Source: an uncultured Actinomycetes bacterium
GTDB taxonomy: Bacteria; Actinomycetota; Actinomycetes; Nanopelagicales; Nanopelagicaceae
Assembly (NCBI GenBank): GCA_903954055.1
Contig: CAJBMC010000156.1
Coordinates: forward strand, 1-39,235
Length of the DNA: 39,235 nucleotides
Reading direction: 5' to 3'
The position numbers and the translations under genes were made by a program. Positions within the stretch are counted from its first letter, which is position 1; each line of letters begins with the position of its first letter. This document shows, piece by piece, positions 1 to 39,235 of this stretch. The notes under the pieces are model-generated. The model was given only the letters and a program-made list of their open reading frames with translations, made no database searches and was not told the origin of the DNA.

Positions 1-1
1 A

Positions 2-1786
2 GATTGGCTGACTAACAATATTGATTGGGCGCTTGCGCGTAAGCGATATTGGGGCACTCCCCTTCCCATCTGGCGATGCGAGAACAAGCATGAAATCTGT
101 ATCTCATCGCTCAAAGAGTTAGGTGAGCTCACAGGTCAAGAGCTTTCAAACCTTGATCCACATCGCCCATTTGTTGATGACATTACCTTTGCATGTAATG
201 AGTGTTCAGAGACTATGACACGAATTCCTGAGGTAATCGATTGTTGGTATGACTCTGGCGCTATGCCATTTGCGCAGTGGGGCTATCCGCATAAGGAAGG
301 TTCAGTCGAGAAATTTAAGGCGGCCTACCCAGCAGACTTCATCTGCGAAGCAATCGACCAGACTCGCGGGTGGTTCTACACCTTGATGACTATTGGCACC
401 CTCGTCTTCGATCAGAGCTCTTACGAGAATGTTCTCTGCCTCGGACATATTCTTGATAAAGATGGGCGAAAAATGAGCAAGCATCTCGGCAATGTATTAG
501 AGCCGATGGCGCTGATGGATCAACATGGCGCCGATGCGGTCCGTTGGTACATGCTTGCCGCAGGATCACCATGGGCATCACGTCGAGTAGGCCACGAAGC
601 TATATCCGATGTAATCCGTAAGACTTTACTTACCTACTGGAACACAATTTCATTCCATGCTCTCTATGCGAATGCATCAGATTTCACGCTCGCAAAGAGC
701 CCTGCAGTCGAGCAGCGTTCAACGATGGATAAGTGGATTCTCAGCGAGCTCAACACTCTTATCGTTGAAGTTGATAAGGCTTATAGCGAATTCGATTCGC
801 AGACCGCCGGCAAAGTTCTCGCCACATTTATCGACGATCTCTCCAACTGGTATGTGCGACGTTCGCGTCGTCGCTTCTGGGATGGAGATGTTGCAGCTCT
901 AGCAACGCTGCACGAATGTCTAGAGAAGCTCACCCAACTCCTTGCGCCGATGATTCCTTTTATCTCTGAACAGGCCTGGCAAGAGTTAATTCGCGTTGCA
1001 AATCCGAGCGCCGCTACATCTGTACATATGACGGACTTTCCAATTGCAGATACAGCACTTATCAATGCCGATTTAAATAAGCAGGTTGCGATGACTCGTC
1101 GCGTAGTTGAGCTTGGACGCTCTGCACGTGCCGAATCAGGGGTGAAGATTCGTCAGCCACTACAGCGTGCGCTGATATCTGCATCCGGTTGGGCAACCCT
1201 GCCAGCTGAGATGAAGGAGCAAATCTCAGACGAACTCAATGTGCTTGATCTCGCCGATATTGCAGATGCCGATGGAGATTTGGTTGATGTATCAATCAAG
1301 GCAAACTTCAAATCTCTCGGTGCCAAGTACGGCAAGTCAGTCCAGGATGTTGCGAAGTTGATTGCAGCAGCTGATGCAGTTGGGCTAGTCAAAGCCCTTC
1401 GCACAAATAGCACGACAACTATTGGTGAGTATGAGATTGCACTTGAGGACCTTGTCATTACTGAGGTACCGAAGAGTGGCTGGATGGTGGCAAGCCATGA
1501 CGGCGAGAGCGTTGCATTAGACCTTGAACTATCTCCGGAATTAATAGCCTCTGGAAATATCCGTGAGGTTATCCGCGCGATTCAGGAACGTCGCAAGAGC
1601 GATGGCTTTGAAATCTCAGATCGCATCTCAATCAAATGGAATTCTCTCGATGAGCATTCACAGACCATTGAAGATGGGATTTCACATATCTCTGCAGAGG
1701 TTCTTGCTACATCGATGGTGCGAGACACGACTCTGACGGTAAGTGAAGTAGAGCTTGGCTTAACCTTTACTATTGAAAAGGCTTAA
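2..1786 (+). CDS. ileS: Isoleucyl-tRNA synthetase, C-terminal part (5' end outside window)
   Basis: Class I aminoacyl-tRNA synthetase that charges tRNA-Ile in the cytoplasm. The reading frame is open from base 2, so the gene starts upstream of the window and about 594 codons are visible. The first codons already encode conserved IleRS core sequence (NIDWALARKRYWGTPLPIW), followed by a CxxC pair around bases 194-207, the CWYDSGAMPFAQ motif and the KMSKS-loop variant KMSKHLGN near base 474. The anticodon-binding helical domain follows (DKWILSELN, NWYVRRSRRRFW). The TAA stop at 1784-1786 shares bases with the stop of the convergent yggT gene, leaving no room for an intergenic terminator. Identity is secure; only the N-terminal catalytic and editing regions are not seen. 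Confidence 0.97.
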   Translation, partial: DWLTNNIDWALARKRYWGTPLPIWRCENKHEICISSLKELGELTGQELSNLDPHRPFVDDITFACNECSETMTRIPEVIDCWYDSGAMPFAQWGYPHKEGSVEKFKAAYPADFICEAIDQTRGWFYTLMTIGTLVFDQSSYENVLCLGHILDKDGRKMSKHLGNVLEPMALMDQHGADAVRWYMLAAGSPWASRRVGHEAISDVIRKTLLTYWNTISFHALYANASDFTLAKSPAVEQRSTMDKWILSELNTLIVEVDKAYSEFDSQTAGKVLATFIDDLSNWYVRRSRRRFWDGDVAALATLHECLEKLTQLLAPMIPFISEQAWQELIRVANPSAATSVHMTDFPIADTALINADLNKQVAMTRRVVELGRSARAESGVKIRQPLQRALISASGWATLPAEMKEQISDELNVLDLADIADADGDLVDVSIKANFKSLGAKYGKSVQDVAKLIAAADAVGLVKALRTNSTTTIGEYEIALEDLVITEVPKSGWMVASHDGESVALDLELSPELIASGNIREVIRAIQERRKSDGFEISDRISIKWNSLDEHSQTIEDGISHISAEVLATSMVRDTTLTVSEVELGLTFTIEKA

Positions 1787-2067
1787 AGGAAAGCAACAAC
1801 AAGCGAACGAAGTACTCCCACAGCTAGCAACAGCACTATGAATGAGAGATCTAGCGCAACGCCACCAAGGCGAAGTGGTGGCACAAATCGTCGAACGAAC
1901 GCCATCGGCTTTTCGGTGATTGCATAGATGACTTCAAAGATTCCCATCACAAATGTGTTTGGGCGCCACGAGCGCGCAAACATGCGAATGTAATCAACGA
2001 TGATGCGGAGAAAGAGCGCAATCTTAAAGAGACCTAAGAGTTGCAGAAGTATGTTACGTAAGAACAT
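1783..2067 (-). CDS. YggT family membrane protein
   Basis: A 94-residue protein of the YggT family, with two hydrophobic segments (about residues 4-25 and 70-92) around a short polar stretch. YggT proteins are small inner-membrane proteins commonly encoded next to sepF/yggS in dcw clusters; a role in division or osmotic tolerance has been suggested but the biochemical activity is unknown. It is the last gene of the leftward dcw operon, 8 bases after sepF, with no clear Shine-Dalgarno sequence, so translation probably depends on coupling to sepF. Its TAA stop overlaps the ileS stop through the palindrome TTAA at 1783-1786. In many actinobacteria divIVA follows this gene; here it does not. Confidence 0.85.
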   Translation of the reverse strand: MFLRNILLQLLGLFKIALFLRIIVDYIRMFARSWRPNTFVMGIFEVIYAITEKPMAFVRRFVPPLRLGGVALDLSFIVLLLAVGVLRSLVVAFL

Positions 2068-2075
2068 AAAATAAA

Positions 2076-2546
2076 TCAGCTCTGGTTATAGAAAGTTGCT
2101 TGCGCAGCGGTGCGATCTTCGTTGCTGACATTGACGTTCGCTGGAGAGAGTAAGAAGACCTTCAGGCTGATGCGCTCGATGCGACCATGGAGACCAAAGA
2201 CCAAACCTGATGCAAAATCAACGAGTCGCTTGCGCTCTGACTCTTCCATATCATCGAGATTGATGATCACTGGATTGCCTTCGCGGTAATACTCTCCAAC
2301 TTTGCGAGCTTCAGAGTAAGAACGTGGCTGCAAGGTAACGATGTTGTAAGAGGCGCCCTCTTCGATAAATGGATTCTCGGCAACAACTGGCTCTGATCGA
2401 CCAACAACAGTCACACCTGTGCGATCTGGTGTGCGAGGAGTAATTGCTCGTGGCTCTGCCTTCTTAATTGGCGCTTCGGCAACTTCATACTCTTCATCGG
2501 TATCGACTAGGCCAAGAAAGCCCATCATCTTATTAAGTGCTGACAT
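2076..2546 (-). CDS. sepF: Cell division protein SepF
   Basis: SepF anchors FtsZ to the membrane and bundles its filaments; in actinobacteria, which lack FtsA, it is the main FtsZ membrane tether. The 156-residue product starts with a short amphipathic segment (MSALNKMMGFLGL) typical of the membrane-binding N-terminus, then an acidic and Pro/Thr-rich linker. The SepF core follows from about residue 75 (ITLQPRS-like IVTLQPRSYSEA, then VIINLDDM, LVDFASGLVFGLHG). The frame is open 33 bases further upstream, but starting there would overlap yggS and add an uncharacteristic N-terminus, so ATG at 2546 is chosen. The FtsZ tail it would bind (DVPDFMK) is conserved in the ftsZ gene three genes upstream. 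Confidence 0.94.
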   Translation of the reverse strand: MSALNKMMGFLGLVDTDEEYEVAEAPIKKAEPRAITPRTPDRTGVTVVGRSEPVVAENPFIEEGASYNIVTLQPRSYSEARKVGEYYREGNPVIINLDDMEESERKRLVDFASGLVFGLHGRIERISLKVFLLSPANVNVSNEDRTAAQATFYNQS

Positions 2547-2559
2547 GGGATAAAGGTTA

Positions 2560-3216
2560 CTAGTGGTACTGGCGCGCACCGAGGATTTTGCTCCCTACCC
2601 GAATATGTGTCGCACCATGATTGAGGGCAATCATGTAATCACCACTCATTCCAGCAGAGAGATATGGTGAACCTGGGAACTCTGCGATAAATCGTTGATG
2701 TACCTTGGAAATCGCGGCAAAAGCTGAGGCCACATCCATGGAAACTGGGGGGACGGACATAATTCCTAGTAGCGAAATTGTCGGCATCATTGAGACCGCC
2801 TCGGCTAACTCAAAGAGCTCTGACTCTCTGACTCCTCCGCGTTCTGGATCACCATCGAGTGAAAGCTGCAGAAAGACTTCGATCGGTTTGCTGACTTCGG
2901 CCCGCGCGATTTTCTCTGCGTGAGCCAATGTATCGAGCGAGTGGATGCAATCGGCCCAGCCCACAATATCTTTAATTTTCTTACTCTGAATCTCGCCTTG
3001 ATAATGCCATCTCGCATTGACTGATGCGGATTTAGCTAGACCTTCATCACTCCGATTCTCGCCGAAGTTCTCTGCACCTAAAGAGCGAAGAATCTCAACA
3101 TCACTGACTGGATATGTCTTCGTCACAACAATCAAAGTTGGGTTAAAAGGCGAGACCTCTGCCTCAACCGAACGGAGGTTCAATTCAAGTTCATCGCGAC
3201 GGGTACTCATAGCCAT
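2560..3216 (-). CDS. yggS: YggS/YlmE-type PLP-binding protein (PLP homeostasis)
   Basis: Single-domain, alanine-racemase-fold protein that binds pyridoxal 5'-phosphate and buffers PLP and amino-acid pools; no enzymatic activity is established for the family. Visible family features are the PLP lysine in VVTKTYP (about residue 33), FGENRSDE, WHYQGEIQSKK, and the C-terminal LSAGMSGDYMIALNHG and IRVGSKILGAR blocks. The length of 218 residues is normal. The ATG at 3216 has a good AGGTGGG ribosome-binding site 6-7 bases upstream, lying inside the end of pgeF, and the gene overlaps pgeF by 10 bases, so the two are translationally linked. It sits between ftsZ/pgeF and sepF as in Mycobacterium and Streptomyces. 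Confidence 0.93.
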   Translation of the reverse strand: MAMSTRRDELELNLRSVEAEVSPFNPTLIVVTKTYPVSDVEILRSLGAENFGENRSDEGLAKSASVNARWHYQGEIQSKKIKDIVGWADCIHSLDTLAHAEKIARAEVSKPIEVFLQLSLDGDPERGGVRESELFELAEAVSMMPTISLLGIMSVPPVSMDVASAFAAISKVHQRFIAEFPGSPYLSAGMSGDYMIALNHGATHIRVGSKILGARQYH

Positions 3217-3869
3217 ACCAATCCCACCTGTCGCCCAGTAACTCCATCTCGTCGATATGAAAAATAATCGTGATTCTCTACCGTGCAGTGAGATTCATCT
3301 TCAATGGTGATGCCCTCATCGCGCAGGACTGACTGCAACGCTGCCGGAAGATTAAGAGCATAGGTGCCGGATGGAGTGCGAGATTCCGAAGCGGGGTGGA
3401 GAGCGACGACTTCGTTAAAGATCTCTTCCGAGACTTCATAACAATCTCCGCAGATCGCAGGACCTACAACTGCCTTAATTGTGGTTGCTCCCATATCGCG
3501 CATCACCGAAATAGTCTTTCGGGTAATTTCGTTGACCAACCCTCTTCGACCTACATGCACCGCAGCGACTGATTCGGCAGATATCAGCAAGAGTGGGATG
3601 CAATCTGCCACCATGACTGCAACTGTGATTCCAGGAATTCCAGTTACGAGCGCATCGGCGGTTGGGATCTCGTCGGTAATCTCTTCAATCAATGCAATTC
3701 GATCGCCATGGACTTGATTCATAAATTGAATCGCACCAAATTCACTTTCGAGAATTGCTCGATTGTCGAGTACATCGCTGAGCTCATCCCCCACGTGAGT
3801 TCCGAGGTTGAGAGATGCAAACGCACCGTGGCTTACGCCTCCGGTGCGTTTGGTGAAACGAGTTGGCAT
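3207..3869 (-). CDS. pgeF: PgeF/YfiH family protein (peptidoglycan editing factor, laccase domain)
   Basis: Member of the YfiH/DUF152 family, once called polyphenol oxidases. The E. coli member removes L-Ser-containing muropeptide precursors, correcting MurC errors, and family members can also act on purine nucleosides. The zinc-site motifs are present: QVHGD (about residues 53-57), VADCIPLLL (about 92-100) and AAVHVGRRG (about 107-115), plus GPAICGDCYEV. The third motif differs slightly from the usual HAGWRG. The length of 220 residues is somewhat short because the N-terminus is trimmed (begins [15 protein letters not shown]). The ATG overlaps the ftsZ stop by one base (TAATG), so translation is coupled. 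Position beside murC/ftsZ fits peptidoglycan proofreading. Confidence 0.92.
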   Translation of the reverse strand: MPTRFTKRTGGVSHGAFASLNLGTHVGDELSDVLDNRAILESEFGAIQFMNQVHGDRIALIEEITDEIPTADALVTGIPGITVAVMVADCIPLLLISAESVAAVHVGRRGLVNEITRKTISVMRDMGATTIKAVVGPAICGDCYEVSEEIFNEVVALHPASESRTPSGTYALNLPAALQSVLRDEGITIEDESHCTVENHDYFSYRRDGVTGRQVGLVWL

Positions 3870-4999
3870 TACTTCATGAAGTCTGGAACGTCGATCTCAT
3901 CCTCAGAGACGAGTTCTTCAAAGGTGATCTTCTTCTTTGGAGATGATGAATCGAGATCAAGGGCCACTGACAAAGGGTCATTGGCTGGAATTGGATCTGC
4001 CACTCCGGAGAGCGTCGCAGCGTTAATCGAAGGCATCTCAACCTTCTTCGGCTCTCCCCCAGCAAAACCAGCTGCGATAACGGTGATGCGAACTTCATCA
4101 CCTAACGCATCATCGATAGTGGTACCGAAGATGATGCGAGCATCTGGATGTGCTGCTGCCTGTACGAGTTCGCACGCTTCATTTATTTCAAAGAGACCAA
4201 GGTCAGATCCACCAGCAACTGAAAGGAGTACGCCCATCGCACCATCGATAGATGCTTCCAATAGCGGGCTTGAGATTGCTAGCTCTGCCGCACGTGATGC
4301 ACGATTTTCGCCGCGCGCTGAACCGATTCCCATAAGAGCAGAACCTGCATCAGTCATAACTGTCTTCACATCAGCAAAGTCGAGATTGATCAAACCAGGC
4401 TGGGTAATAATTTCAGTGATTCCCTGCACGCCAGAGAGGAGAACCTGGTCTGCACTCTTAAATGCATCCATCGCCGTGATGTTGCGATCAGAGATTGCAA
4501 GGAGGCGATCATTAGGAATCACAATCAAAGTATCAACATGTTCGCGGAGCGCTTCGATTCCTTCATCTGCTTGACGTGTGCGAATTTTTCCTTCAAATGA
4601 GAATGGGCGGGTAACTACACCGATAGTAAGTGCACCGAGATCGCGTGCAATCTTTGCAACGATAGGAGCGCCACCTGTACCTGTGCCACCACCTTCGCCC
4701 GCGGTTACGAAGACCATATCTGCACCGCGAATAATTTCTTCAATTTCTTCAGTGTGATCTATTGCCGCTTGACGACCTTTTTCCGGAGCAGCACCTGCAC
4801 CGAGACCCTTTGTAGATGCACGACCAATATCAAGCTTTACATCTGCATCACTCATCAAGAGGTGTTGTGCATCAGTATTGATTGCAATGAACTCAACGCC
4901 TTTGAGTCCAACTTCAATCATGCGATTGATCGCATTAACTCCGCCACCGCCGATGCCGACGACTTTAATTACGGCGAGATAATTCTGTGGTGCAGCCAC
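3869..4999 (-). CDS. ftsZ: Cell division GTPase FtsZ
   Basis: Tubulin-like GTPase that forms the cytokinetic Z-ring. The 376-residue protein shows the GTP-binding start [15 protein letters not shown], the tubulin signature [10 protein letters not shown] (about residues 102-111), the T7-loop [11 protein letters not shown], and a C-terminal tail ending [10 protein letters not shown], the peptide recognised by SepF. Translation begins at GTG (4997-4999), supported by a full AAGGAGG Shine-Dalgarno at 5006-5012 with six bases spacing, the strongest in this operon. It is separated from ftsQ by 177 bases, the largest gap inside the run from rsmH to yggT, so it probably also has its own promoter. The linker between core and tail is short (about 50 residues). 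Confidence 0.98.
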
Positions 5000-5066
5000 C
5001 TGGAGCCTCCTTAAGAACTGTAAACCCTCTCTTGAGAGTCACATTTCTATTCACTTTGATGGTGGC

Positions 5067-5095
5067 AAGGTATGTGCATCTGAGCACTGAATCAA
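5067..5095 (-). promoter_or_regulatory. Candidate ftsZ promoter
   Basis: On the minus strand, TTGATT (5090-5095) is followed after exactly 17 bases by TACCTT (5067-5072). This is a reasonable sigma-A-type -35/-10 pair inside the ftsQ-ftsZ gap, about 70 bases before the ftsZ GTG. A second possible -10, TATAGT at 5124-5129, lacks a good -35. A short CTCTC/GAGAG inverted repeat (5027-5038) lies in the predicted leader. The assignment rests on pattern only. Confidence 0.35.
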
Positions 5096-5146
5096 AAACC
5101 AACACGAAGAAATACCTCTACCTACTATAGAGAGTTTTTCCGGCGG

Positions 5147-5185
5147 TCTTATTTCACAAGTCTTATTTCACAAGTCTTATTTCAC
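5147..5185. repeat. 14-bp tandem repeat across the ftsQ stop codon
   Basis: The 14-mer TCTTATTTCACAAG occurs at 5147-5160 and 5161-5174, and its first 11 bases again at 5175-5185. The last partial copy contains the final codons and stop of ftsQ (GTG AAA TAA on the minus strand), so the ftsQ terminus has been duplicated downstream, producing three GTGAAATAA copies in a row. It looks like replication slippage, and the number of copies may vary between strains. Confidence 0.85.
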
Positions 5186-5839
5186 GATAGGTGCATGTGG
5201 CGCGGATAAATCGATGCTGCTTATATTTTTATTTTCAGGAAGTGCCAGAAGAGCCCGATAAACACTGACTTTAAGTTCTATCTGCGATACCGCACCCCAC
5301 GTTACTTTCACTTTTCGCCCGGTCACTAGCTGCCATGAGGAGATTGAAGATTCATTTGTGGCGGAGATTGAAATCAGTGAGTCCCTTAAATCGGTCGGGA
5401 GCGCCGTGAAGAGGGAGATTGCCTGCAGGCCAAGGGCTGGCGATGCTGCGCTCACTGTGGGCAATCCACTCGGCGTATTTCCAGGGAGGTCGAAGAGGGT
5501 GCCAGTTGAATCGATCGCCTTACCTTCGTAGAGGCCAAGTGGAATTCGTGGCGCCATTGCAATAACTACTGTGCCGCGAATCCAATTTCGTTTGACCGAG
5601 ACGGACTTTACCCAGGAGAGTTCGCTGAGGTTCTTCTCTATTGATCGTGGCTCGATACGCGCTAGCTTCTCTCCGATGGTGATGTGAGTCTTGGTGATAA
5701 TACTGGCGGCGGAAACTTCTGCAGGTTGGCCATTGACCTCAATATTCTTCACTGAAAATACAGAAGACCAGGCGATGAGATAGGTAAGGCCTGCGAAGAG
5801 AATTATCGAAAGTGCTATCGCGCGCGTACGTTTATTCAC
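5177..5839 (-). CDS. ftsQ: Cell division protein FtsQ (POTRA domain)
   Basis: Bitopic division protein bridging early and late divisome components. The 220-residue product has a short basic N-terminus (MNKRTR), one membrane helix (about residues 7-26), then a POTRA domain beginning VFSVKNIEVNG and containing NLSELSWVKSVSVKRNW, followed by the beta domain with APRIPLGLYEG. It is shorter than many actinobacterial FtsQ proteins because the cytoplasmic N-terminus is minimal. The GTG start at 5837-5839 lies six bases after the murC stop with no clear ribosome-binding site, so coupling is likely. Its stop lies in a 14-bp tandem repeat. Confidence 0.93.
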   Translation of the reverse strand: MNKRTRAIALSIILFAGLTYLIAWSSVFSVKNIEVNGQPAEVSAASIITKTHITIGEKLARIEPRSIEKNLSELSWVKSVSVKRNWIRGTVVIAMAPRIPLGLYEGKAIDSTGTLFDLPGNTPSGLPTVSAASPALGLQAISLFTALPTDLRDSLISISATNESSISSWQLVTGRKVKVTWGAVSQIELKVSVYRALLALPENKNISSIDLSAPHAPIVK

Positions 5840-5845
5840 GCTTCA

Positions 5846-7249
5846 TTATCCAAAGCGCTTTGCTAGACCATCGGCGATGATTGGCGCTAAAGAATTAACA
5901 TCTCCCGCACCCAGTGTGAGAATGACATCGCCCGGTTGAGCAATTTCAACAATATGTTCAGCTGCCTCGGCAAAATTAGGTATAAATCTTCCATGCTTCA
6001 TCTTCTCGGCAATTAATTGGGCACTCACACCTGCAATGGGTTTCTCGCTCGCCGCGTAAATTTCCAGGAGCGTCACATCATCTGCGACATCGAGTGAAGT
6101 TGCGAATTGGTCTAGGAATGCTTGGGTGCGCGAATAGCGATGAGGTTGGAAGATCACCAAGACTCGACCGGTATCGGCATATCGTTTTGCGGCATCGAGG
6201 GTCACCGAAATCTCCGTTGGGTGATGGCCATAATCATCGATGATTCGAATGCCATTAATAGTCGCTTTCAATTCGAAACGGCGGCCGGCCCCTCGGAATG
6301 AATGAAGGCCGCTCAAGAGCGATGTGGGATTGAGTCCAAATGTAAGACCGAGCGTGAGAGTTCCGGCAGCATTGAGGAGATTGTGATGGCCAGGAACCTG
6401 TAATTCAATGGTGCCAATTGTGCTCCCCTTCCAGATGGCTCGAGCACGAGAACCTTGGGCCATCAATTCAATCTGATCAATTTTAAGATCAGAGTCTGCG
6501 CGTGTTCCGTAGGAATAAGTAGTGCAGTGAGTTACTGCTTCGCCCAGTGCGCGCGAACCGGCATCATCATGGCAGTAGATCAAGAATCCATCACCTGGAA
6601 TCGTCTCTGCAAAATTGCGGAAGACATTAACTACATCTTCTGCGGTAGCGAAATAATCAACGTGGTCGTGCTCAACATTTGTCACAATCGCAGCTAGCGG
6701 GTGATACGCAACGAAAGAACCATCTGATTCATCTGCCTCAGCGATAAAGAACTCACCTGAACCGCGGTGCGCATTGGACCCGGATGCAGTCAAGGTGCCA
6801 CCAATTGCAAATGAAGGGTCGGTGCCACACGCTTGGAATGCGACCGTAGCCATTGATGATGTAGTGGTCTTTCCATGTGTTCCCGCGATTGCAATGCTCT
6901 TAAGCCCATGCATCAAAGTTGCTAGCGCGTTAGCCCGAGTCATGATCGGAATGGAGCGTTCGATTGCTCGCACCATCTCGGGATTACTCGGAGAAATTGC
7001 AGTTGAGTAAATGACGACATCGGCGTTCTCGACATGTTTGGCTTCATGGCTCTTATAGATGGTGGCGCCAAGTGCGCTGAGCGCGGTGAGGACCGATGAA
7101 TCTTTTGCATCTGAACCTGATACCGAGATTCCATCAGCGAGAGCAATGCGGGCTAGACCACTCATCCCTGAGCCACCGATACCGATGAAGTGAATCTTCT
7201 TTCCGAGAAACGACTCCCCCGGAATGGGTAGAGAGGTTGGGGTTGTCAT
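5846..7249 (-). CDS. murC: UDP-N-acetylmuramate--L-alanine ligase MurC
   Basis: Cytoplasmic ATP-dependent ligase adding the first amino acid (L-Ala) to UDP-MurNAc. The 467-residue protein has the N-terminal UDP-binding motif HFIGIGGSGMSGLARI, the Mur-ligase ATP loop GTHGKTTT (about residues 119-126), EADESDGSF and VTNVEHDHVD for the central domain, and IIDDYGHHPTEI and FQPHRYSRT in the C-terminal domain. The ATG overlaps the murG stop by four bases (ATGA). Order murG-murC-ftsQ-ftsZ without an intervening murB is usual in actinobacteria. Confidence 0.98.
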   Translation of the reverse strand: MTTPTSLPIPGESFLGKKIHFIGIGGSGMSGLARIALADGISVSGSDAKDSSVLTALSALGATIYKSHEAKHVENADVVIYSTAISPSNPEMVRAIERSIPIMTRANALATLMHGLKSIAIAGTHGKTTTSSMATVAFQACGTDPSFAIGGTLTASGSNAHRGSGEFFIAEADESDGSFVAYHPLAAIVTNVEHDHVDYFATAEDVVNVFRNFAETIPGDGFLIYCHDDAGSRALGEAVTHCTTYSYGTRADSDLKIDQIELMAQGSRARAIWKGSTIGTIELQVPGHHNLLNAAGTLTLGLTFGLNPTSLLSGLHSFRGAGRRFELKATINGIRIIDDYGHHPTEISVTLDAAKRYADTGRVLVIFQPHRYSRTQAFLDQFATSLDVADDVTLLEIYAASEKPIAGVSAQLIAEKMKHGRFIPNFAEAAEHIVEIAQPGDVILTLGAGDVNSLAPIIADGLAKRFG

Positions 7250-8334
7250 TGAACTCCAGATGCTTGCTTAATAATTGCAATAATCTTATCGACTGCATTC
7301 ACACCAGTTGTATCACCTGACTCGGAACGTCGCGCACTTTCGGCTAACAATCGTTCGATATTTGCGCAGAACCACTCGGAGGTGAAGTTCTTCTGCTCAA
7401 TTATCTCTGCCCGATCTGCGCGTACCAACGCTTGTGCATTGAGCGCCTGTTCACCATTGCCCACCGGCAACGGAATAAAGAGGTTAAATCGGGAGAGGGC
7501 TGCAGCCTCGGCGCAGGTAACGGCGCCACTTCTAGCGATTAATAAATCAGCGGCGAGATAAAGATCTGCCATCTCATCAATATACGAAAGCGCCTTGTAG
7601 GAATCTGATGATTCAGGGAGCGGATTATTTCTTCCGACACCATGAATTACTGAGATGTCGTGAGATTCCAAATATTGCCTCGATGACTCGATGATCTGAT
7701 TAATTGCCTGCGAACCCTGCGAACCGCCAAAGATAAATATCAATGGGTTGCTCGCTTTGACGAGATAACGGGCAGCAACTTTTGCCTTCGCCTTTGTACG
7801 AGCTGATTTCCAATTTGATTCTGCCGCTTCAATTGCCTGCAATACGTCGCGTCGTAGCGGCAGACCAGTGAGCTCTGCCTTTGCCAGTGCACCACTTTCT
7901 ACCGGGTAACTGATGGCAGCAAATGGTGTGAGTCGAGCACCCATGCGATTGGCCCACCCTGGGCGTGCATTCTGTTCATGGATTACAAATGGAATGCGCT
8001 TTAGCTTTGCTGCGATATAGAGCGGCCCAGAAACATAGCCACCAAATCCAATGGCGCAATCAACGCCATCTAGATATTTCATCGTAGTAGTGATCGCAGC
8101 AATCAGCTGAAATGGGACTTTTAAGAGTGAAGGCGAGAGTGAGCGCGAAATTGCAACTTTTGGAATATTGCGCAGAGTAAATCCTGCTGCCGGCACCAAA
8201 GTTTGTTCTAGTCCGGTCTGGGTCCCGATAAAAATAAGTTCGTCGAGAGGTCGCTCTAAATTCCATCCACGAGCCACGGCAAGTGCAGGCTCAATATGTC
8301 CCGCAGTACCGCCACCAGCGAAGAGAAGTTTCAT
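7246..8334 (-). CDS. murG: UDP-GlcNAc:lipid I N-acetylglucosaminyltransferase MurG
   Basis: GT28 glycosyltransferase converting lipid I to lipid II at the inner face of the membrane. The 362-residue sequence shows FAGGGTAGHIEPALAVA at the N-terminus, GFGGYVSGP, VIHEQNARPGWANR, and the donor-site loop FGGSQGSQAIN (about residues 188-198), then ARSGAVTCAEAAAL for UDP-GlcNAc binding. A good GGGGAGG Shine-Dalgarno precedes the ATG, 15 bases after the ftsW stop. Product feeds FtsW/FtsI encoded in the same operon. Confidence 0.98.
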   Translation of the reverse strand: MKLLFAGGGTAGHIEPALAVARGWNLERPLDELIFIGTQTGLEQTLVPAAGFTLRNIPKVAISRSLSPSLLKVPFQLIAAITTTMKYLDGVDCAIGFGGYVSGPLYIAAKLKRIPFVIHEQNARPGWANRMGARLTPFAAISYPVESGALAKAELTGLPLRRDVLQAIEAAESNWKSARTKAKAKVAARYLVKASNPLIFIFGGSQGSQAINQIIESSRQYLESHDISVIHGVGRNNPLPESSDSYKALSYIDEMADLYLAADLLIARSGAVTCAEAAALSRFNLFIPLPVGNGEQALNAQALVRADRAEIIEQKNFTSEWFCANIERLLAESARRSESGDTTGVNAVDKIIAIIKQASGVQ

Positions 8335-8349
8335 CGAACCAACCTCCCC

Positions 8350-9522
8350 TTACTTCTTCACAAATCGCCTAATAAGTTCCTTAGAGACTTCTTTATCACG
8401 AAGTGCTACGCCGGCAACAAAGCCTAAGGCGCAGATGGTCGTCAATAGCGCCGAACCACCGTAGGAGACCAACGGGAGGGTAACTCCCACCACAGGTAGG
8501 ACGCTAATTGCAGTGCCGATATTCAGAATTGCTTGCACGCCAATCCAGCATCCGATTCCGGCGCAGACGTAGCGCGAGAAGGGATCTTTCGCTCGCAAAG
8601 CAATTCGGAAAATTGAATATATGAGTGTTCCAATCAAGATGAGCACAGAGAGAGTCCCGAATAGTCCGAGCTCTTCACCAATCACAGAGAAGATAAAGTC
8701 GGTATGCGCTTCCGCCAAGTTGCCCCATTTTTGGCGACTACCACCGAGGCCGACTCCAAAGAGTCCTCCACTTGCAAGTCCGAGCAAGCTATGTGCAGGC
8801 TGCCATCCAAAATTTTTATACTCATTTGGAGCAAAGGGATTGAGAAAAACGAGAAAGCGTGCGCGACGATAATCCGAGGTAACAATTCCGGCTGCTAGTG
8901 CAACAAATCCCGCTGCCGCCACCCACCCTAACTTTCGAAGTTCTACTCCAGAGACAAAGAGCAGTCCGGCTGCGATGGCAGCAATGACCGAGGTAGTACC
9001 TAAATCGCCACCCCGCATGATGGCCGCAATTACAAGGAGGAAACCGGGGCCGATGAGAGCGATGACATTGAATTGTGTGCGTTCAGATGTTTCTTTTCGA
9101 GCCAACATATATGAGGCCCATAAAATCAAGAAGAATTTCACAAATTCACCTGGCTGAACATCAATGACCTTGAGATCAATCCAGTTGCGGTTTCCATTTA
9201 CTTCTTTACCGACACCAGGAATCATGACAATAACAACAAGAATTAGTGAAATCACTAATCCAAGGCGGGCTGCGGTTGTCCAATATTTTAAGGGTGCGCG
9301 AGCTAGCCAGATTGCAAAGGGGACTCCCGCAAGGAGAAAGATGAATTGTCTGAGAACTACAGCGAAGGCGTAGCCCTTAGTGTCGATTGCATGGATTGAT
9401 GATGCCGAGAAGACCATGATTAGTCCCAAGACCACCAAGACAGAGGTACTGATAATCATCATATAAAAATGGTTTACCGGGCTATTGAGAAAACGAGCTC
9501 GCGCCGCTGCTTTACTTGCCAT
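8350..9522 (-). CDS. ftsW: Peptidoglycan polymerase FtsW (SEDS family)
   Basis: SEDS-family multispanning protein that polymerises lipid II at the septum together with its cognate class B PBP, FtsI. The 390-residue sequence is rich in membrane segments (about ten) and contains family motifs: GNRNWIDL, QPGEFVKFFLIL, AHTDFIFSVIGEELGL, and near the C-terminus LPVVGVTLPLVSYGGSALL. It overlaps murD by 11 bases. Placement between murD and murG in the dcw cluster favours FtsW over its paralogue RodA. The C-terminal tail (LIRRFVKK) is very short, unlike the long acidic tails of mycobacterial FtsW. Confidence 0.96.
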   Translation of the reverse strand: MASKAAARARFLNSPVNHFYMMIISTSVLVVLGLIMVFSASSIHAIDTKGYAFAVVLRQFIFLLAGVPFAIWLARAPLKYWTTAARLGLVISLILVVIVMIPGVGKEVNGNRNWIDLKVIDVQPGEFVKFFLILWASYMLARKETSERTQFNVIALIGPGFLLVIAAIMRGGDLGTTSVIAAIAAGLLFVSGVELRKLGWVAAAGFVALAAGIVTSDYRRARFLVFLNPFAPNEYKNFGWQPAHSLLGLASGGLFGVGLGGSRQKWGNLAEAHTDFIFSVIGEELGLFGTLSVLILIGTLIYSIFRIALRAKDPFSRYVCAGIGCWIGVQAILNIGTAISVLPVVGVTLPLVSYGGSALLTTICALGFVAGVALRDKEVSKELIRRFVKK

Positions 9523-10945
9523 TGATGATTACTTCCTTTACCGCTTGTGCAAATCGATTTCCGCGATCTGAGTATGAGATGAATTGATCCATCGATGCAC
9601 AGGCAGGTGCGAGCAGGACAACGTCACCCTCTTCGGAAATCTCCCCCGCTGCACGAACAATTGACTCCATAAAGAGATTGTCGGCACTTCCTTTTTCATA
9701 ACCAACTGGTGGATCGATGAAAAATACTGGTACCTCTGGCGCTGAATGAGCGAGTGCATCGGCGATCAACTGGCGATCTTCACCGATTAATATCGCAGCT
9801 TTGAGTCGAGACCAAGTTCGTTCCACAAGTGGTTGCATCGCAGCACCTTTAGCCAAACCTCCGGCAATCCAAATAACTGAGAAGTGAGAAAGGATTGATG
9901 CAGTCGTTGCATGCGGGTTGGTCGCCTTCGAATCGTCAACCCATCTCACTTCATTAACTACTGCTACTTCCTCGATTCGATGCTTGCCTGGCTTAAAGCT
10001 CTTCAACGCCTCACGAATGACTTCTCGATCAACCCCAACCGTCGATGCCAATCCCGCCGCGGCAAGCGCATTAGAGATGTGATGCGGAACGGTAGGAATA
10101 ATCTCTGAAAGTTCTGCGAAGAGCGCCGCCTCCTGAGTGTCGGCTACAAAAGCACGATCGACCAGCAACTCTTCGACAATTCCAATTTCGCCAGGACCAG
10201 GGGTATCTAGTGAATAGAAAATCTTTCTACCTAGCCAATGTGAAGTACGACCGACTACTTCTCCATCATCTCCATTGAGAACCGCTGTCGTGCACTTATC
10301 AAGAATAGAAATCTTATCTTTGGCGTAGGCATCGAAAGAGCCGTGCCAATCAACGTGATCATCAGCGATATTGAGAATCGCGGCAGAGGTAAATTGAGCA
10401 TCTACTAGCCAATGCAACTGAAAGGATGAGAGTTCGAGTACCAGATAATCGAATTTCTCTGAACTCAATACTGATTCAATAACCGTTGTTCCCACATTTC
10501 CGCATGCCGTTGCATTAAGTCCAGCACTTTTGAGAATGTGCGCCACCATCTCGACGGTGGTGGTCTTTCCATTTGTACCAGTGAGGGCTAACCATTTCTG
10601 GCCGGGATGTTTCTCGCTCTTCATATGCCAAGCAAAATCAACCTCATTAAGAACCGGCTTATCGCCCTGACGCGCAATAGCCACAAGTGGGTGATCTTCT
10701 CTCCAACCTGGCGAAACGAAGAGATAATCAAATGAATCTTGTGTAACTTCGTCTGGCCGCTTGACTTCAAAACCCTCTACCTCGCTTACCTTTTCATCTG
10801 CGAAGGTCACGACTGCGCCTTTTGCCTGAAGTGCGCGAGCGACAGCAACTCCAGTGACTCCAGCGCCTGCAACAAGGACTCGACGCTCTTCCAAATTCAA
10901 ATAAGGATTGAAATTTGGATTGAAGTTTGTGCTGTTATCTTTCAT
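9512..10945 (-). CDS. murD: UDP-N-acetylmuramoyl-L-alanine--D-glutamate ligase MurD
   Basis: Mur ligase adding D-Glu to UDP-MurNAc-L-Ala. The 477-residue protein has an N-terminal Rossmann-like start (RRVLVAGAGVTGVAVARAL), the ATP loop LTGTNGKTTTVEM (about residues 114-126), ILNIADDHVDWHGSF in the central domain and WVDDSKATNPHATTAS in the C-terminal part. The N-terminus begins with a low-complexity Asn/Phe/Pro stretch (NFNPNFNPYLN), an unusual leader of about 17 residues before homology starts; a downstream start cannot be excluded. The gene lies 13 bases after mraY. Confidence 0.97.
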   Translation of the reverse strand: MKDNSTNFNPNFNPYLNLEERRVLVAGAGVTGVAVARALQAKGAVVTFADEKVSEVEGFEVKRPDEVTQDSFDYLFVSPGWREDHPLVAIARQGDKPVLNEVDFAWHMKSEKHPGQKWLALTGTNGKTTTVEMVAHILKSAGLNATACGNVGTTVIESVLSSEKFDYLVLELSSFQLHWLVDAQFTSAAILNIADDHVDWHGSFDAYAKDKISILDKCTTAVLNGDDGEVVGRTSHWLGRKIFYSLDTPGPGEIGIVEELLVDRAFVADTQEAALFAELSEIIPTVPHHISNALAAAGLASTVGVDREVIREALKSFKPGKHRIEEVAVVNEVRWVDDSKATNPHATTASILSHFSVIWIAGGLAKGAAMQPLVERTWSRLKAAILIGEDRQLIADALAHSAPEVPVFFIDPPVGYEKGSADNLFMESIVRAAGEISEEGDVVLLAPACASMDQFISYSDRGNRFAQAVKEVIINGK

Positions 10946-10958
10946 AAGAATTCCGAAA

Positions 10959-12020
10959 CTAGCCAGCTACCCATTGGGTATAGAAGAGCCCAAGCCCAAG
11001 CGCGACAGATAAGCCGGCGATGATCCAGAAGCGAAGAACAATAGTGACCTCGCCCCACCCCAATAATTCAAAGTGGTGTTGTAGCGGCGCCATCTTAAAT
11101 AGACGCTTTCCGCCGGTGATTCGAAAATATGCAACCTGTAGCGCAACCGAGAGCGTAATGATGACGAATAGCCCACCTAGTGGAACCAGAAGTAGCTCTA
11201 CTCGTTGCGAAGCGGCAATTCCTGCAAGTGCACCACCTAGCGCGAGTGAACCTGTATCTCCCATAAATATTTTTGCTGGAGATGCATTCCACCAGAGGAA
11301 CCCGGTACATGAACCGGCAAATGCTGCTGCGAGTACTGCTAAGTCGAGTGGATCACGAACTGCGTAGCAATTACTTCCTGCGATCTCTGCTGCACAGGTC
11401 TGGCTAAATTCCCACACACCAATAAGGACGAAGGCCAGAAAGGCCATAACTGAAGCTCCGGTGGCGAGTCCATCAAGTCCATCGGTGAGATTGACGCCAT
11501 TACTTGTTGCGGTGACCATGAAAGCAATCCATATAACAACTGCGACGACGCCAAGCGTTAATGAGGTATCTCGAACGGTAGATAACTGCAAACTCAGTGG
11601 AGTTAAGCCATCTGAATCCGCAAATTGAAGACCGAGATAACCGAAAATTGAGGCAGCCAATACTTGACCAATGATCTTCTGCTTTCCGCTAATACCTCGT
11701 GAGTTTTGTCGTGAAATTTTCATATAGTCATCGAGAAAACCAACAAAGCCAAGCGCAACAACAAGTCCTAGTACTAAGAGAACGGAGACCGTGATGTCGT
11801 TACCAGTGACAAGGTGCGCGATCAGGTAAGCAAGGATTACTGAGAAAATAATGATGATGCCGCCCATGGTGGGCGTACCGCGCTTGGTATGGTGCGAAGA
11901 AGGTCCATCATCTCTGATGAATTGACCATATCCGCGACGTGCAAGCGCCTTGATGAGAAGCGGTGTTCCAAAGAGCGAGAAGAAGAGTGCTAGAGCACCC
12001 GATACTAAAATTTCCTTCAT
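10959..12020 (-). CDS. mraY: Phospho-N-acetylmuramoyl-pentapeptide transferase MraY
   Basis: Integral membrane enzyme that makes lipid I from UDP-MurNAc-pentapeptide and undecaprenyl phosphate. The 353-residue sequence carries the catalytic motifs GFLDDYMKI (about residue 96), [31 protein letters not shown] and the C-terminal [12 protein letters not shown]. About ten membrane helices are apparent. The ATG overlaps the murF stop by four bases (ATGA). Confidence 0.98.
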
Positions 12021-13405
12021 TTCTTATCGCCCTCTTCTTTCGCAATCTTGGTATTCCACAAATCTTCAAGTCCCTCTGCAACGACTTCCAACTTATCTGA
12101 ACGAGATGCCTTGCAGAGAATGACATCCCCTCGGTTGATAAATTTAACGAATTCAATCGCCTCGTCTACTGATGCGCATTCGTGCAACATAGTCGTTGGA
12201 CCAATCCCAGACTTGTAATCTGGTGCTGCGATTGCAACCAGGTGATCAACGCCTAATTGTGAAGCAAGAGCTGCGATTTCGGCATGTGCCTTGCTTGAAG
12301 TTGCTCCTAGTTCTCGCATGTTTCCGAGAAAAGCCCACGACTCACCGCCTCGCTCTTGCGTTAAGTGGGTGAGAGTGGTGAGTGCAGCCGCCATTGAGTC
12401 AGGGCTCGCGTTATAGGCGTCATTGATAATGACTAGGTCTTCAAGTTCGCGAACTTCCATACGCCAGCGCGCATGCACCTCTGCCGTCGATAGTGAACCT
12501 GCAATATGGTCGGTAGAAATACCAACTGCATGAGCTACAGCTGCCGCTGCGAGAGCATTTCCAATTTGGTGAATTCCATACTGTCGTAGCGCAACCGTGC
12601 TTCGACCTTCTGGAGTTACCAGATCAAAATGAGCACGGCCATCCCTGAGTTCAATATCTGTCGCACGAATTGTGGCGGATGTATTTTCGCCGAATGTAAT
12701 CGTTCTTCCATGATGGAGTGAGGCCATTGCGGGCGTGTAATCATCATATGTTCCTAGGATTGCAATATCGTCTTGAGAGAGCGATTGAATCATCTCTGAT
12801 TTTGTCTCAGCAATCTTCTCAATACTTCCAAATTCTCCGATATGGGCTGCGGCAACACGAAGTACGACTCCAATGTGGGGTTGAGCAATCGCCGCCAAAG
12901 CTGCGATATCGCCTTGATGGCGTGCCCCCATCTCTGCAATGCAAAATTCTGTCTTCTCATCACATTGCAGAACGGTAAGTGGTACACCTAACTCGTTATT
13001 GTGATTACCTTTAGGCGAGACCGTGAGGCCCTTTGCAGATAGCACCGATGCCAATAATTCTTTTGTCGTGGTTTTACCCTGTGATCCGGTAATTCCAATA
13101 ACGGTGAGGTTCTTCAGTTGGGAACGAACATGCGCCGCAAGTAAACCAATCGCACGTGTTACATCGGCGACTACTACACAGTTACCCGGAACGACGCGAG
13201 AGGTAATCGATATTGCTGCTCCTCGAGATGCGGCATCACCGACAAAATCGTGGCCATCGACATTTTCACCTTTGATTGCAAGAAAGATCGAACCCGGTAG
13301 GCAGTCGCGCGAGGAGAGAAATGCCGGTGCGCTGATAACGGTGTCATCACCATGGAGTACTCCCCCAACAATTGCAGCGATCTCGCTCGCCTTCATTGTG
13401 ATCAT
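12017..13405 (-). CDS. murF: UDP-MurNAc-tripeptide--D-Ala-D-Ala ligase MurF
   Basis: Adds the D-Ala-D-Ala dipeptide to UDP-MurNAc-tripeptide. The 462-residue protein has the MurF N-terminal fold ([12 protein letters not shown], then [14 protein letters not shown]), the ATP loop [15 protein letters not shown] (about residues 104-118), [11 protein letters not shown], and [16 protein letters not shown] in the C-terminal domain. Two ATG codons are possible, three codons apart; the upstream ATG at 13405 forms the ATGA overlap with murE typical of this operon. Confidence 0.97.
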
Positions 13406-14886
13406 CGTTTAGCCTCGATTGCTCTCGCTAATTGAAGTCGGTCATCAAATGGAGTAATCACTCCGGAAATCTCTTGCCCAGTCTCATGGCCTTTTCCAAG
13501 AACAATTACCGTATCGCCTTCAATAGCCAATCCGACCGCATAGGTAATCGCTTCTGCGCGATCTACGATCACAGTAGATGGTTGCGCGAGGATTTGGCTA
13601 CCGACCATCTGCTCCAATATCTCAACTGGATTTTCGCTACGTGGATTGTCGCTGGTAAATACAGCGACATCACTTCCCTCGCTGAGCGCATTACCCATTA
13701 AAGAGCGCTTTGAAGCATCTCGATCACCGCCACAGCCCAGAACTGCAATGACGCGACCGCTAGTAAATTCTCGAACCGCCTTCAATACATTTGTTACCGC
13801 ATCTGGCGAGTGCGCGTAGTCCACTAGGGCTTTAAAATTTTGCTGAAGTGAGATGGCTTCTAGCCGACCTGGAGCACCGTTGAGCTGCGGAATGAGCATT
13901 GCCATCTCTAACGGATCCACGCCACATTCATAGGCGATTGCAACTGCGAGCAAGAGGTTATCAAGGTTAAAACCGCCATGTAATGGTGTGCGGGATTCGA
14001 TTAAAATTCCGTCGCGGCCACGAATTGTAAATTCGGCCCCTCCAACTGTTGGAGTGATTTCCGAGAAATACCAGGTCGCCTTCGTGTTGTCTCGCGAGAC
14101 AGAATGCTTCTCAATCGATACCTCTTCAAATAATCGACGGCCGTAAGCATCATCGATATTGATAAAGCAACTCTGAGCATACTCATGAGTGAAGAGCTTC
14201 GACTTGGCTTTGAAATATGACTCCATATCCTTATGGAAGTCGAGATGATCCTGGGTGAGGTTGGTAAATCCAACAATCGAGAAGAAAGAGCCGACCAATC
14301 GCTGCAGTTCTAGCGAGTGGCTTGAAACTTCCATAACCAGGTGGCGCATGTGGCGTTCACGCATCGTTGCTGCAAGTGTCTGCAAATCTGCAGCTTCCGG
14401 AGTGGTCCGCTCACTCTTAATTGCATCACTACCGATACGTGTCTCTACCGTTCCAATTAATCCGGTTTCGCGTCCAATTCCGGAGAGGAGTTGATAAAGC
14501 AAGGTGGTGACTGTGGTCTTACCGTTGGTGCCGGTGATTCCAATACTCTGCATTTCTCGAATGGGATCTCGATAGAAATGAGATGCAAGTTGCGCCCCTG
14601 CCTCTCGCACATTATTTACAACTAATGTCGGCAACTCAGCGGAACTCTTTGCGCCTGCCGCATCGGTGAGCACAGCTACCGCTCCATTAGCAATTGCTGA
14701 ATCTAGAAATTGAGCTCCGTGAAATTTTGCACCTGGAAATGCAAGGAAGAGATCTCCCAGCTGAACATCAGAATCCTTATAGGCAATTCCGGTGAATTGA
14801 AGCTCTTTAAAATTTACTTCTTCAGCACCCAGTAACTCTCTAGCCTGCTCCAGAGAGAGTGAGAATGGATTAAACGGGCGAATCAT
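13402..14886 (-). CDS. murE: UDP-MurNAc-L-Ala-D-Glu--meso-diaminopimelate ligase MurE
   Basis: Adds the third residue of the stem peptide. The 494-residue sequence shows GDLFLAFPGAKFHG in the N-terminal domain, GITGTNGKTTVTTLL (ATP loop, about residues 115-129), FTNLTQDHLDFH in the centre, and in the C-terminal domain the motif DNPRSENP. DNPR is the known specificity motif for meso-diaminopimelate, so the peptidoglycan is predicted to be the meso-DAP type rather than lysine type. The ATG shares one base with the ftsI stop (TAATG). Confidence 0.97.
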   Translation of the reverse strand: MIRPFNPFSLSLEQARELLGAEEVNFKELQFTGIAYKDSDVQLGDLFLAFPGAKFHGAQFLDSAIANGAVAVLTDAAGAKSSAELPTLVVNNVREAGAQLASHFYRDPIREMQSIGITGTNGKTTVTTLLYQLLSGIGRETGLIGTVETRIGSDAIKSERTTPEAADLQTLAATMRERHMRHLVMEVSSHSLELQRLVGSFFSIVGFTNLTQDHLDFHKDMESYFKAKSKLFTHEYAQSCFINIDDAYGRRLFEEVSIEKHSVSRDNTKATWYFSEITPTVGGAEFTIRGRDGILIESRTPLHGGFNLDNLLLAVAIAYECGVDPLEMAMLIPQLNGAPGRLEAISLQQNFKALVDYAHSPDAVTNVLKAVREFTSGRVIAVLGCGGDRDASKRSLMGNALSEGSDVAVFTSDNPRSENPVEILEQMVGSQILAQPSTVIVDRAEAITYAVGLAIEGDTVIVLGKGHETGQEISGVITPFDDRLQLARAIEAKR

Positions 14887-16688
14887 TAGTTCTTTGCACT
14901 CGCTTGCGTAATCTTGACTGATTGTAATTCTGCTTGAGTAAGTGCAACGGGCAGCACCTTTGTACCTGTTGGCGCTACATGCTCTGATTGAAGAACAAAT
15001 GTCATCACCTTTTTAAAGACTGGGCCGCAGAGAGCTCCACCGAAGTGTCCATTGCGAGGACGCTGCAAAGTTACGCTAATGACGTATCGAGGGCTATCTG
15101 CCGGAGCGAAGCCAATAAATGATGCGGTGTATCCGCTGTACTTACCTGTGAGCGGATCGACTCGTTGCGCGGTACCGGTTTTGCCAGCAACTCGATATCC
15201 AGGAATCGCAGCACTTGGAGCAGTTCCGTTTGCTGACACCACGCTCTCCATCATGATGCGAAGTTTTGCAGCTGTCTCTTCGCTTACGACTCGAACTGAC
15301 TCGCGATTACCTGCTGGCGTGAAATGACCAGATGAATCACTTGTACCTGCAATAACAGTTGGAGAAACGCGAACACCGGCATTTGCAATCGTCGCAAAGA
15401 CGCTTGTCGCTTGCATTGCAGTCAGCGAATACCCCTGACCGAAAGCGACCGTTGGCGCAGTGGTTCCAGACCAGTTATTTACTGGGCGAAGTAATCCTAC
15501 AGATTCGCCTGGCAAGCCTGAACCAGTCTTACTTCCAATTCCAAATTTTGTCAGGTACTCATAGAGTCGATCGCTTCCCAACGTCTCGCCCACTTGAATT
15601 GAACCAGTGTTGCTTGATACGGCAAGAATTCCAGTAGTCGTAAGTTGTTCAGTCGCATGGCGCTCATGATCGTGGAAAGTTTTTCCAGCGCGATAGAGGC
15701 CGTAGGGGACCGAGAAAACGGTTGTCGGAGTGATTGTCTTCTCTTCCAACGCCGCCGCCATGGTCATAACTTTTCCGGTGGACCCTGGTTCGTAAACATC
15801 TTGTACAGAAGGGTTGCGCATCAAATCTAGTGAGACACCCTTTGTATTGTTGGGATCAAATGTTGGCGCAGTTGCATGAGCGATGATCGCACCAGTCTTA
15901 GGGTCCATCACGATTACCGTACCGTTTGCAGCGCCAGAGCTTTTAACTGCATCAGCGATTGCCTTGGCGGCAATCCATTGAACATCGCGATCAATTGTCA
16001 AACGGATTGTTGTGCCAGCTTTAGGAGCGATGATTTCGCTCTGTGATCCAGGTATCTCTGCACCGTTAGCACGGGCATATGAATACTTTCCAGATGTTCC
16101 AGTGATAAGCGTGTTCATGCTCGATTCAATACCGGCGGCTCCAACACCATCGGCGCGGACAAAACCAACGAGTGATGAAATTAATTGACCCGATGGATAC
16201 TCTCGAATGTATGAACGCTCTGGGAAGAATCCAATAATGCGCTTATCAATCTCTTTGCTTCCTAGAGTTGAGTTGTAGGCATCCATAGCCGCTGTGAGTT
16301 TCTCCCAGAGCGCAGGTCGACCGTTCTTCAACACGATTGCGTATTTACGAGTTCCAGTGATGCTTGCTTGAACTTCAGCCGTTGTAAGCCCCAAAATCGG
16401 CGCAACAAAAGCTGCAGTCTTGGCTGGATCGCTAATTTGGGTTTGATCGACCACGATACTGATAGCTGAGACGCTGCGGGCAAATGCGACGCCATTGACA
16501 TCTGTGATATCTCCACGCGGTGCTTGCACTGTACGAGTTGTCTCCATCTCATCTACGGCGCGAAGTTTGTAATTCGAAGCTTCGAAAATTTGTACTCTAA
16601 ATAGTTGCAAGCTCAAAAGCGCTAAGACAATTGTGAAGACAAGAGCAAGAATTCGAATACGAGACTTTGCTAGCGAGAGATCACCCAT
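14886..16688 (-). CDS. ftsI: Septal class B penicillin-binding protein FtsI (PBP3)
   Basis: Transpeptidase that cross-links septal peptidoglycan. The 600-residue protein has an N-terminal membrane anchor (about residues 9-29), a PBP-dimerisation domain (APRGDITDVNGVAFARS onward) and a transpeptidase domain with all three active-site motifs: STGK (in YEPGSTGKVMTMAAA, about residue 304), SSN (AVSSNTGS) and KTG (RVAGKTGTAQR). It overlaps the ftsL-like gene by eight bases and ends at murE. The C-terminus is short and lacks PASTA repeats. It would work with FtsW from the same operon. Confidence 0.97.
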   Translation of the reverse strand: MGDLSLAKSRIRILALVFTIVLALLSLQLFRVQIFEASNYKLRAVDEMETTRTVQAPRGDITDVNGVAFARSVSAISIVVDQTQISDPAKTAAFVAPILGLTTAEVQASITGTRKYAIVLKNGRPALWEKLTAAMDAYNSTLGSKEIDKRIIGFFPERSYIREYPSGQLISSLVGFVRADGVGAAGIESSMNTLITGTSGKYSYARANGAEIPGSQSEIIAPKAGTTIRLTIDRDVQWIAAKAIADAVKSSGAANGTVIVMDPKTGAIIAHATAPTFDPNNTKGVSLDLMRNPSVQDVYEPGSTGKVMTMAAALEEKTITPTTVFSVPYGLYRAGKTFHDHERHATEQLTTTGILAVSSNTGSIQVGETLGSDRLYEYLTKFGIGSKTGSGLPGESVGLLRPVNNWSGTTAPTVAFGQGYSLTAMQATSVFATIANAGVRVSPTVIAGTSDSSGHFTPAGNRESVRVVSEETAAKLRIMMESVVSANGTAPSAAIPGYRVAGKTGTAQRVDPLTGKYSGYTASFIGFAPADSPRYVISVTLQRPRNGHFGGALCGPVFKKVMTFVLQSEHVAPTGTKVLPVALTQAELQSVKITQASAKN

Positions 16689-17091
16689 GTGTCACCTCAC
16701 TAGAAGCGTTGAGATTGAGGAAGATTGGAGTATCAGATTGCTTCATTCCTAACGCAGCAGCTGCATTAGCAAGGGCATCTGGATCTGCATGATCATCAAT
16801 CTGTCGATTGATTGCATCGCGCTGATCTGCAACTAACTTCGCCTCAACTTTTAACTTTGACAAAGTGAAGGCATCTTGTGCCAACAAGGTATTGATACCC
16901 AAGAGCGCCATAAATCCTGCAACGCTGATTGAGGTCACAAAGATTGCAAAATACTTACGACTTGCCTGTTGCGCGACTGTGACTTGTGGGAAAGCTCCCT
17001 GAATCACCTTCGCCGTTGTCTCGACAACTTGACGCTTTAATCCAGAGGTGAGTGTTGTCGAAATTCCTTTGCGAGCGAGAGCTGTTGCCAT
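16681..17091 (-). CDS. FtsL-like septum protein
   Basis: A 136-residue bitopic protein: basic and polar N-terminus (about 45 residues), one membrane helix (about residues 47-70), and an extracytoplasmic segment rich in charged residues that should form a coiled coil (SKLKVEAKLVADQRDAINRQID), followed by DPDALANAAAALGM, a pattern typical of FtsL/FtsB-type division proteins. It occupies the slot of the poorly conserved FtsL-like gene between rsmH and ftsI (Rv2164c in M. tuberculosis). It overlaps rsmH by one base and ftsI by eight. Assignment relies on topology and position, because sequence conservation is weak in this family. Confidence 0.85.
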   Translation of the reverse strand: MATALARKGISTTLTSGLKRQVVETTAKVIQGAFPQVTVAQQASRKYFAIFVTSISVAGFMALLGINTLLAQDAFTLSKLKVEAKLVADQRDAINRQIDDHADPDALANAAAALGMKQSDTPIFLNLNASSEVTHG

Positions 17092-18032
17092 TATGCGGCC
17101 ACCCTCTCGATTGCGCGCAGTCGTACAGATGCAGCGCGAGAATTTTCAGCAATCTCCGCCTCACTTGGCTTCTCGCTTGAGTTAAAGACGAGTTTGAACT
17201 TCGCTGCATACTCTGGAAGTTCAATCGGTAATTCACGTGGGCTCTTTGAAGTTGAGGCTTCAGCAAATTTCTCTTTAACGATGCGATCTTCGAGTGATTG
17301 GAAAGACATCACAACGACACGTCCGCCGATAACAATTCGATCGAGCGCCTCTGGGATTGCTCGCTCGATTGCTCCGAGTTCATCATTGACGGCGATCCGA
17401 AGCGCCTGGAATGTCCGCTTAGATGGATTGCCACCAGTGCGACGAGTCGCCGCAGGAATGCTCTCCTTCACAAGTGCAGCTAGTTGAACTGTTGAATTCA
17501 TAGGCGAGATAGCTCGCGCTTTCACAATATTTTCGACGATTCGAGTAGCAAATTTCTCTTCGCCGTAGACTCGCAAAATTCGGACGAGCTCTCCAGGTTC
17601 ATAAGTATTTACGATTTCACCGGCTGTGATACCTCGGCTCTGATCCATCCGCATATCTAGCGGAGCATCATGTGAATAAGAGAATCCGCGCACACCTTCA
17701 TCTAGCTGCATCGATGAAACGCCGAGATCGAAAAGCACCCCATTGACATTGGTGAGACCGAAGCTTTCAAGAACTTCAGAGAGCTGGTCAAAGATTGAAT
17801 GTGCTGATTTAAACCGCTCACCAAAACGCGCGAGGCGAGCTCCAGCTTTAGCTAGCGCATCCTTATCGCGATCGATTCCGATAACAGTTAATTGCGAGAA
17901 CTGCTCAAGGAGAGCTTCGCTATGTCCACCAAGGCCAAGAGTTGCATCAATAACTACAGGGTTTTCGGTAGCAAGAATTGCAGGTGCGAGTAGCTCGACG
18001 CATCGATCGCGCATTACTGATATGTGTTGCAT
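17091..18032 (-). CDS. rsmH: 16S rRNA (cytosine(1402)-N4)-methyltransferase RsmH (MraW)
   Basis: SAM-dependent methyltransferase that N4-methylates C1402 in the ribosomal P site. The 313-residue sequence starts HISVMRDRCVELL and contains the SAM loop DATLGLGGHSEALL (about residues 29-42), GVLFDLGVSSMQLDE, DMRMDQS, NPSKRTFQALRIAVNDEL and VMSFQSLEDRIVK, all classic MraW blocks. A GGGGGAG ribosome-binding site lies close upstream of the ATG. It is preceded by a 257-base gap containing a nested inverted repeat and short tandem repeats, which may control expression of rsmH and the operon behind it. Confidence 0.97.
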   Translation of the reverse strand: MQHISVMRDRCVELLAPAILATENPVVIDATLGLGGHSEALLEQFSQLTVIGIDRDKDALAKAGARLARFGERFKSAHSIFDQLSEVLESFGLTNVNGVLFDLGVSSMQLDEGVRGFSYSHDAPLDMRMDQSRGITAGEIVNTYEPGELVRILRVYGEEKFATRIVENIVKARAISPMNSTVQLAALVKESIPAATRRTGGNPSKRTFQALRIAVNDELGAIERAIPEALDRIVIGGRVVVMSFQSLEDRIVKEKFAEASTSKSPRELPIELPEYAAKFKLVFNSSEKPSEAEIAENSRAASVRLRAIERVAA

Positions 18033-18058
18033 CTACTCCCCCACTTCTCACTTACTCG

Positions 18059-18108
18059 TGCCTTTAATGAGCTCTTGCCTGTAATTAACTTTTGCCTTTA
18101 ATGAGTAC
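18059..18108. repeat. Three imperfect 17-bp tandem repeats upstream of rsmH
   Basis: Units start at 18059 (TGCCTTTAATGAGCTCT), 18076 (TGCCTGTAATTAACTTT) and 18093 (TGCCTTTAATGAGTAC). Copies one and three share 13 identical bases; copy two differs in several places. A fourth TGCC begins at 18109 and runs into the outer arm of the inverted-repeat element. They lie about 30-80 bases before the rsmH start codon, within the expected leader. Confidence 0.7.
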
Positions 18109-18112
18109 TGCC

Positions 18113-18223
18113 CACTCATCTCTGGTCACCGCCGGCCGACGGATTTGTTAATCATCGATAGCGGCGTCGGGGAAGAGACGCCGCTGTCGGCCTATTAAGG
18201 TCGGCGGTGGCCACAGATGAGTG
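18113..18223 (-). promoter_or_regulatory. Nested inverted-repeat structure between mraZ and rsmH (possible mraW-type leader RNA)
   Basis: Three stems nest in one element. The outer stem pairs 18113-18133 with 18203-18223 (21 positions, two mismatches). A second stem continues directly, pairing GGCCGAC at 18134-18140 with GTCGGCC at 18186-18192. The apical hairpin pairs AGCGGCGTC (18160-18168) with GACGCCGCT (18177-18185) around an eight-base loop. A 10-base bulge (18193-18202) and a 19-base internal strand (18141-18159) interrupt it. No T-run follows on the transcribed (minus) strand, so it is not a simple terminator. A conserved RNA called the mraW motif has been described upstream of mraW in Actinobacteria; position fits, but membership was not tested. 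A mobile palindromic repeat is the alternative. Confidence 0.55.
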
Positions 18224-18289
18224 CGGCCTATTTAGTTTTTTTACTGCTATTCAGTTCTGACGTGCTCTTCAATATTTTTTGCTGATGTT

Positions 18290-18721
18290 CTAGAAAAGTC
18301 CCGGAAAAACTTCTTCAGAGACATCAGCAAAACTCTTTTCGCGATCGGCGAGGTATTCAGCCCAGGCACCGCTATCCCAAATTTCAACGCGAGTATTTGC
18401 GCCGATAACAACGCACTCTTTTTCAAGATCTGCATAAGTACGAAGTCCTTGTGGAATCGTGATGCGACCTTGGCGATCAGGAATTTCATCGTGCGCGCCG
18501 GCAAACATCACGCGCTGGTAATCACGAGCGGCTTTAGCTGTCACTGGCGCTTGGCGCAGGGTCTCTGTGATGTGGGCAAATTCAGTTGCAGGAAATACGT
18601 AGAGGCAACGCTCTTGACCCTTGGTAATAACAAGGCCTGGCGAGAGCTCTTCACGGAATTTGGCGGGAAGGATCAAACGCCCCTTCTCATCAAGCTTTGG
18701 CTCGTGAGTTCCAAGAAACAT
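18290..18721 (-). CDS. mraZ: Transcriptional regulator MraZ
   Basis: AbrB-like DNA-binding protein that forms ring oligomers and controls the dcw operon by binding short repeats in its own promoter. The 143-residue sequence contains two tandem half-domains with the family signatures [22 protein letters not shown] and, in the second half, [17 protein letters not shown]. It is the first gene of the leftward dcw operon. The ATG at 18721 is preceded by an AAGGTGG ribosome-binding site. An array of 10-bp G-rich repeats, the expected type of MraZ operator, begins about 45 bases upstream. Confidence 0.97.
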
Positions 18722-18738
18722 TTTTCACCACCTTCCCC

Positions 18739-18766
18739 AAGGTATGAGCGTGATTTCCACGCTCAA
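18739..18766 (-). promoter_or_regulatory. Candidate mraZ (dcw operon) promoter with palindromic spacer
   Basis: TTGAGC (18761-18766) and TACCTT (18739-18744) on the minus strand are 16 bases apart, and the same -10 sequence appears in the candidate ftsZ promoter. The spacer contains a perfect inverted repeat, GAGCGTG/CACGCTC (18746-18752 with 18758-18764, five-base loop), which could be an operator or an RNA hairpin if transcription starts further upstream. The first MraZ-like box starts two bases upstream of the -35. If this is the real promoter, the leader is only about 11 bases. Confidence 0.3.
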
Positions 18767-18767
18767 T

Positions 18768-18847
18768 TCCCCACTTTACACCACTTTCCCCCTTTTTACA
18801 CCACTATTCTCCAAATATTTCCCTTTCTCACCCACCTCCCCCCACCG
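18768..18847 (-). promoter_or_regulatory. MraZ operator: array of 10-bp repeats
   Basis: Read on the minus strand, four adjoining 10-mers end next to the promoter: ATAGTGGTGT (18798-18807), AAAAAGGGGG (18788-18797), AAAGTGGTGT (18778-18787) and AAAGTGGGGA (18768-18777). Weaker units continue upstream in the same register (TATTTGGAGA, GAAAGGGAAA, AGGTGGGTGA, CGGTGGGGGG) to 18847, always with G residues at positions 6-7 or 5-7. Known MraZ boxes are TGGG or AAAGTG direct repeats with about 10-bp spacing upstream of mraZ, which matches the core well. The outer four units are less certain because the region is G-rich overall. Confidence 0.65.
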
Positions 18848-18891
18848 CTCTTGCGGGCTCACCGAGCGATACCGGAAAGGAAAAAGGGCAG

Positions 18892-18919
18892 AAAAAAACC
18901 CGGCCGATTGGGCCGGGTT
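18892..18919 (-). terminator. Rho-independent terminator after the SOS cassette/DUF3040 gene
   Basis: Perfect nine-base stem AACCCGGCC/GGCCGGGTT (18897-18905 with 18911-18919, five-base loop) followed on the minus strand by a run of T (18892-18898). It lies 19 bases past the DUF3040 stop and insulates the SOS cassette from the mraZ promoter just downstream. Confidence 0.9.
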
Positions 18920-18937
18920 GAGCTTTGATTCGAGGAT

Positions 18938-19300
18938 TTATTCGAAGGTGCGGCGATCCCAACGCTCTTGGAGGCGAGCGCTCATCGAGCGTGGTGATTT
19001 GAAGGTACGGGGCGCTGAGATGCCCTTTCCTGCGAGCAAGCGCAACAACATCAATAGCCCCGCAAGGGCGACGATGAAACCTGCAACTCCAAGGAGCGTT
19101 ACCTGTGCAATCAATCCAGCGAAGAGAATTGCAATGCCGGTGGCGATCAGGGCGATACCAAGGAGGGCGCCACCAGGTGCCTTTCGTATCAAGGTAGCTG
19201 TATCTGAGCCTGCCAGCGTTGATTGCAGGCGTGGATCGTCAGAGGCGAGCGCCGCCTCCATCTCCGCTAGTAAGCGGCGTTCCCGATCTGAAAGTGCCAT
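18938..19300 (-). CDS. DUF3040 membrane protein
   Basis: A 120-residue actinobacterial DUF3040 protein of unknown function. It begins MALSDRERRLLAEMEAALASDDPRLQ-like, the charged N-terminal helix typical of the family, followed by two membrane helices (about residues 43-64 and 68-90) and a basic C-terminal tail. ATG at 19300 is preferred because family members start M-x-L-S; a GTG two codons upstream is also possible. Homologues sit between the dcw and metF/pknL regions in Mycobacterium (Rv2169c), and here it is the last gene behind dinB with a terminator after it. Any link to SOS is only positional. Confidence 0.82.
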   Translation of the reverse strand: MALSDRERRLLAEMEAALASDDPRLQSTLAGSDTATLIRKAPGGALLGIALIATGIAILFAGLIAQVTLLGVAGFIVALAGLLMLLRLLAGKGISAPRTFKSPRSMSARLQERWDRRTFE

Positions 19301-19318
19301 ATACACACAATAGAACAG

Positions 19319-20500
19319 TTATGACTTTCCGTCATCTCCATCGGGGGTTGATGGTCGAATCAGCCGTCCTGGCCGGACGCTCGAGCTGCCAAAGCGAGCG
19401 CGGGCCTTATCGATTGCGCTATCTGCATCCCGCCACCCCTTTTCGCGCGAGCCTAGGAGCATCTGTTCATGGGCCGCCTCTTGCAGGTTCTCGAGCGATA
19501 CCGCAACAAGTCGTAATCGAGCGCCATTAATTTTCAAGGCCTTATAAAGGGTACGGACAACCTCGTAGATATCTTGAGTGCTATCGATTGCCAGGGGAAG
19601 AGTCTTGCTGCGATTAATCGTAGTGAAATCTGCGAAACGGACTTTGATTCCGACCGTCTTTGCAAAGAGGCCTCGATCTCGTAAGCGCGCCGTCGCCTTC
19701 TCTGTCATGCGTAAGAACTCGCGGAGAATCTCTTCTGGGTTATCTAAGTCGTATGCAAAAGTCTCTGCATTACTGATGCTCTTATCGGGTTCGTCGTTAC
19801 TGACATCGCGCAGATCTCGACCCCATGCAAGTTCATAGAGCGAAGCTCCTGTGGAATCACCGAGGGCTCGAATGAGAGTCGAACGCGGGGTATTGGCGAT
19901 ATCGCCAATCGTATGAAGTCCTAAGCGATCGAGCGCTTCGCCGGTCTTAGGGCCGACTCCCCACATCGCACCAACAGGAAGCGGATGTAAAAACTCTAAT
20001 AACCGTTCATCTAGAATCTCAAGCATTCCATTGGGTTTGCAATGTTGTGATGCAAGTTTTGCAATGAACTTATTTGATGCGATTCCTACCGAACAGGTAA
20101 TGCCCTCTTGTGCCTGGACCTCATCGCGAATCTTCTGCGCAATTTCGCGACCAGTACCTAATAATTTTAAGGCCCCCGTCACATCGAGAAATGCCTCATC
20201 GAGTGAGATGGGTTCTACCTTCGGTGTGTAGGTAGAGAAAATGTTCATTATACGTTCGGAGATTTCAGAATAGCGATGATGTTCTGGGGCGATAAAGATT
20301 GCTTGCGGCGCCATCCGCTGCGCTCTACCCACTGGCATAGCTGCTCGGATTCCAAATTTACGTGCCGCGTAATTAGCAGAGAGCACTACCCCTCGAGCAC
20401 CTGCGCCAACTACAACTGCTTTACCTCGCAACTCTGGGTGATCGAGCTCTGCTACAGATGCGTAGAACGCATCCATATCTACATGCAGGATTGTGCTCAT
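19319..20500 (-). CDS. dinB: DNA polymerase IV (Y family)
   Basis: Translesion DNA polymerase. The 393-residue sequence has the catalytic start HVDMDAFYASVAELDHPEL, the second acidic motif ISLDEAFLDVTG (about residues 98-109), GIASNKFIAKLASQHCKPNG and the helix-hairpin-helix region WGVGPKTGEALDRLG. In the little finger, EQMLLGSREKGW occupies the place of the usual QLSLF-type clamp-binding motif; the extreme C-terminus has none. The ATG overlaps the upstream polymerase gene by four bases (ATGA), so the two polymerases are translationally coupled and should be co-induced from the LexA-controlled promoter at 24.1 kb. Confidence 0.96.
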   Translation of the reverse strand: MSTILHVDMDAFYASVAELDHPELRGKAVVVGAGARGVVLSANYAARKFGIRAAMPVGRAQRMAPQAIFIAPEHHRYSEISERIMNIFSTYTPKVEPISLDEAFLDVTGALKLLGTGREIAQKIRDEVQAQEGITCSVGIASNKFIAKLASQHCKPNGMLEILDERLLEFLHPLPVGAMWGVGPKTGEALDRLGLHTIGDIANTPRSTLIRALGDSTGASLYELAWGRDLRDVSNDEPDKSISNAETFAYDLDNPEEILREFLRMTEKATARLRDRGLFAKTVGIKVRFADFTTINRSKTLPLAIDSTQDIYEVVRTLYKALKINGARLRLVAVSLENLQEAAHEQMLLGSREKGWRDADSAIDKARARFGSSSVRPGRLIRPSTPDGDDGKS

Positions 20501-23500
20501 ATCGCCACACTACCTTTCTTGAGATTCCATTCTTGATAGGCGCTTCGTAGATCCCAGACACCTGTTGCGCGAATTGAGATTCCACGTTCGCCGGTGCGGC
20601 GAGTAACGCCCCGTACGAGAAATAGTGAGGTCGCATAGAGGGTCTGCGCATATTCGCCGCTACCCGATTGCAGTACATCGGGGAAGAAGGTGGCATCGCT
20701 ACACCCATAACCATCATCGAGAGAGAGGAAGAGAACGCGCTTACCTGAACGCACTGGTGGGGATTGCAATGCGACTTTAACCCCGGCGATAAGAACAGTG
20801 CTATTGCTCCGCTGTTGTAATAAATCACAAGAACGCGTAGCGCCGATGGCGTTGAGAAATTCGGCATATGGTGAAATCAGATGCTCTGAGAGATCCATAC
20901 CGAGACGCGAAAGTTCGTGTGCCATTTTTTCACTACTGGTCATAGCCGGTAGTCCACTCGCCTCTAAGAGCGGTGGCGCAAGTCCAAGTGACATCTGCCC
21001 ACCTGATAACGCTGGCGTAGAGCTCTTCTGTAAATCAGCTAAGTGCAATAACAAATCGCGATGAGTAATTTCATTATTGATATGGAGTGCATCGAGAGCG
21101 CCGGTAAGAATCAAGGTCTCGATTGTCGGCGCAGCAGCACCAGACCTGCGATAGAAATCTGCTAAATCAATATATGGCTGACCTGCTGCAATATTTGCAA
21201 TCTCTCGCTCGCTTGCACCAGAGACTGCCGATAGCGCGATGCGAATTGCCGGCCTATCCCCTGTTAACTCAACTCGATAATCACTACCTGAGTAATTAAT
21301 ATCCAACGGCGCAAGTGGCACGCCCATCTGACGCGCTTCATCAATCATCAACCGCTTGGGGTACATACCCGGATCATGGGTAAGAACGCCTGCGATAAAT
21401 GCCGCAGGGTAATGAGTCTTTAACCATGCAGATTGATAGGTAGGTAAGGCAAATGCGGCAGCGTGTGCTTTACAGAAACCGAAGGATGCAAATGCGCGCA
21501 AAATTTCCCAGACTGTTGTAATTGTTGAAAGCTCGTAGCCATTTTCAGTTGCTGCAGGGAAGAACCAATCGCAGACCTCTTGCTGTCCTTCTTTACTGCC
21601 GAGCGCGCGACGCTTCTCATCGCCTGCCGCTAATGAGATACCTGTCATCACAGAGATAATCGATATGACCTGTTCGTGAAAGACGACAACACCTTCAGTC
21701 TCAGCCAATATCGGGGCGAGAGTGGGATGAATTAACTGTGGGGCGGTAAAGCCACCACGGGCCTCAAGGAAGGGGCGAATCATGTCGCTCTTAACTGGCC
21801 CTGGTCGAAAGAGCGAGATATCGATGACGAGATCATTAAAGGTGCGCGGCTGTAGCTTGCCGACGAGTTCGCGTTGTCCTGGGCTCTCGATCTGAAAGAG
21901 ACCGAAGGTCTGCGTTGATTGAATCAATTGATATGTAGCAGGATCATCGAGCGGAACAGCATCGATATCGAACTCTGGATCTGCAGTACGTCTAATCTCT
22001 TCGACGGCGTGAGCGATAGCAGATTGCATACGCACACCTAAGACATCGAGCTTTAGTAATCCAATATCTTCGACATCATCTTTATCAAATTCGAGCATTG
22101 GATATCCGCCCGCGCTGATCTGTAGCGGAGTGCGATCAAGCAAGGTCGCATCTGAGAGAGCGATGGCACAGGGATGCATTGCAAGGTGGCGCGGTAGACC
22201 ATCGAGGCGTTGCGCCATTGCAATAGTCATCGCCATCAAGGGTGCAGATGTATTGAGCGACTTTAACTCTGGCAGCGATGCAAGCGCTGCCTCAATATTG
22301 GCGGCGCGAATATGGGGCATCGACTTTGCGAGAAGATCAATCTCGACTGCAGGGAGGCCGAGCGCAGCGCCAGCATCACGAATTGCATGGCGTGCACGGT
22401 AGGTCTCAACCATCGCAACCGTGGCACAGCGAGAGATCGCGCTAGGTACAGTAAAAGATGGCGCTCCATATCGAGCAAAGGTGGCGTCGTAAATCTCTAA
22501 CCGTCGTGCGGATTCGACATCGATATCGATATCAGGAAGTGCGCGACGTAGCGGTGAACAGAAACGTTCCATCAAGAGGCCATGTTCGATGGGATCAACG
22601 CCAGATATTCCAAGTAAGTGACAGATGAGAGAACCGGCGCCGGAACCACGAGCTGCAACGCGGATGCCTTTTTCGCGCGCCATAGCGGTGATATCGGCAA
22701 CGGTGAGAAAGTAGGACTCGAAGCCAAGTGTTGCCACCGTCGCAAGTTCATCATCAAGCCGGGCGCGTGCAGTGCGAATGCGATCGCTATCGGTATAACG
22801 CCAATGCAACCCTGATTCGGTACGTTCGCGTAATACCCGCCGCATATCTGCAGCGTTAGCTGCCCCCACCACATCTGCCTCAGGGAGATGAACGTCGCCT
22901 AAACCGATATCGCGCTGCGGTGATAATAATGATCGCTCTGCCCATTCGCGGGTCTTCTTTAATAATAATCGTGGTGAACCTTCGCCGGCAGCGCGCGCAA
23001 TCTCTGCCGCAAGAGCCTGCATCTCACCGCTACTCTTCAAAAATCCCTCTGCATTACGGCGTTCGAGATGGCGTCGATCGAGTGGAACTAATTGCCGCGC
23101 ACAATCGAGAATATCGGCTACTGGACCATCGCTGCGATCGCGCATGCGTACAGCATTGGTAATTACTGCATCAATATCGTGTTCGCGAGCAAAGACCAAT
23201 GACCTTGCTGCATGAGCTGTCGAGCGCGCTCCATTACCGGCGACTAAATGTGAGACACATTCGATAGCGTGGTCAGCAAAGTAGGGGCGGGTCTTATTGA
23301 AGATATCCATTGCCATATCGAAGCGATGAAGTGCAATCGCCTCAGATACTGGCGACTCAGGGCCATGTAATAAATAGAGCTGCGTGCTGTGCTCGGAGAA
23401 TTTTTCGAGGATATCCATAGTGATGACTGGAATGCGATCTGGTGAGTTAAAGGTAATACCGCGGTAGAGGTGCATGAGATTGCGATATCCCCCATCGCTG

Positions 23501-23781
23501 CCAGCGAGAATTGTGACGCGAGGAAAATTTTTTCGATCTGATGCGATACCTACAGATTCAGAGTTAATGAGATCGATCTGAAGGTTGATGCCGATAATCG
23601 GCGCGATGCCGTATTGGAGACAACTCTTTGCAAAGCGAATCGTGCCGGCAAATGAATCGCGATCAGTCAAGCCAATCGCAGGCATCTCAAATTCAGCAGC
23701 GCGCGCAACTAAGTCGTGCGGCATTGTTGTGCCGTACTTAAATGAGTATGCACTTGTAGTGCGGAGATGGATAAAGCTCAT
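20497..23781 (-). CDS. dnaE2: Second DnaE-type DNA polymerase III alpha subunit (DnaE2/ImuC-like)
   Basis: C-family polymerase alpha subunit of 1094 residues. Order: PHP domain (1-about 270), polymerase palm with ARGSGAGSLICHLLGISGVDP and the catalytic ALPDIDIDVESARR, thumb/fingers with FQIESPGQRELVGKLQPR and VVFHEQVISI, a helix-hairpin-helix region, a QMSLGL sequence at about 929-934 where the beta-clamp motif is expected, and a C-terminal OB fold (VLIAGVKVAL). The PHP metal ligands are altered: HLR instead of HLH at the start, TDRD instead of TDHD/TDHG, and GINL where an acidic residue is usual, so proofreading by this domain is unlikely. Pairing with dinB and DUF6504 under a LexA box supports an error-prone role. 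No imuA or imuB is present here. Confidence 0.93.
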   Translation of the reverse strand: MSFIHLRTTSAYSFKYGTTMPHDLVARAAEFEMPAIGLTDRDSFAGTIRFAKSCLQYGIAPIIGINLQIDLINSESVGIASDRKNFPRVTILAGSDGGYRNLMHLYRGITFNSPDRIPVITMDILEKFSEHSTQLYLLHGPESPVSEAIALHRFDMAMDIFNKTRPYFADHAIECVSHLVAGNGARSTAHAARSLVFAREHDIDAVITNAVRMRDRSDGPVADILDCARQLVPLDRRHLERRNAEGFLKSSGEMQALAAEIARAAGEGSPRLLLKKTREWAERSLLSPQRDIGLGDVHLPEADVVGAANAADMRRVLRERTESGLHWRYTDSDRIRTARARLDDELATVATLGFESYFLTVADITAMAREKGIRVAARGSGAGSLICHLLGISGVDPIEHGLLMERFCSPLRRALPDIDIDVESARRLEIYDATFARYGAPSFTVPSAISRCATVAMVETYRARHAIRDAGAALGLPAVEIDLLAKSMPHIRAANIEAALASLPELKSLNTSAPLMAMTIAMAQRLDGLPRHLAMHPCAIALSDATLLDRTPLQISAGGYPMLEFDKDDVEDIGLLKLDVLGVRMQSAIAHAVEEIRRTADPEFDIDAVPLDDPATYQLIQSTQTFGLFQIESPGQRELVGKLQPRTFNDLVIDISLFRPGPVKSDMIRPFLEARGGFTAPQLIHPTLAPILAETEGVVVFHEQVISIISVMTGISLAAGDEKRRALGSKEGQQEVCDWFFPAATENGYELSTITTVWEILRAFASFGFCKAHAAAFALPTYQSAWLKTHYPAAFIAGVLTHDPGMYPKRLMIDEARQMGVPLAPLDINYSGSDYRVELTGDRPAIRIALSAVSGASEREIANIAAGQPYIDLADFYRRSGAAAPTIETLILTGALDALHINNEITHRDLLLHLADLQKSSTPALSGGQMSLGLAPPLLEASGLPAMTSSEKMAHELSRLGMDLSEHLISPYAEFLNAIGATRSCDLLQQRSNSTVLIAGVKVALQSPPVRSGKRVLFLSLDDGYGCSDATFFPDVLQSGSGEYAQTLYATSLFLVRGVTRRTGERGISIRATGVWDLRSAYQEWNLKKGSVAI

Positions 23782-23809
23782 GAGGTATCAGAGTGAGGGG
23801 TAGCAACAA

Positions 23810-24088
23810 CTAGATAGTTGTGACGATCCACTGTCCTGTCGCTTCATCACGTTCGAGTTGAAATGTTGTCAGCGTGCCAATCGGTGCAGCCTCAACCCGC
23901 CATAAGGCGCGCGCCTGATCATCGGGGCGATACTTGCCATCGCTGACTCGGTTCCACCACCCACCGGATTCGCACCATCGCGAGAGAACTGCATGGATTC
24001 GGAAGCGCTTTCCGCGGAAGGTGAATTCGATAGGAGTAGTCGGTCCATCAATCAGGACTTCTCCTGCAGGGATTACTTCGCTCGCCAT
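23810..24088 (-). CDS. DUF6504 family protein
   Basis: A 92-residue protein of the DUF6504 family, found beside dinB and dnaE-type polymerases in actinobacteria; its biochemical function is unknown. The central part is rich in Trp and Arg (SRWCESGGWWNR, ALWRVEA) and reads like a small beta-rich domain. The ATG at 24088 has a near-perfect Shine-Dalgarno (AAGGAGG, 24095-24101) and is the first gene after the LexA box at 24122-24139, so this gene heads the SOS cassette. It ends 28 bases before the polymerase gene. Confidence 0.85.
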   Translation of the reverse strand: MASEVIPAGEVLIDGPTTPIEFTFRGKRFRIHAVLSRWCESGGWWNRVSDGKYRPDDQARALWRVEAAPIGTLTTFQLERDEATGQWIVTTI

Positions 24089-24121
24089 GGTGATCCTCCT
24101 TTGTAATAGGTGTAATAGATA

Positions 24122-24139
24122 TTCGAACAGATGTTCGAA
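24122..24139. promoter_or_regulatory. LexA (SOS) box
   Basis: TTCGAAC-AGAT-GTTCGAA is a perfect seven-base inverted repeat around four bases and matches the Gram-positive/actinobacterial LexA consensus CGAAC-N4-GTTCG. It lies 34 bases upstream of the DUF6504 start. On the minus strand it would overlap or abut the -35 region, with AT-rich -10 candidates (TATCTA, TATTAC) just downstream. It should repress the DUF6504-dnaE2-dinB cassette until DNA damage. The rightward DoxX gene starts 151 bases away and may be unaffected. Confidence 0.92.
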
Positions 24140-24218
24140 AAATAGCCCACCCCACTGACAAGGGCAACGCTCGACTTCTCCTTGAGGGTTGCCGGCGTGT
24201 TACGAGCGTAAAGTAATT

Positions 24219-24230
24219 GAAATTTCAACT
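24219..24230. promoter_or_regulatory. 12-bp perfect palindrome upstream of the DoxX gene
   Basis: TTGAAATTTCAA lies 60 bases before the DoxX start codon in the otherwise unstructured 24140-24290 stretch. Its left half could be a -35 hexamer (TTGAAA), but no convincing -10 follows at 16-18 bases. It may be an operator or a chance palindrome; I see no other copy in the window. Confidence 0.25.
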
Positions 24231-24290
24231 ACATCCCCTACCCTTTCATTGTGCTCAGCAGAAGTGCTGCTGCAAGAGAAATCAAGCGAA

Positions 24291-24722
24291 ATGGAGAATC
24301 AATTGAACGTACTACTCATCATCGGCCGCCTCTTCTTTGGTGCGCTCTGGATCGGCGCTGGCTTTGGCCACTTTAAGAACCTCGAAGCAATGACAGGTTA
24401 TGCAAAGTACAAGAAGCTTCCAGCTGCAAAGCTCGGAGTTCTCGGCTCAGGTCTGACATTTCTTATCGGCGGAATCCTCGTCGTGCTTGGAACATGGGTT
24501 GATCTCGGTGCGCTTCTTATCGCTATCACAGTGATTCTCGCTGCACTTATCTTCCACCAGTACTGGAAGGAGACGGATACCAATGCAAAGATGCAGGAGA
24601 CAATGGCATTTAATAAGGACATCGCACTTGGTGGCGCTGCACTTATCTTGTTCGCTCTCGTCGCTGGTGGCCTCGTGACAGATTTCGGTCCACACGTTGG
24701 AACGCTCGCACTCTTTGGCTAA
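24291..24722 (+). CDS. DoxX family membrane protein
   Basis: A 143-residue four-helix membrane protein of the DoxX family (IIGRLFFGALWIGAGFGHF near the N-terminus, then LEAMTGYAKYKKLPAAKLGVLGSG-type loop). Some DoxX proteins take part in thiol redox balance in actinobacteria; a precise role here is unknown. The frame is open for 34 codons upstream, but homology and hydrophobicity start at the ATG at 24291. The ribosome-binding site is weak. The gene is monocistronic, closed by a strong terminator at 24738-24768. It diverges from the SOS cassette. Confidence 0.82.
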   Translation: MENQLNVLLIIGRLFFGALWIGAGFGHFKNLEAMTGYAKYKKLPAAKLGVLGSGLTFLIGGILVVLGTWVDLGALLIAITVILAALIFHQYWKETDTNAKMQETMAFNKDIALGGAALILFALVAGGLVTDFGPHVGTLALFG

Positions 24723-24737
24723 GGTAAAAATTCACCG

Positions 24738-24768
24738 AAAAGCCCCTCGAGAAATCGGGGGGCTTTTT
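24738..24768 (+). terminator. Rho-independent terminator after the DoxX gene
   Basis: A ten-base stem (24741-24750 with 24755-24764, one G-T wobble) closed by a GAAA tetraloop, preceded by a run of A and followed by TTTTT. The A-run before and T-run after make it potentially bidirectional, but only the + strand has a gene ending here. Confidence 0.9.
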
Positions 24769-24791
24769 CCTTTCTACGAGAGGATGCAGCC

Positions 24792-25535
24792 ATGGAAATT
24801 GTTGGTGCACTTTTAGCCGGATCCTTTATTGGTGCAGTTTTAGGATTTGTTGGCGCAGGCGGCGCAATGCTCTCGGTTCCAATTTTGATTTACATCTTTG
24901 GTTACACACCTCACCATGCCACTACCGCTGCACTGGCCGTTGTCTTCCTGGCATCATTTTCGGGAGCAGTTCCGAAGATGCGATTGAAGGAAGTTCTCTA
25001 CCGTGATGCATTGGTTATTTGGGGAATTGGGCTAGTCACTAATATTGGATTTTCGTCAATCTCAGATTCGCTCCCTGAATCATTTATTACCACCGGCTTT
25101 GCAGTCGTGCTGACAGTTGCCGGACTATCAATGCTCCGCAATCCTTTTACCGATATCCATAAGAGAATTCCAGTTTCAGTTCTCATACTGGTCTCTCTCA
25201 TAATTGGAGCGATGACAGGTTTATTTGGCATCGGAGGAGGATTCTTAGCAATACCGATTCTCGTTCTCTTCTTTGGTACGCCACAGAAAGTTGCGGCCGG
25301 TACTTCGCTCTTAATTATTAGCCTTAACTCCATCACTGCCCTGATCGGTCACTACCATCTCTGGAATGAGGTCAAGTGGCGTACTCCAGCTTTAATGGCA
25401 GTGAGTGCAATCTATGTCGCACAAATGGCTTCTCGAAAAAATTCTGGAGCGTCTCCGATTGCGGTAAAGAAAGCCTTCTCGGTACTGCTCTTTAGTATTG
25501 CGCTCTTTACTCTGGCAAAAACCTGGCTGCTGTAA
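24792..25535 (+). CDS. TauE/SafE (TSUP) family sulfite/anion permease
   Basis: A 247-residue polytopic membrane protein with about eight helices in two repeats. Each half begins with the family's glycine-rich motif: GFVGAGGAMLSVPILI (about residues 19-34) and GLFGIGGGFLAIPILVLFF (about 141-159). TSUP proteins export sulfite, sulfonates or related organic acids; the substrate here is not deducible. A GAGAGGA ribosome-binding site precedes the ATG. The stop codon directly abuts the stop of the convergent MFS gene, without a terminator between. Confidence 0.88.
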   Translation: MEIVGALLAGSFIGAVLGFVGAGGAMLSVPILIYIFGYTPHHATTAALAVVFLASFSGAVPKMRLKEVLYRDALVIWGIGLVTNIGFSSISDSLPESFITTGFAVVLTVAGLSMLRNPFTDIHKRIPVSVLILVSLIIGAMTGLFGIGGGFLAIPILVLFFGTPQKVAAGTSLLIISLNSITALIGHYHLWNEVKWRTPALMAVSAIYVAQMASRKNSGASPIAVKKAFSVLLFSIALFTLAKTWLL

Positions 25536-26732
25536 TTATTCTCTAATTGCGCGAGACATATATCCAGCGAGAATCATCATTCCCACTGGATAAGCCATCG
25601 CCCACGATAGTGATGTCGCTTGTGCAAGCAGCCCTGTGACAGTTGGGCCGATAAAGAATCCGGCAATACCAATGACTCCCACACGCGCAATTGCAACCGC
25701 GGGTGCGATTCCTTTCAGTCGACTCGCTGCCAAGATAAATGCTGGAAACATCGGTCCGATGCCAAGACCGGCGAAGATAAAACCACAATTGACAATAATC
25801 AATGCGGGGATCGTAGCAACGCTCGATAACGGAATTGCGATCGCCAAAGAGACCGCCCATCCGCCGCCTCCTAAGATTCCGCCATATCGCACCGTGTTGC
25901 GTGCTCCAAATTTTTCCAGCGCCTTATCACCTAAGAAACGACTTGTGATCATGGCAAGCGCAAAGCAGGCAAAAGCGGATGCATACACACCCTTGGAAAT
26001 ATTCATATTTTCTCGGAGCAAGATTGCGCCCCAATCACTTGCCGCACCTTCGGCAACCATCCCTGCAATTAGCCCTAAGCCAATTGCCCAGAGCGGGAGG
26101 ACAGACTTTCCAAAGAATGGGATCTTCGCCTCTGTTATTTCGCCACCAGCCCCCGCATGTTCATCAAATTCAGGTGCGAGCAGATAAATATTTGCTGGGA
26201 TAAAGGCGATGATTGAGAGAACTGCGACTGCCGTTAAATTTGCACGTGGTGAGAGATAAGAAATCATGACACCACCAAATACGGTTGTGGCGAAAGAGCC
26301 GAGGCTCCACATGCCATGGAATGAAGACATCCACTTCTGATCAAGAATTTTCTCAACAACAACTGCTTGTGTATTGACCGACATATCAGTAAGCGCATAC
26401 CCAAAGCCCATCAACATCAGCGCGAGGAAGAGTTCCAGAGCGCTCCGTGAATAGGCCACTGCAATGAGCCCGACCGGCATCAGGATGGATGAGATATTTA
26501 CTATGGGGCGAGATCCATATGTATGGACAGCTCTTCCTGCAACTTGTGCACCAAGCACGGCGCCGATTGTGGCACCGATAAATACAAAGCCGAATTGGCC
26601 GTTGCTGACACCGACGGCATCTTTAATCTCAGGAATACGTGCGACCCATGCCATCGATGTTATTCCCATGATGAAGAAGGAAGCCCAGAGCGAATTACGA
26701 GCGCGAATTCCACGCTGAACGGCTGTAGTCAC
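25536..26732 (-). CDS. Major facilitator superfamily transporter
   Basis: A 398-residue transporter with about twelve membrane helices. It resembles the sugar/drug-type MFS permeases of the FucP/YbjJ-like group: start FFIMGITSMAWVARIPEIKDAVGVSNGQFG, the loop after helix 2 (GRAVHTYGSRPIVNIS) and helix 4 GYALTDMSVNTQAVVVEK. Substrate is unknown. Translation is assigned to GTG at 26732, since no ATG occurs before the first helix; the ribosome-binding site is weak. It converges end-to-end with the TSUP gene and diverges from the YbaK remnant 31 bases away. Confidence 0.88.
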   Translation of the reverse strand: MTTAVQRGIRARNSLWASFFIMGITSMAWVARIPEIKDAVGVSNGQFGFVFIGATIGAVLGAQVAGRAVHTYGSRPIVNISSILMPVGLIAVAYSRSALELFLALMLMGFGYALTDMSVNTQAVVVEKILDQKWMSSFHGMWSLGSFATTVFGGVMISYLSPRANLTAVAVLSIIAFIPANIYLLAPEFDEHAGAGGEITEAKIPFFGKSVLPLWAIGLGLIAGMVAEGAASDWGAILLRENMNISKGVYASAFACFALAMITSRFLGDKALEKFGARNTVRYGGILGGGGWAVSLAIAIPLSSVATIPALIIVNCGFIFAGLGIGPMFPAFILAASRLKGIAPAVAIARVGVIGIAGFFIGPTVTGLLAQATSLSWAMAYPVGMMILAGYMSRAIRE

Positions 26733-26763
26733 GAGAGAAACTTATCCCTTAACCTTTCGCTCT

Positions 26764-27033
26764 ATGGAACACATCCTCGAGAAGTCGGCAGTAAAAAGAT
26801 CTGAACTTATTCGAGTTGATGCAAATTTTGTAAAGGATTTCTCTGGATTCTCAATCGGTGGTGTGAGTCCCATTGGTTGGATCAATGGCGCAGATATCAT
26901 CTTGATTGATGAAGCGCTCAACGATTATGACGTTATCTGGGCCGCCGCTGGACATCCCCACGGTGTTTTTCCCACAACTTTTGGCGAACTATCTGCTGCA
27001 ACTGGCGCGCAACCAACCTGTGTTGGTGAATAA
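26764..27033 (+). pseudogene. Truncated YbaK/EbsC-type aminoacyl-tRNA deacylase (C-terminal half only)
   Basis: The 89-codon frame matches the C-terminal half of the YbaK/EbsC tRNA-editing domain: DANFVKDFSGFSIGGVSPIGW, ILIDEALNDYDVIWAAAGHPHGVF and FGELSAATGA correspond to the family's G-F-xx-GGVxPxG, DExL..Y..IWAAAG.PH and L..LTG blocks. Full-length members are about 155-160 residues. The N-terminal half with the catalytic lysine is missing, and the preceding frame is closed by a stop at 26716 inside the divergent MFS gene, so no N-terminal part can be recovered nearby. It is most likely a deletion remnant, although the remaining codons are intact and it might still be translated. Confidence 0.65.
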
Positions 27034-27034
27034 G

Positions 27035-27463
27035 TTAACTCAACGAGGCGAGCAGAGCGCCAATCACAATAAGTGAAATACCGAGCCAATTAAGCTTTGA
27101 ATATTTCTCATGAAGAATGACGACTGCAAGCAAGACCGCCAGCGGCATACTTAATTTATCGATCGGCGCAATCTTTGAAACGTTGCCGATTTGAATCGCC
27201 TTAAAGTAAAAGAGCCACGAGACTGCGCCGGCCACACCTGAGGCGCCAATCCAAAAGAGCGGCCAACCCCGTACCTGGATAACTTTGGCACCAAGGCCAG
27301 ATGCGAATAAAACTGCGACAAGAAAGAGCGTCATCACTGAACTGCGAATGGCAGTTGCCACCGTCGAATCAACGCCACCTAGTCCAAGTTTTCCGAAGAT
27401 CGCAACAAGTGATGCAGATGCCGCAGAAATAAGGGCGTATATGAGCCAGCGATAATCGGTCAT
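27035..27463 (-). CDS. Small EamA/DMT-family transporter
   Basis: A 142-residue membrane protein with five predicted helices, equal to a single EamA repeat. Typical features are the N-terminal YALISAASASLVAIFGKLGL, RSSVMTLFLV, the loop AIQIGNVSKIAPIDKLSMPLAVLLAV and the closing LNWLGISLIVIGALLASL. Single-domain EamA proteins are thought to work as dimers; substrates are varied and not inferable. It is convergent with the YbaK remnant (one base between stops) and divergent from the carotenoid operon 65 bases away. An AGGAG sits 12 bases before the ATG. Confidence 0.87.
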   Translation of the reverse strand: MTDYRWLIYALISAASASLVAIFGKLGLGGVDSTVATAIRSSVMTLFLVAVLFASGLGAKVIQVRGWPLFWIGASGVAGAVSWLFYFKAIQIGNVSKIAPIDKLSMPLAVLLAVVILHEKYSKLNWLGISLIVIGALLASLS

Positions 27464-27528
27464 TCCGGTAGGTTACTCCTAAAGATTAACGCTCACTAGT
27501 ATGAAATCTTAAAAGTCGGAGATAAAGC

Positions 27529-27945
27529 ATGAACGCACCCGTGAAAATTTCACTCGGAATGATTGCCATTGTGGTCGACGATTACGACTTCGCAATCAAG
27601 CACTACATTGAAGATCTCGACTTCACTCTCATCGAAGATACCCAACTTTCGCCAGATAAGAGATGGGTCGTCGTTTCACCCGGCCATGATGGGGCACGAA
27701 TTTTGCTTGCTAAGGCTAGTAATGCAGAACAAACCGCAGCAATTGGAAATTCAACCGGTGGACGCGTTGGCTTCTTTCTCTACACAAACTCTTTCACTTC
27801 AACCTATGAAAAATACCTGGCTCGAGGTGTTGAATTCACAGAGAAACCTCGCAGCGAAACCTTCGGTCAGGTTGTTGTATTTAAAGATAAATATGGAAAC
27901 AAGTGGGATCTCATCGAGAATCAGACGTTAGGTCAATCCCACTAA
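27529..27945 (+). CDS. VOC (glyoxalase/dioxygenase superfamily) protein
   Basis: A 138-residue single-module VOC-fold protein, with GMIAIVVDDYDFAIKHYIEDLDF at the start and GQVVVFKDKYGNKWDLIE at the end, the standard beta-alpha-beta-beta-beta pattern with the metal-site glutamate in the last strand. The first metal-ligand position (usually His early in the first strand) reads MIAIVV, so metal binding is uncertain. Function is unknown. A GGAG ribosome-binding site precedes the ATG. Its stop overlaps the crtA-like start (TAATG), so it is the first cistron of the carotenoid modification operon. Confidence 0.87.
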   Translation: MNAPVKISLGMIAIVVDDYDFAIKHYIEDLDFTLIEDTQLSPDKRWVVVSPGHDGARILLAKASNAEQTAAIGNSTGGRVGFFLYTNSFTSTYEKYLARGVEFTEKPRSETFGQVVVFKDKYGNKWDLIENQTLGQSH

Positions 27946-28631
27946 TGGAATTGCGAAGCGTTCAGCAGCAGGTGTTGATTTATATCTTCACCGTTCGAAA
28001 GGGCGCGATTCCCTTTGCATTTATGCAGATGGCGATTGGTCGCCGGCTCGCTCGAAAAATCCCCGGCGTCTCGTTCGCCAAGTTGATGGGGACAGGTACC
28101 GGAAAGACCTTCACTCCCTCCGATGCTGATTTACATCAATGGGCAATTCTCTTCGTTACTGAAGATTTGAAGAGAGTTGAAAATTCAAAGTTTCTTTCGC
28201 ATTGGCGGAAGCGAAGTACTGCAGTTGAAACCTTAATTCTCAATACCGTCTCTTCTCATGGAAAGTGGTCGAAGCGCGAACCGTTTGAGATTTCAACTGC
28301 ACCTCGATTAGGTGGACCGGTAGTTGCCATTACCCGAGCCCGACTCAAGTGGAGCCAAGCTATTCGATTCTGGCGATCTATTCCCCCGGTAGTTCTCGAT
28401 CTTCATCAATCACCTGGTTTGAAGTTCTCCATTGGAATCGGTGAGGCGCCAATCGGCCTGCAAGGAACGCTCTCGATCTGGGAATCCGAATCTGCGTTAC
28501 GTGATTTCGCATACAAGAATGCACCTCACCGAGCAGCGATTGCGGATACGAAGAAATTCAATTGGTATAGCGAAGAGCTCTTTGCCCGCTTTGACCTCGT
28601 CAATACGGCAGACTTCCCCCATGTCCATTAG
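27945..28631 (+). CDS. crtA: Spheroidene monooxygenase-like (CrtA family) protein
   Basis: A 228-residue protein matching the CrtA family, which oxygenates C-2 of acyclic carotenoids to 2-hydroxy and 2-keto products in purple bacteria. Family-like blocks are FAFMQMAIGRRLARKIPGVSFAKLMGTGTGKTFTP, LGGPVVAITRARLKW, FKFSIGIGE-type LKFSIGIGEAPIGLQGTLSIWE and YSEELFARFDL at the C-terminus (quoted in part). The upstream ATG at 27903 is rejected because it lies inside the VOC gene; ATG at 27945 forms the TAATG coupling. The end overlaps cruF by 11 bases. Context with cruF, a CruG-like transferase and a CrtD-like desaturase supports activity on an acyclic carotenoid. Confidence 0.83.
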   Translation: MELRSVQQQVLIYIFTVRKGAIPFAFMQMAIGRRLARKIPGVSFAKLMGTGTGKTFTPSDADLHQWAILFVTEDLKRVENSKFLSHWRKRSTAVETLILNTVSSHGKWSKREPFEISTAPRLGGPVVAITRARLKWSQAIRFWRSIPPVVLDLHQSPGLKFSIGIGEAPIGLQGTLSIWESESALRDFAYKNAPHRAAIADTKKFNWYSEELFARFDLVNTADFPHVH

Positions 28632-29421
28632 GCACTACACCCCTCGCAGACGACGTCACGGTATCTCTCAACGTGCGCGTATCGTCCTAGGTGGCGCGCT
28701 TGCGACAACGATTCTGCTTCAGATTTCTTATCCACTAGTGCACGGCACTGCATTGCAATACATCACGATCGCAACGGTCTACATCGGTGCGATCTCTATG
28801 CTGTTACACGCATATCTATCTTTTGGAATTAAATATGCATCCGGCTATCTAATCTTGACCGCTTTATTTGGATATTTCATTGAGTTAACAGGTGTTCATA
28901 GCGGATGGCCATTCGGCGTTTATAGCTACGACTCATCATTGGGAATCGCAATATTCGGAGTTCCAATCGTGGTTCCATTTGCATGGGTGATGATGGTGCA
29001 TCCGGCGCTAGTCGCTGCCCGCAGCATTACAAGTAAGTGGACATTTCTTTACGGCGGTGCGCTCCTTGCAGCGTGGGATTTATTTCTTGACCCACAGATG
29101 GTTGCAGCCAATCGGTGGCGATGGGAGGTCACTGGATCTCATATTCCATTTGTACCGGATGTGCCGCTCTCAAATTTCTTTGGCTGGTTATTAGCCGGAT
29201 GTGCGATTGTCGCCTTACTCAATCGCATCCTTCCATTTGATAGAAGAAAAGAGAGTGCGAGTCTACGTGCAGTGACAATTCTGCTCGCTTGGGTGCTCTT
29301 CTCTGGACTCATCGGAAATATCTTCTTCTTCCATCGTCCAGGGCTTGCCCTCTTTGGGACATTTATCTACGGAGCACTAGCTGTGCCATTTATCTTTAAG
29401 AGCTCTCTCGGCGAAGCCTAA
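28621..29421 (+). CDS. cruF: Carotenoid 1,2-hydratase CruF (DUF422 family)
   Basis: Integral membrane enzyme that adds water to the terminal 1,2 double bond of acyclic carotenoid ends, giving 1-hydroxy groups (cyanobacterial myxol route, Deinococcus, haloarchaeal bacterioruberin). The 266-residue product has about seven membrane segments and the DUF422 signatures HSGWPFGVYSY, FGVPIVVPFAWVMM, ALLAAWDLFLDPQMV and RWRWEVTG. ATG at 28621 is chosen because the longer frame would run deep into crtA; it overlaps crtA by 11 bases and has no ribosome-binding site of its own, suggesting coupling. The glycosyltransferase follows after five bases, as cruG commonly accompanies cruF. Confidence 0.9.
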   Translation: MSIRHYTPRRRRHGISQRARIVLGGALATTILLQISYPLVHGTALQYITIATVYIGAISMLLHAYLSFGIKYASGYLILTALFGYFIELTGVHSGWPFGVYSYDSSLGIAIFGVPIVVPFAWVMMVHPALVAARSITSKWTFLYGGALLAAWDLFLDPQMVAANRWRWEVTGSHIPFVPDVPLSNFFGWLLAGCAIVALLNRILPFDRRKESASLRAVTILLAWVLFSGLIGNIFFFHRPGLALFGTFIYGALAVPFIFKSSLGEA

Positions 29422-29426
29422 CCATC

Positions 29427-30497
29427 ATGGTCTTTGCAGTTTTTCTTCTCAATCTATTCCTACTTATTCTTACGCTCATTAATTTCGCGACCATGAGAAG
29501 ACCGCTCGCCTTTGAAGAGATTGATGCTTCTATCTTGGTACTTCTGCCAGTGCGAAATGAAGAAGAAAATATCGAGCGGATTTTAACGGAGCTGAGAGAG
29601 CAATCAGGGTTAAGCAACTATCAAGTCCTCGTCATCGACGATAGCTCTGAAGATCGAACCCACCAACGTGCAGCAAAATTTGAATCCGCCACAATTTCAA
29701 TAATGAGTGCGCCAGAACCTGCTCCGGGTTGGCTAGGTAAGGTTGGAGCGCTACAAGCTGGCTTTAGATCAGTATCAAATTTTGATTATGTGATTTCGGT
29801 AGATGCAGATGTGCACTTTGAAAGAGATGCAATTGCCCGTGCGGTAAAGACTCTCAGCAGGAGTGGACTTGATTTCATATCTCCCTATCCACGCCAGATT
29901 GCAATTTCGTGGAGTGAGCGCCTCATCCAGCCGCTTCTGCAATGGTCTTGGATGAGCACGGTTTTGTTGCGCGGGACCGAGAAAATACCGATGAAATCTA
30001 CCGTGATTTGTAATGGTCAATTCCTCGTGATGAAAGGTAAATCTCTTCACGCTATCAATGGCTTTGAGAGCGTTTCACATAAAGTTCTTGACGATATCGA
30101 ACTCGGACGCTCCTTTGTTGCCGCTGGATTTCGCGGCGCAGTTATTGATGGTTCCGCTATCTCGTCGACTCGAATGTATTCATCGTTATCGCAAATCCGA
30201 GCCGGGTATGGGAAATCTTTACATGTTGCCTTTGGTTCTCTCTTTGGATCACTGATTGCCGGATCTTTTATTCTCTTTACCGGAGTATTTCCGCTCTTTG
30301 CCGCACTAGCTGGAAATATCCTTGGATGGGCGGCGTTGATTGCCATTATTGGCACACGAGTCTTAAGTGCGACTGCATCCTCATCTCGAATTCGTGATGC
30401 CTTTGCACATCCCGCATCATCGCTACTCTTTATCTATCTGCTCTACTCTTCATGGGTTAATCGCGGAAAGATTGAGTGGAAGGGGCGCACCGTATGA
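29427..30497 (+). CDS. cruG: Family 2 glycosyltransferase, CruG/CrtQ-like (carotenoid glycosyltransferase)
   Basis: A 356-residue membrane-associated GT2 enzyme. One membrane helix spans residues 3-22, the GT-A domain follows (LPVRNEEENIERIL 40-53; IDDSSEDRT 70-78; the DxD motif DAD 126-128; VLDDIELGRSF 220-230), and two or three helices close the C-terminus (about 270-310 and 331-343). The usual QxxRW is replaced by QIRAGYGK (256-263), as in carotenoid-type GT2 members. CruG glycosylates the 2'-hydroxyl of myxol-type carotenoids and CrtQ a carotenoid carboxylate; cruF adjacency favours the CruG role. The sugar is unknown. Its stop overlaps the next gene by four bases (ATGA). Confidence 0.82.
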   Translation: MVFAVFLLNLFLLILTLINFATMRRPLAFEEIDASILVLLPVRNEEENIERILTELREQSGLSNYQVLVIDDSSEDRTHQRAAKFESATISIMSAPEPAPGWLGKVGALQAGFRSVSNFDYVISVDADVHFERDAIARAVKTLSRSGLDFISPYPRQIAISWSERLIQPLLQWSWMSTVLLRGTEKIPMKSTVICNGQFLVMKGKSLHAINGFESVSHKVLDDIELGRSFVAAGFRGAVIDGSAISSTRMYSSLSQIRAGYGKSLHVAFGSLFGSLIAGSFILFTGVFPLFAALAGNILGWAALIAIIGTRVLSATASSSRIRDAFAHPASSLLFIYLLYSSWVNRGKIEWKGRTV

Positions 30498-32020
30498 CCG
30501 GACAAGTTGGCAAGGTGAAGAACCCTCAAAAAATTATTGTTATCGGTGCAGGTATCGGCGGCATGTGTGCGGCAGCGCGACTTGCACGCGCCGGACATCA
30601 CGTTGAAATCTTTGAAGCTTCGGATCGACCAGGTGGCAAGTGCCGCACCGAGTGGATTGGACGTTACGCCTTCGACACCGGGCCATCGCTACTTACAATT
30701 CCGGCCGTCTATCGTGACTTCTTCCAGCGCACCGGCAAGCAGATGGCTTTGGAGATGGAGATTCAGGCTGTCGATCCATCATTTGATTACAGATTTCACG
30801 ATGGAAAATCGGTGAAGTTCTCAAACTTATCGCGGAAGAATACTTTGGCACAGATTACTGAAGCCTTCGGTATCGAAGCCTCCGAACAATGGGATGCAGT
30901 ACTTAATCGCGCCGAAAGAATGTGGGATGTCTCGCGCGAACCATTTGTGGAATCTGAACTCAAGAGCCCGCTCTCGCTCTTAAAGCGACGACATATCTTG
31001 CGTGATTTGCGAATCATCGCACCACGGGCAACCTTACGTGACTTTGGACTGAGCAATCCTTATCTGGCGAAAATCATGGATCGCTATGCAACGTATAGCG
31101 GCTCTGATCCCCGTAAAGCACCCGCTGTGCTCTCTACTATTGCATTTATCGAAGAGGCATTCGGCGCCTGGCATATCAAAGGCGGAATCGGAACTCTCTC
31201 CAACCATATTGCCACTCGTTGTGAAAAAGTTGGAGTGAAAATTCACCTGAACTCCCTTGTTCAATCAATTAACCTCAAGGGCAACAAGGCGACCGGCATC
31301 ACTCTTGCAACAGGAGAAAAACTCGATGCGGATATCGTAATTTCCAATGCCGATGCTGCCTTTACCTATAATCAATTAATTTCTCAATCAACTCGCAAGG
31401 TAAGAAAAATCAGGAAGGAACAAGCGAAGCTTGAGCCATCACTTGCCGGATTCTCATTGCTCTTAGGATTACGACCAAGTAGCCATCCCAAGCTCTCGCA
31501 TCACACAATTCTCTTTCCCGATGATTACGATGCTGAATTTGATTCAATCTTTACCAAGAAATTGCCAGTTACGAAGCCCACTATCTATATCTGCTCACCT
31601 CACGACCCCACCATGGTTAAAGGCGAAGGTCACGAATCACTCTTTGTGCTCGTAAATGCCCCACGGCATAGCACCGAAGCGCACGAAGGATTCGATTGGA
31701 GCGATCAAGATTTTGCACAGAGGTACGCTCATTCAATTATTGATCAGATCGAAGCTCAAGGAATTTCGATTCGCGATCGACTCGACCTCCTTGAAATTCG
31801 CACACCACTCGATTTACAGAATTCGGTCAATGCACCAGGGGGTTCTATCTATGGGACATCGAGTAATGGTCCCCGTGCTGCATTCTTACGAGCAAAGAAT
31901 CGCTCGCCCCTGAAGAACTTATTTCTCGTAGGAGGTTCGGCACACCCTGGCGGAGGATTACCTCTTGTTGGACTTAGCGCTGAAATTGTTGCGAACGCGA
32001 TATTAATTAACGAAGAATAG
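30494..32020 (+). CDS. crtD: CrtI/CrtD-type carotenoid desaturase (second copy)
   Basis: A 508-residue FAD-dependent carotenoid oxidoreductase. The dinucleotide loop is VIGAGIGGMCAAARLA (about residues 16-31), with RPGGKCRT, AFDTGPSLLTIP and the C-terminal flavin motif GGSAHPGGGLPLVGLSAE. It differs clearly from the other desaturase in the window (34604-36088), and its linkage to cruF, crtA and cruG suggests a 1-hydroxycarotenoid 3,4-desaturase (CrtD) rather than phytoene desaturase. That substrate assignment is inferred from context. The start at 30494 is fixed by the ATGA overlap with the transferase gene and an AAGGGG site. The 3' end overlaps the convergent phosphatidyltransferase gene by 14 bases. 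Confidence 0.8.
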   Translation: MTGQVGKVKNPQKIIVIGAGIGGMCAAARLARAGHHVEIFEASDRPGGKCRTEWIGRYAFDTGPSLLTIPAVYRDFFQRTGKQMALEMEIQAVDPSFDYRFHDGKSVKFSNLSRKNTLAQITEAFGIEASEQWDAVLNRAERMWDVSREPFVESELKSPLSLLKRRHILRDLRIIAPRATLRDFGLSNPYLAKIMDRYATYSGSDPRKAPAVLSTIAFIEEAFGAWHIKGGIGTLSNHIATRCEKVGVKIHLNSLVQSINLKGNKATGITLATGEKLDADIVISNADAAFTYNQLISQSTRKVRKIRKEQAKLEPSLAGFSLLLGLRPSSHPKLSHHTILFPDDYDAEFDSIFTKKLPVTKPTIYICSPHDPTMVKGEGHESLFVLVNAPRHSTEAHEGFDWSDQDFAQRYAHSIIDQIEAQGISIRDRLDLLEIRTPLDLQNSVNAPGGSIYGTSSNGPRAAFLRAKNRSPLKNLFLVGGSAHPGGGLPLVGLSAEIVANAILINEE

Positions 32021-32624
32021 AGCGCGCCATTCGCATTACTAATAGCACGCTGATTGCCTGCAGCACGGTAAAGCCAATAGCTATCGGTGTTGCCACGTCG
32101 TAACCAAACCAGAAGGTCAGAGTTACTGCGATAACAAATATTGCGCGTACCGGGCGTTCAGTCGGTGTAACGACTCCGATCTCCGCATAACCAAGTGATG
32201 CTAAGCGAGCTCGTGCATATTCTTGAGTTGCACCTAGCACCCAAATCGCAAGCACCCAGCGCACTGGGACTCCGACAAAGCTCGCTCCCATTAACCAAAA
32301 TACTTCAGAGATTCGATCAGCCAAAGAATCGTAGAGCTCACCAAATTTACTTACTTTGCCGCGATAGATAGCAAGTGAACCATCGACCCCATCGCAGATC
32401 AATGAGAAGAGCACAAGTGCGAGTAGTTGACTTGTGTACATTGTGAAATAGATGGCGACTGAAGAGAGTAGCCCGATTGTTGTTACAAGATTTGGAGTCA
32501 ATCGTAGAAAAGCGAGTGCTCGCGCAATCCAGTAGGAAATTCCGAGCCATAATGCAATAGCGCCTTGAATCTCAACTCCCCCGTGAAGGTCACTCCACTG
32601 ACGGTTAAATTCTTGACGACTCAT
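32007..32624 (-). CDS. CDP-alcohol phosphatidyltransferase family protein
   Basis: A 205-residue membrane protein with about five helices and the CDP-alcohol phosphotransferase motif in DGVDGSLAIYRG through GELYDSLAD (about residues 78-103). All four metal-binding aspartates and both glycines are present, but the arginine that normally follows the alanine (D-x2-D-G-x2-A-R) is replaced by isoleucine, with an arginine two residues later. Family members make phosphatidylglycerophosphate, phosphatidylinositol phosphate and similar lipids; the acceptor alcohol here is unknown. It overlaps metF by four bases (ATGA) and the crtD-like gene by 14 bases tail to tail. Confidence 0.86.
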   Translation of the reverse strand: MSRQEFNRQWSDLHGGVEIQGAIALWLGISYWIARALAFLRLTPNLVTTIGLLSSVAIYFTMYTSQLLALVLFSLICDGVDGSLAIYRGKVSKFGELYDSLADRISEVFWLMGASFVGVPVRWVLAIWVLGATQEYARARLASLGYAEIGVVTPTERPVRAIFVIAVTLTFWFGYDVATPIAIGFTVLQAISVLLVMRMARSILR

Positions 32625-33490
32625 CGAACACCTTTGATTCTTTCGAAAATTTCGCGCGTTGCAGTCGATGTATTCATCGTATAAAAGTGAATGCCCGGGG
32701 CGCCAGCTGCGATTAACTTCTCACACATCTCGGTAGCGATATCAACGCCAACTTTTCGCACATCGTCCGGATTATCTTCCACCTTTTCAAAACTTGATGT
32801 GAGTTTGGATGAGAGTGGCGTGCCAGTCAGCTCAGCCATCCGCTTTAATTGTTTTACATTGGTAACCGGCAGGATTCCAGGAATCACCGGCATCGTCGAA
32901 CCTTGAGCAGCTAAACTTTCTACCAACTCAATCCACTTCTCTACCTCGAAGAAAAATTGTGTTGTGGCAAAGGTTGCACCTCGGCGCTCCTTTTCGAGGA
33001 GTACATCAATATCCTTTTTAAAATCTCCACCTGATGCTGGATGGCCATCCGGAAATGCAGCAACCCCGATGGTAAAGCCACCGATCTTAGATGCGAGTGC
33101 AACTAATTGATCTGCATGATCAAAACCGCCGGGAGTCGTCTGCCACGGAGAACGTGGGCCACCGACTGGATCGCCCCGAAGCGCCAAGATACTTGTAATA
33201 CCAGCTTCTCGATATTTGCCAAGAATTTCGATGAGCTCTTCTCGAGTTGAACCGACACATGTCAGGTGTGCAACAGTTGGAATTTTTGTCCTGGCAGTGA
33301 TCTCAGAAGTAATTCGAATCGTGCGGTCACGAGTTGAACCACCGGCGCCATAGGTGACAGAGATGAAATCTGGGGAAATTGATTCCAGGCTTTCAATAGC
33401 ACTCCAGAGACGTGTCTCACCCTCTACATCTTTAGGCGGAAAAAACTCAAAGGAGAAGGTCGGCTTACTGCCGTCGGCTAGGTTCGTCAT
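32621..33490 (-). CDS. metF: 5,10-methylenetetrahydrofolate reductase MetF
   Basis: Flavoprotein reducing 5,10-methylene-THF to 5-methyl-THF for methionine synthesis. The 289-residue TIM-barrel protein shows FSFEFFPPKD at the N-terminus, SVTYGAGGSTRDRT, PTVAHLTCVG, ILALRGDPVGG (FAD/folate site) and GIHFYTMN at the end. The frame extends upstream to 33541, but GGAG at 33497-33500 is six bases from the ATG at 33490, so that start is preferred. metF next to a polyprenyl diphosphate synthase in divergent orientation, with a Ser/Thr kinase nearby, repeats the Rv2172c-Rv2173-Rv2176 arrangement of M. tuberculosis. Confidence 0.96.
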   Translation of the reverse strand: MTNLADGSKPTFSFEFFPPKDVEGETRLWSAIESLESISPDFISVTYGAGGSTRDRTIRITSEITARTKIPTVAHLTCVGSTREELIEILGKYREAGITSILALRGDPVGGPRSPWQTTPGGFDHADQLVALASKIGGFTIGVAAFPDGHPASGGDFKKDIDVLLEKERRGATFATTQFFFEVEKWIELVESLAAQGSTMPVIPGILPVTNVKQLKRMAELTGTPLSSKLTSSFEKVEDNPDDVRKVGVDIATEMCEKLIAAGAPGIHFYTMNTSTATREIFERIKGVR

Positions 33491-33524
33491 GCGCATCTCC
33501 ACGGTGTCAGGGTACCGTTGCCGC

Positions 33525-34604
33525 GTGGCAACCGAGGTCAAGACAACAATCGAAGAGGTCCGTTCGCAGATTCGTAGCGAATTAGCGGATTACCTTGCAG
33601 GTCAACGTACCTACCTGACTTCGATCGCTTCCGAACTCGTTCCGGTATGTGATGCGCTCGATGAATTCTTACTCGATGGCGGCAAGAGATTGCGCCCTCT
33701 CTTTGCATATGCAGGTTTGATTGCCTCTGGTGCATCGCCTACTCGCGAAATTATCCGCGCAATATCAAGTCTCGAACTTTTGCAGGCATGTGCCCTTATC
33801 CACGACGACCTGATGGATCGCTCGGATACTCGTCGCGGAAAGCCCGCGATCCATCGCCACTTTGAAAACCTCCACCAATCTCAGGCGATGAATGGCTTGG
33901 CAACTCAATTCGGTGAAGCGGCAGCAGTTCTATTGGGAGATCTCGCACTTGTCTGGTCCGATCAGATGCTCAATACATCTTCGATTTCAACTGAATCACT
34001 TCTTGCTGCTCATCTCATTCACGATGAAATGCGCGTTGAATTGATGGCCGGTCAATACCTCGATGTTCGAGAAGCTGGCGAGAAAAGTTATAGCGCTGAA
34101 CGCTCGCTGCGAATTGCGCGATACAAATCTGGCAAATACACAATTGAGCGCCCGCTTCATATCGGCGCCGTTATTGGAAAACCTGCCGGAAATTCCGAGC
34201 TCCTCAACGCTCTCTCTCGTTACGGTCTTCCACTCGGTGAAGCCTTCCAATTGCGTGATGACCTGCTGGGAATTTTTGGAGATCCTTCTGTCACTGGCAA
34301 GCCAGCCGGCGATGACCTTCGTGAAGGAAAGCGCACCGTCCTCATTGCTATGACACTTGAGGCGCTCGGTGAGGTTGAAAAATCAGAGCTACTCGCACAT
34401 CTAGGAAAATCTAATCTCTCACCAGCAAAGATTGAAGAACTTCGCACAATCATCACCAACTCTGGTGCAGTTGAAAAAGTTGAAAAGCTGATTGAAAAAT
34501 TAACTCAAGAATCACTCTCCGCAATTGAAGATCCTGCAATTCACCCATCGTCGAGAGAATTTCTCACTTACATTGCGCTGAGCGCAGTAAAACGGAGCGC
34601 ATAA
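33525..34604 (+). CDS. crtE: Polyprenyl (geranylgeranyl) diphosphate synthase
   Basis: Trans-prenyltransferase predicted to make GGPP for phytoene synthesis. The 359-residue product has GGKRLRP (about 52-58), the first aspartate-rich motif DDLMD at 94-98 and the second in LRDDLLGIFGD. Residues four and five before the first motif are Ala and Cys, small side chains that allow products longer than C15; C20 is inferred from crtI and crtB directly downstream. The open frame extends upstream into metF, but GTG at 33525 gives the usual N-terminus and leaves 34 bases to metF. No ribosome-binding site is evident, so a leaderless transcript is possible. The stop overlaps crtI (TAATG). Confidence 0.9.
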   Translation: MATEVKTTIEEVRSQIRSELADYLAGQRTYLTSIASELVPVCDALDEFLLDGGKRLRPLFAYAGLIASGASPTREIIRAISSLELLQACALIHDDLMDRSDTRRGKPAIHRHFENLHQSQAMNGLATQFGEAAAVLLGDLALVWSDQMLNTSSISTESLLAAHLIHDEMRVELMAGQYLDVREAGEKSYSAERSLRIARYKSGKYTIERPLHIGAVIGKPAGNSELLNALSRYGLPLGEAFQLRDDLLGIFGDPSVTGKPAGDDLREGKRTVLIAMTLEALGEVEKSELLAHLGKSNLSPAKIEELRTIITNSGAVEKVEKLIEKLTQESLSAIEDPAIHPSSREFLTYIALSAVKRSA

Positions 34605-36088
34605 TGGCTGCACGCATCAAAGGTCCATCTCAGAAAGTTGTCGTCGTCGGAGCAGGGCTCGCAGGTCTGAGCGCTGCGCTTCGACTCGCTGGCGCAGGTC
34701 GCGATGTCACCGTCATCGAACGCGAAACCGTTCCGGGTGGACGTAATGGTCTACTCAATAAGGATGGCTATGCCTTTGATACTGGCCCAACAGTGTTGAC
34801 CATGCCATCACTTATTCAAGATGCATTCTCGGCAGTTGGTGAAGATATGAAGGATTGGCTTGAACTCATGCCAGTCTCACCGCTCTATCGCGCCTTTTAT
34901 GCAGATGGCTCACAGATTGATGTCCATGCAGATACAACGGCGATGGAGCAAGAGATTCGCGAGAAAGTTTCGGCAACCGAAGCTGCTGGCTATCGGGATT
35001 ATGTTGACTTTGTTACCAAGCTCTACAAGTACGAGATGAATGACTTTATCGATCGCAATATCGATTCACCACTTAATCTCTTGACGCCAAATCTCGCAAA
35101 ATTGATCGCCATCGGTGGTTTCAGACATTTGCAGCCAAAGGTAAATCAATTCTTGAAAGATCCGCGCTTGCAGAAGGTCTATTCATTCCAAGCTATGTAT
35201 GCAGGCGTCAGTCCTCAACAAGCTCTCGCAATCTACGCCGTTATTGCATACATGGATTCAGTTAATGGCGTCTTCTTCCCTAAGGGTGGAATGCATGCTG
35301 TTCCACGCGCACTTGCCGCTGCCGCACAGAAGCATGGCGTTAAGTTTGTCTACGGCTCTTCTGTCACATCACTAGAAAAACAAGGTTCGCGAGTCACCGC
35401 CGCAATTACCGATAAGGGCGAACGTTACGAGTGCGATGCAATCGTGATGAATCCAGATCTACCGGTTGTCTGGAAGGACCTGCTCGGTAAAGAACCACTC
35501 TCAATTAAGCGATTGAAGTACTCGCCATCATGTGTGACTTTGCTCGTTGGATCTTCCAAGCACTATGACCACGTTGCACATCACAATATCCATTTTGGTG
35601 AGTCATGGGATGGGGTCTTCGATGAGCTCATCAAGAAGAAGACACTTATGTCAGACCCATCCGTACTAGTCACAATTCCTTCTCACGATGACAAGTCGCT
35701 CGCACCCGCGGGCAAAGAGTCGTACTACGTACTGTTCCCAACGCCTAACCTCGATGCAGATATCGATTGGAACAAGGAGAAGTCACGTTATCGTGATGAA
35801 ATGATTCGAGTTTTAGAGTCACGTGGCTACACAGGTTTTGGAGATGCAATCGAGACCGAACACATGACGACTCCGCTGGACTGGCAAGCCCAAGGCATGG
35901 AACGTGGTGCTCCATTTGCGAGTGCACATACCTTCTTCCAGACCGGACCATTTCGTCCACGTAATATTGCAGCTGGCTTTGAGAATGTTGTTTTTGCTGG
36001 AAGTGGCACCCAACCAGGTGTTGGAGTTCCTATGGTTCTTATCTCAGGTCGACTTGCAGCAGAGCGCATTGTGGGACCCGTTAAGTAA
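34604..36088 (+). CDS. crtI: Phytoene desaturase CrtI
   Basis: FAD-dependent desaturase converting phytoene to lycopene or a close intermediate. The 494-residue protein has VVVGAGLAGLSAALRLAGAG (N-terminal FAD loop), GGRNGLLNKDGYAFDTGPTVLTMP, FFPKGGMHAVPRALA in the centre and the C-terminal signature FAGSGTQPGVGVPMVLISGR. Position between crtE and crtB, one-base overlap with crtE and zero-gap junction with crtB, makes the phytoene step the natural assignment, compared with the divergent copy at 30494-32020. Confidence 0.94.
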   Translation: MAARIKGPSQKVVVVGAGLAGLSAALRLAGAGRDVTVIERETVPGGRNGLLNKDGYAFDTGPTVLTMPSLIQDAFSAVGEDMKDWLELMPVSPLYRAFYADGSQIDVHADTTAMEQEIREKVSATEAAGYRDYVDFVTKLYKYEMNDFIDRNIDSPLNLLTPNLAKLIAIGGFRHLQPKVNQFLKDPRLQKVYSFQAMYAGVSPQQALAIYAVIAYMDSVNGVFFPKGGMHAVPRALAAAAQKHGVKFVYGSSVTSLEKQGSRVTAAITDKGERYECDAIVMNPDLPVVWKDLLGKEPLSIKRLKYSPSCVTLLVGSSKHYDHVAHHNIHFGESWDGVFDELIKKKTLMSDPSVLVTIPSHDDKSLAPAGKESYYVLFPTPNLDADIDWNKEKSRYRDEMIRVLESRGYTGFGDAIETEHMTTPLDWQAQGMERGAPFASAHTFFQTGPFRPRNIAAGFENVVFAGSGTQPGVGVPMVLISGRLAAERIVGPVK

Positions 36089-36967
36089 ATGTCAGACCTG
36101 CTTCAGCAATCCTATACAGAATGTAAGCGACTCAATGCGCTTCATGGAAAGACTTACTACCTAGCAACACTTTTGTTGCCGGCTAAGAAGCGACCACCAG
36201 TGCATGCCCTCTATGGATTCGCCCGCTTTGCCGATGAGATTGTCGATGATCTCGCCTCAACTTTGAGCGACCAAGAGAAGGCTGATGCGCTTCATATCTG
36301 GGGCGAGTCAGTGCTTGCTGATTTACGTAAAGGTGAAAGCAACGACCTTATCGGGCGAGCTCTCGTCGATACTGTAAAGACTTACTCGATTCCGCTGGAG
36401 TACTTTGAAGCATTTATGAGATCGATGGAGATGGACCTTACTGTCACTCGATATAAAAATTACCAAGAACTCATGACTTACGTTTACGGATCTGCAGTTG
36501 TTATCGGACTTGAGATGCTTCCCATCCTTGGTTTTAGCGATCCGCGAGCTATTGAAGCGGCAACTGCGCTCGGCACCGCCTTTCAATTAGCCAACTTTAT
36601 TCGCGATATTGATGAAGATATCGAGCGTGGCCGTATTTACATGCCGTTAGATGAATTTGCTCGCTTCGGAGTCTCGGAAGAGATGTTGCTTGCGCGCAAG
36701 CTCACTCCTGAAATCATCGAGGCAATTAAGTTTCAGATTGCACGAGTTCGTGAACTCCAGGCAAAAGCCGAAGCCGGCATCCAATACTTAGATCCAATTT
36801 CGCGTCCATGCATTAGAGCTGCCAGTGAGTTGTACTGCGGAATTGTTGATGAAATAGAAGCAAATGGTTACGACGTCTTTACCAAGCGAGCTACAACATC
36901 TACATGGCGCCGACTTCGAGTGGCGGGAATTGCATTTATCCAGACTCTCTTCCTCCGCATGCGCTAA
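36089..36967 (+). CDS. crtB: Phytoene synthase CrtB
   Basis: Condenses two GGPP to phytoene. The 292-residue sequence has the squalene/phytoene synthase motifs: YGFARFADEIVDD (about residues 42-54, first Asp-rich site) and LANFIRDIDEDIERGRIYMP (second site). The start ATG follows the crtI stop directly. The end of the gene lies just before a TPP riboswitch, with no terminator visible, so crt transcripts may run into the thiamine module unless the riboswitch itself stops them. Confidence 0.96.
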   Translation: MSDLLQQSYTECKRLNALHGKTYYLATLLLPAKKRPPVHALYGFARFADEIVDDLASTLSDQEKADALHIWGESVLADLRKGESNDLIGRALVDTVKTYSIPLEYFEAFMRSMEMDLTVTRYKNYQELMTYVYGSAVVIGLEMLPILGFSDPRAIEAATALGTAFQLANFIRDIDEDIERGRIYMPLDEFARFGVSEEMLLARKLTPEIIEAIKFQIARVRELQAKAEAGIQYLDPISRPCIRAASELYCGIVDEIEANGYDVFTKRATTSTWRRLRVAGIAFIQTLFLRMR

Positions 36968-36972
36968 GGTTT

Positions 36973-37059
36973 ATATATCGGGAGCCAAATCGGCTGAGAG
37001 GGTCTTATAAATAAGACCGACCGTTTGACCAGTTCGGTAATGCGAACTGAGAATGCTTG
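36973..37059 (+). promoter_or_regulatory. TPP (thiamine pyrophosphate) riboswitch
   Basis: The conserved thi-box elements occur in order: GGGAGCC, then GGCTGAGAGG (36992-37001), a P3 hairpin GGTCTTA-TAAA-TAAGACC (37001-37018), GACCGTTTGACC-like ACCGTTTGACC, and the pyrophosphate-side arm GTTCGG-TAATG-CGAAC with the hallmark TAATGC (37038-37043) followed by TGAGAATGC. The closing stem P1 is less clear than in E. coli thiM. The gene's ribosome-binding site (GAGG, 37059-37062) begins at the 3' edge of the aptamer and no T-run follows, so control of translation initiation is likely. It indicates the next gene handles thiamine or a precursor. Confidence 0.9.
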
Positions 37060-37068
37060 AGGTTAATA

Positions 37069-37659
37069 ATGTCATCAATCTTCTTTACCGCCTGGGGATA
37101 TCACGTCTCATATCTCGAATTCATCGCGTCGATTGTTTCCTTTATCGGCGTCGGACTTGGAATCACTGGAAAGAGAATTACCTGGCCTTGGTGGGGCATC
37201 AGTAGCGCGCTCTATCTCGTCCTATTTATTCAATGGGATCTCTTAGCAAGTGCGTTGCTGCAAATCATCTTTATTGCAGCAGCTGTGATGGGTTGGTTTG
37301 GCTGGGAAGTATCTGGTGCAAAACCTGGACCTTTCGCAAATAAGTATCGCCTCTTGACCATAGTTGCGATTTTTCTCGCAACATTTATCTTTGCGCCAAT
37401 TTTGACTCACATCGGCGCTGTTGCAGCATTTCCTGATGCGCTCCTACTCTTTGGCAGCCTTGCGGCACAGTTATTGATGGTCTATGAAAAATATGACAAC
37501 TGGCCGCTATGGCTCATTGTTGATGGCGGTTACACAGCGCTCTACGCATCACAAGGGCTACTCTTTACATCACTGCTATATGTTGCATTCACGATTATGG
37601 CTGCATTTGGATGGAGCGCTTGGTATGGAACTCACCGCCGCGCTATTAGATCTCTGTAA
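37069..37659 (+). CDS. pnuT: PnuC/PnuT-family transporter, probable thiamine importer
   Basis: A 196-residue membrane protein with about seven helices, of the PnuC family of vitamin facilitators (WPWWGISSALYLVLF, DNWPLWLIVDGGYTALYASQ). PnuC members carry nicotinamide riboside; those under TPP riboswitches are called PnuT and take up thiamine. The riboswitch immediately upstream supports PnuT. ATG at 37069 is preceded by GAGG six bases upstream; the longer open frame has only a TTG at 37057 inside the riboswitch. These facilitators need an intracellular kinase to trap the vitamin, and the next gene, overlapping by 35 bases, encodes a small kinase-like protein. Confidence 0.87.
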   Translation: MSSIFFTAWGYHVSYLEFIASIVSFIGVGLGITGKRITWPWWGISSALYLVLFIQWDLLASALLQIIFIAAAVMGWFGWEVSGAKPGPFANKYRLLTIVAIFLATFIFAPILTHIGAVAAFPDALLLFGSLAAQLLMVYEKYDNWPLWLIVDGGYTALYASQGLLFTSLLYVAFTIMAAFGWSAWYGTHRRAIRSL

Positions 37660-38161
37660 ACCATTTGATCGCCCCATCATTGCGATAGATGGTCCTGCCG
37701 GCGCCGGAAAAACAACCTTGGCTGAACATCTCAGCGCCGCTCTCTCACTTCGTTATAAGTGCACGACCCTACATATGGATAATCTCTATAACGGTTGGAA
37801 CAACTCCTTCGACTTCCATCTCAGTGATGCCTTGCTCTTGGCTTGCACCGCTCATCGAGATGCGAAAAAGTATTCGCTCTCACAGTTTGATTGGATAAAC
37901 GGTGCCTATGGGCCGGCGACCGAAATACCGGATGCGCAACTGCTTATCCTGGAAGGTGTAGGTGCATCGCTTCCAGTTATCAGACCATTTCTCGCTGCTT
38001 CAATCTGGATCGATATCGACCCACATCAAGGTTTAGAGCGAGTGATTGCTCGCGATGGTGATTCAATCTCAGCAGAGATGCAGCAATGGCTCAGTAAGCA
38101 AGAGCAACTTTTTCGCGATAACGACTCACAGAACGCCGCTGATTTCGTACTCACTACCTAG
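37625..38161 (+). CDS. P-loop NTPase, uridine kinase-like
   Basis: A 178-residue nucleotide-binding protein with Walker A IDGPAGAGKTTLAEHL (GPAGAGKT at 23-30), HMDNLYNGW (about 55-63; acidic residue of the kinase fold), LLILEGVGAS (Walker B-like) and IARDGDS in the lid area. It resembles actinobacterial proteins annotated as uridine kinase or AAA ATPase, whose substrate is unknown. It starts 35 bases inside pnuT and must be translated from the same TPP-controlled transcript, which raises the possibility that it phosphorylates thiamine or a related moiety. That is inference from context only. Confidence 0.75.
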   Translation: MELTAALLDLCKPFDRPIIAIDGPAGAGKTTLAEHLSAALSLRYKCTTLHMDNLYNGWNNSFDFHLSDALLLACTAHRDAKKYSLSQFDWINGAYGPATEIPDAQLLILEGVGASLPVIRPFLAASIWIDIDPHQGLERVIARDGDSISAEMQQWLSKQEQLFRDNDSQNAADFVLTT

Positions 38162-38170
38162 AATATCGCC

Positions 38171-39235
38171 GTGTCAGATCTCACCGGCGAACTCATCGAT
38201 GGGCGTTATCAGCTCATCCGCCAAATTGCCACAGGCGGAATGGCGAGTATCTACGAAGGTTTCGATACACGTCTTGACCGCAAGGTCGCAGTCAAAATCA
38301 TGCATCCCCACCTTGCACAAGATGAACAATTTGTAGAACGTTTCATTCGCGAAGCAAAAGCTGCCGCGGCGCTATCTCATCCCAATATCGTTGCAGTTCA
38401 GGATCAAGGATGGAACCAGAGCGGAACGCCTGCCGTCTTTATTGTGATGGAGATGATTGAGGGACATACGCTTCGCGAATATCTCAACGAACAAGGCCAC
38501 CTCTCATTCCGAGATGGCATCAGATTCTTGCTACCAGTATTAAGCGCACTTGCAGCCGCCCATAAACAAGGCATTGTGCATCGAGATATCAAGCCAGAAA
38601 ATATCTTGGTATCAAAAGAGGGGCGAATAAAGATTGCAGATTTTGGCTTAGCGAAGGGGCCGCTGCTCGGTTCGACCATGACGGCAGAATCCAGTGTCAT
38701 TCTTGGAAGCGTTTCATATTTATCACCGGAGCAAGTTCAGCGAGGCGTTGCAGATTCGCGTTCAGATGTCTACGCCGTTGGAATCACTTCATTTGAGTTA
38801 TTTACTGGAAAGAAGCCATTTGATGGAGATGCGCCAATCCAAATTGCTTATATGCATGTTAATGAGCGAGTGCCTCGAGTAAGCACTCTCATCTCTGATT
38901 TTCCACACGAGTTAGATGAGCTCATCTACCGAGCGACTTCGGCCGATCCAGATGAACGCCCACGAGATGCATCCGAATTTCATTCACAGCTCTCAGCCAT
39001 TAGCGCCAAACTCAATCCAAAAGAGAATCAGCTCAGTCTCGAGCTCGATATCCCGATCCAGCCGATGCGCCCAAAGACAAAGAAGAAATCTTTGCGAAAT
39101 CGAGTTAAGGAGTTAACGACTCAACTTCCAACTAGCACCGAAACGTCACCTGTTGAAACACTTGCTGAAAAGGTTTCGGTACCCGAAGGTGAAACCACCG
39201 CTCAAATTGCACGCCGAAAGAAGATCAGCAAGCGA
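38171..39235 (+). CDS. Serine/threonine protein kinase, PknL/PknB-like (3' end outside window)
   Basis: Hanks-type kinase, 355 codons visible from a GTG at 38171, nine bases after the previous stop; the frame stays open to the window end. Kinase elements: glycine loop IATGGMASIYEG (19-30), Lys42 in VAVKIM, catalytic HRDIKPEN (137-144), DFGLAKG (157-163), SPEQ in place of APE, and SDVYAVG. The domain ends near residue 280, followed by a polar, basic juxtamembrane stretch (KTKKKSLRNR). No membrane helix or PASTA domain appears before the sequence ends. The metF-polyprenyl synthase neighbourhood matches that of PknL (Rv2176), so PknL is the best orthologue guess; ribosome-binding site is not obvious. 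Confidence 0.93.
   Translation, partial: MSDLTGELIDGRYQLIRQIATGGMASIYEGFDTRLDRKVAVKIMHPHLAQDEQFVERFIREAKAAAALSHPNIVAVQDQGWNQSGTPAVFIVMEMIEGHTLREYLNEQGHLSFRDGIRFLLPVLSALAAAHKQGIVHRDIKPENILVSKEGRIKIADFGLAKGPLLGSTMTAESSVILGSVSYLSPEQVQRGVADSRSDVYAVGITSFELFTGKKPFDGDAPIQIAYMHVNERVPRVSTLISDFPHELDELIYRATSADPDERPRDASEFHSQLSAISAKLNPKENQLSLELDIPIQPMRPKTKKKSLRNRVKELTTQLPTSTETSPVETLAEKVSVPEGETTAQIARRKKISKR

Follow-up and report, generated by a model that had tools for sequence, protein, structure and literature searches.

The stretch of DNA analysed here (the window; 39,235 nucleotides) comes from a 1.39-Mb genome in 162 contigs of an uncultured bacterium of the family Nanopelagicaceae. It contains the start of a dcw cluster, in which mraZ and rsmH (also called mraW) are followed by the next dcw genes. 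An rsmH orthologue is present in 149 of 150 genomes of the phylum, and RsmH was detected in 58 of 60 relatives. The gap between mraZ and rsmH is 257 nt long and contains a structured element (Table 1). Since both genes lie on the minus strand, the RNA of the element is the minus strand.

Table 1. Features of the mraZ-rsmH region in the window
Feature	Position	Strand	Basis and remarks
rsmH (mraW), 16S rRNA m4C1402 methyltransferase	17091-18032	minus	ORF; first gene downstream of the element
rsmH Shine-Dalgarno GGGGGAG	18036-18042	minus	7-nt loop complement including one G-U
mraW-like structured RNA element, whole	18113-18223	minus	fold, RF01746 alignment, model R1, covariation
Inner, middle and outer stems, 3' arms	18113-18140	minus	fold and alignment
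Apical 9-bp hairpin AGCGGCGUC-UCUUCCCC-GACGCCGCU	18160-18185	minus	both-sided changes in 6/9 pairs
Invariant loop CUUCCCC	18169-18175	minus	proposed partner of the rsmH Shine-Dalgarno
7-bp inner stem GGCCGAC, 5' arm	18186-18192	minus	pairs with 18134-18140; sub-clade specific
Conserved stem UGG-C-CACCGCCG, 5' arm	18202-18213	minus	pairs with 18123-18125 and 18127-18134
Outer 9-bp stem, 5' arm	18215-18223	minus	pairs with 18113-18121; compensatory changes
mraZ	18290-18721	minus	ORF; upstream of the element, same orientation, same order in relatives

On the minus strand the outer stem consists of 9 bp, a mismatch, a UGG/CCA pairing, another mismatch and 8 bp. The 7-bp inner stem has one base in common with it and occurs only in the sub-clade to which the window belongs; elsewhere among the relatives the sequence at this place is unpaired. 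The apical hairpin closes a loop of 8 nt, UCUUCCCC. This anatomy of outer stem, 7-bp inner stem and 9-bp hairpin had been recognised in an initial annotation of the sequence and is confirmed by our analysis, the outer stem being measured here as 22 positions; the position in the mraZ-rsmH gap, in the leader of rsmH, was also given correctly. The linker between the element and the rsmH Shine-Dalgarno (SD) sequence (18043-18112, minus strand) carries imperfect repeats of about 20 nt (CTCATTAAAGGCA and similar), none of which were seen in relatives and which lengthen it beyond the linkers of most of them.

The minus-strand fold of the element has a free energy of −63.7 kcal/mol as compared to −31.0 ± 3.0 kcal/mol for 200 dinucleotide shuffles (z −10.8), and 0/200 shuffles are as stable; for the plus strand z is −9.8. 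Among 7,826 stretches of 111 nt taken from both strands of the window the element is the most stable one (−69.7 kcal/mol), with a margin of about 19 kcal/mol over the next (−50.4 kcal/mol), which bears out its earlier description as exceptionally structured. No U-run follows the element and the terminator scan of the gap does not call it, in agreement with the lack of a terminator T-run noted before. The initial annotation had also proposed a search for scattered copies as a sign of a repeat family. Both DNA search and covariance model find one copy in the genome; the plus-strand covariance-model match at the same place is the other strand of the palindrome.

The element is located between mraZ and rsmH in 25/25 same-genus loci that have a complete gap. 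Same-genus loci truncated on the mraZ side carry it as well, except L012, where the contig ends inside the element. Outside the element the gap is not conserved among relatives. In a MAFFT alignment of 23 sequences, not fitted to structure, compensatory changes occur in 12 of 31 pairs. The alignment A3, which covers 48 species of the family, was made to follow the structure of the model, and its counts are biased toward that structure; it contains both-sided changes in 20/31 pairs as compared to 11.2 in shuffles, and 154 compensatory cells as compared to 41. Paired cells in A3 amount to 96.1%, against 84.4% when shuffled, a control that ignores relatedness, and at most 52% when the partner strand is slid, a control that preserves it. 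A3 was used instead of a previous alignment (A2), which was discarded because the palindrome had matched on both strands and A2 mixed them. The conserved stem UGG-C-CACCGCCG is mostly invariant, with compensatory changes from CG to UA, and several stem positions (GG/CC, CA/UG) are the same in 48/48 species. Loss of pairing in close relatives had been considered as the observation that would speak against the element; pairing is instead kept, with compensatory changes. This is a genuine RNA structure.

The initial annotation left a choice between the actinobacterial mraW leader RNA, a new regulatory RNA controlling most of the dcw operon, and a mobile palindromic repeat, and suggested a covariance-model comparison with Rfam. 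Out of 4,227 Rfam families searched with an E-value threshold, the best match is RF01746, the mraW RNA (minus strand, 25.3 bits, E 0.0033). At the gathering threshold Rfam gives no match in the window; for RF01746 this cut-off is 50 bits, which is a curation threshold and no biological feature. The motif was described by Weinberg et al. 2010, whose table of candidates lists mraW for Actinomycetales (PMC2864571). The element resembles RF01746 in its place upstream of mraW/rsmH in an actinobacterium, in its architecture with covarying stems, in the terminal loop CUUCCCC and in the UGGCC...GACC stem, and it differs from it in an outer stem lower in GC and in the extra 7-bp inner stem of the window's sub-clade. 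Agreement is over the full length, the alignment spanning positions 1-107 of the model both in the window and in each of the 8 genus loci tested, and in 8 relatives RF01746 is found at the same place with 23-40 bits, below the 50-bit cut-off.

The comparison also works in the opposite direction. A covariance model built from genus sequences alone, without RF01746 (R1), scores 104 bits on the window's element and recovers RF01746 loci of Kineosporia, Actinokineospora and other families of the class with E-values of 4e-10 to 1e-5. In Kineosporia (L142) R1 matches 1237-1338 and RF01746 1234-1344, and in Actinokineospora (L199) the two models match at the same place. Of the 297 class genomes covered by a large search, 245 have an RF01746 match, which lies above the cut-off in 84. 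The strict filters of that search miss the element in the window's own genome, where a search with permissive filters finds it. The score is 49.8 bits in a Nanopelagicales MAG (L143) and rises to 80 elsewhere in the class, and every genome above the cut-off in a phylum-wide sample belongs to the class. Because of the full-length alignment to RF01746, the reciprocal model matches and the same synteny, we conclude that the element is almost certainly the Nanopelagicales form of mraW RNA, and because of its score under the curated cut-off it is filed as a divergent member. Thus the mraW leader option is supported by alignment from end to end, strand, place, R1 reciprocity and synteny, homology to RF01746 rules out an unrelated new regulatory RNA, and single copy and fixed position rule out a mobile palindromic repeat. 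As judged from sequence, only rsmH, the first downstream gene, is implicated out of the dcw operon.

Regarding the transcription of the element, there are 9 relatives in which 3 nt or fewer separate the mraZ stop codon from the outer stem, or in which the two overlap by one base. No promoter fits between them, so that the element is intercistronic in these 9 species and its RNA is co-transcribed with the end of mraZ. A scan of the gap for terminators and for sigma-70-type promoters found no promoter-like or terminator-like site. Start sites of mraW have been mapped in two Corynebacterium species: that of C. glutamicum lies inside the motif, 16 nt from its 3' end (PMC3890552), and that of C. 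diphtheriae lies beyond it on the downstream side (PMC5784534), and therefore some mraW transcripts there are without the element. Lineages other than Nanopelagicales may differ in how the element is transcribed. Upstream of mraZ a sequence is repeated four times in direct orientation with a period of 10 nt (AGTGGTGTAA AAAGGGGGAA AGTGGTGTAA AGTGGGGAAT; 18766-18805, minus strand), an array that is kept in relatives and has a similar form class-wide; the repeats look like MraZ operator boxes. Further upstream, a good intrinsic terminator with a 9-bp stem and a T-run (18897-18919, minus strand) closes the preceding unit, and the dcw transcript probably starts after it.

The loop sequence CUUCCCC does not vary among the relatives, and the consensus of RF01746 conserves it too. 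When its complement was sought in the last ~50 nt before rsmH, a 7-nt match with the SD sequence was found in 57 of 69 species of the family and a match of at least 6 nt in 67 of 69 (16 genera), the members without a match being L254 and L256. GGGGGAG and GGGGAAG are the two forms of the SD that appear repeatedly in different genera, and the loop can pair with either. The loop letters can be arranged in 21 ways; the true order yields 57 full matches, more than any other, and the runner-up yields 43. Of 314 genes in a 400-kb portion of a relative's genome, 3-5 have such an SD, the number varying with the search window, and rsmH is one of these genes; about 1-3% of other genes have a loop-complementary SD. 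The window's own genome contains 15 GGGGGAG sites before an ATG. It is important to note that the anti-SD resembles the loop, and thus any G-rich SD matches the loop partly, and that the loop never varies, so that true covariation with the SD cannot be seen. The median duplex energy is −11.8 kcal/mol for loop:SD and −12.1 kcal/mol for anti-SD:SD, where we take the anti-SD to be the canonical sequence; the closeness of these values makes competition plausible. Across relatives, 22-84 nt separate the element from rsmH, which seems to be enough for the linker to reach back along the stem.

Outside the family the situation is different. We compared loop and rsmH leader in about 80 loci from the other families of the class; the loop is equally conserved there, but its match to the leader is not above shuffles. 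Pairing of the loop with the SD is thereby rejected as a class-wide rule, and it cannot explain the class-wide conservation of the loop. Either the SD contact would be an adaptation of the family on top of an older function of the loop, or the true partner of the loop would be another molecule. The loop complement is also not unique to rsmH within the genus, since the mraZ leader contains GGGGAAG (18732-18738, minus strand), a perfect complement that is identical in 22/22 species of the genus. As a class-wide partner the mraZ leader is rejected, GGGGAAG being found only in the genus and some close kin; mraZ leaders of other families have ordinary GGGAGGT-type sites. The loop might serve in Nanopelagicaceae as an anti-Shine-Dalgarno sequence for the ribosome binding sites (RBS) of both rsmH and mraZ and tune the translation of both, which we find unlikely.

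We propose the following mechanism for the element. The outer stem would display the apical hairpin with the loop CUUCCCC, and the loop would pair with the G-rich SD of rsmH (GGGGGAG/GGGGAAG) to form a long-range pseudoknot. The pseudoknot would compete with the anti-SD of the ribosome and in this way restrain the translation of rsmH. Opening of the structure would release it, and candidate triggers are a ribosome ending mraZ translation beside the outer stem or a bound factor. The analysis establishes the homology, the covarying structure, the position, the single copy and the complementarity with its specificity within the family; that the pairing forms, that it controls translation and what triggers it are inferred, and we put this mechanism forward tentatively, as slightly less likely than not. 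The statement as a whole, that a form of mraW RNA (RF01746) restrains rsmH by a loop-SD pseudoknot, is in our view evenly poised.

A different role of the loop would be to bind, together with the UGGCC/GACC stem, a protein or RNA acting in trans, in which case SD complementarity would be secondary or a by-product of a G-rich RBS. Conservation of the loop throughout the class, where SD pairing is not above chance, favours such a factor, and the stem positions that are invariant in all 48 species exceed the needs of pairing. However, no candidate partner was found. In addition, no permutation of the loop letters matches the rsmH SD as well as the loop itself does, and few other genes in the genome have such an SD. 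A trans factor is possible but somewhat doubtful. The element could also stabilise or mark the boundary between the mraZ and rsmH cistrons, as an RNase site or a decay barrier, acting by coupling of the two genes or by mRNA processing and setting different levels of their proteins. The outer stem abutting the mraZ stop codon in 9 relatives, the Corynebacterium 5' ends inside or after the motif (PMC3890552, PMC5784534) and the lack of a terminator are all consistent with processing or coupling, but a decay barrier needs neither an invariant loop nor invariant stem bases, and we regard this role as rather unlikely.

The two remaining explanations have much less in their favour. A near-perfect palindrome of ~110 nt would be expected of a mobile repeat or an inactive terminator. 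Against this are the single copy, the fixed place in complete relatives, the class-wide family, the compensatory changes and the missing T-run after the hairpin, which together leave practically no probability for either. The 5' arm of the window's element also contains CACCGCC, presumably the 16S rRNA sequence around C1402, and the element might thus mimic the target of RsmH, allowing RsmH to repress its own mRNA. In relatives this stretch, which is base-paired, varies freely, becoming CACUGCC, CAUCGCC, CACUACC and others, with compensating changes in the opposite arm; the sequence as such is not retained, and for this reason we reject mimicry as very improbable.

Among known systems, UpsM of Rhodobacter sphaeroides is another structured RNA from a dcw leader region. 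UpsM lies upstream of mraZ and ends in a Rho-independent terminator, whereas our element lies in the mraZ-rsmH gap and has none; UpsM has been proposed to be a trans-acting sRNA and is confined to Rhodobacteraceae (PMC5089854). The proposed hiding of the RBS by leader structure is shared with SD-sequestering leaders such as translational riboswitches and RNA thermometers, from which the element would differ by using a loop-SD pseudoknot and by having no known ligand or temperature sensor. For all the Rfam-predicted leaders of one study, mraW included, the RBS has been reported to be at least partly sequestered in the predicted fold (PMC3890552); the loop is not named there, and the observation is compatible with our proposal. 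The later literature that we found names mraW RNA merely as a predicted element and gives no mechanism, and it demonstrates cis-regulation of the downstream operon for no member. The complementarity of loop and SD in Nanopelagicaceae appears to be the new point, distinguishing the family from RF01746 elsewhere, although a prior report is possible.

Our results extend mraW RNA, with the near certainty given above, to freshwater Nanopelagicales, where the Rfam cut-off misses the family. It is the AT-rich leaders of this order that make the loop-SD complementarity visible. An orphan motif beside essential division genes would thereby gain a candidate mechanism open to a two-mutation experiment.

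We also noticed that 26 of 47 Streptomyces/Kitasatospora loci (including L135 and L141) are without CTTCCCC within 420 nt upstream of rsmH, a distance within which all 32 other named loci have it; mraW RNA seems to be lost in part of this group. Three MAGs titled Bifidobacterium breve (L122, L133 and L173) have an RsmH 61-74% identical to that of the window and carry the Nanopelagicales-type mraZ leader, and their names look wrong. Beside the dcw cluster two minus-strand ORFs overlap at 19319-23781, one of them DNA polymerase IV-like and the other resembling the error-prone DnaE alpha subunit, as judged by eye.
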